Shown here one piece after another: positions 1 to 64,000 of a DNA stretch of 64,000 nt (within the stretch, counting starts at the first letter, position 1; each line of letters opens with the position of its first letter). The notes below the pieces were generated by a model that searched no databases, was not told the origin of the DNA, and worked only from the letters and a program-made list of their open reading frames with translations. The stretch comes from Microbacterium sp. (GTDB lineage: Bacteria > Actinomycetota > Actinomycetes > Actinomycetales > Microbacteriaceae). The stretch is from assembly GCA_013823625.1 (NCBI GenBank), contig PNMM01000001.1, positions 682,001 to 746,000 of the forward strand. The letters run 5' to 3'. The translations under genes and the position numbers were made by a program.

Positions 1-33
1 GATGCTCGTGCCAACGTACTGACGGCTGCCTGA
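1..33 (+). CDS. 3' end of an upstream gene, truncated by window edge
   Basis: Frame 1 is open from the first base and reads ten codons ending ...NVLTAA before a TGA at 31-33. That stop lies 3 nt before the ATG of the SpoIIE-type phosphatase. The tight spacing suggests the two are co-transcribed. Ten residues are too few to identify the product. A STAS anti-anti-sigma factor or a receiver-domain protein would fit the two genes that follow, but this is a guess from context only. Confidence 0.4.
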   Translation, partial: DARANVLTAA

Positions 34-36
34 GCC

Positions 37-846
37 ATGACCGCCATCGTCGAGGGGCCGGCCACGTTGCGCAGCGCGTGGGCCGACCTGCTGCCGTCGC
101 GCATGAGCACGAGTGTGCCCGCGCGCGACGTGACGCACGCCGCCCGCGTGCAGCGCGCCCTCTCGACGACTGACCGCCTCACCGTGGGGTCGCTCAGCGC
201 GGCCTCGCACGCCCGCGGCCTCGACGGCGCGAGCGGAGACCTCGTCGACCTCATCGAAGCCGACGGGCGCCTCGTCGCCGTGCTCGGCGACGTGGCGGGT
301 CACGGGGCTGCCGCATCGCTCATTGCTGCTGTGTTGCTCTCGAGCGTGCAGCACCATGTCGCGCACCTGGGCCCCAACCCCGGTGTGTTGCTGTCGGCTG
401 TCGACTCCTCGGTGAGCGCCATGCTTGAGCGCGCCGCTGCGATCGTGACTCTTGCGGTCGTCGTGATCGACCCGGTTGCACACACCCTGCGCATCTCGTC
501 AGCGGGCCACCACCCGGTCATGCTCGCCACCTCCGATTCCGTGCGTCGCCTTGGCCCCACGTGCCCCCCGATCGGAGCGCTCTCCGCGTGCTCGAGCGAG
601 CTCACGGTCGACTTCGAGCCCGGCTCGGCGTTGCTCATGACGAGTGACGGCATCACCGAGCAACCCGATGCTCACGACGCCGAGTTCGGCCTCGAGCGGC
701 TCGCCGCGCTGGCCGATGAGGCTCGCCGACGCACCCCCGTTGCAGCTCTCGCTCGCGTTCTGCACGAGGTCGACGAGCACGCCGCTGGCACGGCGCCGTT
801 CGACGACCGCGCTGTCCTCGTGGTGAGAGCGGGGATGGCACCATGA
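37..846 (+). CDS. SpoIIE-type PP2C serine phosphatase
   Basis: This 269-residue protein carries the SpoIIE/RsbU PP2C fold. The acidic metal-binding motifs are all present: SGDLVDL near residue 67, GDVAGHG near 88, SAGHHP near 163, TSDGITE near 204 and FDDRAVLVV near the C-terminus. Proteins of this family dephosphorylate a STAS-domain anti-anti-sigma factor in partner-switching modules. There is no PAS, GAF, receiver or membrane sensor; only about 45 residues precede the catalytic domain, so activation must come from a partner. Its TGA overlaps the ATG of the RsbW-like kinase (ATGA), which implies translational coupling. The catalytic class is secure; the target is unknown. Confidence 0.88.
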   Translation: MTAIVEGPATLRSAWADLLPSRMSTSVPARDVTHAARVQRALSTTDRLTVGSLSAASHARGLDGASGDLVDLIEADGRLVAVLGDVAGHGAAASLIAAVLLSSVQHHVAHLGPNPGVLLSAVDSSVSAMLERAAAIVTLAVVVIDPVAHTLRISSAGHHPVMLATSDSVRRLGPTCPPIGALSACSSELTVDFEPGSALLMTSDGITEQPDAHDAEFGLERLAALADEARRRTPVAALARVLHEVDEHAAGTAPFDDRAVLVVRAGMAP

Positions 847-1256
847 GAACCCACGACTACCTCATCGACGGCGGGCTCGACTTCTCGTACCTCGACGAGC
901 GCCTCACCACGTTGCTCTCGCGCTCGGCGCCCTGGCTGAACGGCGACGACGCGCGCCGCGCGCGCTTGGGGCTGCACGAGCTGCTCGTGAACATCCGTCG
1001 CCACGCCTACAACGGCGCGATCGGTCCGATCAGCGTCGGGATGACCGCCTCACCCGGCGGCGTCACCGTCATGGTCACCGACTGGGGTTCGGGGCTGCCC
1101 GAAGTGCAGCGTCGCGTTCTGCCCACCATGTCTGACCAGGGTGGCTATGGCCTCGGCATCATCGACCGCGTCTTCAGTGAAGTCGAGTACCGCCGCGCCT
1201 CGGGGCGCAACGAGTGGGTGCTCGCCGTTCACGCCGCGGATGTGACGACGCGGTGA
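843..1256 (+). CDS. RsbW-like ATP-binding protein (GHKL anti-sigma/serine kinase)
   Basis: This 137-residue protein is a stand-alone HATPase_c domain. The N box is ELLVNIRRHAY near residue 46, the G1 box is DWGSG near 80, and the G2 segment is GGYGLGII near 100. There is no phosphoacceptor-histidine domain, as expected of RsbW/SpoIIAB/BtrW proteins, which phosphorylate a STAS protein or sequester a sigma factor or other target. The gene overlaps the phosphatase by 4 nt upstream and the large membrane protein by 4 nt downstream, so a complete switch is embedded in the glycan operon. No sigma factor or complete STAS gene lies within the window nearby. The regulated target is unknown. Confidence 0.85.
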   Translation: MRTHDYLIDGGLDFSYLDERLTTLLSRSAPWLNGDDARRARLGLHELLVNIRRHAYNGAIGPISVGMTASPGGVTVMVTDWGSGLPEVQRRVLPTMSDQGGYGLGIIDRVFSEVEYRRASGRNEWVLAVHAADVTTR

Positions 1257-4200
1257 CCTCTCTCGCCCTCGCGCAGCCCTCGGCCGCGCGTGCCGCTGGC
1301 GTGCGCGCCGAGCAGGCTCGCGCCGCTGAGTTGCGGGTCGCCCGCCGCATCGTGCACGTCGTCAGCGCCGTGTACTTTCTCGTGGCGTTCGTGGTCTTTC
1401 GCGAGGTGCTCTTCGCTATTCCTGCCGTCTTGCGCGGTGAGTCGGTCATCGTGGGCGACGAACTCGTTCCGTTCTTCAACGTCAACAGTCAGTTGCTCGA
1501 GCAAGCGGCCGGCGAGTTCAACCAGCTCACCAACGGCTACGAGTTTCGCGTTCGCTACTCGTTTCTGACGACATGGCTGCGGCACTACCAAGTGCTTCCT
1601 TTTGCGATCTTGCTTGTGATTCCGGCGATCGTCATCGCGGCCTACCGCACGGTCGTGTGGTTCATCACCGATGTCTTCCGCACGCTGTCGCCGGTCACGG
1701 TTGCCCTCGCGACGGCTCTGCCCGTCGGCCTGATCTACGCGATCATGATCTACGCCAAGGTCACGCACTTCTACACGCTCGCGCTGGGCCTCGCGATGGT
1801 CACCATCTCGGTGCTGCTCATGATGCACTCGCTGCTCTTCTCGACGAAGGGCTGGGTGCGTCGCGCGGTCATTTCCTCGGTCGTCACGCTGCTCAACCCG
1901 GCCGTGCACTACCTCGTGCTCTTCGTCGTCTTCATCTTTGTCGCGGGTGTGACGCTCATGCTCGGTGAGCTCGCCGCGTGGATTCGTTCGGGTGGCCCCC
2001 GTCGCATGGCGGCATCCGTCGGCGCCCTCCCGAGCCGCGTGCGTCGCGCGGTGCAGTGGGTGCGACGCCCGACGCGACCGCACCGCCCCCTGCGACGCCT
2101 GCGCATCCGTCTGCACCGCGCCGGCCAGACCACGATGGGTCGCGGAGTCGTCGCAGTGGCGGTGTTCGTGTTCGTGACGCTCATTCCGTATGTGCTCTTC
2201 GTGCAGTTCGTCGCCCTGCGCGGGGTCGAAAACCTGTCAGAGACCGTGCCCGGCGACTTCTACTTCATTCGCGACGCGTCGGTCTCGTGGCTGCACGTGC
2301 TGAGCTGGGATCTCGCCGGCATCATGGACAAGATTTTGTACGGCGACTACCTCTCGAAGGTTCCGCGCGTCAGCAACCTTGCCTACACGGTGCTGTTCAT
2401 CGTGCCGTTCGTCATTCCGCGCATTCGCCGTTCGCTGCTCGTCACGCGTGCCCACCGCCAGTTGTTCGGCGTTCTTGCCGTCGTCTCGACCTTCGCGGTG
2501 TGGGCGACGATCGGGTACGCCGAACCGCAGTGGTTTCCGAGTTTTCACCGCACGCTCGCGGCCGTGACGCGCACCCTCGCGGCGAAAGACGGACCCATCG
2601 GCACGCTCACGCTCGACATCTCGTCGACGATCGTGCAGGTGTTGCGCTTTCCGCACCGCTTTCAGTTGCTGCTGTTCGTGTTGGCCCCGCTTGTGATGTC
2701 GCTGGCGTTGGCCTGGACGATCGACGCGCTCTTGAAGCGGTGGATGCGCCGCCGCGACGCTGCCGAAGCCGCAGCGGCGGCTATCGAGGGCGCGGCCGCG
2801 CTCTCCACGCGTGCGATTGCGGCGGCTGCGCGTCGTCGCCACCGCGACGCGATCGTGTTGCGTGCCACGGCGGTCGTCGCCGTCGGCACGGTCTTCTTCG
2901 CCCCCCTGCTCTCGAACGAGAACTACCGGCAAGTCTTTTTCTCGGGCAACTTCGGCACCTTTCTCGCGCCCTACCCGGTGGGCGACCTCGACGAGCTCAA
3001 GGCCGCTCTGCTTGAACTCGACGAGGGCAAGACCGTCGTGCTGCCGCCCACCGAGACGGCCAAGCTCGTGACCGACGACAACGGCGTCGACCACAAGTTC
3101 ATCGACAAGTTCTTCATCTACTACCTCGACCTGCCGAGCTACTACTACGGCCTCACGGGCGACAGCTACAACAAGTTCGAGTTCTTCTTGCTGCTGCGCG
3201 GGCTCTACTACCAGCAAGACTGGTGGGTCAACGTGGCCCGCGACATCGACCTGCGCTACATGGTCGTCAACAAGAAGCTGCGCGACAACCGCGGAGTCGG
3301 CGCCGAGTACTTGCCCGACGTCGAGACCTTCATTGGCCCCGCGATGGAGCGCCAAGAGGCCATGGGCTTCGTCGAGCAGCGCTTCGAAAATGACAGCTAC
3401 GTGCTCTATGAGCTCGTCGATCGGGCTCCGGATGACCGGCCCACGCTTCTCATCGACTCGAGCTGGAGCGACTACCTCGCCCTCGTCTGGAACCGGCTCG
3501 AGCTCACGCGCTGCTACGACCTCGAGTACCTGCCCTTTGCCGAACCCGATGTGCTCACGAGTGCCGCCGGAGATGACCCCACTCTCGTCTATGCGGGCGA
3601 TTCACCCGAAACGGCTCTCGACCTGTGGACTCTGCAGCATCGCGAGTCGTTCTTCACCCCCTCGCCCAAGATGTTCCCCTTCGACAGCGACATCGTGGCC
3701 TCGAGCTACTACCTTTCGCCGATGTTCCGCGCCTTCTTGATGTTCTCGACGACCAAGTGGAACCGCACCGAGATGATCACGCCCGGCGTCTTTGGCACGC
3801 TCAACGGCTCGTTCGTCGCGGTACCCCGCGCCACACGGCTGACCATTCAAGTGAAGGTGCCCGACGATGGCCGCTATCGCGTGCTTCTGCGCGGTGCCGC
3901 CACCGGCAACGCCGTCACGGTCACGTCGCCCACTCTTGACCTGGTGCGGTCGGTCGAGTTGCAGCCCACGGCGGGCGCCGTCGACTTCTACACCGAAGAC
4001 ACCGTGTACACGCGAGACCGCGTGCCCGAGCCGGTTGCCGACCTTTCGGTGGCCGAGCTCGAAGAGCGGCTCGACTCGGGCCTCGTGGCCGTCAACTCCC
4101 GCAACGAGTACCACGACCTCGGCGTCATCGACATCCCCGCCGGCGGTCACAGCCTGCGCTTCGACAAGCTCGACGGCAACCCCCTGCTCGTCGAAGGTGT

Positions 4201-4579
4201 CGTGCTCGTGCCCGAAGCCGAGTACGACGCGCTCACCGAGGTGGGCTCGACGACGGTGATCACCGACGTCTCACAACTCGACTGCGGCACCGTCTACGAC
4301 GTCTTTGGGCCCGACACCGAAGGCTACGTCGACCCCGCCGCCAACGAGGCGCATGCCGACCTGACGCAAGAAGAGTTGCTGAGCCTCGCCGCCGCGGGCG
4401 TTGACCAACTCGAGCCCGACGAAACGGGCGGCCTGGGCGCCGACTGGCTCGTGCTCTTGCTCGGAGCCCTGCTCTTGCTCGCCGCCACGCTCACGGTGCG
4501 CTCGCACACTCGCCTACCGCGCACCGGCGCAACCCCTGACCCCACTTCTGAATCCGATCGAGGAGCCACTCATGACTGA
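1253..4579 (+). CDS. Large polytopic membrane protein with extracytoplasmic domain, surface-glycan locus
   Basis: The protein has 1108 residues from GTG 1253, chosen because it overlaps the preceding stop as GTGA; an upstream ATG at 1214 would overlap far more. Hydrophobic segments fill roughly residues 30-550, interrupted by a basic loop near 240-300 (PRRPTRPHRPLRR-type). A soluble region rich in aromatic residues and DxD-like acids covers about 560-1060. One final membrane segment near 1070-1090 (WLVLLLGALLLLAATL) precedes a short cytoplasmic tail. The layout recalls GT-C glycosyltransferases and YfhO-like proteins, but I recognise no diagnostic motif. Position between a partner switch and a pyruvyl transferase/flippase pair suggests a role in glycan polymerisation or transfer. 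Function is not assigned. Confidence 0.75.
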   Translation: MTSLALAQPSAARAAGVRAEQARAAELRVARRIVHVVSAVYFLVAFVVFREVLFAIPAVLRGESVIVGDELVPFFNVNSQLLEQAAGEFNQLTNGYEFRVRYSFLTTWLRHYQVLPFAILLVIPAIVIAAYRTVVWFITDVFRTLSPVTVALATALPVGLIYAIMIYAKVTHFYTLALGLAMVTISVLLMMHSLLFSTKGWVRRAVISSVVTLLNPAVHYLVLFVVFIFVAGVTLMLGELAAWIRSGGPRRMAASVGALPSRVRRAVQWVRRPTRPHRPLRRLRIRLHRAGQTTMGRGVVAVAVFVFVTLIPYVLFVQFVALRGVENLSETVPGDFYFIRDASVSWLHVLSWDLAGIMDKILYGDYLSKVPRVSNLAYTVLFIVPFVIPRIRRSLLVTRAHRQLFGVLAVVSTFAVWATIGYAEPQWFPSFHRTLAAVTRTLAAKDGPIGTLTLDISSTIVQVLRFPHRFQLLLFVLAPLVMSLALAWTIDALLKRWMRRRDAAEAAAAAIEGAAALSTRAIAAAARRRHRDAIVLRATAVVAVGTVFFAPLLSNENYRQVFFSGNFGTFLAPYPVGDLDELKAALLELDEGKTVVLPPTETAKLVTDDNGVDHKFIDKFFIYYLDLPSYYYGLTGDSYNKFEFFLLLRGLYYQQDWWVNVARDIDLRYMVVNKKLRDNRGVGAEYLPDVETFIGPAMERQEAMGFVEQRFENDSYVLYELVDRAPDDRPTLLIDSSWSDYLALVWNRLELTRCYDLEYLPFAEPDVLTSAAGDDPTLVYAGDSPETALDLWTLQHRESFFTPSPKMFPFDSDIVASSYYLSPMFRAFLMFSTTKWNRTEMITPGVFGTLNGSFVAVPRATRLTIQVKVPDDGRYRVLLRGAATGNAVTVTSPTLDLVRSVELQPTAGAVDFYTEDTVYTRDRVPEPVADLSVAELEERLDSGLVAVNSRNEYHDLGVIDIPAGGHSLRFDKLDGNPLLVEGVVLVPEAEYDALTEVGSTTVITDVSQLDCGTVYDVFGPDTEGYVDPAANEAHADLTQEELLSLAAAGVDQLEPDETGGLGADWLVLLLGALLLLAATLTVRSHTRLPRTGATPDPTSESDRGATHD

Positions 4580-5738
4580 CACCACTCCCAACTCGACGCG
4601 CGTTGTGATGCTCGGCACCCACGGGCAGTACAACATCGGCGATGAGCTGCTGCTCGCAACGTTCTTGCGGCAACTCGGCACGCAGTACGACTACGTCGTC
4701 AACACCTACGACCCGGCCGACACGGCAGCTCGCATTGATCCGGACTACCGGGTCGAGCTGATCAACACCGCCGGCGACCGACTCGCGCTGCTGCGGCACT
4801 TGCGGCGCGCTGATGCGGTGGTGTTTGCCGGCGGGAGCATCCTCAAAGAGCTCTCGGCGGCGACGGGCCGCAATCGCTACGCGACGCTGCTCATGATTCT
4901 GGCCGTCGTCACGGCCACGCGGGTCATCGGTCGCGCACCCATGGCGATGCTCAACATCGGAGTCGGACCCATTCGCACGCGCTTCGGCCGGTGGCTCGCG
5001 GGCCGCATTCTCAACCAGGTCACGCTCGTGACGGTGCGCGATGCCGGCTCGGCGGCGCTGTGTGAGCGCATCGGCGTGCGTCGCCCCGTCGTGAGCTCGA
5101 CCGACGCCGTGTTCTCGGTCGAGCCCGAGTGGTTGCGCGGGGGAGCCCCGCGACCCGCGGCCGACACCGGCACTCTTCGCATCGGTCTGAGCCTCAACCA
5201 CGACATCGATACGCCCGAGAACTGGGAGCACGTTGTTGCGACGCTCGCGCACGCCGTGCGCGATCTCGGTGCCGAGCGAGCGATCGAGGTGCACGGTCTG
5301 CCGATGCAATCACGCGGCAAGACGCACGACGATGCCACGGTGTTGCGCGACTTTGCCGAGCGCATCGCTCCCGTGCCGTTCGTTGAGCACCGCCCCGATG
5401 ACATCGTCGAGGTTGCCCGCATCATCGAGCAGTGCGACCTCATCGTCGCCGAGCGGCTGCACGCGATCATCACGAGCGCCAAGCTCGGCGTGCCCGTGGT
5501 GCCGCTCGCGTACGACGTCAAGGTGCGGCAGGTTGCGAGCGTGCTTGGCCTCGACGACGTAAGCATCGACTTGAGTGCCTCGTTCACGGCCGAGCAGGTG
5601 CACCAGGCGATCGCCCGCGTGGCCGACGATCGCACGGGAGCGCGCGCCGCGCTCGCGCGCAACACCGAGTTACTGACCGTGCGGGCGCGCGCGAGCTTCG
5701 ACCAAGCCCGCGGCTGGCTGGCAGGAGTACGCGCATGA
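4572..5738 (+). CDS. Polysaccharide pyruvyl transferase family protein (CsaB-like)
   Basis: The product has 388 residues from ATG 4572, overlapping the previous gene by 8 nt with GAGGAG just upstream. The N-terminal signature GTHGQYNIGDELLL (residues about 13-26) and the FAGGSILKE segment near 84 are typical of the polysaccharide pyruvyl transferase family. The conserved C-terminal region RLHAIITSAKLGVPVV near 297 is also present. Members transfer pyruvate from phosphoenolpyruvate to make ketal-linked pyruvyl groups on wall polymers or exopolysaccharides, often to anchor SLH-domain proteins. The protein appears cytoplasmic. It starts a tight run into the flippase gene (ATGA overlap). Confidence 0.85.
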   Translation: MTDTTPNSTRVVMLGTHGQYNIGDELLLATFLRQLGTQYDYVVNTYDPADTAARIDPDYRVELINTAGDRLALLRHLRRADAVVFAGGSILKELSAATGRNRYATLLMILAVVTATRVIGRAPMAMLNIGVGPIRTRFGRWLAGRILNQVTLVTVRDAGSAALCERIGVRRPVVSSTDAVFSVEPEWLRGGAPRPAADTGTLRIGLSLNHDIDTPENWEHVVATLAHAVRDLGAERAIEVHGLPMQSRGKTHDDATVLRDFAERIAPVPFVEHRPDDIVEVARIIEQCDLIVAERLHAIITSAKLGVPVVPLAYDVKVRQVASVLGLDDVSIDLSASFTAEQVHQAIARVADDRTGARAALARNTELLTVRARASFDQARGWLAGVRA

Positions 5739-7000
5739 CGACAACGGCCCCGCGCCGCGTCGGCGCACGCACCGTGCTCACGGGCAGCGCACTGCTCTCC
5801 ACGACGATGCTCGCCGTGAGTGCCGCGAACTACGCGCTCAACTTCGTGCTTGCTCGCCTGCTCGACCCGGCCGAGTTTGGCGATGCCTCGCTCGCTATCA
5901 CGCTCGTGCTCGCTGCCGCCGTCATCGCAGCCACGCTGCAACTCGTTGCCTCGAAGTCGGTCGCGGCCGACCCCGAGTCACTCGAGGCCGTGCGCCGCAC
6001 TCTCGTGCGCGGCGCCCTCGTGGCCGGCGCGGTGGCAGTGCTCGTGCTCGGAGGGGGTGCGTGGCTCATCGCTGACGCCCTGAGCGTGTCGACCCCGTGG
6101 ATGCTCGTCATCGTCTCTCTCGGGCTGCCGATCTACTTCGTCCAGGCCGTGCACCGCGGGGCGCTGCAAGGTCAGCTGCGGTTTGGGCGGCTCGCACTCA
6201 GCTATGGGGTGGAAGCCGCCGTACGCGTCATCGTCGTGCTCGCGCTCGTCGTCGCGGGGCTGGGCGTCATCGGGGCATCCGTCGGCATTCTGCTCTCGTT
6301 TGTGGCCTCGGCGGCGATCGCCCGCGCTCGGGGTGGCGACCGTTCACCGCGCCCGCAAGGCGTCGCCTGGTCGGTCGTGCGCGGCGCCGTGGTGGCCGCG
6401 GTGGTGTTGCTGCTCGGCCAGACCTTGCTCAATAATGCCGACCTCATCATCGCGAAAGCAGTGCTTGATGCCCCGACGGCCGGCGTCTATGCGGCCGCCG
6501 CGGTGCTCGGGCGGTCGGTCTTTTTCGTGTCGTGGTCGGTCGTGCACGTGGTGTTTCCGGTCATCGCGTCGGTCTCGAGCACCCCGGAACAGCGTCGCCG
6601 TGCGTTTGCCACGGCGGTCGCGATCATCGCCGGGGTCGGGGGAGCGGCCGTGGGGCTCGCTGCGCTCGCGGGCGAGCCGCTCGTGCGCGTGCTCTTCGGC
6701 GACGCCTACGCAGCGGCGGGCGCTCTGCTCGTGCCCTACCTCGTGGCGACGTCACTCTTCGCGCTCGCCAATCTGCTGGCGGCGGCCGATCTGGCTCGCG
6801 GCAACATCGCGGCGCCCGCCGTGCTCGCGGTCGGAGCCGTGCTGCAGACGGCGGCTCTCGCGCTGTGGGCACGCAGCCCGGAGGCGCTTGTCTGGGGCCA
6901 AGTGATCGGTACAGCCGTGATCGTGCTCGCGCTCGGTGCGCTCGTGGTCGTGCGGTGGGTGCGCACGCGTCGGGCATCCACTCTTGACATGGCGCTATAA
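5735..7000 (+). CDS. Wzx-like polysaccharide flippase (MOP superfamily)
   Basis: ATG 5735 overlaps the previous TGA as ATGA, giving 421 residues. The protein is hydrophobic throughout, with about 12 likely membrane segments. The N-terminal region ANYALNFVLARLLDPAEFG is characteristic of the polysaccharide_synt family of lipid-linked oligosaccharide flippases. Such proteins move undecaprenyl-linked repeat units across the membrane. With the pyruvyl transferase upstream and two glycosyltransferases downstream it forms the export step of a surface-glycan pathway. Its last codons contain the -35 of a strong promoter for the next gene. Confidence 0.85.
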   Translation: MTTTAPRRVGARTVLTGSALLSTTMLAVSAANYALNFVLARLLDPAEFGDASLAITLVLAAAVIAATLQLVASKSVAADPESLEAVRRTLVRGALVAGAVAVLVLGGGAWLIADALSVSTPWMLVIVSLGLPIYFVQAVHRGALQGQLRFGRLALSYGVEAAVRVIVVLALVVAGLGVIGASVGILLSFVASAAIARARGGDRSPRPQGVAWSVVRGAVVAAVVLLLGQTLLNNADLIIAKAVLDAPTAGVYAAAAVLGRSVFFVSWSVVHVVFPVIASVSSTPEQRRRAFATAVAIIAGVGGAAVGLAALAGEPLVRVLFGDAYAAAGALLVPYLVATSLFALANLLAAADLARGNIAAPAVLAVGAVLQTAALALWARSPEALVWGQVIGTAVIVLALGALVVVRWVRTRRASTLDMAL

Positions 7001-7011
7001 AGCATTATAAC
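6984..7011 (+). promoter_or_regulatory. Strong sigma70-type promoter inside the end of the flippase gene
   Basis: TTGACA (6984-6989) and TATAAC (7006-7011) are separated by 16 bp. This is the best match to the housekeeping consensus in the window and an AT-rich island in GC-rich DNA. Initiation near 7018 would leave a short leader with GAAGGA (7024-7029) before ATG 7034. Confidence 0.7.
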
Positions 7012-7033
7012 GTTTACCGACCCGAAGGACACC

Positions 7034-7819
7034 ATGAACCCTCAACCCGAATCGGCCTACGCGGCCTATGCGGCCTGGCGCGACACTCCGCAGACCGGCC
7101 CCATTGATCTCAGTATCGTCATTCCCGCCTACAACGAGCAGGCGCGCATCGTGCCCACGATTGGTGCGTTTGCCGCCCACTTGGCGCTCTCGGGCCTGAC
7201 GTGGGAGCTCATCGTTTCTGACGACGGCTCGCGCGATGCCACGCGTGCACTCATCGACCTGCTCGATCACGCCAACGTGCGCGTCGTCGAAGCGCCGGCC
7301 AACGCGGGCAAAGGCGCCGCCGTGAAGCGCGGCTTTGCCGCGGCGCGCGGGCGCATGGTGCTGTTCTCCGACGCGGACAACGCGACTCCGGCTGACGAGC
7401 TCGATGGCCTCATCGCTCGCCTCGAGGCGGGTGCCGACGTCGCTATCGGATCGCGTGCGGCCGACGGAGCTGATGTCGTGAACCGTTCGTTGCTGCGCCG
7501 CACGCTCACCGCGGGTCTTCGCGGCGTCGTGCGCATCGGTCTCGGCATTGGCGTGGCCGACACGCAGTGCGGCTTCAAATTGTTTACCGCTGAAGCCGCC
7601 CGACGCATTAGCTCGGCGCAGACGGTCGAGGGCTTCTCGTTCGACCTCGAGATGCTGCACCTCGCCGAACGGTTTGGCTACGAGATTGCCGAGGTGCCCG
7701 TTCGCTGGTTCGATGCCCCGGGGTCGAAAGTGCAGCCGGGTCGCGAAGCAGTGCGGTTCGTGCTGTCAATCGTGCGCATCCGTCTCAACGCCATTCAGGG
7801 GGTCTACCGCCATGCGTGA
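7034..7819 (+). CDS. GT2 family glycosyltransferase, dolichyl/polyprenyl-phosphate glucosyltransferase-like
   Basis: This 261-residue protein has a GT-A fold family 2 domain. It begins IDLSIVIPAYNEQARI near residue 17, followed by SDDGSRDATR near 57 and FSDADNATP near 111, the metal/nucleotide-sugar motif. The CGFKLFTAEAA segment is typical of ALG5/DPM-type enzymes that load a sugar onto a polyprenyl phosphate. There are no C-terminal membrane helices. GAAGGA lies 5 nt before the ATG. The gene overlaps the next glycosyltransferase by 8 nt, and a strong promoter drives the pair. The sugar specificity cannot be read. Confidence 0.87.
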   Translation: MNPQPESAYAAYAAWRDTPQTGPIDLSIVIPAYNEQARIVPTIGAFAAHLALSGLTWELIVSDDGSRDATRALIDLLDHANVRVVEAPANAGKGAAVKRGFAAARGRMVLFSDADNATPADELDGLIARLEAGADVAIGSRAADGADVVNRSLLRRTLTAGLRGVVRIGLGIGVADTQCGFKLFTAEAARRISSAQTVEGFSFDLEMLHLAERFGYEIAEVPVRWFDAPGSKVQPGREAVRFVLSIVRIRLNAIQGVYRHA

Positions 7820-9029
7820 AACCACGATCGCTGTTGTGACGGCGCTCAGCCCCAGCAGCACAACGCTCGCCGAATACGGCCTTCATCTGCTCACCGCCCT
7901 GGGGCGTAAGCCCGGCGTGCGCGTCGTCGCCCTGGTCGAAGATCTGCCGCTCGACTACCCGACGATTGAGGGCGTTGAGGTGCGCCGAGCGTGGCGGTTC
8001 AACGCGCTCACGACACCCGTGCGCCTCGCTCGTGCCGCGCGCGCGGCCGGTGCTGACATCGTCATCATCAACGCGCACTTTGGCAGCTTCGGCGCCTCGC
8101 GCGCCTCAGCGGCGCTGGGGCTCATGACGCCCGTGGCGCTTCGACTGAGTGGGATTCCCGTGATCACACTCATGCACAACATCGTTGAGACGGTCGACCT
8201 CGCGGCCGCAGGATTCCGCGCGTCGCGCCCCGTCGAAGCCGTGTTGCGCGCGATCGGCACGAGCCTCACGTGGCTCGTGCTGCGCTCGACCCTCGTGACG
8301 ACCACGATGCCGCGCTACGTCGAGATTCTGCGCGCGAAGTATCGCGCCGACAACGTGGCTCTCACGCCGCACGGAGCTTTCGATGCTCCGCCCGCGCCGG
8401 TCGTGCGACCCGACGGCGCCGAGGTGGTCATGACGTTCGGCAAGTTCGGCACCTACAAGAAGGTCGAAACGCTCATCGAGGCGGTGCGTCTGCTGGGCCG
8501 CCCGGGGCTCACGCTCGTGATCGCCGGCACCGATAGCCCCAACACGCCCGGATACCTCGCTGACGTCGAGGCCAACTACGGTGGCGACGACGTTCACTTC
8601 ACGGGCTATGTGCCCGAAGACGCGGTCGAGAGCACTTTTCGCGACGCGACCGTGACGGTCTTTCCGTACACAGCCACGACCGGTAGCTCGGGCGTTTTGC
8701 ACCAGGCAGGGGCTTTCGGATGCCCTCCGATTCTTCCCCGCCTCGGCGACCTCGAAGACCTCATCATCGACGAGGGCTACACGGGCGCGTTCTTTGCTCC
8801 CGATGACGCAGCCGATCTCGCGCGCGCGATCGAGGGATTGCTCGATGACCCGGCCGAGCGGCAGCGCATCGCTACCGGCAACCACGCCGCAGCAATTGGG
8901 CTCTCTCTCGACGAGGTGGCCGATTGGTATCTCATGCACATCGGTTCGATCGTGCACGACTCAGCGCTCGCCCTTTTGACCCCCGGTGAATCGGCCGCAG
9001 GGGTTCGCACTCTTCATAAAGTTTTGTAG
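7812..9029 (+). CDS. Glycosyltransferase family 4-type (GT-B)
   Basis: The product has 405 residues from ATG 7812, overlapping the previous gene by 8 nt. The C-terminal half shows GT-B features: VVMTFGKFGTYKKVETLIEA near 209, VIAGTD, FTGYVPEDAV and an acidic loop ending in ...TGSSGVLHQAGAFGCPPIL, the EX7E-like nucleotide-sugar region in divergent form. It probably adds a sugar to a lipid-linked intermediate in the cytoplasm. Donor and acceptor are unknown. Eleven bases separate it from the HTH-REC regulator. Confidence 0.82.
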   Translation: MRETTIAVVTALSPSSTTLAEYGLHLLTALGRKPGVRVVALVEDLPLDYPTIEGVEVRRAWRFNALTTPVRLARAARAAGADIVIINAHFGSFGASRASAALGLMTPVALRLSGIPVITLMHNIVETVDLAAAGFRASRPVEAVLRAIGTSLTWLVLRSTLVTTTMPRYVEILRAKYRADNVALTPHGAFDAPPAPVVRPDGAEVVMTFGKFGTYKKVETLIEAVRLLGRPGLTLVIAGTDSPNTPGYLADVEANYGGDDVHFTGYVPEDAVESTFRDATVTVFPYTATTGSSGVLHQAGAFGCPPILPRLGDLEDLIIDEGYTGAFFAPDDAADLARAIEGLLDDPAERQRIATGNHAAAIGLSLDEVADWYLMHIGSIVHDSALALLTPGESAAGVRTLHKVL

Positions 9030-9032
9030 AGT
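9027..9032 (+). promoter_or_regulatory. -10 box of the HTH-REC gene, leaderless arrangement
   Basis: TAGAGT lies 7 nt before ATG 9040, the distance expected if transcription starts at the A of the start codon. A weak -35 (TTCGCA, 9004-9009) sits 17 bp upstream. The box overlaps the stop codon of the glycosyltransferase. Confidence 0.5.
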
Positions 9033-9039
9033 AGACACC

Positions 9040-9606
9040 ATGCTTTCATCTCCTGAGTTGGTCGCGCGCATCAGAGCGGCGAACGGCGACACGCAAGAGG
9101 GTCTGGCCCGTCGGCTCGGCGTCTCGTACCCCACCATCAATGCGTGGGAGCGCGGGCGCAGCGAACCCACGCCGCGCCACCGCCGCACCCTCGAAGAGCT
9201 CGCCGCTGAGCTCGAAATCGTGCACGAGCTCGTGGTGCTCGTCATCGACGATGACCCGGTGACTGCTGAGCTCGTGCGCGCTGCCGCCACGGGCCTCGAT
9301 GCCGCGGTGTCGGTCGAGTCGGCGCTTGACGGGTGGGAAGGTCTCGTCAAGTGCGGCGCGCTCAAGCCCAGCCTGCTTTTTCTCGACATCATGATGCCGG
9401 GCATCGACGGTCTCGAGGTGGCCCGCCGCCTGCCGTCTGTTGACGGCCTTGACCACTTGCGCGTGGTGTTCGTGACCGCATCCCAAAGCCCTGACGTGCT
9501 TGCGCGGGCAGCGGCTCTCGGAACCGCGGTCATCGGCAAACCCCTCGAGCTCGACACACTCGCGGCTGTCATGGCCGAATCACTCGACGCGGTGCCCTCG
9601 CGGTGA
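9040..9606 (+). CDS. XRE-type HTH / receiver (REC) fusion regulator
   Basis: The 188-residue product joins an N-terminal XRE helix-turn-helix (residues about 6-58; TQEGLARRLGVSYPTINAWE) to a C-terminal receiver domain (64-185). The receiver is complete: acidic pocket VIDDD (68-72), phosphoacceptor Asp116 in LFLDIMMPGIDG, Thr146 and Lys167 (VIGKPL). The usual order in response regulators is REC first and output second; here it is reversed and the HTH is of phage-repressor type. It overlaps the histidine kinase gene as GTGA, so they are presumably a cognate pair. ATG 9040 is preferred over an ATG at 8986 because of the leaderless promoter and the HTH start. Confidence 0.87.
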   Translation: MLSSPELVARIRAANGDTQEGLARRLGVSYPTINAWERGRSEPTPRHRRTLEELAAELEIVHELVVLVIDDDPVTAELVRAAATGLDAAVSVESALDGWEGLVKCGALKPSLLFLDIMMPGIDGLEVARRLPSVDGLDHLRVVFVTASQSPDVLARAAALGTAVIGKPLELDTLAAVMAESLDAVPSR

Positions 9607-11633
9607 GCGACTCGCAGTCGGAGGTGCTCGGCGAGCTCGTCGCCGGGCTTCCGGCTGCCGTGTATCGCACGACGACTGATGGTCAATGGGTCGCGGGTAA
9701 CCGTGCCCTCGTTGAGCTCGTCGGCGCTGAGTCGTTCGACGAACTCAGCACGCTCAACGTTCGCGACATCTACGCCGACCCCGCGCGTCGTGATTGGCTC
9801 GTCAAGCGAGCCCACGAGGGCCTCGAGATTCCCGTCGAAGACCTGCAGATTCGCCGCCTCGATGGCGAGTTGCGCTGGATTCGCGTCACCTCGCACGCGG
9901 TTCACGATTCCGATGGTGCGGTGGCGTACTTCGAGGGCGTCATGGAAGACGTCAGCTCGCTGCACGCGGTCGACAGCCGCCTGCAGCGGTCGAACACGCT
10001 GCTCGACTCGCTCACGCGCATGCAAGACCAGTACATGGCGGGCGTCGACGTCGGAGAACTCTTTGACGGCTTGCTCGACGAGCTCTTGAAAACCACCGGT
10101 AGCGAGTACGGCTTCATTGCCCAGTTGCTGCACGACAACAACGGCCCGTTCTTGCGCACGTGGGCAATGTCAGACATTTCGTGGAACGACGCGACTCGGG
10201 CCATGTTTCAGCAGTACGGGCCGCGGGGCATGGAGTTTCACAACCTCGACACTCTCTTTGGCCGCGTCGTGACGGGTGACGCGCCGGTCATCGCCAACAC
10301 GGTGGCGAGCGACCCGCGCGCGGCGGGGCGCCCGCACGGGCATCCGCCGCTCGATACGTTCTTTGGGCTTCCGATTCGCAAGGGCGGATCGGTCATGGGG
10401 ATGCTCGCTCTCGCCAATCGCCCGGGCGGCTTCGACGACGAGCTCGTGCACTTTCTCACGCCCCTCGTCGCCACCGTGGGCAGCCTTATCGAGGCCGCGA
10501 CCGTCGAGCGCGAGCGCGCGGCCGCGTTCGAACGCAACGAGCGTCAAGAAGCGCTGCACCGTTCGATCGTCGAGCACGCAGCCGATGCCATCGTGACCTT
10601 TCGCGAGTGCGGCACGGTCGTGCTGGCGAATCGTGCGGCTGCGCAGCTCGTCGGGCTCGAGCCCAACGAGGTCGTGGGGGAGCGCTTGCGGCGGTTCATT
10701 CCGCGCGCGCTGTTGCGTGACACCGTCGAGCAGGCGACGCGCGCGCTCGCGCGCGGGGTGAGCGTGGAGCTCACGGTGCTCCGCGCCGACGGTACCGAGC
10801 GCCCCATCGAAGTGACGTTCGTGCAGGGTGAATACGACCACTCGGGCGTGACCACGCTCATTGCCCGCGACATCGGTGCCCGCAAAGAGATCGAGCAAGC
10901 GCTGCGCACCGCGCGCGATGCCGCCCAGCGAACGGCGCGCGTGAAAGACGAACTGCTCGCGGGCATGAGCCACGAACTGCGCACGCCGCTCAACGCGGTG
11001 ATTGGGCTGTCGGCCGTGTTGCAGCGCGACGTGTACGGGCCACTACTGCCGAAGCAAAAAGAGTATGTGGCGCAAATCGAGTCGAGTGGCCGCCACTTGC
11101 TCGAGGTCATTTCGACGATCCTTGATCAGGCCAAAGCCGAAGCCAACAAGATCGAGCCGAGCTTCGCCGTCACCGACGTGGCCGAGCTCGTGCAGAGTGC
11201 ACTGGGTCTCGCTGGTGAGCTTGCGCTCGGAAAAGGGCTCTCGGTGGGCGTCGAGGTCGCTTCTGACCTGCCACCCATCTACGTCGACGTACTGCGCGCG
11301 CGCCAAGTGTTGCTCAACCTGCTCTCGAACGCGGTCAAGTTCACCCCCTCGGGTGGGCGCATCGGCATGCGCGCCGAGCACACGGGAGACGTTGTCGCGG
11401 TGACCGTGTGGGACACCGGAATCGGCATCGCGCCCGCTGACCTCGATCGCATCTTCCAGCCCTTCGAACAAGCTGACTCGTCGCTCTCGCGACGCTACGA
11501 AGGAACCGGACTCGGGCTCGCCCTCAGCCGTCGGCTCGCCGAGCTTCTCGGCGGCACCCTCACCGTCGCGAGCACGCTCGGTGAGGGCTCGCAGTTCACG
11601 GTGACGTTTCCGGTTGTCGCCAACGACTCCTAG
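9603..11633 (+). CDS. PAS-GAF-PAS sensor histidine kinase (soluble)
   Basis: This 676-residue kinase starts at GTG 9603. Order: PAS with PAC (about 8-125), GAF (about 145-300), second PAS (about 315-430), HisKA with phosphoacceptor His457 in GMSHELRTPLNAVIGL, and HATPase_c (about 555-672; N box NLLSNAVKF, G1 DTGIGI, G2 GTGLGLAL). No membrane segment or signal peptide is visible, so it senses a cytoplasmic cue through PAS/GAF. It overlaps the HTH-REC gene by 4 nt and is the last gene of the block. It ends 12 nt from the convergent GNAT gene. Confidence 0.9.
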   Translation: MSDSQSEVLGELVAGLPAAVYRTTTDGQWVAGNRALVELVGAESFDELSTLNVRDIYADPARRDWLVKRAHEGLEIPVEDLQIRRLDGELRWIRVTSHAVHDSDGAVAYFEGVMEDVSSLHAVDSRLQRSNTLLDSLTRMQDQYMAGVDVGELFDGLLDELLKTTGSEYGFIAQLLHDNNGPFLRTWAMSDISWNDATRAMFQQYGPRGMEFHNLDTLFGRVVTGDAPVIANTVASDPRAAGRPHGHPPLDTFFGLPIRKGGSVMGMLALANRPGGFDDELVHFLTPLVATVGSLIEAATVERERAAAFERNERQEALHRSIVEHAADAIVTFRECGTVVLANRAAAQLVGLEPNEVVGERLRRFIPRALLRDTVEQATRALARGVSVELTVLRADGTERPIEVTFVQGEYDHSGVTTLIARDIGARKEIEQALRTARDAAQRTARVKDELLAGMSHELRTPLNAVIGLSAVLQRDVYGPLLPKQKEYVAQIESSGRHLLEVISTILDQAKAEANKIEPSFAVTDVAELVQSALGLAGELALGKGLSVGVEVASDLPPIYVDVLRARQVLLNLLSNAVKFTPSGGRIGMRAEHTGDVVAVTVWDTGIGIAPADLDRIFQPFEQADSSLSRRYEGTGLGLALSRRLAELLGGTLTVASTLGEGSQFTVTFPVVANDS

Positions 11634-11645
11634 AACTTTCGCCGC

Positions 11646-12263
11646 TCAGTTCAGCTCGAGACGCATGACGAGCCGACGCTTCGACGGATGGCTGACCTCG
11701 GTAAAGCCGGCGGCCAGAAACGGCCCCACCGGTCCGACGCTCAACTCGTCCCACGTAACCTCGGCGCCCTTCGACAGCATCGGGTAACCCTCGATCGCGA
11801 GAGCACCGCGCTCGCGCGCGTGCTCGACCGCCGCCGCAACGAGGGCGTAAGTGAGGCCGCGACCGCGGAATCCGCGGCGCACCACGAGACACGCCACGGC
11901 CCAGACGGTTGGGTCATCTTTAGCCTCGCGGCGGCCGGCCCAGGGCACGGGGGAGCCGGCGAGGCGGCGGAAGGCGGGGCGAGCATCCACGGCAGCCCAC
12001 GCCGCCGGTTCGTCGTCGACGTAGGCCACAATGCCCGCGGTTCGCGCGGGATCGCGATCGAACCCGTGATCGTCGCAGCCGACAGCCTCGCGCAATACGG
12101 CCGAGCGCTGCTCGACCGGCAGCGCGTACCACTCTCGATCGCCGAGCCGTTGCCGCGTGCACTGGCAACGGGCTGCCGTGCCCGTGAGAATCGCCTGCAG
12201 GTCATCCCAGCTCGCCTCATTGGCAGCAACGATGCGGATGCTCGGCTCGCCCACGAGCTTCAC
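11646..12263 (-). CDS. GNAT family N-acetyltransferase
   Basis: The product has 205 residues from GTG 12263, one base after the TAA of the upstream membrane-protein gene; longer starts would run into that gene. The GNAT core is visible as VWAVACLVVRRGFRGRGLTYAL, the acetyl-CoA binding motif A (R/Q-x-x-G-x-G/A). An N-terminal CQCTRQRLGDREWYALP segment resembles a subfamily of actinobacterial GNATs with a Cys-containing lead. The substrate is unknown. It is probably co-transcribed with the membrane protein upstream. Confidence 0.8.
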   Translation of the reverse strand: MKLVGEPSIRIVAANEASWDDLQAILTGTAARCQCTRQRLGDREWYALPVEQRSAVLREAVGCDDHGFDRDPARTAGIVAYVDDEPAAWAAVDARPAFRRLAGSPVPWAGRREAKDDPTVWAVACLVVRRGFRGRGLTYALVAAAVEHARERGALAIEGYPMLSKGAEVTWDELSVGPVGPFLAAGFTEVSHPSKRRLVMRLELN

Positions 12264-12264
12264 G

Positions 12265-13908
12265 TTAGTCGTCGGCCGCGTGCGCCTCGGGCTCGGCGCT
12301 CTCGGCCTTTTCACGTTTCCAGGGCTGCGCGGCAATAAGCCACACGACTATTGCGACGCCCAGGTAGACCGCATAACCAATGCTCCACGCCACGAGGTCG
12401 AGCTCGACGAGTTGCCACGAGTCAGGCAGGGGCACGAGCACGATCAAGAAGCCGGCGACTGAGACCGCGTAGAGGGCGAGCCACAAGAACCTGCTGAACG
12501 CCCAGATTGACTGCCCGCTCAGGCCACGCAAGGGCAGCAGGGCGAGGGGGAGCGCCGAGACGCCCGCGATGGCGATGCCGCTCAACGACTCGAGAGCGAT
12601 GAGTTCGAGAAGGCTCGGGTCTGCTCCGATGACGGGAACCAGCGCGCTGTAGACACCCCACGCGGCTGCCGAGACGACGATCATGAAGCCCGTCATGAGC
12701 ACGGCCGACCCGGCACGCGCGCGCGTGCTGATCGCCGCCCCGAAGCCCACGCCGGCAACGAACCCGAAGATTACGCCGGGTTCGAACCCCGACAGCAGAC
12801 TGGCAACAACGGCCAGCGCGACAAACGCGATCGTGAGAATGCGGAACTCGATGCGCGGGCGTGACTCGGGATGCGTGCGACGCATCGTGAGCGTCACGAC
12901 CGCCCAGCCGAGGGCGATCACGACGAGAAAACCGGCCGTTATCGACAGAGCCGTGCGCAGCCCGACAGCGTCGAATCCGAAGTCGGGGTCGACAATTGCG
13001 GATGCCGCGGCCGCGATCAACAGGCCACCGATCGCGGCGGGCCAGCCGAGCAGCGTCAAGGGCGGCCGAGTCACGGTCTTGCCGCGTTTCTCGGCGCGCG
13101 CTGCCCGGCGTTGCTCAATGCGGGCGGCCACGCGCTCGCTGCTCGAGTCGAGCAGCACGGCCGGAAACGCGATGACGATGGCGAGCACGAGTGCTCCCGA
13201 ACTTGCCCACAGCAGATTGGTGGGAGTGACCACGTCGCGCACGGTTCGCAACTGGCTCAAGAATCCCGCATCATCGACCGCACGGGTCTCTTGCGTGCCT
13301 TGAGCATCCGAATCGATCGGCTCAGCCGTGACGATGGGTGTCGCGGTGGGCGTCGGACTCGGGGTGGGGCATGTGCCGTCGATGAGACACGACGAGCCCG
13401 AGACGCGCGCGAGCGTACCCGTGATGGTCGCGGCCGCCGCCGTCGCATCTGACGCGTCGGGGCACGATGCCGCGGTCGCCGCCGACTCTCGCGTCACCAC
13501 GGCCGTGTCGCCGGTGACGTCGATCGCGACCGAGCCGGCACCAACGAATCGCAGCGCACACAGGTCGCCATACAGCGGTAGGTCGGCTCGAGCGGCGCCG
13601 TCGACCATCGCGATGCTTTGGTCGTTCGTGGGGGACGACACGAAGTCACCCGAGAGAATGATGACGAGTGCCGTGCAGGGGTCAGTGGCGCAGTCAACAG
13701 TGAGGCGCGCGGTCAATGGCACCGTGTCGCCCTCGACAGACGTCAGCGTGAGCGAGCCTTCGTACACGATCGGTTCGGCAGGATCGATCGTGGTCGCCGA
13801 CGCGCCTGGCCCCGAGAGCGTCATCGCCAGTGCACCCACCGTGGCGAGCACGGTGACCGCCCAGCGTGAACTCGGCGAGAGGCGTTGTGGCGAAGCGTGT
13901 CGGGTCAC
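12265..13908 (-). CDS. Signal-peptide membrane protein of unknown function
   Basis: The protein has 547 residues from GTG 13908 with TGGAG upstream. A signal peptide (residues 1 to about 38, ending in ASA) leads an extracytoplasmic region to about 235, with four or more Cys (CATDPC, CALRF, CPDAS, CLIDGTC) and a TPSPTPTATP linker near 180-190. About eight or nine hydrophobic segments follow from about 235 to 530, with basic loops, ending in an acidic tail. I recognise no family. The disulfide-capable outer domain, Pro/Thr stalk and multi-span base suggest a sensor or a transport accessory, but nothing proves this. Confidence 0.7.
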   Translation of the reverse strand: MTRHASPQRLSPSSRWAVTVLATVGALAMTLSGPGASATTIDPAEPIVYEGSLTLTSVEGDTVPLTARLTVDCATDPCTALVIILSGDFVSSPTNDQSIAMVDGAARADLPLYGDLCALRFVGAGSVAIDVTGDTAVVTRESAATAASCPDASDATAAAATITGTLARVSGSSCLIDGTCPTPSPTPTATPIVTAEPIDSDAQGTQETRAVDDAGFLSQLRTVRDVVTPTNLLWASSGALVLAIVIAFPAVLLDSSSERVAARIEQRRAARAEKRGKTVTRPPLTLLGWPAAIGGLLIAAAASAIVDPDFGFDAVGLRTALSITAGFLVVIALGWAVVTLTMRRTHPESRPRIEFRILTIAFVALAVVASLLSGFEPGVIFGFVAGVGFGAAISTRARAGSAVLMTGFMIVVSAAAWGVYSALVPVIGADPSLLELIALESLSGIAIAGVSALPLALLPLRGLSGQSIWAFSRFLWLALYAVSVAGFLIVLVPLPDSWQLVELDLVAWSIGYAVYLGVAIVVWLIAAQPWKREKAESAEPEAHAADD

Positions 13909-14026
13909 GAATACTCCAGGAGGGTGCGGCGCGGCGAATCAGGGGATGGCTCATCGTAGGGCCCGCGTGTTTCGCGGGCGTGTCGGGCTGGCTCTCGCGG
14001 GCGCAAGGCCGCACCCGCACCGCCGA

Positions 14027-15481
<1,455 letters not shown>

Positions 15482-15487
15482 CAGCTT

Positions 15488-16546
15488 CTAGCGGTCGACG
15501 GATTCGCGCGCGTCGACGACGCGTTGCCCTGCTGCGCGCGCGGCGAGTCCCTGGCGCTCACGGTCGATCACCAGAGTCACGATGATCGCCACCACGAGCG
15601 CGAGCGAGAGCACGTCTCCCACCACGGGAATGAGCTCACTGAGCACGATCACTCCGCCGAGCCCGAGCGTGGCCCGCACGAGCCGCGCGAGCACCGTGGG
15701 CTTCCACCCGCCGGTTGATCGCAAGAGCACCGCGGATTCGCCGATCGTCGTACCGGTCACGAGCACCGGCACGAGGTAAACGGCGAGACCGACGGCGATG
15801 CCGAGCGCGGTCTCGAGCGGGTCGGTCACGGTGGGCGATCCGGGGGCGATGACGAGGATGCGGAGCAGTGACACCACGAGGCCCGCAATGAGCGAGACGA
15901 GGCTGAAGACGAGCACGTCGCTGAGCATCCCGAGCAGTCGACGACCCACGGTCACGGGTCGGGGCTCGGCGACCGAGGGTGCGAGGGCCTGTCGGCGACG
16001 CAGCAGAGCGAGTGCGATGAGCGAACCGATGACGGCGCCGAGGGTGTTGTGGGTCAGGTCGGTGACGGAGAAGAGCCGGTACGAGCAGGGGTAGAGCCCC
16101 CAGATTCCCGTGAGCTGGGTGGTCTCGACCGCGAGCGATACGACGAGCCCGCTCAGCGCGGCACGCGCAACGCCCCAGCCGAAGAGGTAGCGGACGAGAA
16201 AGCCCAGCGGCATGAAGAAAATGATGTTGAGTACGACCACTTGCAGGGCCGCGTTGGCGATGAGACTCGTTCCTGACTGCTGAATGAGCAGAATGTCGCG
16301 AATGTCGGTGAGCAAATCGAGGTTGGGCGTCGAGCACCGGTAGTCGTCGGTGATCGCCGGGGCCGGAAGGATCGTGTACGTCCAGATCGCCAAGAACGAC
16401 ACGAGTAAGGCCGCCCAGCCGATCGTGCGCCCGACGGTCATGCCGCCGCGCAGTCGGTAGCTCGCGGCCACGAACGGCACGAAGAGAAGCACGGCCACGA
16501 TTGCGCCGATGACGATGGCGATGATGCCGGGGGTGATGCGATCCAC
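15488..16546 (-). CDS. VanZ-like / RDD-domain membrane protein
   Basis: The protein has 352 residues from GTG 16546 with AGGAG 8 nt upstream. The N-terminal half (about 1-190) has VanZ features: several membrane segments, PNLDLLTDIRDILL and LGFLVRYLFGW, and a loop ending DLTHNTLGAVIG. The C-terminal part (about 205-325) looks like an RDD domain (VFSLVSLIAGLVVSLLRIL, with an Asp in the first helix region). VanZ proteins are linked to glycopeptide tolerance in some enterococci, but most homologues have unknown roles. The two modules occur separately in many genomes. Confidence 0.78.
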   Translation of the reverse strand: MDRITPGIIAIVIGAIVAVLLFVPFVAASYRLRGGMTVGRTIGWAALLVSFLAIWTYTILPAPAITDDYRCSTPNLDLLTDIRDILLIQQSGTSLIANAALQVVVLNIIFFMPLGFLVRYLFGWGVARAALSGLVVSLAVETTQLTGIWGLYPCSYRLFSVTDLTHNTLGAVIGSLIALALLRRRQALAPSVAEPRPVTVGRRLLGMLSDVLVFSLVSLIAGLVVSLLRILVIAPGSPTVTDPLETALGIAVGLAVYLVPVLVTGTTIGESAVLLRSTGGWKPTVLARLVRATLGLGGVIVLSELIPVVGDVLSLALVVAIIVTLVIDRERQGLAARAAGQRVVDARESVDR

Positions 16547-16646
16547 GACAGGCTCCTGGGTGCGGGTGGCGAGGGGGCCGTGCGGAGCGAGAAGAGACCC
16601 GCGGGCCGTGCTTCAGGCTACTGCTGGTCACCGCGGCTCGGAGTGA

Positions 16647-16675
16647 TTGACCCCCACGGTCGCGATCGATAATAT
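16647..16675 (+). promoter_or_regulatory. Promoter of the arsR-SRPBCC operon
   Basis: TTGACC (16647-16652) and TAATAT (16670-16675) are 17 bp apart. The -10 lies 8 nt before ATG 16684, fitting a leaderless transcript. Confidence 0.65.
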
Positions 16676-16691
16676 ACAACCAAATGGTTGT
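16676..16691 (+). promoter_or_regulatory. Palindromic operator over the arsR start
   Basis: ACAACCA and TGGTTGT form a perfect 7-bp inverted repeat around AA. It begins directly after the -10 box and covers the predicted start site and first codons, an ideal place for autorepression by the encoded ArsR protein. Confidence 0.7.
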
Positions 16692-17031
16692 GCGAATGGC
16701 GACGATGAGCGACGGTGACGTCGATGCGATTTTCCACGCGCTCGCCGACGCGACGCGGCGCGACATTGTGGCCCGCGTCATCGAGCGCGAGCAATCGGTG
16801 TCGAGTCTCGCCGCCGCATACGCCATGAGTTTCGCCGCCGTGCAGAAGCACGTGGCGGTGCTCGAGCGGGCATCCCTCGTCGTCAAGCAACGCCGGGGGA
16901 GGGAGCAGATCGTGCACGCCGACCCGGCGACGCTCGAGCGCGCTCGACTGCTTCTCGAGCGCCTCGAGACCCTGTGGCGGCATCGTGCCGCTGCGATCGA
17001 CAGAGTCCTCGCCGAGGATCCCGAAACATAA
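16684..17031 (+). CDS. ArsR-family winged-helix regulator
   Basis: This 115-residue protein has the ArsR fold: IFHALADATRRDIVARV followed by a recognition region around SFAAVQKHVAVLERASLV. No CxC metal-binding motif is visible, which fits the non-metal subfamily paired with SRPBCC genes. In-frame ATGs also lie at 16696 and 16705. I keep 16684 because it sits 8 nt from a good -10, but the shorter form beginning MSDGDVDAIF is possible. It precedes the SRPBCC gene by 11 nt and probably represses the pair through the palindrome. Confidence 0.85.
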   Translation: MVVRMATMSDGDVDAIFHALADATRRDIVARVIEREQSVSSLAAAYAMSFAAVQKHVAVLERASLVVKQRRGREQIVHADPATLERARLLLERLETLWRHRAAAIDRVLAEDPET

Positions 17032-17042
17032 AGGAGCTCCCC

Positions 17043-17531
17043 ATGCCCGTGTTGAGCGCGCAGAGCGATCTCGAGGCACTCAGCCTTACGTTCGTGACGG
17101 AACATGCCGCCCCGATCGAGCGCGTCTGGCAGCTGTGGGCCGACCCGCGGCGACTCGAGCGCTGGTGGGGGCCGCCGGAGTGGCCGGCTACGGTCACCGC
17201 CCACGACTTCACGGTCGGCGGTCGGGTGAGCTACCACATGACCGGACCGGCCGGCGAGGTTTCTGCGGCGTGGATGCGCGTGACCGAGATTGATGCCCCC
17301 TGGCACGTGCGCTTCGATGAGGGTTTCAGCCACGACGACGGCACCGACAACCCCGCGATGCCGGCGGGGGAGTGCGATGTGCGGTTCGAGGCCCTCGATG
17401 ACCATCGCACCCGCATGACGGTGGTGTTCTCGTACGCCTCTGTCGACGATCTTGACCTCGTGACCCGAATGGGAATGATCGAGGGCTTTAGCTCCGCGGC
17501 CGGTCAGATTGAGTCGGTGCTCGCCGGCTGA
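17043..17531 (+). CDS. SRPBCC (AHSA1-like) domain protein
   Basis: The protein has 162 residues from ATG 17043, with AAGGAG (17031-17036) at good spacing. The START/Bet v1-like fold is indicated by ERVWQLWADPRRLERWWGPP near residue 21 and by TRMTVVFSY near the end. Such proteins bind hydrophobic ligands in a deep pocket; the ligand here is unknown. ArsR-SRPBCC pairs are common in actinobacteria. Its stop abuts the convergent stop of the sigma-factor gene with no gap. Confidence 0.87.
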   Translation: MPVLSAQSDLEALSLTFVTEHAAPIERVWQLWADPRRLERWWGPPEWPATVTAHDFTVGGRVSYHMTGPAGEVSAAWMRVTEIDAPWHVRFDEGFSHDDGTDNPAMPAGECDVRFEALDDHRTRMTVVFSYASVDDLDLVTRMGMIEGFSSAAGQIESVLAG

Positions 17532-18809
17532 TTAGCGATTCGGATGCCACGTATCGAGCGCGCGCGCCTTGCGTTCGAGCACCCCGCGTTGCGCAGCGTT
17601 GCCCACCAACTCGGCAGCGCGGGTGAGTTCGACACGCGCCTCATCGTTGCGACCGAGTCGCGCGAGAAGTTCGCCGCGAACGCTCGGGATCAGGTACGAG
17701 GCGGGCAATGCGTTTGATGCCACGAGCTCATCGACGATGCGCAAGGCGGCATCGGGGCTATCGGCCATGGCCACCGCGACCGCTCGATTGAGGTCGACCA
17801 CGGGGCTCGGGGCCACACGTCCGAGCACGTCATACAGCACCACGATGGTCGACCAGTCAGTGGTGTCGACACTCGACGCAACCGCATGCTGTTCGGCAAT
17901 GGCGGCCTGCAAGGTATACGGTCCACGACCGCGCCCCTGGGCATCCGCCCGACGCAGCGCCTCGCGACCCCGCCGGATCGCGCTGCGGTCCCATCGCGAA
18001 CGATCTTGATCCTCGAGCAGTACGGGTGAGCCATCGGCGGCGATCCGGGCCGCGAAGCGTGATGACTGCAATTCCATGAGTGCGAGAAGACCGTGGGCTT
18101 CAGGCTCGCGCGGCAGCATCGCGCAGAGCCGACGACCAAGCCGCACTCCTTCCTCGGCAAGTTCGCGCCGCACCCACTGTTCACCATCAGTCGCGGCATA
18201 CCCCTCGGTGAACACGAGGTAGACAACGCGCAGTACGCCCTCGAGTCGCTCTTTCCACTCTGAAGGGTCGGGAGATTCGAACGGCACGCCAGCCGCAGAC
18301 AGCGAGCGCTTGGCGCGCACGATCCGTTGTTGCATAGTCGGCACGGGAACCACAAACAGCCGGGCTACTTGCTCACTGGAGAGTCCACCGACGAGCTTGA
18401 GCGCGAGTGCGCACTGTGCCTCCGTGGAGAGCACGGGATGGCAGGCGATGAACAACAGGCGCAACACGGCATCGCCGATCGGCTCGACACCATCGGAGCT
18501 CTCTTCGCGCAGATCACGGGCGATGCCCGCATAGCGTTCATCGAGCGCATCGCGGCGGCGCCAGGCGTCGATCGCGCGGCGCTTGGCCACAGCGGTCAGC
18601 CAAGCGCCGGGGTTCTCCGGCACGCCATCGCGCGCCCATGACCGCAGCGCCTCGGCGCATGCCTCTTGGGCGCAGTCTTCCGCGAGACTGACATCTCGTG
18701 TCATCGCGGCGAGGGTCGCGATGACACGGGCTCCTTCGATGCGCCACACCGCGCCGAGCCGGCGGGCGATCTCGTCACCCACCGGCGTCGCGGCGTGGAC
18801 GTCGGCCAC
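17532..18809 (-). CDS. ECF42-type RNA polymerase sigma factor with C-terminal extension
   Basis: The product has 425 residues. Sigma2 and sigma4 regions occupy about 1-185 (DVSLAEDCAQEACAEALRSW; GGLSSEQVARLFVVP). A long helical C-terminal extension of about 230 residues follows, including GRGPYTLQAAIAEQHA, a signature of ECF42 factors. These lack a classical anti-sigma and are linked to DGPF/YCII proteins; the extension is needed for activity in studied members. The GTG start at 18809 shares a base with the TAG of the YCII gene (TAGTG), so translation is coupled. Confidence 0.88.
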   Translation of the reverse strand: MADVHAATPVGDEIARRLGAVWRIEGARVIATLAAMTRDVSLAEDCAQEACAEALRSWARDGVPENPGAWLTAVAKRRAIDAWRRRDALDERYAGIARDLREESSDGVEPIGDAVLRLLFIACHPVLSTEAQCALALKLVGGLSSEQVARLFVVPVPTMQQRIVRAKRSLSAAGVPFESPDPSEWKERLEGVLRVVYLVFTEGYAATDGEQWVRRELAEEGVRLGRRLCAMLPREPEAHGLLALMELQSSRFAARIAADGSPVLLEDQDRSRWDRSAIRRGREALRRADAQGRGRGPYTLQAAIAEQHAVASSVDTTDWSTIVVLYDVLGRVAPSPVVDLNRAVAVAMADSPDAALRIVDELVASNALPASYLIPSVRGELLARLGRNDEARVELTRAAELVGNAAQRGVLERKARALDTWHPNR

Positions 18810-19243
18810 TACGATTCGCGCTTGTGGGCGAGTTCGTCGAGCCAGCCCTGCTCTTTCTGGATGAACTCGTTGTCGGCGAAGTCGGCGAAGTCGCTCTCAT
18901 CGGTCAGCCGGCGTACCTCGAGCTTCGCTCCCGGGCCCAGGGGGCAGCGGCGAGCCCACTCGATCGCCTCATCTTTGTTGGCTACTTCAATCGTCCAGAA
19001 TCCGTTGAAGAGCTCATGCACTTCACCGTATGGACCGTCGGTGACGAGAGCAGGGCTCGTCGAAAAGTCGACGACGAATCCTTCGACGGGGTCGCTCAAG
19101 CCGCCGCCGCCGACCATGACGCCTGCCTCCATCATCGACTCGTTGAAGGCGCCCATGGCATTGATGATCTCCTCCATGTCGAGGTCTTTGCTGGCTTCTA
19201 GTGCCGCGGCGCTCGACCGCATGATGAGCATGTACTGAGGCAT
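18809..19243 (-). CDS. YCII/DGPF-domain protein, ECF42 partner
   Basis: This 144-residue protein starts at ATG 19243 with AAGGAAG upstream. The opening MPQYMLIMR and the later [20 protein letters not shown] segment are typical of the DGPF/PhnB-like YCII family. These small proteins form dimers with an unassigned, possibly enzymatic, pocket. The gene overlaps the sigma factor by one base, the standard ECF42 arrangement. Upstream-in-frame codons to 19390 lack a ribosome site and family similarity. Confidence 0.87.
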
Positions 19244-19434
19244 GACTACTTCCTTCCGTTGGCGGGCCGCGTAGTACGACCCTCTCACTATTGCGTCGAA
19301 CAGGCGCGGCGGAAATCGACACGGGGCAAAGAAATTGGTGACAGCGTGCATCCGTCTCCCAATAGCCATCGCCGCTGCCGCTCGCGGCACCGCGCGTCAT
19401 CCCGATACGGCAATACCCTGCGCAATGAACCGCG

Positions 19435-19440
19435 TACCCT
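19435..19440 (+). promoter_or_regulatory. -10 box of rlmN, leaderless
   Basis: TACCCT lies 7 nt before ATG 19448. A GGAGGG follows but is only 1 nt from the ATG, too close to act as a ribosome-binding site. Confidence 0.5.
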
Positions 19441-19447
19441 GGAGGGC

Positions 19448-20689
19448 ATGGCAGGCGAACGCGGCATCCGCAACAACGGCACGGCCGCGACTCCGAAATC
19501 GACGACGGATGCCCGCCCGCAGGTTCGCCCGACCACCGAGGGTTGGCAGCAAAAGATGGGGCCCGACGGCCGCCCCGTGCTGCAATTCGCCGAGCCTAAG
19601 CGGGGCAAACCTCCCGTGCACCTCGCCGATCTGACGCCTGAACAGCGCACGGCGCGCGTCATCGAACTCGGCTTGCCCGGTTTTCGCGCCAAGCAACTGA
19701 GCACTCACTACTTCACGCACTACACGACCGACCCTGCAGCCATGACTGATCTGCCCGCGGGTGTGCGCGATGAACTTGTCGCCGGCATGCTTCCGCCACT
19801 CTTGACCGAGGTGCGTCGCTTGCGCACCGACAAGGGCGACACGATCAAGTTTCTCTGGAAGCTGCACGACGGCGCCCTCGTCGAGAGCGTGCTCATGCGT
19901 TACTCCGGGCGAATCACCCTGTGCGTGAGTTCGCAGGCGGGGTGCGGCATGAACTGCCCATTCTGCGCCACGGGCCAAGCGGGGCTCACGCGCAACATGT
20001 CGAGCGCGGAAATCGTCGACCAGATCGTGCAGGCCAATGCGGCCATCGCCGCGGGCGAGCTGGGTGGCAAGAAGCGCGGCGAGACCACGCCCGAGCGCGT
20101 CAGCAACATTGTCTTCATGGGAATGGGCGAGCCGCTCGCCAACTACAACCGCGTGATGGATGCTCTGCGCACGATGGTCGAGCCGCAGCCGAACGGCCTC
20201 GGCATGAGCGCTCGGCACATCACGGTGTCGACGGTCGGGCTCGTGCCGGCCATCCTGAAGCTCGCCGACGAGAAGATTCCGGTGACGTTCGCGCTCAGTC
20301 TGCACGCGCCCGATGACCAATTGCGCGACGAACTGATTCCCGTCAACTCGCGCTGGAAGGTCGATGAGGCCCTCGATGCCGCGCGCGCTTACTTCGACGC
20401 CACTGGTCGGCGCGTCTCGATCGAGTACGCCCTCATCAAAGACATGAACGACCACGCCTGGCGTGCCGACCTGCTCGCGCAGAAGCTCAACGAGCGCGGG
20501 CGTGGCTGGGTGCACGTCAACCCGATCCCGCTGAATCCGACGCCCGGCTCGATCTGGACGAGTTCAGAACCCGCGGTCATGCGTGAGTTCGTGCGTCGCC
20601 TCGAAGACTCGGGAATTCCGACGACACTGCGCGACACCCGCGGCAAAGAAATCGACGGGGCCTGCGGGCAGCTCGCTGCCGCCGATTAG
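19448..20689 (+). CDS. rlmN: 23S rRNA (adenine2503-C2)-methyltransferase RlmN
   Basis: The enzyme has 413 residues from ATG 19448. The radical-SAM cluster CxxxCxxC is Cys166, Cys170 and Cys173 (CGMNCPFC). The [12 protein letters not shown] motif near residue 222 and the C-terminal [15 protein letters not shown], containing a catalytic Cys, match RlmN/Cfr. It methylates A2503 of 23S rRNA and A37 of some tRNAs. The N-terminal ~45 residues are a low-complexity actinobacterial extension. Candidate starts further upstream are not supported by a promoter or ribosome site. Confidence 0.94.
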
Positions 20690-20715
20690 CGACGCCGAAC
20701 ATCCCTCGGGTCCGC

Positions 20716-20721
20716 CATACT
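20716..20721 (+). promoter_or_regulatory. Possible -10 box of the flotillin-like gene
   Basis: CATACT lies 6 nt before ATG 20728. It misses the first T of TANNNT but keeps the spacing seen at neighbouring leaderless genes. Confidence 0.35.
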
Positions 20722-20727
20722 GAGCGT

Positions 20728-22284
20728 ATGTTCCTCGATCAGATCAACGAGTTCTTCACGCAAGTTGTCGGCATCAGCGTCGCGGTCGTTTTTGCGATCA
20801 TCATCATCATCGTGCTGTTGCGCGGCATCAAGGTGGCGAAGCCTGATGAGGCGATCATTGTCACCTCGCGCCAGCGCACGCCGAAGGAGCGCGCGCAGAA
20901 CGCCGAGATGGAGAACGTCGGGCAGCGCGTGGTGTTTGGCTCGCGCGTCTTCGTTAAGCCGATCGTCGAGGCCTACTTCAAGCTCAGCCTGCGCTCGCGC
21001 CAACTCAACGTGCAAGCCACGGCGCAGACGCGTGACGCCATCACGATTCGTGTCAACGCCGTTGCCGTCGTCAAGGTTGGTGGTTCTGAGGCCATGGTGC
21101 GCGCTGCTGCTCAACGCTTCTTGAACCAGCAAGACCAGATCGAGTCGTCGACCGAAGAGGTGCTGAGCGGTTCGGTGCGCTCGATCGTCGGCCAGCTGAC
21201 CGTGACCGAGATCATCACCAACCGCTCGGCGCTCCAGGAGCAAGTGCTCGAGGCCGTGCGCGAAGCCCTCGACATCCAGGGTCTGCAAATCGACACCCTG
21301 CAGATCAAGGAAATCGACGACGACAACAACTACATTCGCGACCTCGGTCGTGCCGAAGCGGCCCGCGTGAAGCAGGTCGCCGAGATCGCCGAGGCTCAGG
21401 CTCAGCAGGCGTCGGAAGAAGCGCGCATCGCGGCCGCCCAGAAGATCGCCGAGAGCCAGCGCGCGCTTGACCTGCGCAACGCCGAGATTCAGAAAGAGAC
21501 CGACAAGGCTCGGGCCGAAGCGGCCGCGGCGGCTCCGCTCGCCGAGGCCATCGCGCAGCAAGAGGTCGTGAGCCAGCAAGAGCTCACCGCCCAGAAGCGC
21601 GTGGGTCTGCGCAAGCAAGAGCTCGACGCTGAGGTGCGTGCCGTCGCTGATGCACAGGCCTACGCGATTGAGAAAGAGGCCAATGCGGCCGCTCTCGCCT
21701 CGGTCGCCGGTGCCAACGCCGAGCGTGATTCGCGCAAGGCTGCTGCGGAAGCCATCGAGGCCGAAGGTCTTGCCGAGCGCAACCGCCGCAAGAGTGCCGC
21801 CGAAGCCGTTGAGGCCGAAGGTGTCGCCGAACGTGCTCGACGCATCGCAGCTGCCGAGGCCCTTGCGGCTGAGGGTGAAGCCGAAGCCTCCGCCATCCGC
21901 TCGAAGGGTACGGCCGAGGCCGACTCGACCCGCGCGCAGGCTGAAGCGCTCGCCGAGCGCGCCGAGGCTCTGCTCAAGCAGCGCATCATCGACCAGTTGC
22001 CCGAGATTGTTCGTGCCGCTGCCGAACCGCTCGGAGCGATTCAGAACATGACGGTCATCTCGAGTGATGGCAGCGGTACGAACCAGCTGGGCGAGAACGT
22101 CGCCGGGCAGCTCGCCACGTCGACCAAGATCATCAAAGACCTCGTGGGCATCGACATCGGTGAGCTCATCAACGGCAAGGTTGTCGGCGAAGCAACCGGC
22201 GCCGCCGTCGCCAAGGGCGCTGCGAGCTCGACGGGCCGTGGCGGGCGCCGCGCGGCCGACGCTCCGAGCCCTCAGGATTCGTGA
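20728..22284 (+). CDS. Flotillin-like SPFH-domain protein
   Basis: The protein has 518 residues. One N-terminal membrane segment (about 10-33, AVVFAIIIIIVLLRGI) anchors an SPFH/band-7 domain (about 35-215). A long Ala/Glu-rich coiled coil follows (about 215-420), then a tail with QLPEIVRAAAEPL, as in flotillins. Such proteins oligomerise at membrane microdomains. The coiled coil contains a near-perfect 18-residue tandem repeat. The gene appears monocistronic, between rlmN and gap. No NfeD partner gene is adjacent. Confidence 0.88.
   Translation: MFLDQINEFFTQVVGISVAVVFAIIIIIVLLRGIKVAKPDEAIIVTSRQRTPKERAQNAEMENVGQRVVFGSRVFVKPIVEAYFKLSLRSRQLNVQATAQTRDAITIRVNAVAVVKVGGSEAMVRAAAQRFLNQQDQIESSTEEVLSGSVRSIVGQLTVTEIITNRSALQEQVLEAVREALDIQGLQIDTLQIKEIDDDNNYIRDLGRAEAARVKQVAEIAEAQAQQASEEARIAAAQKIAESQRALDLRNAEIQKETDKARAEAAAAAPLAEAIAQQEVVSQQELTAQKRVGLRKQELDAEVRAVADAQAYAIEKEANAAALASVAGANAERDSRKAAAEAIEAEGLAERNRRKSAAEAVEAEGVAERARRIAAAEALAAEGEAEASAIRSKGTAEADSTRAQAEALAERAEALLKQRIIDQLPEIVRAAAEPLGAIQNMTVISSDGSGTNQLGENVAGQLATSTKIIKDLVGIDIGELINGKVVGEATGAAVAKGAASSTGRGGRRAADAPSPQDS
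21736..21897 (+). repeat. Three 54-bp tandem units within the flotillin coiled coil
   Basis: Residues 337-354 and 355-372 differ at few positions (K-A/S-AAEA-I/V-EAEG-L/V-AER-x-RR). A third, more diverged unit (IAAAEALAAEG...) follows to about 390. The period of 18 residues equals five helical turns. Confidence 0.7.
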
Positions 22285-22353
22285 TCGTCAAGAACGGCGA
22301 TTTTTGACACGACTCCGACCCTCGTGAGGCAGCTGCCCTCCGATCGCGCTCGG

Positions 22354-22359
22354 TAGCGT
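22354..22359 (+). promoter_or_regulatory. -10 box of gap, leaderless
   Basis: TAGCGT lies 6 nt before ATG 22366, with no ribosome-binding site between them. Confidence 0.5.
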
Positions 22360-22365
22360 TGACGC

Positions 22366-23820
22366 ATGACTGACGCCGTTGTAGCCCAGCGAGAAGCGTG
22401 GAAAGCGCGTGAGACGCTCGCCGAGCAGTTGATCCCGTTGATCGGTCGGCTGTACCGCGAGCACGGAGTGATTACCTCGATTCACGGTCGTCGCCTGATC
22501 AACCAATCACCCATCGGCGTGATCAAGGCGCACCGCTATGCGCACCACGTCACCGGTTCGATGCTCCCGCTCGAGCAAACCAAACTGGTGTTGGATGCTC
22601 TGCTCACCCTCGACCCGGGCCCGGCATCGCTCGACATCGCCCGGTTGCTCGGCGACTTTGGCCAGCACGGAGCAGGCCTCGAGCTCACCGACTACCTGAG
22701 CAGCGTGCTCGAGCCCATGAATCGCGCTGACCCCGCGGGCACCGACGTCGTGCTGTACGGCTTTGGGCGCATCGGACGACTTCTCGCGCGCATCCTGATC
22801 GCTCATGCCGGAAACGGGGCGGGGCTGCACTTGCGCGCGATCGTCGTGCGCCGGGGAGGCGAGAATGACCTGGTGAAGCGCGCAAGCTTGCTGCGCCGCG
22901 ACTCGGTACACGGCCCGTTTGAGGGCACGATTAGCGTCGACGCCGAGGCCAACACGATCCTCGCTAACGGAACGTTGATTCAGGTCATCTACGCGGATGA
23001 CCCGGCGGCCATTGACTACACCGCGTACGGGATCGACAACGCGATCGTCGTCGACAACACCGGGCGCTGGCGAGACGAAGAAGGCCTCTCACAGCACCTG
23101 CGGTCGACCGGCGTGGCTCGCGTTCTGCTGACGGCGCCCGGCAAGGGTGCGTTGCCGAACGTGGTTCACGGCATCAATCACGCCACCATCGGCACCGAGC
23201 ACCGCATCGTGACGGCAGCGTCGTGCACCACCAACGCGATCACGCCCGTGCTCAAGGTGCTGCACGATGAGTACGGCATCGTTCACGGACACGTTGAGAC
23301 CGTGCACTCGTTCACGAACGACCAGAACCTGATTGACAACTTTCATAACGGCGATCGTCGCGGCCGTTCTGCCGCACTCAACATGGTCATCACCGAAACC
23401 GGCGCAGCCAAAGCCGTTGCCAAGGCCCTGCCCGCGCTCGACGGCAAGCTCACCGGCAACGCAATTCGAGTACCGACCCCCAATGTCTCGATGGCGATCT
23501 TGAATGTGCGGCTTGAACGAGCGACCACACGTGACGAGGTCAACAAGTTCTTGCGTGAGACATCGCTGCACTCGACCTTGCGCCAGCAGATCGACTACAT
23601 CGAGTCGCCCGAAGTGGTCTCGACCGACTTCATCGGTTCGCATCGAGCGGGCATCGTCGACGGTCTCGCGACCATTTGTTCGGGCGACTCGGTCATCGTG
23701 TACGTCTGGTACGACAACGAGTATGGCTACAGTTCGCAGGTCGTGCGCGTTCTCGAGACGATGGCCGGTAGTCACCCGGCTGTACTGCCTGAGCGCGTGA
23801 GCGCCGGGAGTCGCCCCTAG
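22366..23820 (+). CDS. gap: Glyceraldehyde-3-phosphate dehydrogenase, long (GapB-like) form
   Basis: The enzyme has 484 residues, about 150 more than glycolytic GapA. The first ~120 residues form an extra helical domain. The Rossmann motif YGFGRIGRLLARIL starts near 127, and the active site ASCTTNAITPVLK near residue 284 carries the nucleophilic Cys. WYDNEYGYSSQVVRV is at the C-terminus. The size matches the second GAPDH of Corynebacterium (GapB), used mainly in gluconeogenesis. It is not next to pgk or tpi. Its TAG and the convergent stop share CTAG. Confidence 0.92.
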   Translation: MTDAVVAQREAWKARETLAEQLIPLIGRLYREHGVITSIHGRRLINQSPIGVIKAHRYAHHVTGSMLPLEQTKLVLDALLTLDPGPASLDIARLLGDFGQHGAGLELTDYLSSVLEPMNRADPAGTDVVLYGFGRIGRLLARILIAHAGNGAGLHLRAIVVRRGGENDLVKRASLLRRDSVHGPFEGTISVDAEANTILANGTLIQVIYADDPAAIDYTAYGIDNAIVVDNTGRWRDEEGLSQHLRSTGVARVLLTAPGKGALPNVVHGINHATIGTEHRIVTAASCTTNAITPVLKVLHDEYGIVHGHVETVHSFTNDQNLIDNFHNGDRRGRSAALNMVITETGAAKAVAKALPALDGKLTGNAIRVPTPNVSMAILNVRLERATTRDEVNKFLRETSLHSTLRQQIDYIESPEVVSTDFIGSHRAGIVDGLATICSGDSVIVYVWYDNEYGYSSQVVRVLETMAGSHPAVLPERVSAGSRP

Positions 23821-24980
23821 CGAAACGCGGGTATTCCCGTGATGTGGTTGCCCAGAATCAGGGTGTGCACATCGTCGGTGCCCTCGTAGGTGCGCACCGA
23901 CTCGAGGTTGTTGGCGTGCCGCAACGGTGAGTGCTCGAGCGTGATGCCGTTGCCTCCGAGCATGGCGCGAGCTTCGCGGGCGATCGCGATCGCTTCGCGG
24001 GCGTTGTTGAGCTTGCCCACAGAGATCTGGTGCGGCTGCAACTGCCCCGCGTCTTTCAGCCGGCCCAGCTGAAGGGCAAGCAAGAACCCCTTGTCGATTT
24101 CGAGCGCCATGTCGACGAGCTTCTGTTGCGTCAACTGGTACGCCGCGACGGGCTTGTCGAACACCTCGCGGCCCTGCACATAGGCCAGTGCCACTTGATA
24201 GCTGTCAAGCGCCGCACCCATGACGCCCCAGACGATGCCGTAGCGGGCTTGATTGAGGCACGTGAACGGGCCGCGCAGGCCCTCCGCACCGGGCAACTGC
24301 GCACTCGCGGGCACGCGCACCTCGTCGAGCACAATGTCGCACTGAATCGAGGCACGCATCGAGAGCTTCTGCCCGATGGGCGTGGCGGTGAAGCCAGGGG
24401 ACGTGGTCGGAACAATGAAGCCCCGGATGCCCTGCTCGGTCTGCGCCCAGATGACGGCGATGTCGGCGATTGACGCGAGGCCGATCCAGCGCTTCGACCC
24501 CGTGATGACCCAGTCGTCGCCGTCGCGGCGCGCGAAGGTCTGCATCGAGGCCGGGTCGCTGCCTGCGTTGGGTTCGGTGAGGCCAAAGCATCCGATCGCC
24601 TCGCCCGCCGCCATGCGCGGCAGCCATTCTTGTTTCTGGTCTTCAGAACCGAACGTGTGAATCGCCGTCATCGCGAGCGAGCCCTGCACCGAGACGAACG
24701 TGCGCAGCCCGGAGTCGCCCGCTTCGAGCTCGGCGGCGGCGAGCCCATACTCGACTGCCGAGCGGCCCGCGCAGCCGTAGCCCTGCAAGTGCATGCCCAG
24801 CAAGCCCAGCGCGCCCATGGGCTTGATGATCTCGGTCGGAAAGACCCCGGCGTCGTACCACTCGGCGATGTGAGGCCGCAGCTCGGCATCCACGAACGCA
24901 CGCACTCGATCTCGCGTGGCGCGTTCGTCGTCACTCAGCAGAGCATCGAATCCGATGAGGTCGAGCGGTGAGTCGGTCAT
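23817..24980 (-). CDS. Acyl-CoA dehydrogenase, glutaryl-CoA dehydrogenase-like
   Basis: The protein has 387 residues and a full acyl-CoA dehydrogenase fold. FAD-contact segments CFGLTEPNAGSD and GSKRWIGLASIADI are clear. The C-terminal RTYEGTDDVHTLILGNHITG carries the catalytic glutamate at the position used by glutaryl-CoA dehydrogenase and closely matches that subfamily. It would oxidise and decarboxylate glutaryl-CoA from lysine or tryptophan breakdown, passing electrons to ETF. The start ATG overlaps the TGA of the EI24 gene (ATGA). Confidence 0.88.
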   Translation of the reverse strand: MTDSPLDLIGFDALLSDDERATRDRVRAFVDAELRPHIAEWYDAGVFPTEIIKPMGALGLLGMHLQGYGCAGRSAVEYGLAAAELEAGDSGLRTFVSVQGSLAMTAIHTFGSEDQKQEWLPRMAAGEAIGCFGLTEPNAGSDPASMQTFARRDGDDWVITGSKRWIGLASIADIAVIWAQTEQGIRGFIVPTTSPGFTATPIGQKLSMRASIQCDIVLDEVRVPASAQLPGAEGLRGPFTCLNQARYGIVWGVMGAALDSYQVALAYVQGREVFDKPVAAYQLTQQKLVDMALEIDKGFLLALQLGRLKDAGQLQPHQISVGKLNNAREAIAIAREARAMLGGNGITLEHSPLRHANNLESVRTYEGTDDVHTLILGNHITGIPAFR

Positions 24981-25816
24981 GGTGTCTTCTCTACACCAGT
25001 TTCGGCGCCCGTCGCCGCAGCGCGTTCGAGCACCGAGCGAGCGAGGTGCGTGGCCCCGACGACCGCCGACGGCATGACGGCGATCGCTCCGCCCGGAATG
25101 AAGAAGAACAGCTGGGTGGCGACGCCGAATCCGAGTTCTCGAGCGCGCGAGCCCCGCAACAGGCGAGCCCGATCAATCGCTGTGATGCCGCGCGCTTCAA
25201 ACGCGCGCGTCGTGAGCTCTCGGGCGATGAGGTGCCCCGCAAGCACAGGCCCGAGCACGGCAGCCGTGACCGAGCCGATGCCGGGGATCAGCCCGACGAT
25301 GCCGGTGATGGCGGCGAAGCCGATGGCGCGCAACACGAGGAGCAGGCCATCGCCGAATGATCGCCAGAACCGCACGGGCGACGGCGTGAACCCGCCCAGC
25401 TCGTTCTCGGCGGCGCGCCAAATGCGTTCGTAGAACGGATCCCCAATGAGCAGCGTGAGGGTCGTGAAGGTGTACATCGTGCCGATGATCGCCCCGGCGA
25501 CGATGACCAGTGCGAGCAGGGTGCGCAGCACGGTGCGGTCGCGCTCGGCCCACCCGTCGGCAAACGGGGTGATGGCGTTGGCCAGGGCCTCGACGTTGAG
25601 CCCGAGCCCGATGAGCACGGCAGCGATGAGCGCGCCAGCGATGACGGCGGGCACCATGCCGAGCGCCATGACTCCGGGCCGGCGGCGCCAGAACGTGAAG
25701 CCTCGCGGCACGAGGGCCGCGCCGGCCAGCACCTCGCGCACGAGGCGACGCAGGCGGCCGAGGGGCCGACGGCGAGCATCCCGAGCAGAGGGGAGTGCGG
25801 GAGGAACATCGGCCAT
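24977..25816 (-). CDS. EI24/CysZ-like membrane protein
   Basis: The protein has 279 residues from ATG 25816, which lies 7 nt from a TACAGT box (25824-25829). The EI24 domain spans most of it, with about four to six membrane segments and the conserved IGDPFYERIWRAAENELGG loop and RELTTRAFEARG near the end. CysZ of E. coli imports sulfate; most actinobacterial members are uncharacterised. It overlaps the acyl-CoA dehydrogenase by 4 nt. The reverse reading frame stays open far upstream across the aldehyde dehydrogenase gene, but that part is not coding. Confidence 0.83.
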   Translation of the reverse strand: MADVPPALPSARDARRRPLGRLRRLVREVLAGAALVPRGFTFWRRRPGVMALGMVPAVIAGALIAAVLIGLGLNVEALANAITPFADGWAERDRTVLRTLLALVIVAGAIIGTMYTFTTLTLLIGDPFYERIWRAAENELGGFTPSPVRFWRSFGDGLLLVLRAIGFAAITGIVGLIPGIGSVTAAVLGPVLAGHLIARELTTRAFEARGITAIDRARLLRGSRARELGFGVATQLFFFIPGGAIAVMPSAVVGATHLARSVLERAAATGAETGVEKTP

Positions 25817-25823
25817 GACCGCC

Positions 25824-25829
25824 ACTGTA
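25824..25829 (-). promoter_or_regulatory. -10 box of the EI24 gene, leaderless
   Basis: TACAGT on the minus strand is 7 nt before the ATG at 25816. Confidence 0.5.
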
Positions 25830-25915
25830 GACGGCTCGGCCAGGCCTTGTACGGCCTGGCGAAGAATGCGCCGGGAATCTCCATTACGGCGATGCGGTCG
25901 AACCCGTGCTGACTC

Positions 25916-25921
25916 TAGGCT
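25916..25921 (+). promoter_or_regulatory. -10 box of the aldehyde dehydrogenase gene
   Basis: TAGGCT predicts initiation near 25928 and a leader of about 60 nt ending in GAGGAG before ATG 25988. This gene is therefore leadered, unlike its neighbours. Confidence 0.4.
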
Positions 25922-25987
25922 GGGCTGGCGTGCGCGCTGTCGCGTGCGCACGGTCGCACCCGAACCGTCGAACCATCGAGGAGCCTC

Positions 25988-27358
25988 ATGAGCAAGTACG
26001 CAGTGACCAACCCCGCCACCGGTGAGACGCTGCGGTCGTACGCGACCGCGACGGATGCCGAGGTCGCCACCGCCGTCGATCACGCCTACGACGCCTACCG
26101 CGGCTGGTCGCGCACGTCGACCGTGGCCGAGCGTGCGGCACTCGTCGCGAAGGTCGCCGACCTGCACCGCGAGCGTCGTCAGCACCTCGCCGAGATCATC
26201 GTGCGCGAGATGGGCAAGCCCATCGGCGACGCACTGGGTGAGGTCGACTTCTCGGCCGACATCTACCAGTACTACGCCGACAACGGCCCCGAGCTGCTCA
26301 AGGACGAGCCGATCGCATTGGCCGAGGGTAGCGAGGGCTCGGCCTTCATTCGCAAGAGCGCCATGGGCGTTCTTCTCGGCATCATGCCGTGGAACTTCCC
26401 CTACTACCAGGTGGCCCGCTTCGCCGGCCCCAACCTGATTCTCGGCAACACGATTCTGCTGAAGCACGCGGCTCAGTGCCCCGAGTCGGCCGAGGCCATT
26501 CACCAGATCTTCGCCGACGCGGGCTTTCCGGTGGGGGCGTACACGAACCTCTACGCCACGACCGATCAGATCGCCACGATCATCGCCGACCCCCGCGTGC
26601 AGGGCGTCTCGCTCACCGGTTCTGAGCGGGCCGGTGCCGCGGTTGCCGAGCAGGCTGGGCGTCACCTCAAGAAGGTTGTGCTCGAGCTCGGTGGCAGTGA
26701 CCCATTCATTCTGCTGAGCACCGACGACCTCGACGCCACGGTCGAGATGGCCACCAACGCTCGCCTCGACAACAGTGGCCAGTCGTGCAACGGTGCCAAG
26801 CGTTTCATCGTCATCGACTCGCTGTACGACGCCTTCGTCGAGAAGTTCGTGGCGCAGATGTCGTCGACGCAGGCGACCGACCCCATGGTCGAGGGCGGCG
26901 CCTACGGCCCTCTGTCGTCGAGCGGTGCCGCCGAGGGCCTGGAAGACCAGGTCACGCGTGCGGTTTCGGGTGGCGCCACGGTGCTCACGGGTGGAACCCG
27001 TGAGGGCAACTTCTTCACCTCCACGGTGCTCGCGAACGTCAAGCCCGGCAACGATGCCTACTACGAAGAGTTCTTTGGCCCCGTGGCCCAGGTCTTCAAG
27101 GTTGCGAACGAGGCTGAGGCCGTGCAGTTGGCTAATGACACCCCGTTCGGTCTCGGCTCGTACCTGTTCACGACCGATACCGAGCAGGCGCACCGCGTTG
27201 CCGACCAGATCGAAGCCGGCATGGTGTACATCAACTGCGTGCTCGCCGACAGCCCTGAGCTGCCGTTCGGTGGCATCAAGCGGTCGGGCTCGGGTCGTGA
27301 GCTGGGCACGCTCGGCATTGACGAGTTCGTCAACAAGAAGATGATCCGCGTCGCCTAA
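25988..27358 (+). CDS. NAD(P)-dependent aldehyde dehydrogenase, succinate-semialdehyde type
   Basis: The enzyme has 456 residues. The general-base glutamate lies in LELGGSDPFILL near 237, the catalytic Cys267 in NSGQSCNGAKRFIV, and the cofactor loop LTGSERAG near 210. The sequence style (start TNPATGETL; GIMPWNFPYYQVARFAGPNL) matches succinate-semialdehyde dehydrogenases of the YneI/GabD1 group. It would oxidise succinate semialdehyde to succinate, but no GABA aminotransferase gene is nearby. GAGGAG precedes the ATG. Confidence 0.88.
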   Translation: MSKYAVTNPATGETLRSYATATDAEVATAVDHAYDAYRGWSRTSTVAERAALVAKVADLHRERRQHLAEIIVREMGKPIGDALGEVDFSADIYQYYADNGPELLKDEPIALAEGSEGSAFIRKSAMGVLLGIMPWNFPYYQVARFAGPNLILGNTILLKHAAQCPESAEAIHQIFADAGFPVGAYTNLYATTDQIATIIADPRVQGVSLTGSERAGAAVAEQAGRHLKKVVLELGGSDPFILLSTDDLDATVEMATNARLDNSGQSCNGAKRFIVIDSLYDAFVEKFVAQMSSTQATDPMVEGGAYGPLSSSGAAEGLEDQVTRAVSGGATVLTGGTREGNFFTSTVLANVKPGNDAYYEEFFGPVAQVFKVANEAEAVQLANDTPFGLGSYLFTTDTEQAHRVADQIEAGMVYINCVLADSPELPFGGIKRSGSGRELGTLGIDEFVNKKMIRVA

Positions 27359-27362
27359 CTTC

Positions 27363-27743
27363 ATGGCGACGACGGTTCTGCTGCGTAACGCGCCCGAGCA
27401 CGCTCTCGGCGCGTTCACGCCGAAACCGACCACCGTCACCCCCGGCCAGTCTGAAGGGTCTGTCGACCTGTGGACTGCGCCGGGGGAGACCGGTGGGCCC
27501 GTTGAGACGGGCATTTGGGAGGCCGACCCCGGCACGTTCACGGCGACCCGTGAGGGCTACCACGAGATGTGCTACCTCATCAGCGGTCGTGTGACTCTCA
27601 CAGAAGAAGGTGAACAGCCGCTCGAGCTGACGGCAGGCGACCTGTTCGTGACGCCCGCTGGCTGGCGCGGCACCTGGCAGGTGCACGAGAGCGTGCGCAA
27701 GGTCTTCGTCATCATCCCCACCGCGCCGGCTGCCGGCGCCTAG
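27363..27743 (+). CDS. Cupin (DUF861/EutQ-type) small protein
   Basis: This 126-residue protein has one cupin barrel: GIWEADPGTF, YHEMCYLISGRVTL, then DLFVTPAGWRGTWQVHESVRK. Proteins of this type often sit beside aldehyde-handling enzymes and have no agreed activity. It starts 4 nt after the aldehyde dehydrogenase stop and ends TAG overlapping the next gene's GTG (TAGTG), so the three are probably one operon. Confidence 0.83.
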   Translation: MATTVLLRNAPEHALGAFTPKPTTVTPGQSEGSVDLWTAPGETGGPVETGIWEADPGTFTATREGYHEMCYLISGRVTLTEEGEQPLELTAGDLFVTPAGWRGTWQVHESVRKVFVIIPTAPAAGA

Positions 27744-28459
27744 TGTTCCGCTTCGACGAACTCGCTTTCGAACACACCCCGATGGGTGACCTCACCCTGC
27801 GTCGGCGCTATGAACCTGCTGTCTCCGCCGACGTGTTCGAGGTCAAGCTCGGCGAGGAATACCTCATGTCGAGCTTGTTCACGGTCGCCGAAGAGGCTCT
27901 CAGCGAGCTCGGTCTTGCGGCCGTGGCATCCGACCGCCGTGAACTCGACGTCGTGGTGGGAGGCCTCGGGCTCGGCTACACCGCGATCGCTGCCTTGCGC
28001 GATGAGCGCGTCGAGAGCATGACGGTCGTGGATGCCCTTCCGGCCGTCATCAACTGGCACGAGCGTCGCCTGCTCCCTGTCTCGGCCGCTCTGCTCGACG
28101 ATGCGCGCACTCGACTCCTGCACGCCGACTTCTTCGCGCTCATGCGGGGAGCGCCCGGCGAGTCCACCCTGCCGCTCGCCCTCGACGCGATTCTGCTCGA
28201 TGTCGATCACTCGCCGACATTCACGCTCGACCCGTCGCACGCCGATCTGTACACGGTCGAGGGGCTCCGCCGACTGGCTCAGCACCTGCGACCCGGGGGA
28301 GTGTTCGCTCTGTGGTCAGACGACCCGCCCGAACCCGCGTTTCTCGACACGCTGGGTGCGGTGTTCGCGCGCGTTGACGGGCACACGATTGAGTTCGACA
28401 ACCCCGTGACGAGCGGCACCTCGCGCAACGGCGTCTATGTGGCGGTGCTCGCGGCCTAG
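27743..28459 (+). CDS. Spermidine-synthase-like Rossmann protein
   Basis: The product has 238 residues from GTG 27743, which shares its G with the previous TAG. The nucleotide-binding segment VVVGGLGLGYTAIA is followed by VVDALPAVINWHERRLL and AILLDVDHSP, the plan of the spermine/spermidine synthase family. The N-terminal beta domain of true SpeE is reduced, and SpeD is not nearby, so polyamine synthesis is not assured. It could be an unassigned aminopropyl- or methyltransferase. Its stop shares CTAG with the convergent oxidase gene. Confidence 0.75.
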   Translation: MFRFDELAFEHTPMGDLTLRRRYEPAVSADVFEVKLGEEYLMSSLFTVAEEALSELGLAAVASDRRELDVVVGGLGLGYTAIAALRDERVESMTVVDALPAVINWHERRLLPVSAALLDDARTRLLHADFFALMRGAPGESTLPLALDAILLDVDHSPTFTLDPSHADLYTVEGLRRLAQHLRPGGVFALWSDDPPEPAFLDTLGAVFARVDGHTIEFDNPVTSGTSRNGVYVAVLAA

Positions 28460-29823
28460 AAGACCGCGCCGGGGTTGAGAATGCCGCGTGGATCGAACGC
28501 GGCCTTGATGCGTTGCTGCAGCGCCACTTGCTCGTCGCCAAGTTCGTCGGCGAGCCAGCGTCGCTTGAGGGTTCCGATGCCGTGCTCGCCCGTGAGGGTG
28601 CCGCCGAGCGCGAGCGCCGCCTCAAATATCTCGCCTGCCGCCGCCCACACCTGCTCGGGAACCTCGTCGCCCTGATAGACGAGATTGGGGTGCAGATTGC
28701 CGTCTCCCGCGTGCGCCACCGTGGGAATGCGAATGCCGTACCGATCGCCGATGCGGCGAATCTCGGCGAACATCTCGGGCAGGCGTGAGCGGGGCACCGC
28801 GACGTCTTCGATGAGCACTTGACCGAGAGCGGCCATGGCGGGGTGCATCGCGCGGCGCACGGCGAGCATCCGTTCGCCCTCGTCGGGGTCGGTCGTCATG
28901 GTCGCTGTTGCGCCGAGCGCGGTGATGATCGCGAGCGCAGCCTGGGCTTCAGACTCCGCGGCCTCGCCGTCGGTCTGCACGAGCAAGTGGGCGCTTTCAC
29001 CGTCTCGCGGCGGCAACCCCAGGTGGTTCAGGATGCTCGCGAGAGCGAGCGGATCAACCAGTTCCATCGCCGCGGGCCGGAGGCGCGCTGCGGTGATCGC
29101 CGCCGAGGCTTCGGCCGCCTGCTCGATCGTCGCGAAGTACGCGCCGATCGTCGCGACCGGGCCGGTGGGGATCGGCGTGAGCCTGAGCGTCGCCCCCACG
29201 ATCACGCCCAGCGTGCCTTCGGAGCCGATCATGAGGGCAGTGAGGTCGAGCCCGGTCACACCCTTGACCGTGCGGTGTCCGAGCCGCATGAGGGTGCCGT
29301 CGGCGAGCACAACGTCGAGGCCCAGCACGGCTTCGCGCGTCACGCCGTACTTGGCGCACAGCAGCCCGCCGGCGTTGGTGGCGATGTTTCCGCCCACGGT
29401 CGAGATCTCGCGGCTTGCGGGGTCGGGCGCCCAGCGAAGGCCTCGCGGCTCGAGTAGTCGATTGAGCTCAGCGTTGACGATGCCCGGCTCGACGACGGCA
29501 AGTTGGTCAGCCTCGTTGATCTCGAGCACGCGCGTCATCGCGGCGGTCGAGAGCACGAGTTGCCCGTGGCTGGCCATCGCGCCGCCCGTGAGCCCCGAGC
29601 CCGCGCCGCGCGGTACAACGGGCACGCCATGCTCGTGGGCGATGCGTAGGGCCGCTTGAACCTGCTCAACCGAGCGTGCCGTGATGACCGCGAGCGGAGG
29701 GTGTTCGGTGCGCTGGCCCGACTTATCGCCGCGAGCGGCCTCGAGATCAGCCGCGATCGTCGACACCGCGTCGCCGAGGGCGGCGCGAAGCTCGTCGACG
29801 ACGTCACTCACGAATGGGGTCAC
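28456..29823 (-). CDS. FAD-linked 2-hydroxyacid oxidase (GlcD / D-lactate dehydrogenase type)
   Basis: The enzyme has 455 residues from GTG 29823, which overlaps the nucleoside hydrolase TGA as GTGA. The PCMH-type FAD domain shows VVPRGAGSGLTGGA near 72 and ISTVGGNIATNAGGLLC near 139. The C-terminal cap has VAHAGDGNLHPNLVY and GEHGIGTLKRRWL. Family members oxidise glycolate or D-lactate. There is no GlcE or GlcF partner, so a stand-alone D-lactate or D-2-hydroxyacid dehydrogenase is likely. Confidence 0.88.
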   Translation of the reverse strand: MTPFVSDVVDELRAALGDAVSTIAADLEAARGDKSGQRTEHPPLAVITARSVEQVQAALRIAHEHGVPVVPRGAGSGLTGGAMASHGQLVLSTAAMTRVLEINEADQLAVVEPGIVNAELNRLLEPRGLRWAPDPASREISTVGGNIATNAGGLLCAKYGVTREAVLGLDVVLADGTLMRLGHRTVKGVTGLDLTALMIGSEGTLGVIVGATLRLTPIPTGPVATIGAYFATIEQAAEASAAITAARLRPAAMELVDPLALASILNHLGLPPRDGESAHLLVQTDGEAAESEAQAALAIITALGATATMTTDPDEGERMLAVRRAMHPAMAALGQVLIEDVAVPRSRLPEMFAEIRRIGDRYGIRIPTVAHAGDGNLHPNLVYQGDEVPEQVWAAAGEIFEAALALGGTLTGEHGIGTLKRRWLADELGDEQVALQQRIKAAFDPRGILNPGAVF

Positions 29824-30794
29824 CGACCGTCGAGCGTGCCCAGCAGGGCGTCGAGGAACATCGCGCGATAGGGCGCGGGGTCGACGTCGGTCACGACGGT
29901 CGCGAGCGGGAGGTCTCGCGTCGGCGAGATGTCGGCACCCACCATCGTGCGGAGGTCGACGACGGTCTGGCCGCGCGTCGACCCCGGCGCGAGGGCAACC
30001 TCTACCGGCGCCCGGCGCGTCACGAGGGGCAGCGGGTCGATCGCCGCGCACACGGCACCGGCATCACCGATAGCGACGCGGTCGTCGGCCACGCGTTCTT
30101 CGGTCGCATCGATGCCAATGAGGTGCGTGAGCAGGTCGCCGGCGAGTCGCGCCCCGGGATCACTCGAGGCCGCGAGCGTCGCCGCGTCGTCGTGCGAGAC
30201 GGCCACGCGGTAGAACGGCTCGAGCCCATACATGAGCACAGAAAGCCCGGCGTCGAAGACAATGGCCGCCGCTTCGGGATCGTGCCACACGTTGAACTCG
30301 GCTGCCGCCGTCGCGTTACCCGTGCCCACAGATCCGCCCATCATGACGAGGCGCTCGATGCGCGGCAGCACCTCGGGGTGCATGCGCACGAGCAGCGCGA
30401 TGTTCGTGAGCGGGGCAAGGCTGATGATCGTGATCGGGACTTCTGACGCCGAGATGGTGCGGCGCAGCAACTCGACCGCGTGCACGGGCTCGGGCGTGCG
30501 GGCCGAGTCGGGCAATCCAAGGTCGGCCAGGCCGTCGGCTCCATGGATCGAGGCAGCGTGCTGCGGCGCTTCGAGCAGGGGGCGGTGCGCCCCGGCGGCG
30601 ACCGGGATGCTGCCAGCGCCGGCCGCATCCAGCACCCGAAGCGTGTTCGTCACGACCTGTTCGAGCGGAGCATTGCCTCCCGTGCAGGTGATCGCCCGCA
30701 CGTCGAGGGCCGGATGCCGCACGGCCAGCAGAATCGCGAGAGCGTCGTCGACCCCTGTGTCGACGTCGAGAATGACGGGGCGCGCGGCGCTCAT
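29820..30794 (-). CDS. Inosine-uridine-type nucleoside hydrolase
   Basis: The enzyme has 324 residues. The calcium-binding signature DVDTGVDDALAILLA is at residues about 10-24. EFNVWHDPEAAAIVF near 177 carries the second conserved Asp/His set. It hydrolyses ribonucleosides to base and ribose for salvage. The base specificity cannot be read. It overlaps the membrane protein upstream (ATGA) and the oxidase downstream (GTGA), so three unrelated-looking genes are coupled. Confidence 0.9.
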   Translation of the reverse strand: MSAARPVILDVDTGVDDALAILLAVRHPALDVRAITCTGGNAPLEQVVTNTLRVLDAAGAGSIPVAAGAHRPLLEAPQHAASIHGADGLADLGLPDSARTPEPVHAVELLRRTISASEVPITIISLAPLTNIALLVRMHPEVLPRIERLVMMGGSVGTGNATAAAEFNVWHDPEAAAIVFDAGLSVLMYGLEPFYRVAVSHDDAATLAASSDPGARLAGDLLTHLIGIDATEERVADDRVAIGDAGAVCAAIDPLPLVTRRAPVEVALAPGSTRGQTVVDLRTMVGADISPTRDLPLATVVTDVDPAPYRAMFLDALLGTLDGR

Positions 30795-31456
30795 CGGTTG
30801 CGCGTTCGGTCGGTGAGCCAGAACAGCCCGGCGATCATGAGCATCGTCGCCGCGACCAATAGGCCCATCGCGGGAGACGTCTCGATGTATCGGGAGACAG
30901 CGCCGGGCGGCCCGGGGGGCCCCGCGAGCGCAACGCGCAATGCCCCGATGCCGACTCCGAGACCCACCAGCGCGAAGCCCAGGCCAACGCCCGTGATCGT
31001 GATGCCCGCGTCGGTGCCGCGCGCGAGCCGCCGCACGCGCGTGCGAGTAAACGCGATCGCGGCGCCGACCACCGCGATGAACCCGAGCGTGAAGGGCTCG
31101 AGCACCGCGGCAATGACGGGCTGGCTCAGCACCGTGATGCGCACGACGAGCGAGACGAGCACGGCGCCGACGGCCGCGAGCATGACCCAGCGAAACCGCT
31201 GGTCAATTGTCTGCCATCGCAGCGTCGACAGCAGCACGGCTGCCGCGGCAAACCAGAGCACAGGCGCGATGTCGACAAAGAGCAGGGTCAATTCGCCGGG
31301 CCGCGAGAAGACGGCGTCGCCAACACCCAGTTGAAACGCGAGCCCCATGACGACGAGCGCGATCAGCGCGCTCAGCAAAAGCACGCGAGCGACCGACCCT
31401 GATCGGGTCGGCATTCCGCCGACGGGAATCGTGGTCGGGGGCGCGTCGTCGCTCAT
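30791..31456 (-). CDS. Integral membrane protein, unknown
   Basis: The protein has 221 residues and about six hydrophobic segments. It shows VARVLLLSALIALVVMGLAF at residues 23-42, a PPGPPGAVS turn near 185, and a short basic tail. No family is recognised. The ATG lies 6 nt after a TAGCAT box, so it is probably the leaderless first gene of the run with the nucleoside hydrolase and the oxidase. A role in nucleoside or organic-acid uptake would fit its neighbours but has no direct support. Confidence 0.65.
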   Translation of the reverse strand: MSDDAPPTTIPVGGMPTRSGSVARVLLLSALIALVVMGLAFQLGVGDAVFSRPGELTLLFVDIAPVLWFAAAAVLLSTLRWQTIDQRFRWVMLAAVGAVLVSLVVRITVLSQPVIAAVLEPFTLGFIAVVGAAIAFTRTRVRRLARGTDAGITITGVGLGFALVGLGVGIGALRVALAGPPGPPGAVSRYIETSPAMGLLVAATMLMIAGLFWLTDRTRNR

Positions 31457-31462
31457 GCCCCG

Positions 31463-31468
31463 ATGCTA
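31463..31468 (-). promoter_or_regulatory. -10 box of the membrane protein/nucleoside hydrolase operon
   Basis: TAGCAT on the minus strand is 6 nt before the ATG at 31456. Confidence 0.5.
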
Positions 31469-31510
31469 GGTCACGAGGCGGTCAGCGCGCCGACCATTGC
31501 CTGATTGTGC

Positions 31511-34015
31511 TCAGATGAACAGGGTCGTGGTCGATTCGGACGCCTCGCCGAGGAAGGTCGCGACGCCGCCCAGCTCGACCCCATAAAGCAAGTCGCTCTG
31601 CGCGATGCCCAAGAGATCCATCGTCATGGTGCAGCCGATGAGGCGAGCGCCGCCGGCCTGCGCCGACGCGATGAGCTCGGGCAGCGTCGGCACGTTGTGC
31701 TGCTTCATGACGCTCTTGATCATGACGGGGCCCATGCCCGCCATGTTCATCGTCGAGAGCGGCAGGTCGTTGGCGCCCGAGGGCATCATCATGCCGAACA
31801 TGCGGTCCATCATCTTCTTTTGGCGCTTCGGCGGTTGCTCGCGGCGGAGGGCGTTGAGGCCCCAGAAGGTGAAGAACATCGACACCTGCTCGCCCATCGC
31901 GAGCGCGCCGTTGGCGATAATGAACGAGGCGAGCACTTTGTCCATGTCGCCCGAGAACACGACGAACGAGTTCTTGCCGGGCCCGGCCACGGTGGCGCCG
32001 CCGAGCGGTCGCGCCGAGGCCATCGCACCGGCTCCGCCCTTGCGGATGACCGCGACATAGCCAGGGCCCTCCGGCTCGATCGAGACGAGCTCGTGGCCAT
32101 TGCGCTTGACCCAGGCGGGAGCATCCTGCGCGAATCCGGGGTCGCTCACGTGCACCGTGATCTCATCGCCCGCGTCCGCGGCATTCGCCGCTTCGGCAAG
32201 CTTCATGATCGGGCCAGGGCACGCGAGCCCCGTGCAATCGAGGTCGATGGATGCGCTGATTCCCGTGGGGGCGAGAGCAAACAGAGAGTGCGTCTCGGCG
32301 TAGTTCTCCATCGGCGGGCGCTGCACGGGAACATCGGCCTCGTCGAGCTCGTGCCATGAGCGGAAGGTCGTCGAGCCGCCGGAGAGCGTCTTGAGGTCGG
32401 TGAAGCCACGCTGGCGCAGCGCGCGGTAGGCGAGGTACGAACGGAAGCCGACGGCGCAGTAGAGGCGAATCGGCGTGCCCGTGTCCCATTCGACACACGC
32501 CGCGCGCAGCGTGTCGAGGGGCACGTTCTCGGCGCCCGGCAAGTGCCAAATGCCGAACTCTTCTGCGGTGCGCACATCGATGATGCGCGCGCCGTCAACG
32601 GCTGCGGGGTAGTCCTCGGCGTACCAGAGCTCGAGGTCGCCGAGCACGACGTTGCTCGCGACGAAGCCCACCATGTTGATGGGGTCTTTGGCCGAGCCAA
32701 ACGGGGGAGCGTAGGCGAGTTCGAGCTCTTCGAGGTCGAACACGGTCAGGTTGTTGCGCACCGCGGTCGCGAGCACGTCGATGCGCTTGTCGACGCCGTC
32801 GAAGCCCGCGGCTTGACCGCCGAGCACCCTCCCTGTCTCGGGGTCGAAAATGACCTTGAGGTGCATCATGGCGGTGCCGGGGTAGTAGCCGGCGTGGCCC
32901 GAGGGGTGCACGTGCACGGCGCGGTGCGGAATACCCGCAGCGATGAGCTGCCGTTGGGTCGCACCCGTACCGCCCGCGACCATGTCGAAGACCTTGACGA
33001 TCGACGTGCCTTGCGTCGAGTGGTACTCGGTGTCGCGCCCGCAGATGTTCTCGGCCGCGACCCGTGCCTCGCGATTCGCGGGCCCCGCGAGCGGAGCAAG
33101 CCACGAGCCCGGCAGCACCGTGTTGGGGGTTTCGACGGCATCGCCCGCTGCCCAAATGTGCGGGTCAGAGGTGCGCATGTGGGTGTCGACGACAATGCCT
33201 CCGCGCTCACCGAGCTCGAGCCCGGCTTCGCGCGCGAGCGCCGTGTTGGGTCGCACACCGGCCGAGAGGATCACGAGATCGGCGTGCAGCACGGTGTGAT
33301 TGGTGAGCTCGACATCGAGCCCTGTCGCGCTCTCGCGCAGCGCGGCAGCTCCCGTCTCGAGGTGCACGGCGACACCACGACTGCGCAAGTGCGACTCGAC
33401 GGGCACCGAGAGCTCGTGATCGATCGGGGGGAGGATCTGGTCAGCGAGCTCCACCACATCGACCTCGGCTCCGCGGTGCCGCAGGTTTTCGGCCATCTCG
33501 AGGCCGATGTAGCCCGCGCCGATGACCACTGCGCGCACGGGACCGCGGGTGCCTGCGGCGGCCGCGGCGAGCAGGGCATCCAGCTGCGCCTTGATCTGGT
33601 CCATGTCGCCAATGCGGCGCAGCACGTGAACGCCCGGCAGGTCGATGCCGGTAATCGGAGGGCGGATTGCCTCGGCACCGGGAGTGAGCGCGAGCGCGTC
33701 GTACGACTCGGTGTACTCGGTTCCGTCGTCAACCCGCCGCACCGTCACGGTCTTCGCCGGGCGGTCGATCGAGACCACTTCGTGGCCGATGCGCACGTCG
33801 AGGTCGAGTGCCTCGCGCAAGCTCTCGGGGGTCTGCACGAGCAGCCGGCTGCGATCGGTGATGACACCACCGATGTGATACGGCAGGCCGCAGTTCGCAA
33901 ACGATACGTGGTGGCCGCGCTCAAGCACGATGATCTCGGCGAACTCGTCAAGGCGGCGGGCACGGGCGGCGATGGATGCTCCGGCGGCGACTCCGCCGAC
34001 GACGATGAGTTTCAC
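31511..34015 (-). CDS. CoA-disulfide reductase-like flavoprotein fused to rhodanese, TusA and DsrE domains
   Basis: The protein has 834 residues from GTG 34015 with GGAG 6 nt upstream. The pyridine-nucleotide-disulfide oxidoreductase part (1 to about 445) carries the redox Cys42 in FANCGLPYH. A rhodanese domain (about 455-555) has Cys520 in LYCAVGFRS. A TusA/SirA domain (about 590-660) has Cys599 in GLACPGP. A DsrE/DsrF-like domain fills about 680-834. The chain suggests persulfide sulfur passed between carriers within one polypeptide and reduced with NAD(P)H. All four modules keep their key residues. Comparable fusions are known in the CoADR/Npsr group. Confidence 0.88.
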   Translation of the reverse strand: MKLIVVGGVAAGASIAARARRLDEFAEIIVLERGHHVSFANCGLPYHIGGVITDRSRLLVQTPESLREALDLDVRIGHEVVSIDRPAKTVTVRRVDDGTEYTESYDALALTPGAEAIRPPITGIDLPGVHVLRRIGDMDQIKAQLDALLAAAAAGTRGPVRAVVIGAGYIGLEMAENLRHRGAEVDVVELADQILPPIDHELSVPVESHLRSRGVAVHLETGAAALRESATGLDVELTNHTVLHADLVILSAGVRPNTALAREAGLELGERGGIVVDTHMRTSDPHIWAAGDAVETPNTVLPGSWLAPLAGPANREARVAAENICGRDTEYHSTQGTSIVKVFDMVAGGTGATQRQLIAAGIPHRAVHVHPSGHAGYYPGTAMMHLKVIFDPETGRVLGGQAAGFDGVDKRIDVLATAVRNNLTVFDLEELELAYAPPFGSAKDPINMVGFVASNVVLGDLELWYAEDYPAAVDGARIIDVRTAEEFGIWHLPGAENVPLDTLRAACVEWDTGTPIRLYCAVGFRSYLAYRALRQRGFTDLKTLSGGSTTFRSWHELDEADVPVQRPPMENYAETHSLFALAPTGISASIDLDCTGLACPGPIMKLAEAANAADAGDEITVHVSDPGFAQDAPAWVKRNGHELVSIEPEGPGYVAVIRKGGAGAMASARPLGGATVAGPGKNSFVVFSGDMDKVLASFIIANGALAMGEQVSMFFTFWGLNALRREQPPKRQKKMMDRMFGMMMPSGANDLPLSTMNMAGMGPVMIKSVMKQHNVPTLPELIASAQAGGARLIGCTMTMDLLGIAQSDLLYGVELGGVATFLGEASESTTTLFI

Positions 34016-34152
34016 GGTGATCTCCTGACAAGTGGGTCACTCTCGACGGTAGGCAGCGCACACCACCCCGGCCAGAGCCGAAAGACCCGCTTTTGCCATG
34101 GCAGGGACGAACGGCCCTAGTGCCCTGAGGATGACTCCGACAGTCTGGGCGC

Positions 34153-35109
34153 ATGACCGTTCACGAAAATTCCCGCCTGGCCATCATCGGAGCCGGAGCC
34201 GTTGGCTCGTCGCTCGCCTATGCATCCCTCATTCGCGGCTCGGCCCGCGAAGTCGTGCTCTACGACATCGATGAAGCGCGCGTCGAGGCCGAGGTGCTCG
34301 ACTTGGCGCACGGCACGCCCTTTACGGGCTCGAGCACGATTCGCGGCGGCGCCGATCTCGACGTGGTCGCCGGGGCCAACATCGTCGTCGTGACAGCAGG
34401 CGCGAAGCAGCACCCAGGCCAGAGTCGCCTCGACCTCGCGGGCGTCAACGTGGGCATTCTCGAGAAGCTCATGCCCGAGCTCATCGATCGCGCGCCCGAC
34501 GCGGTGTACGTGCTCGTCACCAACCCCTGCGACGTTCTCGCGGTAGCCGCACAGCGCTTCAGCGGGCTACCCGCGGGTCGTGTCTTCTCGAGCGGCACCG
34601 TGCTCGACAGCTCGCGTCTCAAGTGGCGCTTGGCTGAGCGGGTCGGAGTGACGGCATCGAGCGTGCACGCCATGATCGTCGGCGAGCACGGCGACAGCGA
34701 GTTTGCGCTGTGGTCGCAATGCCGCATTGGGCCGATTCCCGTGCGCGAGTGGGTTGATGATCGCGGCGAACTCATCACCGTTGAAGAGCTCGACCAGATC
34801 GCGTACGAGGTCAAGACCGCGGCCTACAAAGTCATCGCCGGAAAGGGAGCGACCAACTACGCCATCGGCCTCTCGGGCGCCCGCATCGTCGAGGCGGTGC
34901 TCAATGACGAAGGAGCCGTGCTGCCCGTGAGTTCGGTACTCGAGAACTACCACGGAGTCAGCGGAGTGGCACTGTCAGTGCCGAGCATCATTGGTGCCGC
35001 GGGTGTCTCGCGCGTGATCGACGTTCCGTTCTCCGCAGAAGAAGAGCGGCTTTTTCACGCGTCGGCCGAGACGATTCGTCAGTCGCTCGCTGCGCTCGAT
35101 CTAGCCTAG
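34153..35109 (+). CDS. ldh: L-lactate dehydrogenase
   Basis: The enzyme has 318 residues. The NAD-binding glycine motif is GAGAVGSSLAYA (13-24). The active loop includes TAGAKQHPGQSRLDL, with Gln preceding the catalytic Arg as in lactate rather than malate dehydrogenases. NPCDVL and MIVGEHGDSEFALWSQ, with the catalytic His near 179, follow. It reduces pyruvate to L-lactate. A weak CAGTCT sits 6 nt before the ATG. It converges on the S4 gene across a GC-rich hairpin. Confidence 0.93.
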   Translation: MTVHENSRLAIIGAGAVGSSLAYASLIRGSAREVVLYDIDEARVEAEVLDLAHGTPFTGSSTIRGGADLDVVAGANIVVVTAGAKQHPGQSRLDLAGVNVGILEKLMPELIDRAPDAVYVLVTNPCDVLAVAAQRFSGLPAGRVFSSGTVLDSSRLKWRLAERVGVTASSVHAMIVGEHGDSEFALWSQCRIGPIPVREWVDDRGELITVEELDQIAYEVKTAAYKVIAGKGATNYAIGLSGARIVEAVLNDEGAVLPVSSVLENYHGVSGVALSVPSIIGAAGVSRVIDVPFSAEEERLFHASAETIRQSLAALDLA

Positions 35110-35120
35110 GGATGGCCGCC

Positions 35121-35145
35121 GCGAGCCGCCCGTCCGGCGGCTCGC
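35121..35145. terminator. GC-rich hairpin between convergent ldh and S4 genes
   Basis: GCGAGCCGCC (35121-35130) pairs perfectly with GGCGGCTCGC (35136-35145) around a 5-nt loop. There is no T-run on either side, so it would act as a bidirectional, tail-less terminator or as 3'-end protection. Confidence 0.5.
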
Positions 35146-35155
35146 ACGGCTCTGC

Positions 35156-35560
35156 CTAGCCGAGTTCGTCGCCCTGGGGCTCGCGACCGCGCAACCGTTC
35201 GATCTGCCGTCGATCGCGCTTGGTCGGTCGACCCGCGCCGCGTTCGCGCAGCACGGTGGCCGGGCGCTCTTCTTTCGGCGGAGGCGGGGGAGTCTGATCG
35301 TCGAAGTTAAGGGCCGCGAGCGGTGCGCTTGTGCGCTTCGAGATGAGCCCGGTGACGACGACAATGCGCTCACCGCCGGGTGTCAGGGCACGAACCCGAT
35401 CGCCGACGCGCACCACCTGGGCGGGTTTCGCTGACGCATCGTTGACCTTGATGTGTCCGGCTTTGCACGCGGCGGTCGCTGCTGAGCGGGTGGCGTAGAG
35501 CCGAATTGCCCACGCGTAGGCATCGACGCGCACACTGGCGGGTGAGGATGCAGGGCTCAT
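35156..35560 (-). CDS. S4-domain RNA-binding protein (HSP15-like)
   Basis: The product has 134 residues from ATG 35560. The S4 domain (about 10-75) begins VRVDAYAWAIRLYATRSAATAA, with GHIKVNDASAKPAQVVRVGD as its RNA-binding part. A basic, Pro-rich C-terminal tail follows (PPPPPKEERPAT; GRPTKRDRRQIERLR). HSP15 of E. coli binds stalled 50S subunits with attached peptidyl-tRNA. TACGCT (35568-35573) lies 7 nt upstream, so the mRNA may be leaderless, although GGAAGG lies in the same gap. Confidence 0.87.
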   Translation of the reverse strand: MSPASSPASVRVDAYAWAIRLYATRSAATAACKAGHIKVNDASAKPAQVVRVGDRVRALTPGGERIVVVTGLISKRTSAPLAALNFDDQTPPPPPKEERPATVLRERGAGRPTKRDRRQIERLRGREPQGDELG

Positions 35561-35567
35561 GCCTTCC

Positions 35568-35573
35568 AGCGTA
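35568..35573 (-). promoter_or_regulatory. -10 box of the S4 gene, leaderless
   Basis: TACGCT on the minus strand is 7 nt before the ATG at 35560, back-to-back with the SDR promoter. Confidence 0.5.
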
Positions 35574-35618
35574 CGAGGCCCGCTCGCCCCCCTCGCGCCC
35601 CGGTGCAGGCGCGCCGGG

Positions 35619-35624
35619 TAGCGT
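35619..35624 (+). promoter_or_regulatory. -10 box of the SDR gene, leaderless
   Basis: TAGCGT lies 6 nt before ATG 35631. The same hexamer and spacing occur at gap. Confidence 0.5.
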
Positions 35625-35630
35625 GTCGTC

Positions 35631-36389
35631 ATGCCCACTGCTCTCATCACCGGCGCTACGGCCGGAATCGGTGCCGAGTTCGCTCGCCAACTCGCTGCTC
35701 GCGGAACCGACCTCGTGATCGTCGCGCGCGACGCCGAGCGGCTTGCGGCCACCGCGCAGTCGCTGCACGACGAGTTCGGTGTGCACGTCGAGGCGCTCCC
35801 GGCTGACCTGCTCGCGGCCGAAGGGCTCGCCGCCGTCGACCGACGTGTGGCTGACGTCGATCGGCCGATTGACCTGCTCGTGAACAACGCTGGGTACGGC
35901 ATCCGTGGCGAACTCGATGAGAACGCGTTCGACGTCGAAAAGCAGCACCTCGACATCCATGTCACCGTGCCGCTTCAGCTCACGCAAACGGCCCTGCGGG
36001 GCATGCTCGCTCGCGGACAGGGTCGCATCGTTCTCATCGCGAGCGTTGCGGCGTTCACGCCGCGCGGCACGTATTCGGCGGCGAAAGCCTGGGCCGTCAT
36101 GTTCGCCCGCGGCGCCAACATTGTGTACCGCTCGCGGGGAGTGAGCGTCACGGCCGTGTGCCCCGGCTTCGTGCGCACCGAGTTTCATGACCGCATGAAG
36201 GTGAGCACCACGGGCATTCCCGAGTTCTTGTGGTTGCGTGCGCCACAGCTCGTGCGACTCGCGCTTCGCGGAATCGATCGCGGGCGCTCCGTCGTTATCC
36301 CCACCGTGCGCTACCGCGTGATCGCCGGTCTCGCTCGAGTGCTTCCCGATCGCGTGGGTGCCGCGGGTCAGTTTCGCTCGCGCGACTAG
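35631..36389 (+). CDS. Short-chain dehydrogenase/reductase
   Basis: This 252-residue SDR has the cofactor motif TGATAGIGAEFA (6-17), NNAGYG near 85, a catalytic Ser in IASVAAF near 139 and YSAAKAW (Tyr/Lys) near 151. The general form resembles the DltE/YqjQ-like classical SDRs. The substrate is unknown. Its TAG shares CTAG with the convergent LRV-repeat gene. Confidence 0.87.
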   Translation: MPTALITGATAGIGAEFARQLAARGTDLVIVARDAERLAATAQSLHDEFGVHVEALPADLLAAEGLAAVDRRVADVDRPIDLLVNNAGYGIRGELDENAFDVEKQHLDIHVTVPLQLTQTALRGMLARGQGRIVLIASVAAFTPRGTYSAAKAWAVMFARGANIVYRSRGVSVTAVCPGFVRTEFHDRMKVSTTGIPEFLWLRAPQLVRLALRGIDRGRSVVIPTVRYRVIAGLARVLPDRVGAAGQFRSRD

Positions 36390-36868
36390 CCTGCCGTGCC
36401 GACGAGGTCTGCGGTGTCGCGCTCACTGTCGGCGGCGAGTGAGGCCTTCCAGTCGACCAGACCTCGCACGACGGCACTGGGGTCGTCAGCAAGAGACTGC
36501 ATCGCGTCGGCCGGAACGAAGTAGTTGAGCGCCACGAACCCACGCACGCGCTCGTCGGGGTCGCTCGCCAGGCGCCTCAAGATGTCGCATGACACGTGCT
36601 CGTTCTTCGCGAGGCACGCCCTAACGCCCGGGTCGGGGTCGTACGACAGCGCTTCATAGACCTCGACCGGCGCGTGGTACGACAAGGCCGCGCTCTCGCG
36701 AATCTTCGGGTTCGGGTCAGTCGCGAGGCGACGGATGCGCGACACCTTTGACGCCGTCACGGCCGGCGACAGAAACTGTGCCACCGGATCGTCTGAGGTC
36801 TGCATCGCCGGGGCCGAATCGGCAAGCTGGCGACGTTGAGCAGGCGTGTTGAAGCGAATGCACGACAT
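36386..36868 (-). CDS. Leucine-rich-repeat-variant (LRV)/HEAT-like repeat protein
   Basis: The protein has 160 residues from ATG 36868. Roughly four 23-25-residue units follow the pattern RRLATDPNPKIRESAALS, YDPDPGVRACLAKN and ASDPDERVRGFVALN, that is DPDPxVRxxxAxN. This is typical of the LRV fold, an all-helical solenoid. There is no catalytic motif, signal peptide or membrane segment, so a protein-binding role is likely. Its promoter box overlaps the region just beyond the stop of the DUF1295 gene. Confidence 0.72.
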   Translation of the reverse strand: MSCIRFNTPAQRRQLADSAPAMQTSDDPVAQFLSPAVTASKVSRIRRLATDPNPKIRESAALSYHAPVEVYEALSYDPDPGVRACLAKNEHVSCDILRRLASDPDERVRGFVALNYFVPADAMQSLADDPSAVVRGLVDWKASLAADSERDTADLVGTAG

Positions 36869-36875
36869 GCCAGTG

Positions 36876-36881
36876 ATGCTA
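36876..36881 (-). promoter_or_regulatory. -10 box of the LRV-repeat gene, leaderless
   Basis: TAGCAT on the minus strand is 7 nt before the ATG at 36868, between that gene and the stop of the DUF1295 gene. Confidence 0.5.
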
Positions 36882-36882
36882 A

Positions 36883-37716
36883 TCAGGCTGCGGGAGCATC
36901 TGCGGTAGCGGCACGGCCGCCACGGGGAATCCACGGCACGAGCATTGACGTGCGGCTCTGGTACTCGGCGTACTCCGGGTACTTGCTCAGCGTGATCTCT
37001 TCCGTGAATCGCGTTGAACCGATGAACAGCGCAGTCAAGAGAATCGGACCGATGATGGTCCAGTGCAGGGCTGCCCCGAGCGCCGCCGCGCCCATGGCAT
37101 ACAAAACCCACCACTGAGCCTGCTCGAAGAAGAAGTTCGGGTGACGGCTCAACCGCCATAGTCCAGAGGTGACGAACCGCTGTGCGGGCTCGTGGCCAGC
37201 AGCGATGGCCGCCTTCTTGGACTGGTGGAAGTTCCACTGCTGTTGGTCGGCAACGAATTCGCCAATCAGGAAGGCGAGAAACAGCGCCGCGAGCGTGAGG
37301 TCAAGAGGTCCGACGGGAACGCTCTGGTTCTCAAAGGCGACAAGCGCGGGCAGTGAGATCAAGAGCAACAGGGCGTTTTGGAAGATGACGATGAAGAGAA
37401 GGTTGAAGATGTGGAACTGGCCCGCCGTCATCCGCTCACGCAAGATCGGCCAGCGATAGTCTTCGACTCCGCTGTAGCCACCCTTGCGAGCAAAGTTGAA
37501 GGTCAAGCGCGCGCCCCACAGGGCGACGAGTACCGTCATGATCGTGAGTCGCGGGTCGGTGAAACCCGTCCCAGCCCAGAATACGGCCACGTACACCACC
37601 GGAACGATCGACCAGATTCTGTCGACCCACGAGTGATCTCCGGTCAGCAGTGACGCGACCCAAGTAAATAGGCTGACGCCGGCAGCGATGCCGAGAACAA
37701 TGACGACGGTGTCCAT
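36883..37716 (-). CDS. DUF1295 / steroid-5-alpha-reductase-like membrane protein
   Basis: The protein has 277 residues and about seven membrane segments. The conserved C-terminal part includes RFVTSGLWRLSRHPNFFFEQAQWW and, near the end, RFTEEITLSKYPEYAEYQ. This NADPH-binding fold is shared with ICMT and steroid 5-alpha reductases. Bacterial DUF1295 members are mostly uncharacterised. TACTCT (37724-37729) lies 7 nt before the ATG. Confidence 0.85.
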   Translation of the reverse strand: MDTVVIVLGIAAGVSLFTWVASLLTGDHSWVDRIWSIVPVVYVAVFWAGTGFTDPRLTIMTVLVALWGARLTFNFARKGGYSGVEDYRWPILRERMTAGQFHIFNLLFIVIFQNALLLLISLPALVAFENQSVPVGPLDLTLAALFLAFLIGEFVADQQQWNFHQSKKAAIAAGHEPAQRFVTSGLWRLSRHPNFFFEQAQWWVLYAMGAAALGAALHWTIIGPILLTALFIGSTRFTEEITLSKYPEYAEYQSRTSMLVPWIPRGGRAATADAPAA

Positions 37717-37723
37717 GGCTGAC

Positions 37724-37729
37724 AGAGTA
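37724..37729 (-). promoter_or_regulatory. -10 box of the DUF1295 gene, leaderless
   Basis: TACTCT on the minus strand is 7 nt before the ATG at 37716. It is divergent from the phosphatidyltransferase box 37 bp away. Confidence 0.5.
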
Positions 37730-37765
37730 GTGCCGCTCGGCCCGCTCTCACACGCCCCGCCTCGA

Positions 37766-37771
37766 TAGACT
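37766..37771 (+). promoter_or_regulatory. -10 box of the CDP-alcohol phosphatidyltransferase gene, leaderless
   Basis: TAGACT lies 7 nt before GTG 37779. Confidence 0.5.
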
Positions 37772-37778
37772 CACGAAC

Positions 37779-38435
37779 GTGTCGCAGCCGCAGAGCACTC
37801 CCGATCACGATGCACTGGTGGTCAGCGATCGCGTGCTCACGGTGCCCAACGCGCTCAGCGCGCTTCGCATTCTTCTCGTGCCGGTGTTTCTCGTGTTGGT
37901 GCTGGCCGGTCTCGACCTTGCCGCACTCATCGTCATCATCGTGTCGAGCCTGAGCGACTTTCTTGACGGCGTTATTGCGCGGCGCTTCTCGCAAATGACC
38001 AAACTCGGCCAGCTGCTCGATCCGGCCGCCGATCGGCTGTTTATCTTCGCTGCCGTCATCGCTCTCGCCGTGCGCGAGGTCGTGCCGTGGTGGGTCGTCG
38101 CGGTGATTGTGGGTCGCGACGTCTTTCTTGGCGTGCTCGGTCTCGTGCTCGCGCAGCACGGTTATGGTCCGCTTCCTGTTCATCACTTGGGCAAGGTTGC
38201 GACGTTTGCGCTCTTCTACGCCCTGCCGATCCTTGTGCTCGGGCAAGCGTTTCCCGAAGTGCAACCCGTCAGTGATCCGATCGGCTGGGCGTTCACCCTC
38301 TGGGGCGCGTTCCTCTATTGGTGGGCGGGCATCCTCTACCTTCGCCAAACGCGAGAGTTAACCTCGAAAACCCCGCAATCGTCCTCCGACGCATCAGATA
38401 CGCTGGGCGTTCAAAGGAGGTCGATCGATGGCTGA
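37779..38435 (+). CDS. CDP-alcohol phosphatidyltransferase (PgsA/cardiolipin-synthase type)
   Basis: The enzyme has 218 residues from GTG 37779. The family signature DxxDGxxAR...GxxxDxxxD is intact as SDFLDGVIARR ... KLGQLLDPAAD at about 65-90. Six or so membrane segments surround it. It transfers a phosphatidyl group from CDP-diacylglycerol to an alcohol such as glycerol phosphate, phosphatidylglycerol or inositol phosphate; the acceptor cannot be read. Its end overlaps the FHA gene by 8 nt. Neighbouring phospholipid genes are absent. Confidence 0.88.
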   Translation: MSQPQSTPDHDALVVSDRVLTVPNALSALRILLVPVFLVLVLAGLDLAALIVIIVSSLSDFLDGVIARRFSQMTKLGQLLDPAADRLFIFAAVIALAVREVVPWWVVAVIVGRDVFLGVLGLVLAQHGYGPLPVHHLGKVATFALFYALPILVLGQAFPEVQPVSDPIGWAFTLWGAFLYWWAGILYLRQTRELTSKTPQSSSDASDTLGVQRRSIDG

Positions 38436-38907
38436 TTCCGCGCCCGACGAGCACGACGGCGCCACTGCGGGCGCGTACCGGCCGCACGAGACGACGGTGC
38501 ACTATGGGCCCGAGTTCGCGGCGCAACTCGCCGCGCTCGAGGCGGGTGTCAGCCCCGAAGAGCACGAAGTGATCGGTGCTCTGCCCTCAGGGTCAGCCTT
38601 GCTCATCGTCCGCACGGGGCCGAACGCCGGCGCGCGGTTCTTGCTCGACGCCGACGTCACGGTAGCCGGCCGCCACCCCGAGGCCGACATCTTTCTCGAC
38701 GACGTCACCGTTTCGCGCAAGCACGCAGCGTTCTTGCGCAGCGGCACGACCTTCTCGGTTCGCGACCTTGGCTCGCTCAACGGCACGTTTATGGCGGGTG
38801 AGCGAATTGGCGACACTGTCGTCATGACCGATGGGTGCGAAGTGCAGGTCGGCAAGTTTCACTTGACGTTCTACGCGTCGCGCATCGACCTCAGCACGGG
38901 CGCCTGA
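38428..38907 (+). CDS. garA: FHA-domain metabolic regulator GarA/OdhI
   Basis: The protein has 159 residues with an excellent AAAGGAGG (38413-38420) 7 nt before the ATG. An N-terminal phospho-switch ETTV (Thr22/Thr23, RPHETTVHY) precedes an FHA domain (about 60-145; GRHPEADIFLDDVTVSRKHAAF). In mycobacteria and corynebacteria the unphosphorylated protein inhibits 2-oxoglutarate dehydrogenase, and phosphorylation of the ETT motif by PknG/PknB relieves this. The gene order garA-ftsR-merR matches those genera. TACGCT at 38399-38404 may be its own -10. Confidence 0.9.
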   Translation: MADSAPDEHDGATAGAYRPHETTVHYGPEFAAQLAALEAGVSPEEHEVIGALPSGSALLIVRTGPNAGARFLLDADVTVAGRHPEADIFLDDVTVSRKHAAFLRSGTTFSVRDLGSLNGTFMAGERIGDTVVMTDGCEVQVGKFHLTFYASRIDLSTGA

Positions 38908-39611
38908 TGGTGGCGCGGTCTGCGGCCGCCACGACGCGTTCGTCAACGGCAGTCGGCTTGCTCAGCATCGGGCAGGTGTTGGCAAAACTGACGCCAGAGT
39001 TTCCTGATCTCACGCCTTCTAAACTGCGTTTTCTTGAAGAACAGCAACTGGTCTCACCCGAACGCACCGAGTCGGGGTATCGAAAATTCTCCGCGGCAGA
39101 TGTTGACCGATTGCGCTTCATCCTCACGATGCAGCGCGACCACTTCTTGCGGCTGAAAGTCATTCGCGGCTACCTCGATGAGATCGAGGCAGGGCGTACC
39201 CCCGCGTTGCTCGCGAGCGGCACGGTGCCGAGCTCGATCCTCGTGACGGAACGCCGCTACACCCGTGCAGAGCTCGTTCGCGAAGCAGGAGCAAGCCCCT
39301 CGTTGCTGACCGACGCGATTTCCGCGTCACTTCTCTCGGCCGCCGAGACCTTCGGAGACGAAGCCGTTCAGGTTCTGAAAGCACTCGTCGAACTGCAGCG
39401 TTCCGGCATTGAGCCGCGACACTTGCGGGGTTTTCGTGCCGCTGCGGAGCGCGAACTGGGCCTGATCGAGAGCGCACTGATTCCGGTGTCTCGACGAAAC
39501 GATCCGTCGAGCCGCGCTAAGGCTGCTGAGCTTGCCCGCGAGATCGCGGGTCAACTCGAAGTTGTGCGCTCGAGTCTCATCCGTTCGGCGCTCGGCAAGC
39601 TACAGTCATAG
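38907..39611 (+). CDS. ftsR: MerR-family division regulator FtsR
   Basis: The protein has 234 residues from ATG 38907, sharing one base with the garA stop (TGATG). The MerR DNA-binding domain (about 17-85) reads LLSIGQVLAKLTPEFPDLTPSKLRFLEEQQLVSP. A helical C-terminal region replaces the usual ligand domain. In Corynebacterium the homologue beside odhI activates ftsZ. The coupling with garA therefore links carbon metabolism and division control. Confidence 0.87.
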   Translation: MVARSAAATTRSSTAVGLLSIGQVLAKLTPEFPDLTPSKLRFLEEQQLVSPERTESGYRKFSAADVDRLRFILTMQRDHFLRLKVIRGYLDEIEAGRTPALLASGTVPSSILVTERRYTRAELVREAGASPSLLTDAISASLLSAAETFGDEAVQVLKALVELQRSGIEPRHLRGFRAAAERELGLIESALIPVSRRNDPSSRAKAAELAREIAGQLEVVRSSLIRSALGKLQS

Positions 39612-39728
39612 TCGTGCCCGACACGCCGAGGTGTTCGAGCGAATGTCTCCGGTCGATGTGCGACGTCTCGCTACTCTGAACGGCGTGGCACCAACTGTCA
39701 CGTTAATGATGAAGGTTAGGTAGGGGTC

Positions 39729-40265
39729 ATGACCGACGCTGACGATCGTTACGACCTCGGGTTGCTCTTCACTGACGGAATGCCCGAGCTCGACGACCAG
39801 GCGGGGTATCGCGGCGCCGTTGCAGCACGCGCAGCCGGCATCTCGTATCGTCAGCTCGACTACTGGGCACGTACCGAACTCGTCGAACCGACAGTTCGCG
39901 GTGCCGCCGGCTCGGGAACGCAGCGGCTGTATGGCTTTCGCGACATCCTCGTTCTCAAGCTCGTCAAGAGACTCCTCGACACGGGCATTTCGCTTCAGCA
40001 AATTCGCACGGCGGTCAACCAGCTGCGCGAGGCGGGCGTCAATGACCTCGCCCAGACGACCCTCATGAGTGATGGCGCGAGTGTTTACCTGTGCACGAGC
40101 GATGACGAAGTCATCGACCTGGTTAGTCGCGGCCAAGGTGTGTTCGGCATCGCGGTCGGCAAGGTCTTGCGCGAGGTCGAGAGCTCGCTCGTCGCGCTTG
40201 ACGCGACCGCCGTGGCTGACCCGAGTGACGAACTCGCGGCCCGTCGCGCATCGCGCGCTTCCTAG
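39729..40265 (+). CDS. MerR-family regulator (Rv1830-like)
   Basis: The protein has 178 residues. The MerR domain (about 26-95) contains AARAAGISYRQLDYWARTELVEP and QRLYGFRDILVLKLVKRLLD. A short C-terminal domain has SDDEVIDLVSRGQGVFGIAVGK. In mycobacteria a bifunctional nuclease gene lies between the two merR genes; here only 117 bp separate them. A TTAGGT/AGGGG stretch just before the ATG could be promoter or ribosome site. Confidence 0.85.
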   Translation: MTDADDRYDLGLLFTDGMPELDDQAGYRGAVAARAAGISYRQLDYWARTELVEPTVRGAAGSGTQRLYGFRDILVLKLVKRLLDTGISLQQIRTAVNQLREAGVNDLAQTTLMSDGASVYLCTSDDEVIDLVSRGQGVFGIAVGKVLREVESSLVALDATAVADPSDELAARRASRAS

Positions 40266-40296
40266 CGTCGCGCACCCTCGAGCGGCTTGCGCTAGC

Positions 40297-41100
40297 TCAG
40301 AGGTTTGAGAACTCGCCCATCTTCGCGGTGCGCATGATTCGTTCGAGCAGCTGGTCAAAGTTGCGGGCCATTTCTTGCGCGCTGTCTCCCGGCCACACAT
40401 GCAAGGGCTTGGCCGCACCCTGAGCTTGTTGCAACGAGGTGCGCTCGGGCAACTGTGGCGCGAGCACGAGGGGGCCGAACATGTCACGCAATTCTTTGAT
40501 GCGGAACTGGTGCTCGAGCGACTGCACGCGCGCACGGTTCACGATGATGCCGAGCGGCTGCAAGCGCGGGGAGAGCCCACGGCGAATCTCCTCGATGGCT
40601 CGCAGGGCGCGATCGGCGGCCGCGACCGAGAACAGGCCTGGTTCGGTCACGACGACGACGCGATCGCTGGCCGCCCAAGCGGTGCGAGTGAGCGCGTTGA
40701 GTGACGGTGCGCAGTCAACGAGAACCAGGTCGTAGTCGGCTTCAACGTGAGCGAGCGCTTCTTCGAGCTTCCAGATCTCGCGGATGCTCGGGTGCGGTCC
40801 GTCGAAATTGATGGCGCTCGGGCTCCCGATCATGACATCGACGGTTCCGGGTCTACCCCGTGTCCAGCCGCTCGGGGCGATGGCCTGACGAACGGTGCGT
40901 TCTTTGGGTGAGGCCAGCACATCGGCGACAGTGAGGTGGCCGGCGACCTGAATGTCCATGCCGGTCGACGCGTCTGACTGCGGATCGAGATCGACCACGA
41001 GCGTACGGAGCCCATGAGAGAAGGCCGCTGACGCCAAACCTAGCGTCACCGTTGTTTTGCCCACGCCCCCCTTGAGAGAGCTGATGCTCAGTACGTGCAC
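40297..41100 (-). CDS. ParA/Soj-like ATPase (orphan)
   Basis: The protein has 267 residues from GTG 41100, chosen because the ParA fold begins at once (HVLSISSLKGGVGKTTVTLG, deviant Walker A) and a TAGGGT box lies 8 nt upstream. Walker A' LVVDLDPQSDAS and VLVDCAPSLNALT are intact. No parB or parS-like partner is nearby, so it is not the main chromosomal ParA. It may be a PldP-like division or positioning ATPase. It is divergent from pyruvate carboxylase. Confidence 0.84.
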   Translation of the reverse strand: MHVLSISSLKGGVGKTTVTLGLASAAFSHGLRTLVVDLDPQSDASTGMDIQVAGHLTVADVLASPKERTVRQAIAPSGWTRGRPGTVDVMIGSPSAINFDGPHPSIREIWKLEEALAHVEADYDLVLVDCAPSLNALTRTAWAASDRVVVVTEPGLFSVAAADRALRAIEEIRRGLSPRLQPLGIIVNRARVQSLEHQFRIKELRDMFGPLVLAPQLPERTSLQQAQGAAKPLHVWPGDSAQEMARNFDQLLERIMRTAKMGEFSNL

Positions 41101-41108
41101 GAGTAACG

Positions 41109-41114
41109 ACCCTA
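41109..41114 (-). promoter_or_regulatory. -10 box of the ParA-like gene, leaderless
   Basis: TAGGGT on the minus strand is 8 nt before the GTG at 41100. Confidence 0.45.
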
Positions 41115-41212
41115 CCTTCACTAGTGTGGAGAAGCGCGCATGCGCACCGACCTCGGCCCGCCACCACCGGAGCCACGTCGACCCCGACCCGGGCCGATTC
41201 CGAGAGGACACG

Positions 41213-44200
41213 ATGTTTCGGAAGATCCTTGTAGCCAACCGCGGAGAGATCGCCATCCGCGCGTTCCGTGCCGCCTACGAACTGGGAGCCAAGACGGTCG
41301 CCGTCTTCCCCTATGAAGACCGCAACTCGATGCACCGGCTGAAGGCTGACGAGGCGTACCAGATTGGCGAGCCGGGGCATCCCGTACGCGCTTACCTCGA
41401 CGTGGCCGAAATCATCCGCGTTGCGAAGCTGTCGGGTGCGGACGCGATTTACCCTGGCTATGGATTCTTGAGCGAGAACCCCGACCTCGCGCAAGCGGCG
41501 GCAGACGCGGGAATTGCGTTCATCGGCCCTCCCCGCTCGGTTCTCGAGATGGCCGGCAACAAGGTCACGGCAAAAGAGCACGCCATCGCCGCGGGCGTTC
41601 CGGTGCTCAAGTCGAGCCCGGCCACGACTGACATGGCGGTGCTGATCGCCGCGGCCGACGAGATTGGGTTCCCCATCTTCGCCAAGGCTGTCGCTGGTGG
41701 TGGCGGTCGAGGGATGCGCCGCGTCGAGAAGCGTGACGATCTTCCTGCGGCCCTCGAAGCGGCGATGCGCGAAGCCGATAGTGCTTTCGGTGACCCGACG
41801 ATGTTCGTCGAACAAGCCGTCGTTCGCCCTCGTCACATCGAGGTGCAGATTCTCGCCGATGCCACGGGCGAAACCGTCCACTTGTTTGAGCGCGACTGCT
41901 CGGTGCAGCGTCGACACCAGAAGGTCATCGAGATCGCTCCGGCGCCCAACCTTGACGAAACCACCCGCCAGCAGATGTACCGCGACGCTGTAGCGTTCGC
42001 CAGGTCGATCGGGTATGTCAACGCAGGAACAGTCGAGTTCTTGCTCGACACCGCCGGTGAACGGGCTGGCGAGCATGTCTTCATTGAGATGAACCCGCGC
42101 ATTCAGGTCGAACACACCGTGACCGAAGAGGTCACCGATGTCGACCTCGTGCAATCTCAGATGCGCATTGCCTACGGGCAGACACTCGCCGAGTTGGGGC
42201 TGCTCCAAGAACAGATTCACTTGCGCGGCGCCGCCCTGCAGTGCCGCATCACGACAGAAGACCCGGCGAGCGGGTTCCGCCCTGACACCGGCAAAATCAC
42301 GACCTACCGTTCTCCCGGTGGAGCCGGCGTTCGTCTCGATGGCGGCACCATTGCGTCGGGAGCACAGATCTCACCGCACTTCGACTCGATGCTCGCGAAG
42401 ATGACGTGCCGGGGTCGCGACTTCACCTCGGCAGTGTCACGAGCGCGGCGCGGGCTGGCTGAGTTTCGCATCCGTGGCGTGACCACCAACATTCCGTTCT
42501 TGCAAGCCGTGCTTGACGATCCGGCGTTTCAGGCTGGCGATCTCAGCACGTCATTCATCGACGAGCGCCCGCACCTCGTGCGTACGAGTCCGTCGAAAGA
42601 CCGCGGCACCAAGATGCTCGCGTGGCTCGCCGACGTAACCGTCAACCAGCCCAACGGGGCCGGGGTCGGCGTCATCGATCCTGCCGTCAAGTTGCCCGCC
42701 GTTGATCTCTCGGTGCCCGCTCCCGACGGTTCGCGGCAGCGGCTCCTCGCGCTGGGCCCGGAAGGCTTCGCGTCAGCTCTGCGGCAGCAGACGGCGCTGG
42801 CGGTGACCGACTCGACGTTCCGCGATGCCCACCAATCTCTTTTGGCAACCCGCGTGCGCACGACCGATCTCGTGCAGGTCTTGCCGCACGTTGCTCGCCT
42901 GACGCCTGGGCTCTTGAGCGTTGAAGCGTGGGGCGGCGCCACTTACGACGTCGCGTTGCGCTTCCTCGGTGAAGACCCGTGGCAACGCCTTGCGGCGATG
43001 CGCGAAGCCCTCCCGAACGTCGCTATTCAAATGCTGCTTCGTGGGCGGAACACGGTGGGTTACACGCCGTACCCCACCGAAGTGACTGACGCGTTCGTGG
43101 CCGAGGCTGCGGCAACCGGCATCGACATCTTCCGCATCTTCGATGCGCTCAATGATGTCGATCAGATGCGCCCGGCGATCGACGCGGTGCTCGGCACCGG
43201 CACAACGATCGCCGAAGTGGGCATGTGCTACACGGGCAATCTGCTCGACCCGGCAGAAGACCTGTACACGCTGGACTACTACTTGCGGCTCGCCGAGCAG
43301 ATCGTGAAGTCGGGCGCGCACATCATCGCGCTCAAAGACATGGCGGGCCTCTTGCGGGCGGGCGCGGCTGAGAAGCTCGTAGCGGCCCTCCGCGAGCGAT
43401 TTGACCTTCCCGTGCATGTGCACACGCACGACACGGCTGGAGGCCAACTGGCGACCCTCCTGGCCGCGTCGCGAGCCGGAGCCGACGCCGTCGATGCCGC
43501 GAGCGCGCCGATGGCGGGCACGACATCTCAACCGTCGCTCTCGGCTCTTGTCGCGGCTCTTGAGCACACGGATCGAGACACGGGTCTCGGCCTTGGGCTG
43601 GTGGCCGACCTCGAGCCCTATTGGGAGTCCGTGCGCCGCGCCTACGCGCCGTTCGAGTCCGGAATTCCCGGGCCGACGGGCCGTGTTTACACGCACGAGA
43701 TTCCGGGCGGCCAGTTGTCGAACCTGAGGCAGCAAGCCATTGCGCTGGGGCTCGGCGACCGCTTCGAGGTCATCGAAGACTGGTACGCCGCGGCCAATCG
43801 CATTCTCGGTCGTCCGACCAAGGTGACTCCCTCGTCGAAGGTCGTGGGAGACCTGGCCTTGCAGATGGCGGCAGCCGGTGCCGACCCCGTCGACTTCGAA
43901 GAGAACCCTCAGAACTACGACATTCCTGACTCAGTCATCGGCTTCATGGCCGGCGAGTTGGGTGATCTGCCGGGCGGATGGCCAGAGCCGTTCCGCAGCA
44001 AGGTTTTGGCGGGCCGAACAGTGAAGATCGGCACGACGCCGATCACCGACGACCAGCGTGCGAAGCTCTCGGGCAGCACCGACGACCGACGTCTCGTGCT
44101 CAACCAGTTGCTTTTTCCGCAGCCCACCCAACAGTTCTTGCAAGTGCGTGAGCAATACGGCGACCTGTCGGTGCTCACGACGCCTGACTACCTGTATGGC

Positions 44201-44614
44201 CTCCGACCGGGAGTTGAACACTCGATCGAGATTGAACAAGGTGTCAGCCTTCTCGTGAGCCTCGAAGCCATCGGTGAGCCGGATGAGAAGGGCATGCGCA
44301 GTGTCATGGCGACCCTCAACGGTCAGCTGCGGCCCATTACGGTGCGTGACCGCAGTGTCGCGGTCGATGCCGCGAGCGCTGAGAAAGCCGATCTTGGCCA
44401 GCCGGGCCAGATCGCCGCGCCGTTCATGGGTGTCGTCACACTGCATGTCGCCGAGGGCGATCGCGTACAGGCGGGCCAGGCTGTCGCCACGATCGAAGCC
44501 ATGAAGATGGAAGCGGCCATCACCACTCCGGTTTCTGGTGTTGTGCAGCGGCGGGCGATTCCCACGACGCAGCAGTGCGAAGCGGGAGACTTGCTCGTTG
44601 TCATCGCGGAGTAG
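41213..44614 (+). CDS. pyc: Pyruvate carboxylase
   Basis: The enzyme has 1133 residues from ATG 41213, with GAGAGGA 4 nt upstream. Order: biotin carboxylase (1 to about 450; RKILVANRGEIAIRAF, AVAGGGGRGMR), carboxyltransferase HMGL-like barrel (about 530-800; DSTFRDAHQSLLATRVR), PYC/OADA region, and a C-terminal biotinyl domain with Lys1098 in EAMKMEAA. It carboxylates pyruvate to oxaloacetate with ATP and bicarbonate, the main anaplerotic step. The length is normal for the single-chain form. Confidence 0.96.
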   Translation: MFRKILVANRGEIAIRAFRAAYELGAKTVAVFPYEDRNSMHRLKADEAYQIGEPGHPVRAYLDVAEIIRVAKLSGADAIYPGYGFLSENPDLAQAAADAGIAFIGPPRSVLEMAGNKVTAKEHAIAAGVPVLKSSPATTDMAVLIAAADEIGFPIFAKAVAGGGGRGMRRVEKRDDLPAALEAAMREADSAFGDPTMFVEQAVVRPRHIEVQILADATGETVHLFERDCSVQRRHQKVIEIAPAPNLDETTRQQMYRDAVAFARSIGYVNAGTVEFLLDTAGERAGEHVFIEMNPRIQVEHTVTEEVTDVDLVQSQMRIAYGQTLAELGLLQEQIHLRGAALQCRITTEDPASGFRPDTGKITTYRSPGGAGVRLDGGTIASGAQISPHFDSMLAKMTCRGRDFTSAVSRARRGLAEFRIRGVTTNIPFLQAVLDDPAFQAGDLSTSFIDERPHLVRTSPSKDRGTKMLAWLADVTVNQPNGAGVGVIDPAVKLPAVDLSVPAPDGSRQRLLALGPEGFASALRQQTALAVTDSTFRDAHQSLLATRVRTTDLVQVLPHVARLTPGLLSVEAWGGATYDVALRFLGEDPWQRLAAMREALPNVAIQMLLRGRNTVGYTPYPTEVTDAFVAEAAATGIDIFRIFDALNDVDQMRPAIDAVLGTGTTIAEVGMCYTGNLLDPAEDLYTLDYYLRLAEQIVKSGAHIIALKDMAGLLRAGAAEKLVAALRERFDLPVHVHTHDTAGGQLATLLAASRAGADAVDAASAPMAGTTSQPSLSALVAALEHTDRDTGLGLGLVADLEPYWESVRRAYAPFESGIPGPTGRVYTHEIPGGQLSNLRQQAIALGLGDRFEVIEDWYAAANRILGRPTKVTPSSKVVGDLALQMAAAGADPVDFEENPQNYDIPDSVIGFMAGELGDLPGGWPEPFRSKVLAGRTVKIGTTPITDDQRAKLSGSTDDRRLVLNQLLFPQPTQQFLQVREQYGDLSVLTTPDYLYGLRPGVEHSIEIEQGVSLLVSLEAIGEPDEKGMRSVMATLNGQLRPITVRDRSVAVDAASAEKADLGQPGQIAAPFMGVVTLHVAEGDRVQAGQAVATIEAMKMEAAITTPVSGVVQRRAIPTTQQCEAGDLLVVIAE

Positions 44615-44661
44615 TCCACTGCCGCTCGGCGTCTTCAGAGTTCGGCGTCAGCGCGCACGGC

Positions 44662-44667
44662 TAGAAT
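44662..44667 (+). promoter_or_regulatory. -10 box of the MinD/ParA-like gene
   Basis: TAGAAT overlaps an ATG at 44666, so that codon should lie upstream of the transcript start (about 44675). This is why GTG 44702 is preferred as the start. Confidence 0.45.
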
Positions 44668-44701
44668 GAGCATTCTGTCGATCCCAAAGAGAGTTGCTCC
44701 A

Positions 44702-46024
44702 GTGGCTGAAAAACGTGTCAGAACCAAGGTCGAACGCCCGTCGACCGTGGCCGCGACCGTGGCCGACGGTGTTGAACCGACGGCAGATACTGACCTGGCC
44801 GTTGCGTTGCCCGAGAGCCTGACGTTCAACGTCGAGCTGCCGGCTCCCGTTCACGAGAAGCCCGAAGATGAGCAGGCCGTCGCTCTCATTGAGGGTGGCG
44901 TTGACCCATCGGTCATTCAGGTGCTCGAGTCGGGGACCACCGTCATCTCTCTTGCCGACGATGATCTGCACGCCGTTGTGACGACTCCCGAGCTTGAGCC
45001 GGAGCCCGAAGTTCCGCCGCTTCCCGTCGTCGAAGGCGTCTACACCCGCCGAGACATGCTTGATGGGGTCAATCAAGGCCCCGAGTCGGCCGCCATGTTG
45101 ACGGCTGATCGCTTGATCGAGCCTCGCCGCCGTTACCGCACGGCCCCCGAAGGAATTTGGCCCGCGTTCGTCTACGCGATCACCTTCCATCTCGTCAACC
45201 TTGGCGATTCGCCGCGCGTGCGCGCTCGCAAAGAGCTCGACGCCCGCATCGCGACGAAGTTCGAGGGTGGGGCGCGATTTGTGCCGGTTCTCACCCGCAA
45301 GGGGGGAGTGGGCAAGACCACCATCACGACGCTCCTGGGCATGGCTCTTGCCGAGGTGCGTGACGACCGCGTGATCGCGATTGATGCGAACCCTGACCGC
45401 GGAACCCTGTCTGAGCGAGTGGCCCGACAAACGCGCGCAACGGTGCGCGACGTCGTCAATCGTGCGCCGAGCATCCAGGGCTTCACCGATTTCTCAACCC
45501 TGGTTTCGCGCGACGAAACGCGGCTCGACATTCTCGCGTCCGACACCGATCCGATGTTGTCTGAGGCGTTTGACGAAAACGACTACAACGTCGTGGCCGA
45601 CCTGGCCGCGCGGTACTACTCGGTGGTCTTGACCGACTGCGGCACGGGCATTGTGCACTCGGTCATGCGGGCAACCCTCCAGCGTGCTGATGCCCTCGTC
45701 ATCGTGTCGGGGGGCAGCGTTGATGAAGCCCGACTCGCGTCAGAGACTCTCACCTGGCTCGAGGCCAATGGCTATGGCGACCTTGTGCGCGAGTCGATCG
45801 TCGCGATCAACACGGCCACGCAGGGTACGAACCTCGTCAAGCTCGAAGAAATCGAGGCTCACTTTGCCTCGCGCGTGCGCGAGATCGTGCGCATTCCCTA
45901 CGACGATTTGCTGGCTGCCGGGTCGGTGATTTCGTGGAAAGAGCTTCGTCCTCTCACACGGCACGCTGCGCGCGAGCTCGCCGCACTCATCGCGCAAGGC
46001 ATGCCCGTGCGCCGCGGAGTCTGA
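44702..46024 (+). CDS. MinD/ParA-family ATPase with acidic N-terminal region
   Basis: The product has 440 residues from GTG 44702, with AAGAGAG about 9 nt upstream; ATG 44666 is possible but coincides with the -10 box. An acidic, disordered-looking region (1 to about 120; ELEPEPEVPPLP) precedes a P-loop ATPase with the deviant Walker A RKGGVGKTTITTLLG near 202 and AIDANPDRGTLSERV. The type occurs in actinobacteria in links with secretion and polarity; the role here is unknown. It ends 7 nt before def. Confidence 0.8.
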   Translation: MAEKRVRTKVERPSTVAATVADGVEPTADTDLAVALPESLTFNVELPAPVHEKPEDEQAVALIEGGVDPSVIQVLESGTTVISLADDDLHAVVTTPELEPEPEVPPLPVVEGVYTRRDMLDGVNQGPESAAMLTADRLIEPRRRYRTAPEGIWPAFVYAITFHLVNLGDSPRVRARKELDARIATKFEGGARFVPVLTRKGGVGKTTITTLLGMALAEVRDDRVIAIDANPDRGTLSERVARQTRATVRDVVNRAPSIQGFTDFSTLVSRDETRLDILASDTDPMLSEAFDENDYNVVADLAARYYSVVLTDCGTGIVHSVMRATLQRADALVIVSGGSVDEARLASETLTWLEANGYGDLVRESIVAINTATQGTNLVKLEEIEAHFASRVREIVRIPYDDLLAAGSVISWKELRPLTRHAARELAALIAQGMPVRRGV

Positions 46025-46031
46025 CGGCTCT

Positions 46032-46532
46032 ATGACCGTTCGGCCCATCCGCTTATTCGGCGACCCCGTGCTTCGCAGTGCGGCCGACCCGATTCGCCGC
46101 ATTGATGCGTCGGTACACGCACTAGTTGCCGACTTGCTCGACACCGTTGCCGTTCCCGGTCGCGCAGGCGTCGCCGCGCCTCAGATTGGGGTGTCGTTGC
46201 GCGCATTCAGCTACAACGTCGATGGCGTTGTCGGCTATGTGCTCAATCCCGAACTGGTCGAGGTACGCGGCGACGCGGAACCGGTCGAAGAAGGGTGCTT
46301 GAGCGTTCCGGGCTTTGGCTTTGAGCGTCGCAGGCACCCCTGGGCGCGCGTGGTCGGAATCGACCTCGATGGCAACGACGTCGACCTCAGCGGGGACGGC
46401 TTGCTGGCTCAGGCACTTCAACACGAGTGCGACCACCTCGATGGCCGCCTCTACATCGAGGGTCTCGATCCAGAGATTAAGCGCGAAGCCATGCGCGCCG
46501 TTCGCCAAGCAGAGTGGTTCGCACGGCCCTAA
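46032..46532 (+). CDS. def: Peptide deformylase
   Basis: This 166-residue enzyme has the three deformylase motifs: GVAAPQIG near residue 43, EEGCLSVPG near 85, and QHECDHLDG near 130. They supply the Cys and two His metal ligands plus the catalytic Glu. It removes the formyl group from nascent chains. It is probably co-transcribed with the ATPase just upstream. There is no fmt gene beside it, so it may be a second deformylase. Confidence 0.92.
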   Translation: MTVRPIRLFGDPVLRSAADPIRRIDASVHALVADLLDTVAVPGRAGVAAPQIGVSLRAFSYNVDGVVGYVLNPELVEVRGDAEPVEEGCLSVPGFGFERRRHPWARVVGIDLDGNDVDLSGDGLLAQALQHECDHLDGRLYIEGLDPEIKREAMRAVRQAEWFARP

Positions 46533-46542
46533 TCACCGAGAA

Positions 46543-46571
46543 GGCGTCGCCGTCACGGTGACGACGACGCC
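46543..46571. terminator. Bidirectional hairpin between def and the acyl-CoA synthetase
   Basis: GGCGTCG (46543-46549) pairs with CGACGCC (46565-46571), and CGTCAC (46551-46556) with GTGACG (46558-46563). Opposed single mismatches (C46550/A46564) interrupt one long, tightly looped stem. No T-run follows. Confidence 0.55.
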
Positions 46572-46599
46572 TGTCGGTTGGCGCTCACACTGAGCCGGG

Positions 46600-48423
46600 C
46601 TACTGCAGCGAGATGCCCTGGGTCTCTGGAGCCCCGCTGTACATGCCTTCAATCACATCGGCGAAGTCGCTCGTGATCACATGGCGCTTGATGCTCATCT
46701 TCGGAGTGAGGTGTCCGCTCGCCTCGGTGAACTCGGTGGCGAGCACGGTGAACTTGCGAATGGATTCAGCGCGCGAAACGCGGCTGTTGGCGGCGTCAAT
46801 GGCGCGCTGAACTTCGGCCAAAACCTTCGGGTTCTGTGCGGCCTCGGTGAGTGACATCTGCGCATCGAGCTCATTGTTGTTGAGCCACACGGGCAACATC
46901 TCAGAGTCAAGCGTCACGAGCGCCGAGACGAACGGCTTCTGGTCACCAACGACCACCACTTGTCCGATGATCGGGTTGGCACGGATGGGGTCTTCGAGGG
47001 CTGCAGGGGCAACGTTCTTGCCACCAGCCGTAACGATGATCTCTTTCTTGCGGCCCGTAATGGTCAAGAACCCGTCGTCATCGAGCGTGCCAATGTCTCC
47101 GGTGCGGAACCACTCACCGTCCATAACTTCGGCGGTCGCGTCGGGCTTCTTCCAGTAGCCCGCAAAGACGTTGATGCCCTTGACGAGAATCTCGCCGTCA
47201 TCAGCGATCTTCAGTCCGACGCCGGGAAGAGCGGGGCCGGTCGTACCGATCTTGAACTTGTCGACCAAGTTGATGGTCGCGGGGGCTGTCGTTTCGGTCA
47301 ACCCGTATCCCTCGAGAATGCGGATGTCGAGGCTGCGGAAGAAGTGTGCGAGGCGAAGACCGAGCGGGGCAGAGCCCGAGACGGCGTAGACGACACGGCC
47401 GCCCATCGCCGCGCGCAGCTTGCTGTAGACCAAGCGGTCAAACAGAGCGAACTGCACCTTGAGGCCGAAAGGCACGCTGCCGGCATCGAGGGCCTTGGAG
47501 TGCGCGATCGCAACATCGGCAGCCTTGCGGAAGATCTTGCCTTTTCCACCGGCTTCGGCCTTCTGCTCAGCCGAGTTGTAAACCTTCTCAAAGACGCGAG
47601 GAACAGCGAGCAAGAAGGTGGGCTTGAACGACCCGAGCGAAGGGAGAAGCTGCTTGGTGTCTGCCTGGTGGCCGATCTTCACGCCACCGTGGACGCCGAG
47701 TACAGAGATGAATCGAGCGAACACGTGTGCGGTCGTGATGAACAGCAGTGTCGACGACTGAGGATTCACGATCTGACTCATCGACACGGCCGCATTGCGG
47801 CACAGTTCGACGAAGTTCGAGTGCGTGAGGATGCACCCCTTGGGCACACCGGTTGAGCCAGACGTGTAGATGAGAGTCGCCAGGTCGCTGCCCTTGGCCA
47901 TCGTGCGCCGAGCTTCAAGATCGTCGTCGGTGACCCCCTCGCCCGTCGACGCGAGCTTCTCGAGGTCACCCAAGTGCATTTGCCACACGTGCCCGATCTT
48001 GGGCAGGTCGCCGGCCACCTCGTCGAAGCGTGCGAAATGGTCGGCAGTCTCGACGATCATGTGGTGCGCCTCGGAGTCATCGAGGATGTACTGCACCTGG
48101 CTCGGCGAACTCGTTTCGTAGATCGGCACGAGAACGGCGCCGGCGAACCAGGCCGCGAAGTCGACCAAGGTCCACTCGTAGCGCGTTTTGCACATGAAGC
48201 CGATCTTCTCGCCGGGCTTCACGCCCGCGGCCATGAAGCCCTTGGCGAGTGCTGTGACCTGACGGTGGAACTCAGCGGCCGTGACGTCGGACCACCCACC
48301 ATCAGCGGTCGGCAACGCGAAAAGAGCGCCGTTGGGCGTCTGTCGCACGCGCTCGACGAGCAGGTCACTCGCATTCGCGGTGGGGTCGGGCGTCACGACG
48401 GCCGGGACGTAGAACTCTTTCAC
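46600..48423 (-). CDS. Long-chain fatty-acid-CoA ligase (FadD15-like)
   Basis: The enzyme has 607 residues from GTG 48423 with AAAGGAG 6-7 nt upstream. The AMP-binding core shows TLIYTSGSTGVPKGCILTH near 185 and GYGLTETTAPATIN near 370. The C-terminal hinge is GDIGTLDDDGFLTITGRKKE near 445. It activates fatty acids with ATP and CoA for degradation or lipid building. TAGAGT at 48463-48468 (minus strand) gives a leader of about 35 nt. It is divergent from the ROK kinase gene. Confidence 0.92.
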   Translation of the reverse strand: MKEFYVPAVVTPDPTANASDLLVERVRQTPNGALFALPTADGGWSDVTAAEFHRQVTALAKGFMAAGVKPGEKIGFMCKTRYEWTLVDFAAWFAGAVLVPIYETSSPSQVQYILDDSEAHHMIVETADHFARFDEVAGDLPKIGHVWQMHLGDLEKLASTGEGVTDDDLEARRTMAKGSDLATLIYTSGSTGVPKGCILTHSNFVELCRNAAVSMSQIVNPQSSTLLFITTAHVFARFISVLGVHGGVKIGHQADTKQLLPSLGSFKPTFLLAVPRVFEKVYNSAEQKAEAGGKGKIFRKAADVAIAHSKALDAGSVPFGLKVQFALFDRLVYSKLRAAMGGRVVYAVSGSAPLGLRLAHFFRSLDIRILEGYGLTETTAPATINLVDKFKIGTTGPALPGVGLKIADDGEILVKGINVFAGYWKKPDATAEVMDGEWFRTGDIGTLDDDGFLTITGRKKEIIVTAGGKNVAPAALEDPIRANPIIGQVVVVGDQKPFVSALVTLDSEMLPVWLNNNELDAQMSLTEAAQNPKVLAEVQRAIDAANSRVSRAESIRKFTVLATEFTEASGHLTPKMSIKRHVITSDFADVIEGMYSGAPETQGISLQ

Positions 48424-48462
48424 GGCAACTCCTTTGGTACCGAACGGGCAATTGGTGCCCCC

Positions 48463-48468
48463 ACTCTA
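48463..48468 (-). promoter_or_regulatory. -10 box of the acyl-CoA synthetase gene
   Basis: TAGAGT on the minus strand predicts a start near 48456 and a short leader containing AAAGGAG. Confidence 0.45.
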
Positions 48469-48511
48469 GTCTCGCGGCGGCTGAGAACCGACGGCCTATC
48501 GTTGCGGTTAC

Positions 48512-48517
48512 TAGACT
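48512..48517 (+). promoter_or_regulatory. -10 box of the ROK kinase gene, leaderless
   Basis: TAGACT lies 8 nt before GTG 48526. Confidence 0.5.
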
Positions 48518-48525
48518 CGACGCTC

Positions 48526-49479
48526 GTGCACTCCATCGGAATTGACATCGGCGGAACCAAGATCGCTGGCGCCCTCGTGAGCGATGACGGAGAGATCATC
48601 TCTGAGCTTCGAGAGCCCACCCCGGCGGGTGATCCCGGAGCCATCACCGACCTCGTGGTGCGCATGATCGAGCAATTGAGCGAGGGCCAGCAGGTCATCG
48701 CCGCCGGTGTTGCGGCTGCGGGGTTCATCGATGCCGCTCAGTCGACGGTCTACTACGCGCCGAACATCAACTGGCGAAACGAACCGTTTCGTGAGCGACT
48801 TCGAGAGCGCCTCGACCTCGATGTGACCATTGACAACGATGCGAATGCTGCGGGATGGGCTGAGTTTCGTTTCGGGGCGGCTCGTGACGCCCACGACATG
48901 ACCATGCTGACGATCGGTACCGGCGTTGGCGGTGCGATTGTCACGGGCGATCGACTCTTGCGGGGCGGGTTTGGCACCGCGGGGGAGCTCGGGCACTTGC
49001 GCGTCGTGCCCGATGGCTTGCCGTGTGGGTGTGGCGCACGCGGGTGCATCGAGCAGTACGGTTCTGGCCGGGCGCTCTTGCGGATGGCCAACGAAATCGC
49101 TGACGCTGGCGGAATCGGTCTCCAATTGTCCGTCGAGCGCGAGCGCGCGGGTGGCCTCACGGGCGACATTCTGGCGCGCCTGCTCGTCGACGAAGACGCG
49201 GGCGCTCTCCACGCCCTCCGTCAACTCGGAAGCTGGCTGGGTCAGGCCTGCGCGAGCCTGAGCGCCGTGCTCGACCCCGAGATGTTCGTCTTCGGCGGGG
49301 GAGTCTCCGTGGCCGGCGACCGCCTGCTCGATCCCATTCGGGAGTCGTATCTCGCTCACTTGCCGGCCCGGGGCTATCATCCCGAACCCCAGTTCGTGGT
49401 GGCCGAGCTCGTCAATGACGCGGGAGTGGTGGGTGCCGCCGACCTCGCGCGCATCCATGCAACATCGCTTGCTTCGTGA
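48526..49479 (+). CDS. ROK-family sugar kinase, glucokinase-like
   Basis: The enzyme has 317 residues from GTG 48526. It begins at once with the ATP site SIGIDIGGTKIAGALV. DNDANAAGWAEF near 103 holds the catalytic Asp. The ROK zinc motif is present as GHLRVVPDGLPCGCGARGCIEQY (His and Cys ligands). It most likely phosphorylates glucose at C6; whether the donor is ATP or polyphosphate cannot be seen. It is followed by a PlsC-type acyltransferase gene 69 nt away. Confidence 0.88.
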   Translation: MHSIGIDIGGTKIAGALVSDDGEIISELREPTPAGDPGAITDLVVRMIEQLSEGQQVIAAGVAAAGFIDAAQSTVYYAPNINWRNEPFRERLRERLDLDVTIDNDANAAGWAEFRFGAARDAHDMTMLTIGTGVGGAIVTGDRLLRGGFGTAGELGHLRVVPDGLPCGCGARGCIEQYGSGRALLRMANEIADAGGIGLQLSVERERAGGLTGDILARLLVDEDAGALHALRQLGSWLGQACASLSAVLDPEMFVFGGGVSVAGDRLLDPIRESYLAHLPARGYHPEPQFVVAELVNDAGVVGAADLARIHATSLAS

Positions 49480-49548
49480 TTCTTGGCCCGAGCGGATGCT
49501 GCGCTCACCGGTTAGGCTGAACCGCGCTGCTGACGAAGGGAACCCTCG

Positions 49549-50238
49549 GTGTTCTACTGGCTCATGAAGAACCTGGTGATCGGGCCTATTCTGCTGACCG
49601 CGTTCCGCCCGTACGTGCGCGGTGTGGAGAACGTGCCCCGTACCGGAGCCGTGATTCTTGCCAGCAACCACTTGTCGTTCACCGACTCGGTCTTTCTCCC
49701 GCTCGTGCTCGATCGGCGCGTGGTCTTTCTGGCCAAGAGCGACTACTTCACCGGTCGCGGCATCAAGGGCTGGCTCATCAAGATGTTCTTCGAGGCGAGC
49801 GGCCAGCTTCCGATCGACCGCTCGGGCGGAAAAGCGAGCGAGGCATCGCTCAATACGGGTCTCAAAGTGCTCTCAGAAGGCTATGCGCTCGGCATCTATC
49901 CCGAAGGCACTCGCAGCCCCGACGGCATCATGTATCGCGGCCGCACGGGCGTCGCTCGCATGATTCTTGAGTCAGGCGCCCCCGTTATCCCTGTGGCCAT
50001 GATCGATACCGAGAAGGTCATGCCGATCGGCTCAAAGCTGCCCAAGGTGATTCGACCGGGCGTGATCTTCGGCAAGCCTCTCGATTTCAGCCGCTTTCAA
50101 GGCCTCGAGAGTGATCGCTTCGTCTTGCGATCGATCACCGACGAGATCATGTACGAGCTCGGCCAATTGAGCGGGCAAGAGTATCTCGATGTTTACGCCA
50201 CGACGGTGAAAGACAAACGCCCCGCCAACGCCCGATAG
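49549..50238 (+). CDS. 1-acyl-sn-glycerol-3-phosphate acyltransferase (PlsC family)
   Basis: The enzyme has 229 residues from GTG 49549 with GAAGGG 8 nt upstream. The HX4D motif is NHLSFTD near 40, and YPEGTRSPDG near 120 is the phosphate-binding motif. A hydrophobic N-terminus (YWLMKNLVIGPILLTAF) anchors it. It acylates lysophosphatidic acid to phosphatidic acid. TAGGCT at 49513-49518 is a likely -10. Its stop codon is also the first three bases of the -10 of aroG. Confidence 0.9.
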   Translation: MFYWLMKNLVIGPILLTAFRPYVRGVENVPRTGAVILASNHLSFTDSVFLPLVLDRRVVFLAKSDYFTGRGIKGWLIKMFFEASGQLPIDRSGGKASEASLNTGLKVLSEGYALGIYPEGTRSPDGIMYRGRTGVARMILESGAPVIPVAMIDTEKVMPIGSKLPKVIRPGVIFGKPLDFSRFQGLESDRFVLRSITDEIMYELGQLSGQEYLDVYATTVKDKRPANAR

Positions 50239-50241
50239 GCT
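50236..50241 (+). promoter_or_regulatory. -10 box of aroG, overlapping the plsC stop
   Basis: TAGGCT begins with the TAG of the acyltransferase gene. Initiation near 50248 would leave a leader of about 60 nt ending in AAGGA before GTG 50307. Confidence 0.45.
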
Positions 50242-50306
50242 GAAACGTCGCGGCGCCGATGCGCCGAGCATCCGTGACCTGCTCGCTCTCTAAGGACGTT
50301 TCTCTC

Positions 50307-51677
50307 GTGGTCGACCCGTTCGAAACCATTGTGCACGCTGACCCTGCCGTTGTAGCCGGTCTTGATCACTGGCGGACTCTGCCGATCAAGCAGCAGCCGC
50401 AGTGGCCCGACACGACCGCTGTTGCCGCCGCGTCAGCCGAGCTGGCGTCGCTGCCTCCGCTTGTTTTTGCCGGCGAAGTTGACATGTTGCGCGACCGCCT
50501 GGCTCGGGCGGCCCGCGGCGAGGCGTTCTTGCTGCAGGGTGGCGACTGCGCCGAAACCTTTGCCGGGGCAACGGCCGACCAGATTCGCAACCGGGTCAAG
50601 ACGATTCTGCAGATGGCCGTCGTGCTCACCTACGGTGCGTCGATGCCGGTCATCAAGATGGGCCGCATGGCGGGCCAGTTCGCCAAGCCGCGATCGAGCG
50701 ACACCGAGACGCGCGGCGACGTGACGCTACCGGCCTACCGCGGTGACATCGTCAACGGTTACGACTTCACGCCCGAGTCGCGCCAAGCTGACCCCTCGCG
50801 CCTCGTGAAGGGCTACCACACGAGCGCGTCGACGCTGAATCTCATCCGTGCGTTCACACAGGGTGGTTTCGCCGACCTGCGCATGGTGCACAGCTGGAAC
50901 AAGGGCTTCGCCGCCAACCCCGCTAATCAGCGTTACGAGGGCCTGGCGAAAGAGATCGACCGCGCCGTCAAGTTCATGGAGGCCGCGGGCGCCGACTTCG
51001 ACGAGCTCAAGCGCGTCGAGTTCTACTCGAGCCACGAGGGCTTGCTCATGGACTACGAGCGCCCCATGACGCGCATCGACTCGCGCACCGGCACGCCCTA
51101 CACGACCAGCGCGCACTTCCTCTGGATCGGCGAGCGCACGCGCGAACTCGACGGCGCGCACGTCGATTTCTTCAAGCGCATCCGCAACCCGATCGGCGTC
51201 AAGCTCGGCCCGTCGACGACGCCCGAGACGATGGAACGCCTCATCGACGTGCTCGACCCCGATCGTGAGCCCGGCCGTCTCACGTTCATCACGCGCATGG
51301 GAGCCAGCACGGTTCGGGATGCCCTTCCGCCCCTTCTCGACGCCATCACGCGATTCGATGCCACGCCTCTGTGGGTGTGCGATCCGATGCACGGAAATGG
51401 GCTGACGACGCCGAACGGCTACAAAACGCGCCGCTTCGACGACGTCGTCGACGAGGTCAAGGGATTCTTCGAGGCTCACCGTGCCGTCGGCACGCACCCC
51501 GGAGGCATCCACGTCGAGCTCACCGGAGACGACGTGACCGAGTGCCTCGGCGGCTCAGAGCACATCGACGAAGAGACGCTCGCGACACGCTACGAGTCGC
51601 TGTGTGACCCGCGGCTCAACCACATGCAGTCGCTCGAACTCGCGTTTTTGGTGGCAGAAGAGCTCGGCCACAGCTAG
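50307..51677 (+). CDS. aroG: Class II 3-deoxy-7-phosphoheptulonate synthase
   Basis: The enzyme has 456 residues from GTG 50307, chosen for AAGGA (50292-50296) and because the family alignment starts near VDPFETIVHADP. It makes DAHP from phosphoenolpyruvate and erythrose 4-phosphate, the first shikimate step. Class II signs include GGDCAETFAG, RMAGQFAKPRS, the Mn ligand regions WVCDPMHGNG and HPGGIHVELTGDDVTEC. Its TAG shares CTAG with the convergent kinase gene, as in the mycobacterial aroG-pknL neighbourhood. Confidence 0.94.
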   Translation: MVDPFETIVHADPAVVAGLDHWRTLPIKQQPQWPDTTAVAAASAELASLPPLVFAGEVDMLRDRLARAARGEAFLLQGGDCAETFAGATADQIRNRVKTILQMAVVLTYGASMPVIKMGRMAGQFAKPRSSDTETRGDVTLPAYRGDIVNGYDFTPESRQADPSRLVKGYHTSASTLNLIRAFTQGGFADLRMVHSWNKGFAANPANQRYEGLAKEIDRAVKFMEAAGADFDELKRVEFYSSHEGLLMDYERPMTRIDSRTGTPYTTSAHFLWIGERTRELDGAHVDFFKRIRNPIGVKLGPSTTPETMERLIDVLDPDREPGRLTFITRMGASTVRDALPPLLDAITRFDATPLWVCDPMHGNGLTTPNGYKTRRFDDVVDEVKGFFEAHRAVGTHPGGIHVELTGDDVTECLGGSEHIDEETLATRYESLCDPRLNHMQSLELAFLVAEELGHS

Positions 51678-53602
51678 AAGATGCCGCGGATTATGATCGT
51701 CGATCCGCGGATCGCCGACTGACCGCCACCGGGTTCGGTTGACTCGATCTGGGCCTGCGGGCGGTCCCAGTCCTCTTCGTTGATGACGGTGTCGACTTGA
51801 ACCAGGAACCCGACCGCCTGCAGCGCCTCGACTCCTTCGGCGATCGTCTGCCCCACGACGTTGGGAATCTGAACGAGGTCGGGCCCGCGCGAAACGATGA
51901 TCGTGAGAGTGCTCCCCGGTCGCACGGGAGCGTCGCTCGTGCGCTCGACTCGCAACACGTCGCCGAGCGGAACGTCGTTGTCGAACTCCGATTCGCCGCC
52001 CACGATGCCCGTGAGGTCACGAGCGGCGAGTGCGGCCTGCGCAGCCTCGACGGTGAGTCCGCGCACGGTCGGGATTGGCCCTACCGACACGAGCAGTTGA
52101 ACCGGGGTTCCTTTGAAGGAGGCTGCGCCGGCCTCGAGAGCCACGTCGTCGGTGCCGATGACGGCGATCACCGAGCCCTCGGCGATGTCGGGATCAAACT
52201 GCGCGATGGCCTTGCCGACGTCAAAGCCGGCATCGGTCAGGGCCAGACGCGCGTCGGCTTCGGGGAGCCCGATGACGGTAGGAACCGTCGTGGGCTCCGG
52301 CCCGAGCGAAACGATGATCGTCACGACCGTGTCGCGATCGATGGCTTCTCCCGCGGCGGGGTCGGTGCCGGCAACGAGTCCCGCGGCGATCTCGAGATCG
52401 TAGGCCTCCGTGAGCGCCTCAGCGACGTCGACGCCCTGGTCATCAAGGATGAGCCGAGCAGTTTCGACCGTGTCGCCGCGCACATCAGCGATCGTCACGC
52501 GTGCTCCGGGGCCCGCACCGAACCACCAACCGATACCCGCGGCGAGCCCCGCAAGCGCGAGAACCGCAGCGAACAGAATCCATCCTCGGCGCCTGCTGGT
52601 GGCTCCACGACTCGTCAGCTCGGCCGTCGCCGACGGTGGGGTGAGGGTCTGTGCGCTGCCTCGCGTGCCGAGCACTTGCGTCTCGTCGGTAGGGGGAGCG
52701 GTCGGGATGGGCGAGGTGAGCAACGCGGTGCGCTGCGTCGCCGCCGCCGGAAGCGCTGTTTGCAGCGCGCGGCCTGTCTCGGTTACCTGGTCGAGCAAGG
52801 CGCGGGCATCCGCGGGTCGATCACGGGGATCGCGCGCCGTTGCCCAGAGCACGAGCTCGTCCCACTCGGCCGGAACCCGGGGGTTGAAGTCGCTCGGAGC
52901 CGGCACCGAATCATTCGCGTGCTGGTAGGCGATCTGCATCGGTTGCTCGCCCTTGAAAGGCTGCTCGCCCGTGAGCATCTCAAACATCATGATGCCGACC
53001 GCGTAAATGTCGCTGCGCGTGTCAGCGATTCCTCGTGTGACGAGTTCGGGCGACAGATAGGCGATCGTTCCCAGCAACGCTTGCCCCGTGGCGGTGTTGG
53101 CACTCGCGGCACGGGCGAGTCCGAAGTCGCCGATCTTGATGCGACCGTCATCGGCCAAGAGCACGTTCTCGGGCTTCAGATCTCGGTGCACAATGCCGGC
53201 TTTGTGGGCGGCGGCAAGACCACCGAGTACGGCCTCGGTGATGTCCATCGTCTGTTCGGGCGTGAGGGCGCCGTACTCCTGCAAGAGCTCGCGCAAGGTG
53301 ATGCCCGGCAAGTACTCCATGACGAGGTAGGCCGATTCGGCATCCTGGCCTTGATCAAACACATTCACGACATTCGGGTGCGCCAGTCGAGCCGCCGACC
53401 GCGCCTCTTGAATGAACCGCTCTTTGAACTGGCTGTCGTCCGCAAGGTGGCCGTGCATGATCTTCACCGCGACGAGGCGGTCGAGGCGCTGGTCGGTCGC
53501 GAGATAGACCGTCGCCATGCCCCCTCGGGCGATGCGTGAGCGAACCTGATAACGACCGTCGATCAGGCGGCCGATAAGGGGATCGGTCGTCGAAGAGCTC
53601 AC
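51674..53602 (-). CDS. pknL: Ser/Thr protein kinase with four PASTA domains (PknL-like)
   Basis: The kinase has 642 residues from GTG 53602. The cytoplasmic kinase domain (about 15-275) has the Gly loop ARGGMATVYLA, Lys47, HRDLKPENVLL (Asp141) and DFG 159-161. One membrane segment lies near 340-361. Four extracytoplasmic PASTA repeats follow (about 367-642), as in kinases that bind peptidoglycan or lipid II. The aroG / Rv2175c / polyprenyl synthase context identifies it as the PknL orthologue. TAGACT lies 6 nt before the GTG, so it is probably leaderless. Confidence 0.92.
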   Translation of the reverse strand: MSSSTTDPLIGRLIDGRYQVRSRIARGGMATVYLATDQRLDRLVAVKIMHGHLADDSQFKERFIQEARSAARLAHPNVVNVFDQGQDAESAYLVMEYLPGITLRELLQEYGALTPEQTMDITEAVLGGLAAAHKAGIVHRDLKPENVLLADDGRIKIGDFGLARAASANTATGQALLGTIAYLSPELVTRGIADTRSDIYAVGIMMFEMLTGEQPFKGEQPMQIAYQHANDSVPAPSDFNPRVPAEWDELVLWATARDPRDRPADARALLDQVTETGRALQTALPAAATQRTALLTSPIPTAPPTDETQVLGTRGSAQTLTPPSATAELTSRGATSRRRGWILFAAVLALAGLAAGIGWWFGAGPGARVTIADVRGDTVETARLILDDQGVDVAEALTEAYDLEIAAGLVAGTDPAAGEAIDRDTVVTIIVSLGPEPTTVPTVIGLPEADARLALTDAGFDVGKAIAQFDPDIAEGSVIAVIGTDDVALEAGAASFKGTPVQLLVSVGPIPTVRGLTVEAAQAALAARDLTGIVGGESEFDNDVPLGDVLRVERTSDAPVRPGSTLTIIVSRGPDLVQIPNVVGQTIAEGVEALQAVGFLVQVDTVINEEDWDRPQAQIESTEPGGGQSAIRGSTIIIRGIF

Positions 53603-53608
53603 CGGGTC

Positions 53609-53614
53609 AGTCTA
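53609..53614 (-). promoter_or_regulatory. -10 box of pknL, leaderless
   Basis: TAGACT on the minus strand is 6 nt before the GTG at 53602. Confidence 0.5.
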
Positions 53615-53665
53615 GGTTGCGGTCGTGAGGCGAACCGGGTGCCACGCGCGTGCAGCGGGCGGTTA

Positions 53666-55036
53666 TCAGGTGAGCTCGAAGTACCACGCCCACGCACTGG
53701 TCTCCCACTTTGCATAGGCGTCGGGGTAGGCCGAGATCTGAACGGCTTGCGCCGCGCGGGTGAGAGTCATGCCCTCCCACCCACGAATGTCGAGCAGCCC
53801 GCGCGTGTATCCCGACCGGCCCACATAGAAGAGCTTCGCCGAGTGGCTCGGGATCATCAGGTCGGCCACAGTGCCCCAACCCGAGGATGGCCGTTGCTGG
53901 AAGAGGCCCACTGAATCACGGTCGCCCCACGAGATGTTGCGGAGCGATGACTCTTGCATTGCCGTAGCAAGCGCGATGACGATGCCGTACTCCGGAACGC
54001 CAAGATCACGTCCTACCTGAACGATCGTGCTCGCGTTCGCGCGCATCTCAGCGCTCATCGGTGTCACCGGTCCGCCTGCGGGAGGCGCTGAGGGGGAGCC
54101 GGCCGATGGCTTTCCCGACGAGTGAGTGGTGGGGCGTGCGCCAACGGGCAGTGCGGGGCGTTCCATGATCGGCATGGCCGACACCACCGCGGCGATCGAT
54201 GCTGCGGCGAGTGGCTGCTCAGCGGGGTCGCCTTCGGTGACCGGCGTACTGCGCGGAGACACGGCCACGTCGGCATTGTGGCCGACGGTGGGCGCTGGCA
54301 TCGGAATCGCTGCCGGTACTCGGCCGGGAATGACGATCGTCTGACCCGGATAGATGATGCTCGACGCTTCAAGGCTGTTCTCGGCGAGGATTGACTCAAC
54401 AGAGACACCGAATCGAGCGGCAAGCGCAGAGATCGTGTCACCCTTGCCGATCTCGTATCGACCGGCGGAGGTCGTCGGTGCGGGGGTGCCTGTTGACTTC
54501 ACGGGGGCAGAGGTGAGAGCGAGCATCTGGCCGGCGAAAATGGTGGACTTCCACGACAAGCCGTTGAGGGCGAGAATCGACGCCGTTGAGAGCCCGAACT
54601 GCTGGGCGATACTGCTGACAGTGTCTCCCGGAGCCACGGTATAGACCGCAGGGGCAGCACTCGACGCGACGGCGTGCGTCGCAAGGCCTCCCGGAAGCAC
54701 GGCCGCGCCGATCTGCGCGAGTGCCGTGCGCAAACCGAGCGGCGCCGGTGATTGCTCAGGCTTGGGCGGAACAGGCTTGCGCGCGTACGCGGGGTCAACG
54801 GGGCCCGTGAGCCCGAGACCGAGTGCAATGGCGCCGGTCAAGACGACGGGAACTGCGGTGAACGCTGACGAACGAGCGCGCCGTGCGAGGTCGACACGCA
54901 GCGGTGAAGAAGACGGCGATTCGGTCGTGACCGGGCGCGCTGTGAGGCCCGCAAAAACCGAGCGTGCGCGGTCGTCGCCGTGCGGTGCCTCTAGCGGGCT
55001 GCGCACGGCGTTAGCCGCCTGATCAGTCTCGCGCAT
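53666..55036 (-). CDS. LysM protein with C-terminal transglycosylase-like domain
   Basis: The protein has 456 residues from ATG 55036. A membrane anchor or signal (about 58-77, SSAFTAVPVVLTGAIALGLGL) follows a 50-residue cytoplasmic lead. Two LysM repeats lie at about 131-175 and 193-238, then a Pro/Ser-rich linker. The C-terminal domain (about 330-456) contains ALATAMQESSLRN with a candidate catalytic Glu362 and SVGLFQQRPSSGWG, in the lysozyme/lytic-transglycosylase style. It probably acts in the wall and may be a PknL-side partner by position. Confidence 0.85.
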   Translation of the reverse strand: MRETDQAANAVRSPLEAPHGDDRARSVFAGLTARPVTTESPSSSPLRVDLARRARSSAFTAVPVVLTGAIALGLGLTGPVDPAYARKPVPPKPEQSPAPLGLRTALAQIGAAVLPGGLATHAVASSAAPAVYTVAPGDTVSSIAQQFGLSTASILALNGLSWKSTIFAGQMLALTSAPVKSTGTPAPTTSAGRYEIGKGDTISALAARFGVSVESILAENSLEASSIIYPGQTIVIPGRVPAAIPMPAPTVGHNADVAVSPRSTPVTEGDPAEQPLAAASIAAVVSAMPIMERPALPVGARPTTHSSGKPSAGSPSAPPAGGPVTPMSAEMRANASTIVQVGRDLGVPEYGIVIALATAMQESSLRNISWGDRDSVGLFQQRPSSGWGTVADLMIPSHSAKLFYVGRSGYTRGLLDIRGWEGMTLTRAAQAVQISAYPDAYAKWETSAWAWYFELT

Positions 55037-55212
55037 CGTCTCTGGCCCTTCGCAGTGCCTCTGTGGGCGCCATTCGCCACGAGGGAATGAGACTTCCCTC
55101 TGAGACAGGCTACAACGCACGTCAACTAATGGGGAAGATGTTGCACCAGTTTATATGTTCGTAACATTAGGGAACAGCGCGCAGCCGGCCCGAGTCATGG
55201 CACGCTTGAGGC
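55037..55212. promoter_or_regulatory. Divergent regulatory region, AT-rich core
   Basis: The 176 bp between the LysM gene and the Rv2175c-like gene contain an AT-rich core at about 55138-55180. On the plus strand TTGCAC (55141-55146) and TAACAT (55162-55167) could form a promoter with a short 15-bp spacer. GTTC...GAAC half-sites flank the second box. On the minus strand TAGCCT (55109-55114) is a candidate -10. No long structured leader is evident. Confidence 0.35.
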
Positions 55213-55551
55213 GTGTCCGCAGAATCCGCCCGATGGTTGACCGTTCCTGATCTCGTCGACGTGCTTCAGTTGAGCCCCGGCAAAGTGCACCGCCTCATCG
55301 AAGACCGCCACCTGTTGGCCGTGCGGCGCGACAAGGTGCTCGTGATTCCCGAAGAGTTCGTGCTCGACGGCGAGCCATTGAAAGACCTTCGAGGCACCCT
55401 CATGCTGCTGGCCGACGACGGCTTCAGTGACGACGAAGCGATGCAGTGGATGCTCGAGGTCAACGACCTTCTCGGCGTCTCGCCCATCGCAGCATTGCGC
55501 GCGGGTCGCAAGGCCGAAGTTCGTCGGGTCGCCCAGGCGCTCGCCTTCTAG
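55213..55551 (+). CDS. Rv2175c-family DNA-binding protein
   Basis: The protein has 112 residues from GTG 55213. It has a winged-helix-type N-terminal domain (WLTVPDLVDVLQLSPGKVHRLIEDRHLLAV) and the family's C-terminal helical part (DDEAMQWMLEVNDLLGVSPI). In M. tuberculosis the homologue binds DNA and is phosphorylated by PknL on an N-terminal threonine. The neighbourhood is the same here. Only a few residues precede the fold, so that N-terminal site seems shortened or absent. Confidence 0.86.
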   Translation: MSAESARWLTVPDLVDVLQLSPGKVHRLIEDRHLLAVRRDKVLVIPEEFVLDGEPLKDLRGTLMLLADDGFSDDEAMQWMLEVNDLLGVSPIAALRAGRKAEVRRVAQALAF

Positions 55552-55573
55552 CCCGCTTCTGCGGGCGGGTTTT
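55551..55573 (+). terminator. Intrinsic terminator after the Rv2175c-like gene
   Basis: GCCCGC (55551-55556) and GCGGGC (55561-55566) enclose TTCT, followed by GGGTTTT. The stem begins on the last base of the TAG stop. Confidence 0.65.
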
Positions 55574-55602
55574 GGCCCACGCTGGTCGCGATGTTGCTCG
55601 GA

Positions 55603-56724
55603 CTAGTGTGCGCGGCGGGTCACGAGGTCGCTCAAGCCAACGAGCTCGGCTCGCGCTGAGCGGCTCAGAGCGGAATTGTCGAGGGCCGCGAGTGCCTCGG
55701 CTACCGACCGTTCGATGATGAGCTCCGTCGTCTCGACAGCACCGCTTTCACGAATCGTTGCCTGGAGGGTTGCGATCTGGTGTTCCGAGAGGTTCGGATC
55801 GCCCAGCAGCTCATCGATCAGTCGAACGGCTCCTGCGGGGAGTGCTGCGCGCGCGAGCGCGATGATGACCGTGCGCTTTCCTTCGCGCAAATCGTCACCC
55901 GCGGGCTTACCTGTCACGGCCGGATCGCCAAAAACACCCAGCAGGTCGTCTCGCAGCTGAAATGCCACACCCAGGGGCAGGCCGAACGCTCGCAAGGCGG
56001 ACACCTGTTCGAGGCTTCCGCCGGCCATGAGTGCCCCGAGAGCCAGGGGAGCTTCGATGGAGTACTTCGCCGACTTGAAGGTCACGACCCGGTGAGCGCG
56101 GGGCAGTAGGTCGTCTTCGGGGGCGTCGCGCCAGGCGACTTCTTCGAGAATGTCGAGGTACTGGCCCACCGTGACCTCGGTGCGCATCGTCTGGAACTCT
56201 GCGCGCGCGGCGCGGGCGCTGGGTGAATCGGTGAGGCGTGCAAGCCCGGCGTCAAGGAGCTCGTCGCTCCAACCCAGCAGCAGGTCGCCGAGCAACAGTG
56301 CTGCCGACGTGCCATAGGTGGCCGAGTTGCCCACCCACTCGCGCCGCACGTGGTCGCTTTCGAACCGTCGATGTGCCGCGGGCATCCCTCGCCGCGTGTC
56401 GGAGTTGTCCATGATGTCGTCGTGGACGAGGGCGGCGGCATGAAAGAGCTCTAGAGCCGCGGCGGCGTCGATGACACTCGAGAGATCAGGGTGCTGGTCG
56501 AGTTCTGCCATGAGGTCGTCGCTCCGGACGGTGCCGGCAACGGCGTGCCAGCCCCAGTAGCAGAACAGTGCGCGAAACCTCTTGCCACCACTCAACAGAT
56601 CCCGACTAGCGTCGGTGAACACCGAGAGGTCGCCCGCGATCGTCGTGAGTTGCGTTGCGCGCTCGTCGAGAAAGCGCTCAAGTCGAGCGTTGACTAGGTC
56701 GACTAACCGCAATCTCTCAGGCAC
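55603..56724 (-). CDS. Polyprenyl diphosphate synthase (IdsA-like)
   Basis: The enzyme has 373 residues from GTG 56724. The first aspartate-rich motif is DDIMDNSDTRRG near 97, and the second is QLRDDLLGVFGD near 255. Lys/Arg segments for diphosphate binding are present (GGKRFRALF). It condenses isopentenyl units to a geranylgeranyl- or longer diphosphate; the chain length cannot be read reliably. The locus corresponds to mycobacterial idsA2. TAGGCT lies 6 nt before the GTG. Confidence 0.92.
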   Translation of the reverse strand: MPERLRLVDLVNARLERFLDERATQLTTIAGDLSVFTDASRDLLSGGKRFRALFCYWGWHAVAGTVRSDDLMAELDQHPDLSSVIDAAAALELFHAAALVHDDIMDNSDTRRGMPAAHRRFESDHVRREWVGNSATYGTSAALLLGDLLLGWSDELLDAGLARLTDSPSARAARAEFQTMRTEVTVGQYLDILEEVAWRDAPEDDLLPRAHRVVTFKSAKYSIEAPLALGALMAGGSLEQVSALRAFGLPLGVAFQLRDDLLGVFGDPAVTGKPAGDDLREGKRTVIIALARAALPAGAVRLIDELLGDPNLSEHQIATLQATIRESGAVETTELIIERSVAEALAALDNSALSRSARAELVGLSDLVTRRAH

Positions 56725-56730
56725 CCGCCT

Positions 56731-56736
56731 AGCCTA
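56731..56736 (-). promoter_or_regulatory. -10 box of the polyprenyl synthase gene, leaderless
   Basis: TAGGCT on the minus strand is 6 nt before the GTG at 56724. A divergent TAGAAT (56753-56758) serves the DUF3040 gene. Confidence 0.5.
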
Positions 56737-56805
56737 TCCAGGAGTGCGAGTCTAGAATGAAGGCGCGGAGTCGGCTCGGCCCCGCACGTCGTCGAAGGGT
56801 TCATC

Positions 56806-57186
56806 ATGCCGCTGTCTGAGCACGAGCAGCGCCTCCTGGACGAGATGGAGCGCAACCTCTACCAGAACGATGCCGATTTCGTCGCCACCGTGTCGGGTCG
56901 TCGTGGCAAGCCGAACTATCGGCTCGTCGTGATTGGCGCCTTGCTCGCGGTTGCGGGTGTCGGCGCCCTCGTCGCGGGAGTCATCGTTCGCCAGCCCATC
57001 GTTGGTGTGATCGGGTTCGGCCTCATGCTCGGGGGCGTTCTCCTGGTGATTTCTCCCGGAGGCGGCGCCGAGACCACGCCCGCTGGCCCGTCGTCAGCAG
57101 GCCGCGCAGCGCAGCCTCGCCGTTCATCGTGGATGACGACGATGACCGAGCGTTGGGAACGACGCCAAGACGATCGCGGCGAATAA
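56806..57186 (+). CDS. DUF3040 membrane protein
   Basis: This 126-residue protein opens PLSEHEQRLLDEMERNLYQ, the hallmark of DUF3040. Two membrane segments follow (about 48-65 and 68-85), then a basic tail. It is the counterpart of Rv2169c, which lies in the same place before mraZ in mycobacteria. Its function is unknown. GAAGGG precedes the ATG by 7 nt, and a strong terminator follows. Confidence 0.86.
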   Translation: MPLSEHEQRLLDEMERNLYQNDADFVATVSGRRGKPNYRLVVIGALLAVAGVGALVAGVIVRQPIVGVIGFGLMLGGVLLVISPGGGAETTPAGPSSAGRAAQPRRSSWMTTMTERWERRQDDRGE

Positions 57187-57227
57187 GCTTCCCTCCCTCT
57201 TCCTCCACTCACTTCCTCCACTCAATG

Positions 57228-57256
57228 GGGCCGACCTTCTGGTCGGCCCTTTTTTT
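57228..57256 (+). terminator. Strong intrinsic terminator before the dcw cluster
   Basis: GGGCCGACC (57228-57236) pairs perfectly with GGTCGGCCC (57241-57249) around TTCT, followed by seven T. It separates the DUF3040 transcript from mraZ. Confidence 0.9.
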
Positions 57257-57488
57257 GTGCCCACGTGCCCTCACTGAGGCCGCATCTGCCGCTCACATGG
57301 GATCAACCCTCCACCGGCCCTCCCCGTAGCGCGCCGCGCCAGAGAGCCGTCTTTTCGGGCTTCTTGACTCGCGCGGGGAGTGAAAAGAGGGCTAGGGTGC
57401 TCATGTTCCTTTACTTTGTGGAGGAAAGTGGAGTAAAGTGGAGGTCATCACCTGATCTCGGGCCGGAGATGAGAGGGGGGCCAGGCGA
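57257..57488 (+). promoter_or_regulatory. mraZ upstream region with three MraZ boxes
   Basis: No gene is supported in this stretch. GTGGAG occurs at 57418-57423, 57428-57433 and 57438-57443, exactly one 10-bp turn apart with A-rich spacers; this is the direct-repeat operator bound by MraZ. TAGGGT (57393-57398) is a candidate -10 upstream of the boxes, and GAGAGGGGGG (57471-57480) is the ribosome-binding site of mraZ. Confidence 0.8.
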
Positions 57489-57920
57489 ATGCTTCTCGGC
57501 ACGCACACCCCCAAGCTCGACGACAAAGGGCGCATCATCCTTCCGGCCAAGTTCCGCAGCGAGCTCGCCGGGGGAGTGGTCTTGACCCGCGGCCAAGAGC
57601 ACTGCATCTATGTCTTCAGCGCGGCGATGTTTCAAGAGCAGCTCGACAAGCTGCGCACTGCGCCGCTCACGAGCAAGCAGGGTCGCGAGTTTCAGCGCCT
57701 TTTCCTTTCGGGCGCCAGCGAACAAGAGCCCGACTCGCAACACCGACTGACGATTCCGCCCGTGCTGCGCGACTACGCCGGCCTCGACCGCGAACTCACC
57801 GTGATCGGTGCGGGCGACCGGGCCGAAATCTGGTCGACCGAAGCCTGGAACAGCTACTACGCCGAGCGCGAAGAGGCGTTTGCCAACACCGAAGAGGAGG
57901 TGATTCCCGGACTCTTTTGA
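57489..57920 (+). CDS. mraZ: Transcriptional regulator MraZ
   Basis: The protein has 143 residues with two AbrB-like swapped-hairpin halves: [18 protein letters not shown] near 5-22 and [19 protein letters not shown] near 78. Both carry the DxxGR/DxxxR signature. It represses the dcw operon, including itself, by binding the direct repeats upstream. The gene is first in the cluster, as usual. Confidence 0.95.
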
Positions 57921-58024
57921 TCGCGTGACCCTGACTCCCAGCCGTGAGTCGCCCTGGCGCACCTTCCCCGGTGCCAGGTCGCACGGATGGGGATCAGGGC
58001 CCCGCGGCCCACCGGAACGCGATG

Positions 58025-58978
58025 ATGACCGACAGCCCCCGCCACACCCCCGTCATGCTCGAGCGCTCGCTCGCGCTGCTCGAGCCTGCCCTCGCCGTCG
58101 AGGGTGCTGTCTTGGTTGACGCGACGCTCGGCCTCGGCGGCCACACCGAAGCCGCGCTCGAGCGCCACCCGGGGCTCACCGTGGTCGGTCTCGATCGCGA
58201 TACCGATGCTCTCGCCGCCTCGGCCGCGCGCCTCTCACGGTTTGGTGACCGCGCTCGACTCGTGCACACGGTCTACAGCGGTGTTCGCGACGCGTTGGAT
58301 GGCCTGGGCATCGATCGTGTGACCGCCGTGCTCTTTGACCTTGGTGTCTCGTCGATGCAACTCGACGAAGCAGAGCGTGGCTTCGCCTATTCGCAGGATG
58401 CTCCGCTCGACATGCGCATGGACCGCACGACGGGCGTCACCGCTGCGACGATCCTCGCCGAGTACCCCGAAGACGAATTGCGCCGCATCTTCTACGCCTA
58501 CGGTGAGGAGAAGCTCGCGCCGCGCTATGCCCGCAGCATCGTCAAGGCACGCGCAGAGCATCCCCTCGAACGCTCATCGCAGCTCGTGCAACTCATCATC
58601 GACGCGACTCCGCGTGCCGTTCAGCGCGCGGGGCACCCGGCAAAGCGCGTGTTTCAGGCCTTGCGCATTGAAGTCAACGCTGAGCTCGCTGCCCTCGAGC
58701 AGGCTCTGCCGGCGGCGCTCGATGCGCTCGCGATCGGCGGCCGCATTGTCGTGCTCGCGTATCAGTCACTCGAAGACCGCATCGTCAAGCGCGAGCTTGC
58801 GCGGCGAACCCAGTCGACGGCACCGGCAGGCCTGCCCGTCGAGTTGCCCGAGCACAAGCCGGAGTTCTCGCTGCTCGTTCGCGGGGCAGAGCTCGCCGAC
58901 GACGATGAGCGCGCGGCGAACCCCCGCGCGATTCCCGTGCGGCTTCGTGCCGCGGAGCGCTTGCGAGACGTCGCATGA
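58025..58978 (+). CDS. rsmH: 16S rRNA (cytosine1402-N4)-methyltransferase RsmH
   Basis: The enzyme has 317 residues from ATG 58025; ATG 58022 is adjacent, but GGAA (58014-58017) is better spaced for 58025. It starts RHTPVMLERSLALL, then DATLGLGGHTEAAL (AdoMet site), LFDLGVSSMQLDEAERGFAY and the C-terminal FQALRIEVNAELAAL and SLEDRIVKRE motifs. It makes the m4Cm modification of 16S rRNA. Its stop overlaps the ftsL-like ATG (ATGA). Confidence 0.94.
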   Translation: MTDSPRHTPVMLERSLALLEPALAVEGAVLVDATLGLGGHTEAALERHPGLTVVGLDRDTDALAASAARLSRFGDRARLVHTVYSGVRDALDGLGIDRVTAVLFDLGVSSMQLDEAERGFAYSQDAPLDMRMDRTTGVTAATILAEYPEDELRRIFYAYGEEKLAPRYARSIVKARAEHPLERSSQLVQLIIDATPRAVQRAGHPAKRVFQALRIEVNAELAALEQALPAALDALAIGGRIVVLAYQSLEDRIVKRELARRTQSTAPAGLPVELPEHKPEFSLLVRGAELADDDERAANPRAIPVRLRAAERLRDVA

Positions 58979-59577
58979 GCGCCGTGATGAATGCGGTTGC
59001 TCCCCAGCGCGCTCGCCCTGCGGTGCAGCGGCCTGCTCTCGAGGTTGTCCCGACTCGACGTCAGCGTCGAGCTCGTCCGCGCGCGGCCTATGCGGTCGCG
59101 ACGGTCGCGGGCGTCTTCGTGATTTTGCTCACGCAATTGCTGTTGAGCATCGTGCTGTCTGATGGCGCGTACCGCATCACCGCGCTCGAAGCGCAACGCA
59201 TCGAGCTTGATCGCACCGCGCAAGTGCTAACCGAGCAGCTCAATGTGTTCGATTCTGCTCAGAATGTTGCCGCCAATGCCGAATCGCTCGGCATGGTGGT
59301 CAGCAGTGTGAGCCCCGCCTTTCTTTTTCTTTCTAATGGCACCGTTCAGGGCTCACCCACGCCGGCTGGCGCCGGTGCGGGCGTGCTCGACGGTCGGGGC
59401 GACCTCGTCGGCAATGTGCTGCTGACCGACGTGCCCCTGGTGACCCCGGCGGCGACGGGGGGCGCGGTTGTGACGTCTATGGGCGTGCCTGCCGCGGTCG
59501 CGCCGTCGGGGTCGCTACCGTCGGCCTCGACCCCAGCGCCCTCGACGGGGGCTTTGCCCTCGCCCGTGACGCGCTGA
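58975..59577 (+). CDS. ftsL: FtsL-like septum protein with long C-terminal tail
   Basis: The protein has 200 residues. A basic cytoplasmic lead (TRRQRRARPRA) precedes one membrane segment (about 40-60, AVATVAGVFVILLTQLLLSIVL). A short coiled coil follows (ALEAQRIELDRTAQVLTEQL), then a region ending near PAFLFLSNG. This is the FtsL/DivIC plan at the expected dcw position. About 75 Ala/Pro/Ser/Gly-rich residues are added at the C-terminus, unusual for FtsL. It would bridge FtsB/FtsQ and FtsI at the septum. Confidence 0.8.
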   Translation: MSAVMNAVAPQRARPAVQRPALEVVPTRRQRRARPRAAYAVATVAGVFVILLTQLLLSIVLSDGAYRITALEAQRIELDRTAQVLTEQLNVFDSAQNVAANAESLGMVVSSVSPAFLFLSNGTVQGSPTPAGAGAGVLDGRGDLVGNVLLTDVPLVTPAATGGAVVTSMGVPAAVAPSGSLPSASTPAPSTGALPSPVTR

Positions 59578-59599
59578 TCAAGCCGGAGGAGCCCTGAGC

Positions 59600-61369
59600 A
59601 TGGTGACCGCAGATCGCCGCACGCGGCGCCGGCTGGCGGCGTCGATGCTCGTGCTGGCGATCATTCTGTCGGCCTTCGTCGTGCGCCTCGTCGACATTCA
59701 AGTCGTGCGCGCTGAGCAATTGGCGCAAGAGTCAGAGGCTCGCCGGTCGATCCCGATGACTATCTACGGCGCCCGAGGCGACATTGTCGATTCACGCGGG
59801 GTCGTGCTCGCCGATTCCGTTTTTCGCTACGACATCACGGTGTCGCCGCGCTTCGTCGCGAAGGCCCTGGAGGTCGAAGCCGGCGGCGGTGTCACGTCGA
59901 CGGTGGCTGACAGCCTCGCCGCTGTCGCCGCGATCGTCGGAGGGGATGGCGCGGCGATGCTTGCCGACATTCAAGGGCAGCTCGCGGCGAATCCCGAAGA
60001 CGACCACGGCTATCTGTCGCGGGGTGTGACGCCGGAGCAGTTCGAGCAGGTGCGCGACCTCGACATTCCGTGGGTCTATTGGGAACGCATCCCGGCGCGC
60101 ACGTACCCCAACGGCCAGATCGCGGGCAACTTGGTGGGCTTCTTGGGCACCGATGGGCCGCAGACCGGTCTCGAGTTTCGACTCAACGAGTGCCTGCAAG
60201 CGACGAACGGCGAGGCCACCTACGAGCGGGGAGCCGATGGCGTGCGCTTGCCCGGCACAACCGTCGTGGCGAACGACGCTGTCGACGGTGGCACCCTGCA
60301 GCTGACTATCGACGCCGACGTGCAATGGTTCGCTCAACAAGCGATCGCCCAGCAGGCCACCGCGATTGGGGCGGAATGGGCCACGGCCGTGGTCGTGCGG
60401 GTTGGTGACGGACACATTATCGCCGCAGCCGACTGGCCAACGGTCGACCCGAACGACGTTAATGGCACTGCTCCCGAGAACCTGGGCTCGCGGGTATTCA
60501 CGTGGCCGTACGAGCCGGGGTCGACGATCAAATCGGCCACGTTCGCGGCACTATTCGACTCGGGTGCGGCGACGATCACTGACCAAGTCATTGCGCCGCG
60601 GCGCTATGACACCATCGCGGGGTTTCAGATCGGCGACGCGTGGGATCACGGCGACCTGCGCTACACCGCGGCCGGCGTTCTCATGAATTCGTCGAACACC
60701 GGCACGTCTGTTTTCAGTGAGCGCTTAACGCTGGATCAACGCCACGACTACCTCACGGGCTTTGGGTTCGGCACCGAGACCGCCGTCGACTTTCTCGGTG
60801 AAGAGCCGGGCTTCGTGGGCGCAGCCGACTCTGTTGACGGCCACACCGCCGTGACCCAGATGTTCGGCCAGGGCATGACGGCCACCGGTGCCCAGGTCGC
60901 GAGCCTGTATCAGACGCTCGCCAACGACGGGGTGCGGGCCCCATTGACTCTCGTGACTGGCTGCACGCACGCTGACGGCACGGTCACTGACCTTCCCCCT
61001 ACCGAGGGCACACGCGTCGTCAGTGAGTCTGCCGCCCGCGATGTCGTCAACACGCTCGAGAACGTCGTCACGCAAGGTTTTCTGTCACGTCAGCTCAGCA
61101 TCCCGGGGTATCGAGTTGCCGCGAAGACGGGTACGGCGGAGGTCTCGGAGAACGGAGCGTACGGCGAAGAGCGCATCGTCTCGGTAGCCGGCATGGCGCC
61201 CGCTGATGACCCGCAGTTCGTCGTGGTGGTGACCTACGGCAAGCCCGATACGATGAAGACGTCGGCTGCCGCCGCGCCCACCTTCCGGTCGATCATGACC
61301 CAGGTGTTGAAGACCTTCCGGGTTGCCCCGTCGACGGTCTCGGCCCCAAGCATCCCGCTGACCTGGTGA
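59600..61369 (+). CDS. ftsI: Septal transpeptidase FtsI (PBP3, class B)
   Basis: The enzyme has 589 residues from ATG 59600, with GGAGGAG upstream. The N-terminal membrane anchor is at about 12-32. The pedestal domain runs to about 230 and the transpeptidase follows, with Ser308-x-x-Lys311 (PGSTIK), SSN 364-366 and KTG 509-511. It cross-links septal peptidoglycan. No PASTA domain is present. The active site is intact, so wall synthesis here is functional up to this step. Confidence 0.95.
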   Translation: MVTADRRTRRRLAASMLVLAIILSAFVVRLVDIQVVRAEQLAQESEARRSIPMTIYGARGDIVDSRGVVLADSVFRYDITVSPRFVAKALEVEAGGGVTSTVADSLAAVAAIVGGDGAAMLADIQGQLAANPEDDHGYLSRGVTPEQFEQVRDLDIPWVYWERIPARTYPNGQIAGNLVGFLGTDGPQTGLEFRLNECLQATNGEATYERGADGVRLPGTTVVANDAVDGGTLQLTIDADVQWFAQQAIAQQATAIGAEWATAVVVRVGDGHIIAAADWPTVDPNDVNGTAPENLGSRVFTWPYEPGSTIKSATFAALFDSGAATITDQVIAPRRYDTIAGFQIGDAWDHGDLRYTAAGVLMNSSNTGTSVFSERLTLDQRHDYLTGFGFGTETAVDFLGEEPGFVGAADSVDGHTAVTQMFGQGMTATGAQVASLYQTLANDGVRAPLTLVTGCTHADGTVTDLPPTEGTRVVSESAARDVVNTLENVVTQGFLSRQLSIPGYRVAAKTGTAEVSENGAYGEERIVSVAGMAPADDPQFVVVVTYGKPDTMKTSAAAAPTFRSIMTQVLKTFRVAPSTVSAPSIPLTW

Positions 61370-61399
61370 GGGGTCAGCCCAGAAAGAGCTGAGGTTGCG

Positions 61400-62935
61400 T
61401 TGTCCCGCATTCCCCCCGTGCTGCGACCCGAACACCCCGCACCCCGACCGCTCTCGGGGCTCATTGATGCCTTTTCGCTCGAGCATCACGGTGAGATCGA
61501 GGGCATCGAGCTCACCGGCATCACGCTCTCGACGGGTGATCTTCGACCCGGAGACCTCTTCGTCGGGCTCAAGGGCGCGCACCGGCACGGGGCCGAATTT
61601 GCCGGCGACGCCGTAGCGGCGGGTGCCGTCGCCGTTTTGACGGATGCCGCGGGCGCGACGCTTGCCGCAGGTGCCGGGGCACCCGTACTCGTGATCAATG
61701 ACCCCCGCTCGGCGCTGGGCGAGATTGCCGCGTGGGTCTACCGAACGCGCGAGGAGCCAGCGCTTATGGTCGGCGTCACGGGCACCAACGGCAAGACCTC
61801 CACGGCCTACTTGCTCGAGGGCATTCTCAAGCAGCTGGGCCACGTCACGGGGCTCAGTTCCACCGCCGAGCGGCACATTGGCGATCTCACCGTCGTGAGC
61901 CGCCTCACGACGCCCGAGGCCACCGAAATGCACGCACTCTTGGCGCGTATGCGCGAGGCAGGCGTGACGGCGATCGCCGTCGAGGTCAGCGCGCAGGCCC
62001 TCAGTCGGCACCGCGTCGACGGCTTGCTGTTCGACGTCGTGGGCTTTACTAACCTCACGCATGATCACCTCGACGACTACGCCGACATGTCCGAATACTT
62101 TGCCGCGAAAGTGCCTCTCTTCTTCGCCGACCGGGGCAAGCGCGGGGTCGTGTCGCTCGACTCGCCGTATGGGGCCCGGGTGGTGGATGCTGCGCGCATC
62201 CCCGTCGTCACGATCACCTCGCACGCCGACGTCGACGCCGACTGGCACGTCGCCATCACTGATGAGCACCCCGCGTACACGGGTTTTCGCCTGACAGGCC
62301 CGGAGGGCCAGTCGATCGAGTCGCGCGTACCGCTCATCGGTGGCCACATGGCCGCGAACGCTGGCCTTGCGATCGTGATGCTTGTCGAAGCGGGTATTGC
62401 GCTCCATGACATCGCCGCGGCCTTGGGCGACACGGGCATCACTGCTTACCTGCCCGGTCGCACCGAGCGCGTGTCGGGCGATCGTGGCCCGAGCGTGTAT
62501 GTCGACTTCGGGCACAGTGCCGATGCCTTTGAGCACACTCTCGCCGCCGTTCGACGCTTCACGCCAGGCCGCACCATCATGGTCTTCGGCGCTGATGGCG
62601 ACCGTGATGCGACGAAGCGCCACGAGATGGCGCGGGTTGCGGCCGAGGGCTGCGACGTGCTCGTCATCACCGATCACCACCCGCGGTTCGAAGACCCTGC
62701 GTCGATTCGCGCGACCCTTCTCGAGGGTGCGGCGCTCGCCTCGAACAAGCCCGAGATTCACGAGGTGAGCCCGCCCGAGCAGGCGATCCGCGTTGCGGTG
62801 GGTCTGGCGCGCGAGGGTGATTCGATCTTGTGGGCGGGCCCTGGCCACCAGGACTACCGCGATATCCGCGGCGTGCGCACCGAGTATTCGGCGCGCGACG
62901 AAGCGCGGGCTGCCTTGCGCGAAGCCGGGTGGTGA
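61400..62935 (+). CDS. murE: UDP-MurNAc-tripeptide synthetase MurE
   Basis: The ligase has 511 residues from TTG 61400, with GAGG 5 nt upstream; it is the only TTG start I assign. The P-loop GVTGTNGKTS (125-134, Lys132) and TTPEATEMHALL are typical of MurE. It adds the third stem-peptide residue to UDP-MurNAc-L-Ala-D-Glu. The amino-acid selector is DHHPRFED (425-432), differing from the DNPR of meso-diaminopimelate enzymes, so another diamino acid is likely. It is followed 4 nt later by the murF-like fragment. Confidence 0.93.
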   Translation: MSRIPPVLRPEHPAPRPLSGLIDAFSLEHHGEIEGIELTGITLSTGDLRPGDLFVGLKGAHRHGAEFAGDAVAAGAVAVLTDAAGATLAAGAGAPVLVINDPRSALGEIAAWVYRTREEPALMVGVTGTNGKTSTAYLLEGILKQLGHVTGLSSTAERHIGDLTVVSRLTTPEATEMHALLARMREAGVTAIAVEVSAQALSRHRVDGLLFDVVGFTNLTHDHLDDYADMSEYFAAKVPLFFADRGKRGVVSLDSPYGARVVDAARIPVVTITSHADVDADWHVAITDEHPAYTGFRLTGPEGQSIESRVPLIGGHMAANAGLAIVMLVEAGIALHDIAAALGDTGITAYLPGRTERVSGDRGPSVYVDFGHSADAFEHTLAAVRRFTPGRTIMVFGADGDRDATKRHEMARVAAEGCDVLVITDHHPRFEDPASIRATLLEGAALASNKPEIHEVSPPEQAIRVAVGLAREGDSILWAGPGHQDYRDIRGVRTEYSARDEARAALREAGW

Positions 62936-62939
62936 TCGC

Positions 62940-63596
62940 GTGAGTCTCTCTGCCCCCGTCATTGATGACGTGATGCATCGGCGAGAAGGGTCGATCGTGA
63001 CCGTGCGCGTCGACACACAAACGGTTGACCTCGCGCTCACTGCCGTGGGCACCGCGGCCGTTGACACCGCGGTCAGCCGGCTCGCTGAGTTGCTGGACGG
63101 GGGAGTGTCGCTGACCGACGCGGTCGACAGGGTAACGCGCGAGAGCGTCGACCTGCCGGGCCACACTTCACGGCACGTTCTGCCCAACGGAGCGCTCGTG
63201 CTCGATGACACCCAGGCCAGCACCGCCCTCGAGGTGCGCGCATCGTTGCGCGTACTCGCCGACCTGACGCGCCAGCACGGCCGCTCGATTGCGGTGCTCG
63301 GTGAGCTCGCGAGTGATCCGGCCGAGTGGTTCGACGATCACGATGCACTGGGCCGCATCATCGTGCGTCTCGATGTCTCACAACTGATCGTGATTGGCGA
63401 CGGCGCCCGGCACATCCACAACGCTGCGGGGCTGGAAGGCTCGTGGGACGGAGAGTCGATTCTGGTCGAGACCCTCGAGCAGGCATACGATGTCGTGCGT
63501 GCGCAGGTCGATGAGGGCGATGTGGTGCTCGTGAGCGCAGCATCCCGAACCCCCCTTTCTTCGCTCGTTGAGCGTCTACTGGAGGCAGATCGATGA
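62940..63596 (+). CDS. Truncated MurF-like protein (C-terminal half only)
   Basis: The product has 218 residues from GTG 62940, versus about 450-500 for MurF. Its sequence matches only the end of the central domain (residues about 15-75) and the Mur-ligase C-terminal domain (about 85-215): [34 protein letters not shown] and VVLVSAASR align with MurF LLLDDSYNAN, VMVVGDMAEL, RVLSVGKQSHAI and ILVKGSR. The UDP-binding N-terminal domain and the ATP P-loop are absent, and the Asn-Ala-Asn and Lys-Gly-Ser-Arg residues are changed. Neighbouring murE leaves no room for a lost 5' part. Ligase activity alone seems impossible. The frame is open and coupled to mraY by ATGA, so it looks maintained. Confidence 0.8.
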
Positions 63597-64000
63597 TCGC
63601 GCTGATGCTGGCCGGGGCGTTCTCGCTCGCCTTCACTCTGTTGCTCACGCCGCTCTTCATCCGGTTGTTCAACCGGCTCGAGTGGGGCCAGTTCATTCGC
63701 GACGATGGGCCCCAGTCGCACCACACGAAGCGCGGAACGCCCACGATGGGCGGCATCGTCTTCATTTTGGGCGCGGTTCTCGGCTACTTCTTCGGCCACA
63801 TCGTGAGTGGCGAGCCCGTCACGATGAGCGCCCTGCTCGTACTCGGGCTCATGGTTGGCCTGGGCCTCATCGGGTTTATCGATGACTTCACGAAGACCCG
63901 CAAGCAGCGAAGCCTTGGTCTCGGCGGCTGGGCAAAGATCGCGGGTCAAGCGGTTGTTGCCACGGTGTTTGCCGTGCTCGCCCTGTCGTTTCCCGACGAG
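63593..64000 (+). CDS. mraY: Phospho-MurNAc-pentapeptide translocase MraY, 5' part
   Basis: The gene starts at ATG 63593, overlapping the previous stop as ATGA, and is cut by the window end after 136 codons. The start [22 protein letters not shown] is the first membrane segment. [18 protein letters not shown] near 40 and [17 protein letters not shown] near 94 are the catalytic-site motifs of MraY. It transfers phospho-MurNAc-pentapeptide to undecaprenyl phosphate to form lipid I. Its substrate requires a working MurF. Confidence 0.94.

Follow-up and report, generated by a model that had tools for sequence, protein, structure and literature searches.

A preserved, catalytically dead MurF remnant between murE and mraY in Microcella, and a membrane-bound module that may have replaced MurF and Ddl

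The gene located between murE and mraY in the 64,000-nucleotide stretch of DNA analysed here (the window) encodes only the C-terminal end of the MurF that once belonged to this cluster; it is catalytically dead, yet kept as a coupled gene of its own across the genus Microcella (Microbacteriaceae) and in other Microbacteriaceae-type genomes. MurF is an essential step of cell wall synthesis, taken in the cytoplasm before MraY. The overall explanation that we regard as probable combines this dead piece with a module, built around a membrane-bound MurF relative here named memMurF, that works in place of MurF and Ddl; the ligase step would take place on a lipid-linked substrate, and the remnant would be kept as a partner of MurE. 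The window locus appears to be the scar of an enzyme replacement, and the scar has itself been preserved.

The short frame (Table 1) runs from a GTG at 62940 to a stop codon at 63594-63596. It begins after a gap of 4 nt from the murE stop (62933-62935) and is overlapped at its own stop by the mraY ATG at 63593, as ATGA, which bears out the coordinates of the original prediction of a short gene at the murF place. That prediction had also read the protein as aligning with MurF only from the end of the central domain onward, with the UDP-binding domain and P-loop missing and key C-terminal residues changed, and the profile searches agree. The sole Pfam domain at E ≤ 10 is Mur_ligase_C (40 bits), and the murF profile TIGR01143 is matched from residue 10 at positions 224-417 of 418 only, with 52 bits against a cut-off of 288.6. 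Neither the UDP-MurNAc-binding N domain (PF01225) nor the ATP-binding central domain (PF08245) was found at Pfam E ≤ 10, and the sequence lacks a P-loop (G..GKT), a (Y/F)N(A/S)(N/S)P motif and a lysine in the VK(S/A)S position. Compared with canonical MurF (TIGR01143, EC 6.3.2.10), the window gene has the C domain and the cluster position but not the UDP domain, the ATP domain or the catalytic motifs, and the lost motifs rule it out as an active enzyme. An AlphaFold2 model built from a 42-row alignment has a mean pLDDT of 94, and the six best Foldseek rows obtained with it are all MurF structures (including 4qf5, 4qdi, 1gg4, 4ziy and 4cvk; best E-value 2.9e-13). A 712-aa open frame on the minus strand (window 61085-63223), lying opposite the ftsI end, murE and some of the remnant, is probably a by-product of high GC.

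Table 1. Features of the murE-mraY region, in window coordinates
Feature	Coordinates	Strand	Basis
MurF C-terminal remnant, 218 aa, own gene, GTG start	62940..63596	+	Frames, Pfam, TIGR01143, model
Remnant residues 1-81, last part of MurF central domain; more variable part	62940..63182	+	TIGR01143, dN/dS by region
Remnant residues 83-201, Mur_ligase_C domain, catalytic motifs degenerate	63186..63542	+	Pfam, alignment
Remnant residues 166-173, EGSWDGES; motif EGS(W/F)xxES	63435..63458	+	Found in 42/42 remnants
murE, 511 aa, all three Mur ligase domains; TTG is the first start codon listed	61400..62935	+	Pfam, TIGR profiles
mraY, cut by the window end	63593..64000	+	mraY also adjoins the remnant in relatives

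The genome that contains the window (2.45 Mb in 4 contigs, given as 99.97% complete) has no TIGR01143 match over the cut-off, and a full-length canonical MurF elsewhere in it was not found by this profile search. The best match, with 185 bits over profile positions 64-364, is a 538-aa protein on contig C4 (G000:C4:48367-49983, minus strand; L002:934-2550, minus strand), and this is memMurF. It contains Mur_ligase_M and Mur_ligase_C but no UDP-binding Mur ligase N domain (no PF01225; Pfam E ≤ 1), and it keeps the P-loop and the motif DDTYNSNP. It is therefore like canonical MurF in its ATP and C domains and their motifs, and unlike it in scoring under the family cut-off and in carrying a membrane part where MurF has the UDP domain. 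The first ~190 residues are modelled as long helices (pLDDT 81) and include five hydrophobic segments. The charges of the loops (positive/negative: residues 25-53, +4/-2; 73-85, 0/-3; 105-124, +6/0; 144-146, 0/0; 166-190, +6/-1) suggest that the ligase part and two conserved loops lie on the cytoplasmic side. Ten residues of the membrane part (W27, Q32, R33, Y36, W48, P103, T118, R120, E170 and A181) are identical in all 56 aligned rows, which comprise 55 of the 80 listed loci and the protein of the own genome; one row (L123) has an in-frame stop that was left as is, and simple hydropathy gives 2 to 6 segments per row. The ten best Foldseek rows obtained with the memMurF model are MurF structures, 2am1 being counted among them. 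The TM-score to MurF reaches only 0.55 by query length since the membrane part has no counterpart there. Across memMurF carriers, the murF profile is matched only up to position 362-403 of 418. A plasmid search with memMurF gave 74 matching records, none of which covers 80% of the query.

Canonical MurF and memMurF rarely occur together in the genomes searched. Of 99 relatives, a count that includes the own genome, 71 have a canonical MurF over the cut-off, and the other 28 are the 26 genomes of the genus plus two more, G055 and G092. A match to memMurF extending over its membrane part was found in 24 of the 26 genus genomes, in G055 and in G092; the G015 copy is cut by a contig end, and the two genus genomes with no memMurF match (G011 and G025) are both 71% complete. 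None of the 71 MurF genomes has a membrane-part match, as no listed match begins before query residue 124. Canonical Ddl follows the same division: it scores over the cut-off in 70 of the 99 genomes, and the other 29 are the same 28 together with G075, which does not carry memMurF and has a Ddl under the cut-off at 236.5 bits.

The pattern extends beyond the family. In an even sample of Actinomycetota, memMurF was found in 30 of 396 genomes and canonical MurF over the cut-off in 338. The best MurF E-value in the 30 carriers is 1.6e-73 or weaker, or there is no match at 1e-40; that none of them exceeds the cut-off is read from the best E-value per genome among the matches listed, the cut-off corresponding to ~1e-86 by the relation of E-values to bits in the result tables. 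Fourteen of the 30 belong to one family, with matches starting only at model position 86-125. Named carriers, among the matches listed, include Microcella, Pontimonas, Marisediminicola, Actinotalea, Arsenicicoccus, Modestobacter and Acidimicrobiia. From the 80 loci listed among 557 relatives, 50 were taken for genome search, L142 being left out, and 46 of the 49 genomes searched have no MurF over the cut-off; six of these genomes (G099, G100, G101, G102, G103 and G108) duplicate G007, G005, G002, G001, G020 and G010, so that the 49 add ~43 genomes. Two of the duplicated genomes, G001 (locus L122, Microcella pacifica) and G002 (locus L121, Yonghaparkia sp. Root332), identified by their identical coordinates, are assigned to the genus of the window. 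Separately, in nine of ten genomes of one family (f37: G160, G223, G233, G276, G286, G340, G372, G445 and G472) the strongest murF match reaches an E-value of only 1e-54 to 1e-60; these genomes are non-carriers of memMurF at 1e-60, possibly pointing to another MurF variant.

The three carriers with both enzymes among the 49 searched are Nocardioides luteus, Nocardioides YR527 and Nocardioides albus. In these genomes only 126-138 bases separate the murE stop from the mraY start, with no MurF between them, and the canonical MurF lies outside this site (L248, which is N. luteus G122:C44, L249 and L250). In N. luteus two of its neighbours score over their cut-offs, a D-Ala-D-Lac ligase (575.8 bits against 550) and a VanX dipeptidase (362.6 against 320), and two score under them, a VanH-like dehydrogenase (478.8 against 540) and a VanR-like regulator (450.9 against 505). 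The HMM scan covered N. luteus only, and the neighbours in YR527 and N. albus are similar by reading of the sequences. With such van-type neighbours, the extra Nocardioides MurF looks like part of a glycopeptide-resistance-type cluster and not a housekeeping enzyme.

The memMurF gene of the own genome is found between an alpha/beta hydrolase gene and a gene for a divergent Ddl (DdlX), downstream of a gpsA-like gene. Among the 80 loci listed, the hydrolase is present within 400 bp upstream in 73 of the 75 loci whose sequence extends at least 900 bp upstream, the exceptions being L154 and L132 (which has unread bases there), and a GHSxG elbow is seen in 63 of 74 hydrolase matches. DdlX is present within 500 bp downstream in 69 of the 72 loci with at least 1300 bp of downstream sequence, the exceptions being L154, L163 and L180. 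DdlX resembles canonical Ddl (TIGR01205) in having both Ddl domains (Pfam) and in lying, in the genus and G055, downstream of a gpsA-like gene, named by reading its sequence; it differs in adjoining memMurF and in scoring only 160 bits (172 for the G092 copy) where the cut-off is 245.65. At the substrate end it carries a NEVNSIPGALSLYLW-type motif that appears to differ from that of canonical Ddl. The own genome has a second Ddl-like gene beside a parB-like gene (L085:1444-2439, minus strand; G000:C2), with 210.6 bits to TIGR01205, under the cut-off, and 249.7 bits to NF002378 (cut-off 243). With this second gene present, DdlX need not be the sole maker of D-Ala-D-Ala. Second matches about as strong are frequent among the 99 genomes. 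No GatD partner is encoded among the genes next to memMurF, and no MurT-type C domain was listed in the protein at Pfam E ≤ 1, Mur_ligase_C being present instead. The memMurF, hydrolase and DdlX genes were also seen on contigs titled Acidobacteria MAG (L178, L187 and L189).

This distribution strongly supports the view that the MurF step has passed to memMurF, with the module standing in for canonical MurF and Ddl. The integral-membrane protein encoded between the hydrolase and DdlX would then catalyse the addition of D-Ala-D-Ala to the MurNAc-tripeptide. Because memMurF has no UDP domain, and has invariant residues in positively charged cytoplasmic loops at the membrane, its substrate may be the lipid-linked tripeptide formed after MraY, a proposal based on domain anatomy to which we give slightly less than an even chance. 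It would act in the manner of Staphylococcus aureus MurT/GatD, which is reported to amidate lipid I and lipid II and no soluble UDP-linked precursor (PMC6085368). The likeness lies in a Mur ligase relative working on a lipid-linked precursor; memMurF differs in its membrane helices, Mur_ligase_C domain and MurF motifs, and in having the hydrolase and DdlX as neighbours and no glutaminase.

A more conventional memMurF would take soluble UDP-MurNAc-tripeptide, with the membrane part serving only to place it by MraY. The ligase part is indeed MurF-like in sequence and fold, and all 30 carriers that were searched for mraY keep one, which would take the usual pentapeptide. We nevertheless find a conventional substrate unlikely, given that the UDP-binding domain of Mur ligases is absent and that ten identical membrane-part residues in every aligned row are beyond the need of an anchor. 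It is less likely again that memMurF and DdlX build a stem end other than D-Ala-D-Ala. The weak Ddl score of DdlX and its apparently different substrate-end motif would fit such an end, but the carrier N. luteus has VanX, which destroys free D-Ala-D-Ala, beside its D-Ala-D-Lac ligase, an arrangement that is sensible if the housekeeping route yields D-Ala-D-Ala. Moreover, the three transpeptidases described in the Pontimonas genome paper are all of the D,D-type (PMC6106888). Of the three options offered in the original prediction, a full canonical MurF elsewhere was not found in the own genome, and a different means of adding D-Ala-D-Ala is the one favoured by the evidence, with memMurF beside DdlX.

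The remnant itself was matched in all but one of the 26 Microcella genomes; of these 25, among which is the own genome, seven are single-contig (G004, G009, G014, G016, G018, G021 and G022); the G025 copy is cut by a contig. The 26th genome (G024) has no short gene and no mraY match at E ≤ 1e-40 either, which indicates that the whole locus is missing from that assembly. Among the 99 relatives, the frames matched by the remnant outside the genus are at least 421 aa long, except for one of 223 aa in G055. In the wider set of carriers, 49 mraY loci were fetched, one of which (L228) is cut. Of the 48 assessable loci, 26 have neither a remnant nor room for one, 17 outside the genus have a remnant, and five are Microcella already counted. 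Adding the 25 Microcella remnants to these 17 gives a set of 42. Start codons were picked by script as those nearest the murE stop, with L024 and L201 trimmed by hand.

Twelve of the 17 are free-standing genes, 139-337 aa long, from genomes of the Microbacteriaceae type (one record, TMED98, has Cellulomonadaceae in its title). The longest, in Marisediminicola (337 aa), retains the C domain and, of the ATP domain, just the second half (profile 117-200). At the other extreme, the G055 remnant (210 aa) matches no Pfam family at E ≤ 0.01, and those of RYN62 and MWH-Ta3 are under the curated Pfam cut-offs. One remnant of 118 aa, from a Frankiales MAG (L201), has an uncertain start, as it begins in a different frame that overlaps the end of murE. 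The remaining four, from three Actinotalea and one Actinomycetales MAG, are fused in frame to the end of MurE, and each of the three scanned with Pfam has two Mur_ligase_C stretches. In the remnant tree, the Actinotalea, Actinomycetales and Frankiales-MAG sequences are placed with MurF from other families and separately from the remnants of Microbacteriaceae; an AU test, with few columns and long branches, did not reject a single remnant clade (p 0.085).

The P-loop and the (Y/F)N(A/S)(N/S)P motif are absent from all 42 remnants, only three of which keep a lysine near the VK(S/A)S position. The EGSW motif, as EGSW(D/G)xE, is also found in the C domain of canonical MurF at 29 of 35 loci (at least four genomes being counted twice), so the remnants inherited the motif and kept it while catalysis was lost. 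In the six closest pairs, remnant dN/dS (Nei-Gojobori) is 0.33, 0.44, 0.09, 0.19, 0.08 and 0.28. For the four closest pairs with all genes, the values are 0.03-0.16 for memMurF and 0.05-0.10 for murE, and the remnant exceeds memMurF in all four and murE in three, the fourth (G006/G014) giving 0.09 for the remnant and 0.10 for murE. The memMurF genes of G020 (one TGA inside the match) and G015 (contig cut) were left out. The C domain has the lower dN/dS in eight of 11 computable pairs and the higher in three (G001/G004, G011/G015 and G002/G003). Values reach 0.85 in distant pairs, where dS is unreliable in this GC-rich genome. The analysis shows that the remnant is under purifying selection, mostly weaker than that on its neighbours. 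Conservation of the fragment, together with the dN/dS of close pairs, thus supports the earlier call for a retained role.

In favour of the window gene being a decaying pseudogene that just happens to be still open are the differing remnant lengths (118-337 aa), the many carriers with no remnant, and a dN/dS above that of memMurF and, in three of four pairs, above that of murE. We consider decay decidedly improbable, as the frame is open in 25 of 25 assessable genus genomes, the closest pairs give dN/dS of 0.08-0.44, and EGS(W/F)xxES is kept in every remnant. Very improbable is a split enzyme in which the remnant completes memMurF: the early end of the murF profile match in memMurF would suit it, but memMurF has its own C domain and DDTYNSNP, and the absence of a remnant from 26 of the 48 assessable carrier loci indicates that memMurF does not need one in general and makes an obligatory partnership unlikely. 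An assembly deletion or sequencing artefact, as when relatives carry an intact murF and this strain alone has lost it, has a negligible chance and is rejected at assembly level, since the same short gene is found in 25 of 26 genus genomes, seven of them single-contig, and none of the 26 has a MurF over the cut-off.

For a remnant preserved as a dead gene, we tentatively favour a role as a non-catalytic partner domain of MurE, which it may contact via the surface around EGSWDGES. This preference comes from the in-frame MurE fusions in Actinotalea. The suggestion in the original prediction of a scaffold or regulator of MurE and MraY is strengthened by these fusions where MurE is concerned, and nothing was found in favour of the MraY part. 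MurE and MurF material is also joined in one chain in the Bordetella MurE-MurF fusion (PMC6420597, PDB 8f5d), which is a complete bifunctional enzyme, whereas Actinotalea keeps only the dead MurF C domain. The Bordetella protein is described in the same report as binding MurG (PMC6420597), and scaffolding among Mur proteins therefore has a precedent in kind.

Nothing was found in the open-access PMC literature on a membrane MurF or on loss of MurF in these groups, and the term 'murF' is absent from the main text of the Pontimonas genome paper (PMC6106888). It is conceivable, if short of probable, that these lineages finish the pentapeptide at the membrane: MraY would take UDP-MurNAc-tripeptide, memMurF fed by DdlX would add the dipeptide to lipid I or lipid II, and the dead MurF would serve as a MurE scaffold in some of them. 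MurF and Ddl have apparently been replaced by a membrane-bound module in these bacteria. If this is true, they may carry out the steps of a textbook pathway in another order, the MurF and Ddl family cut-offs would miss the replacement enzymes, and the preserved dead MurF tail would suggest that a Mur ligase domain can have a second function that is not catalytic.
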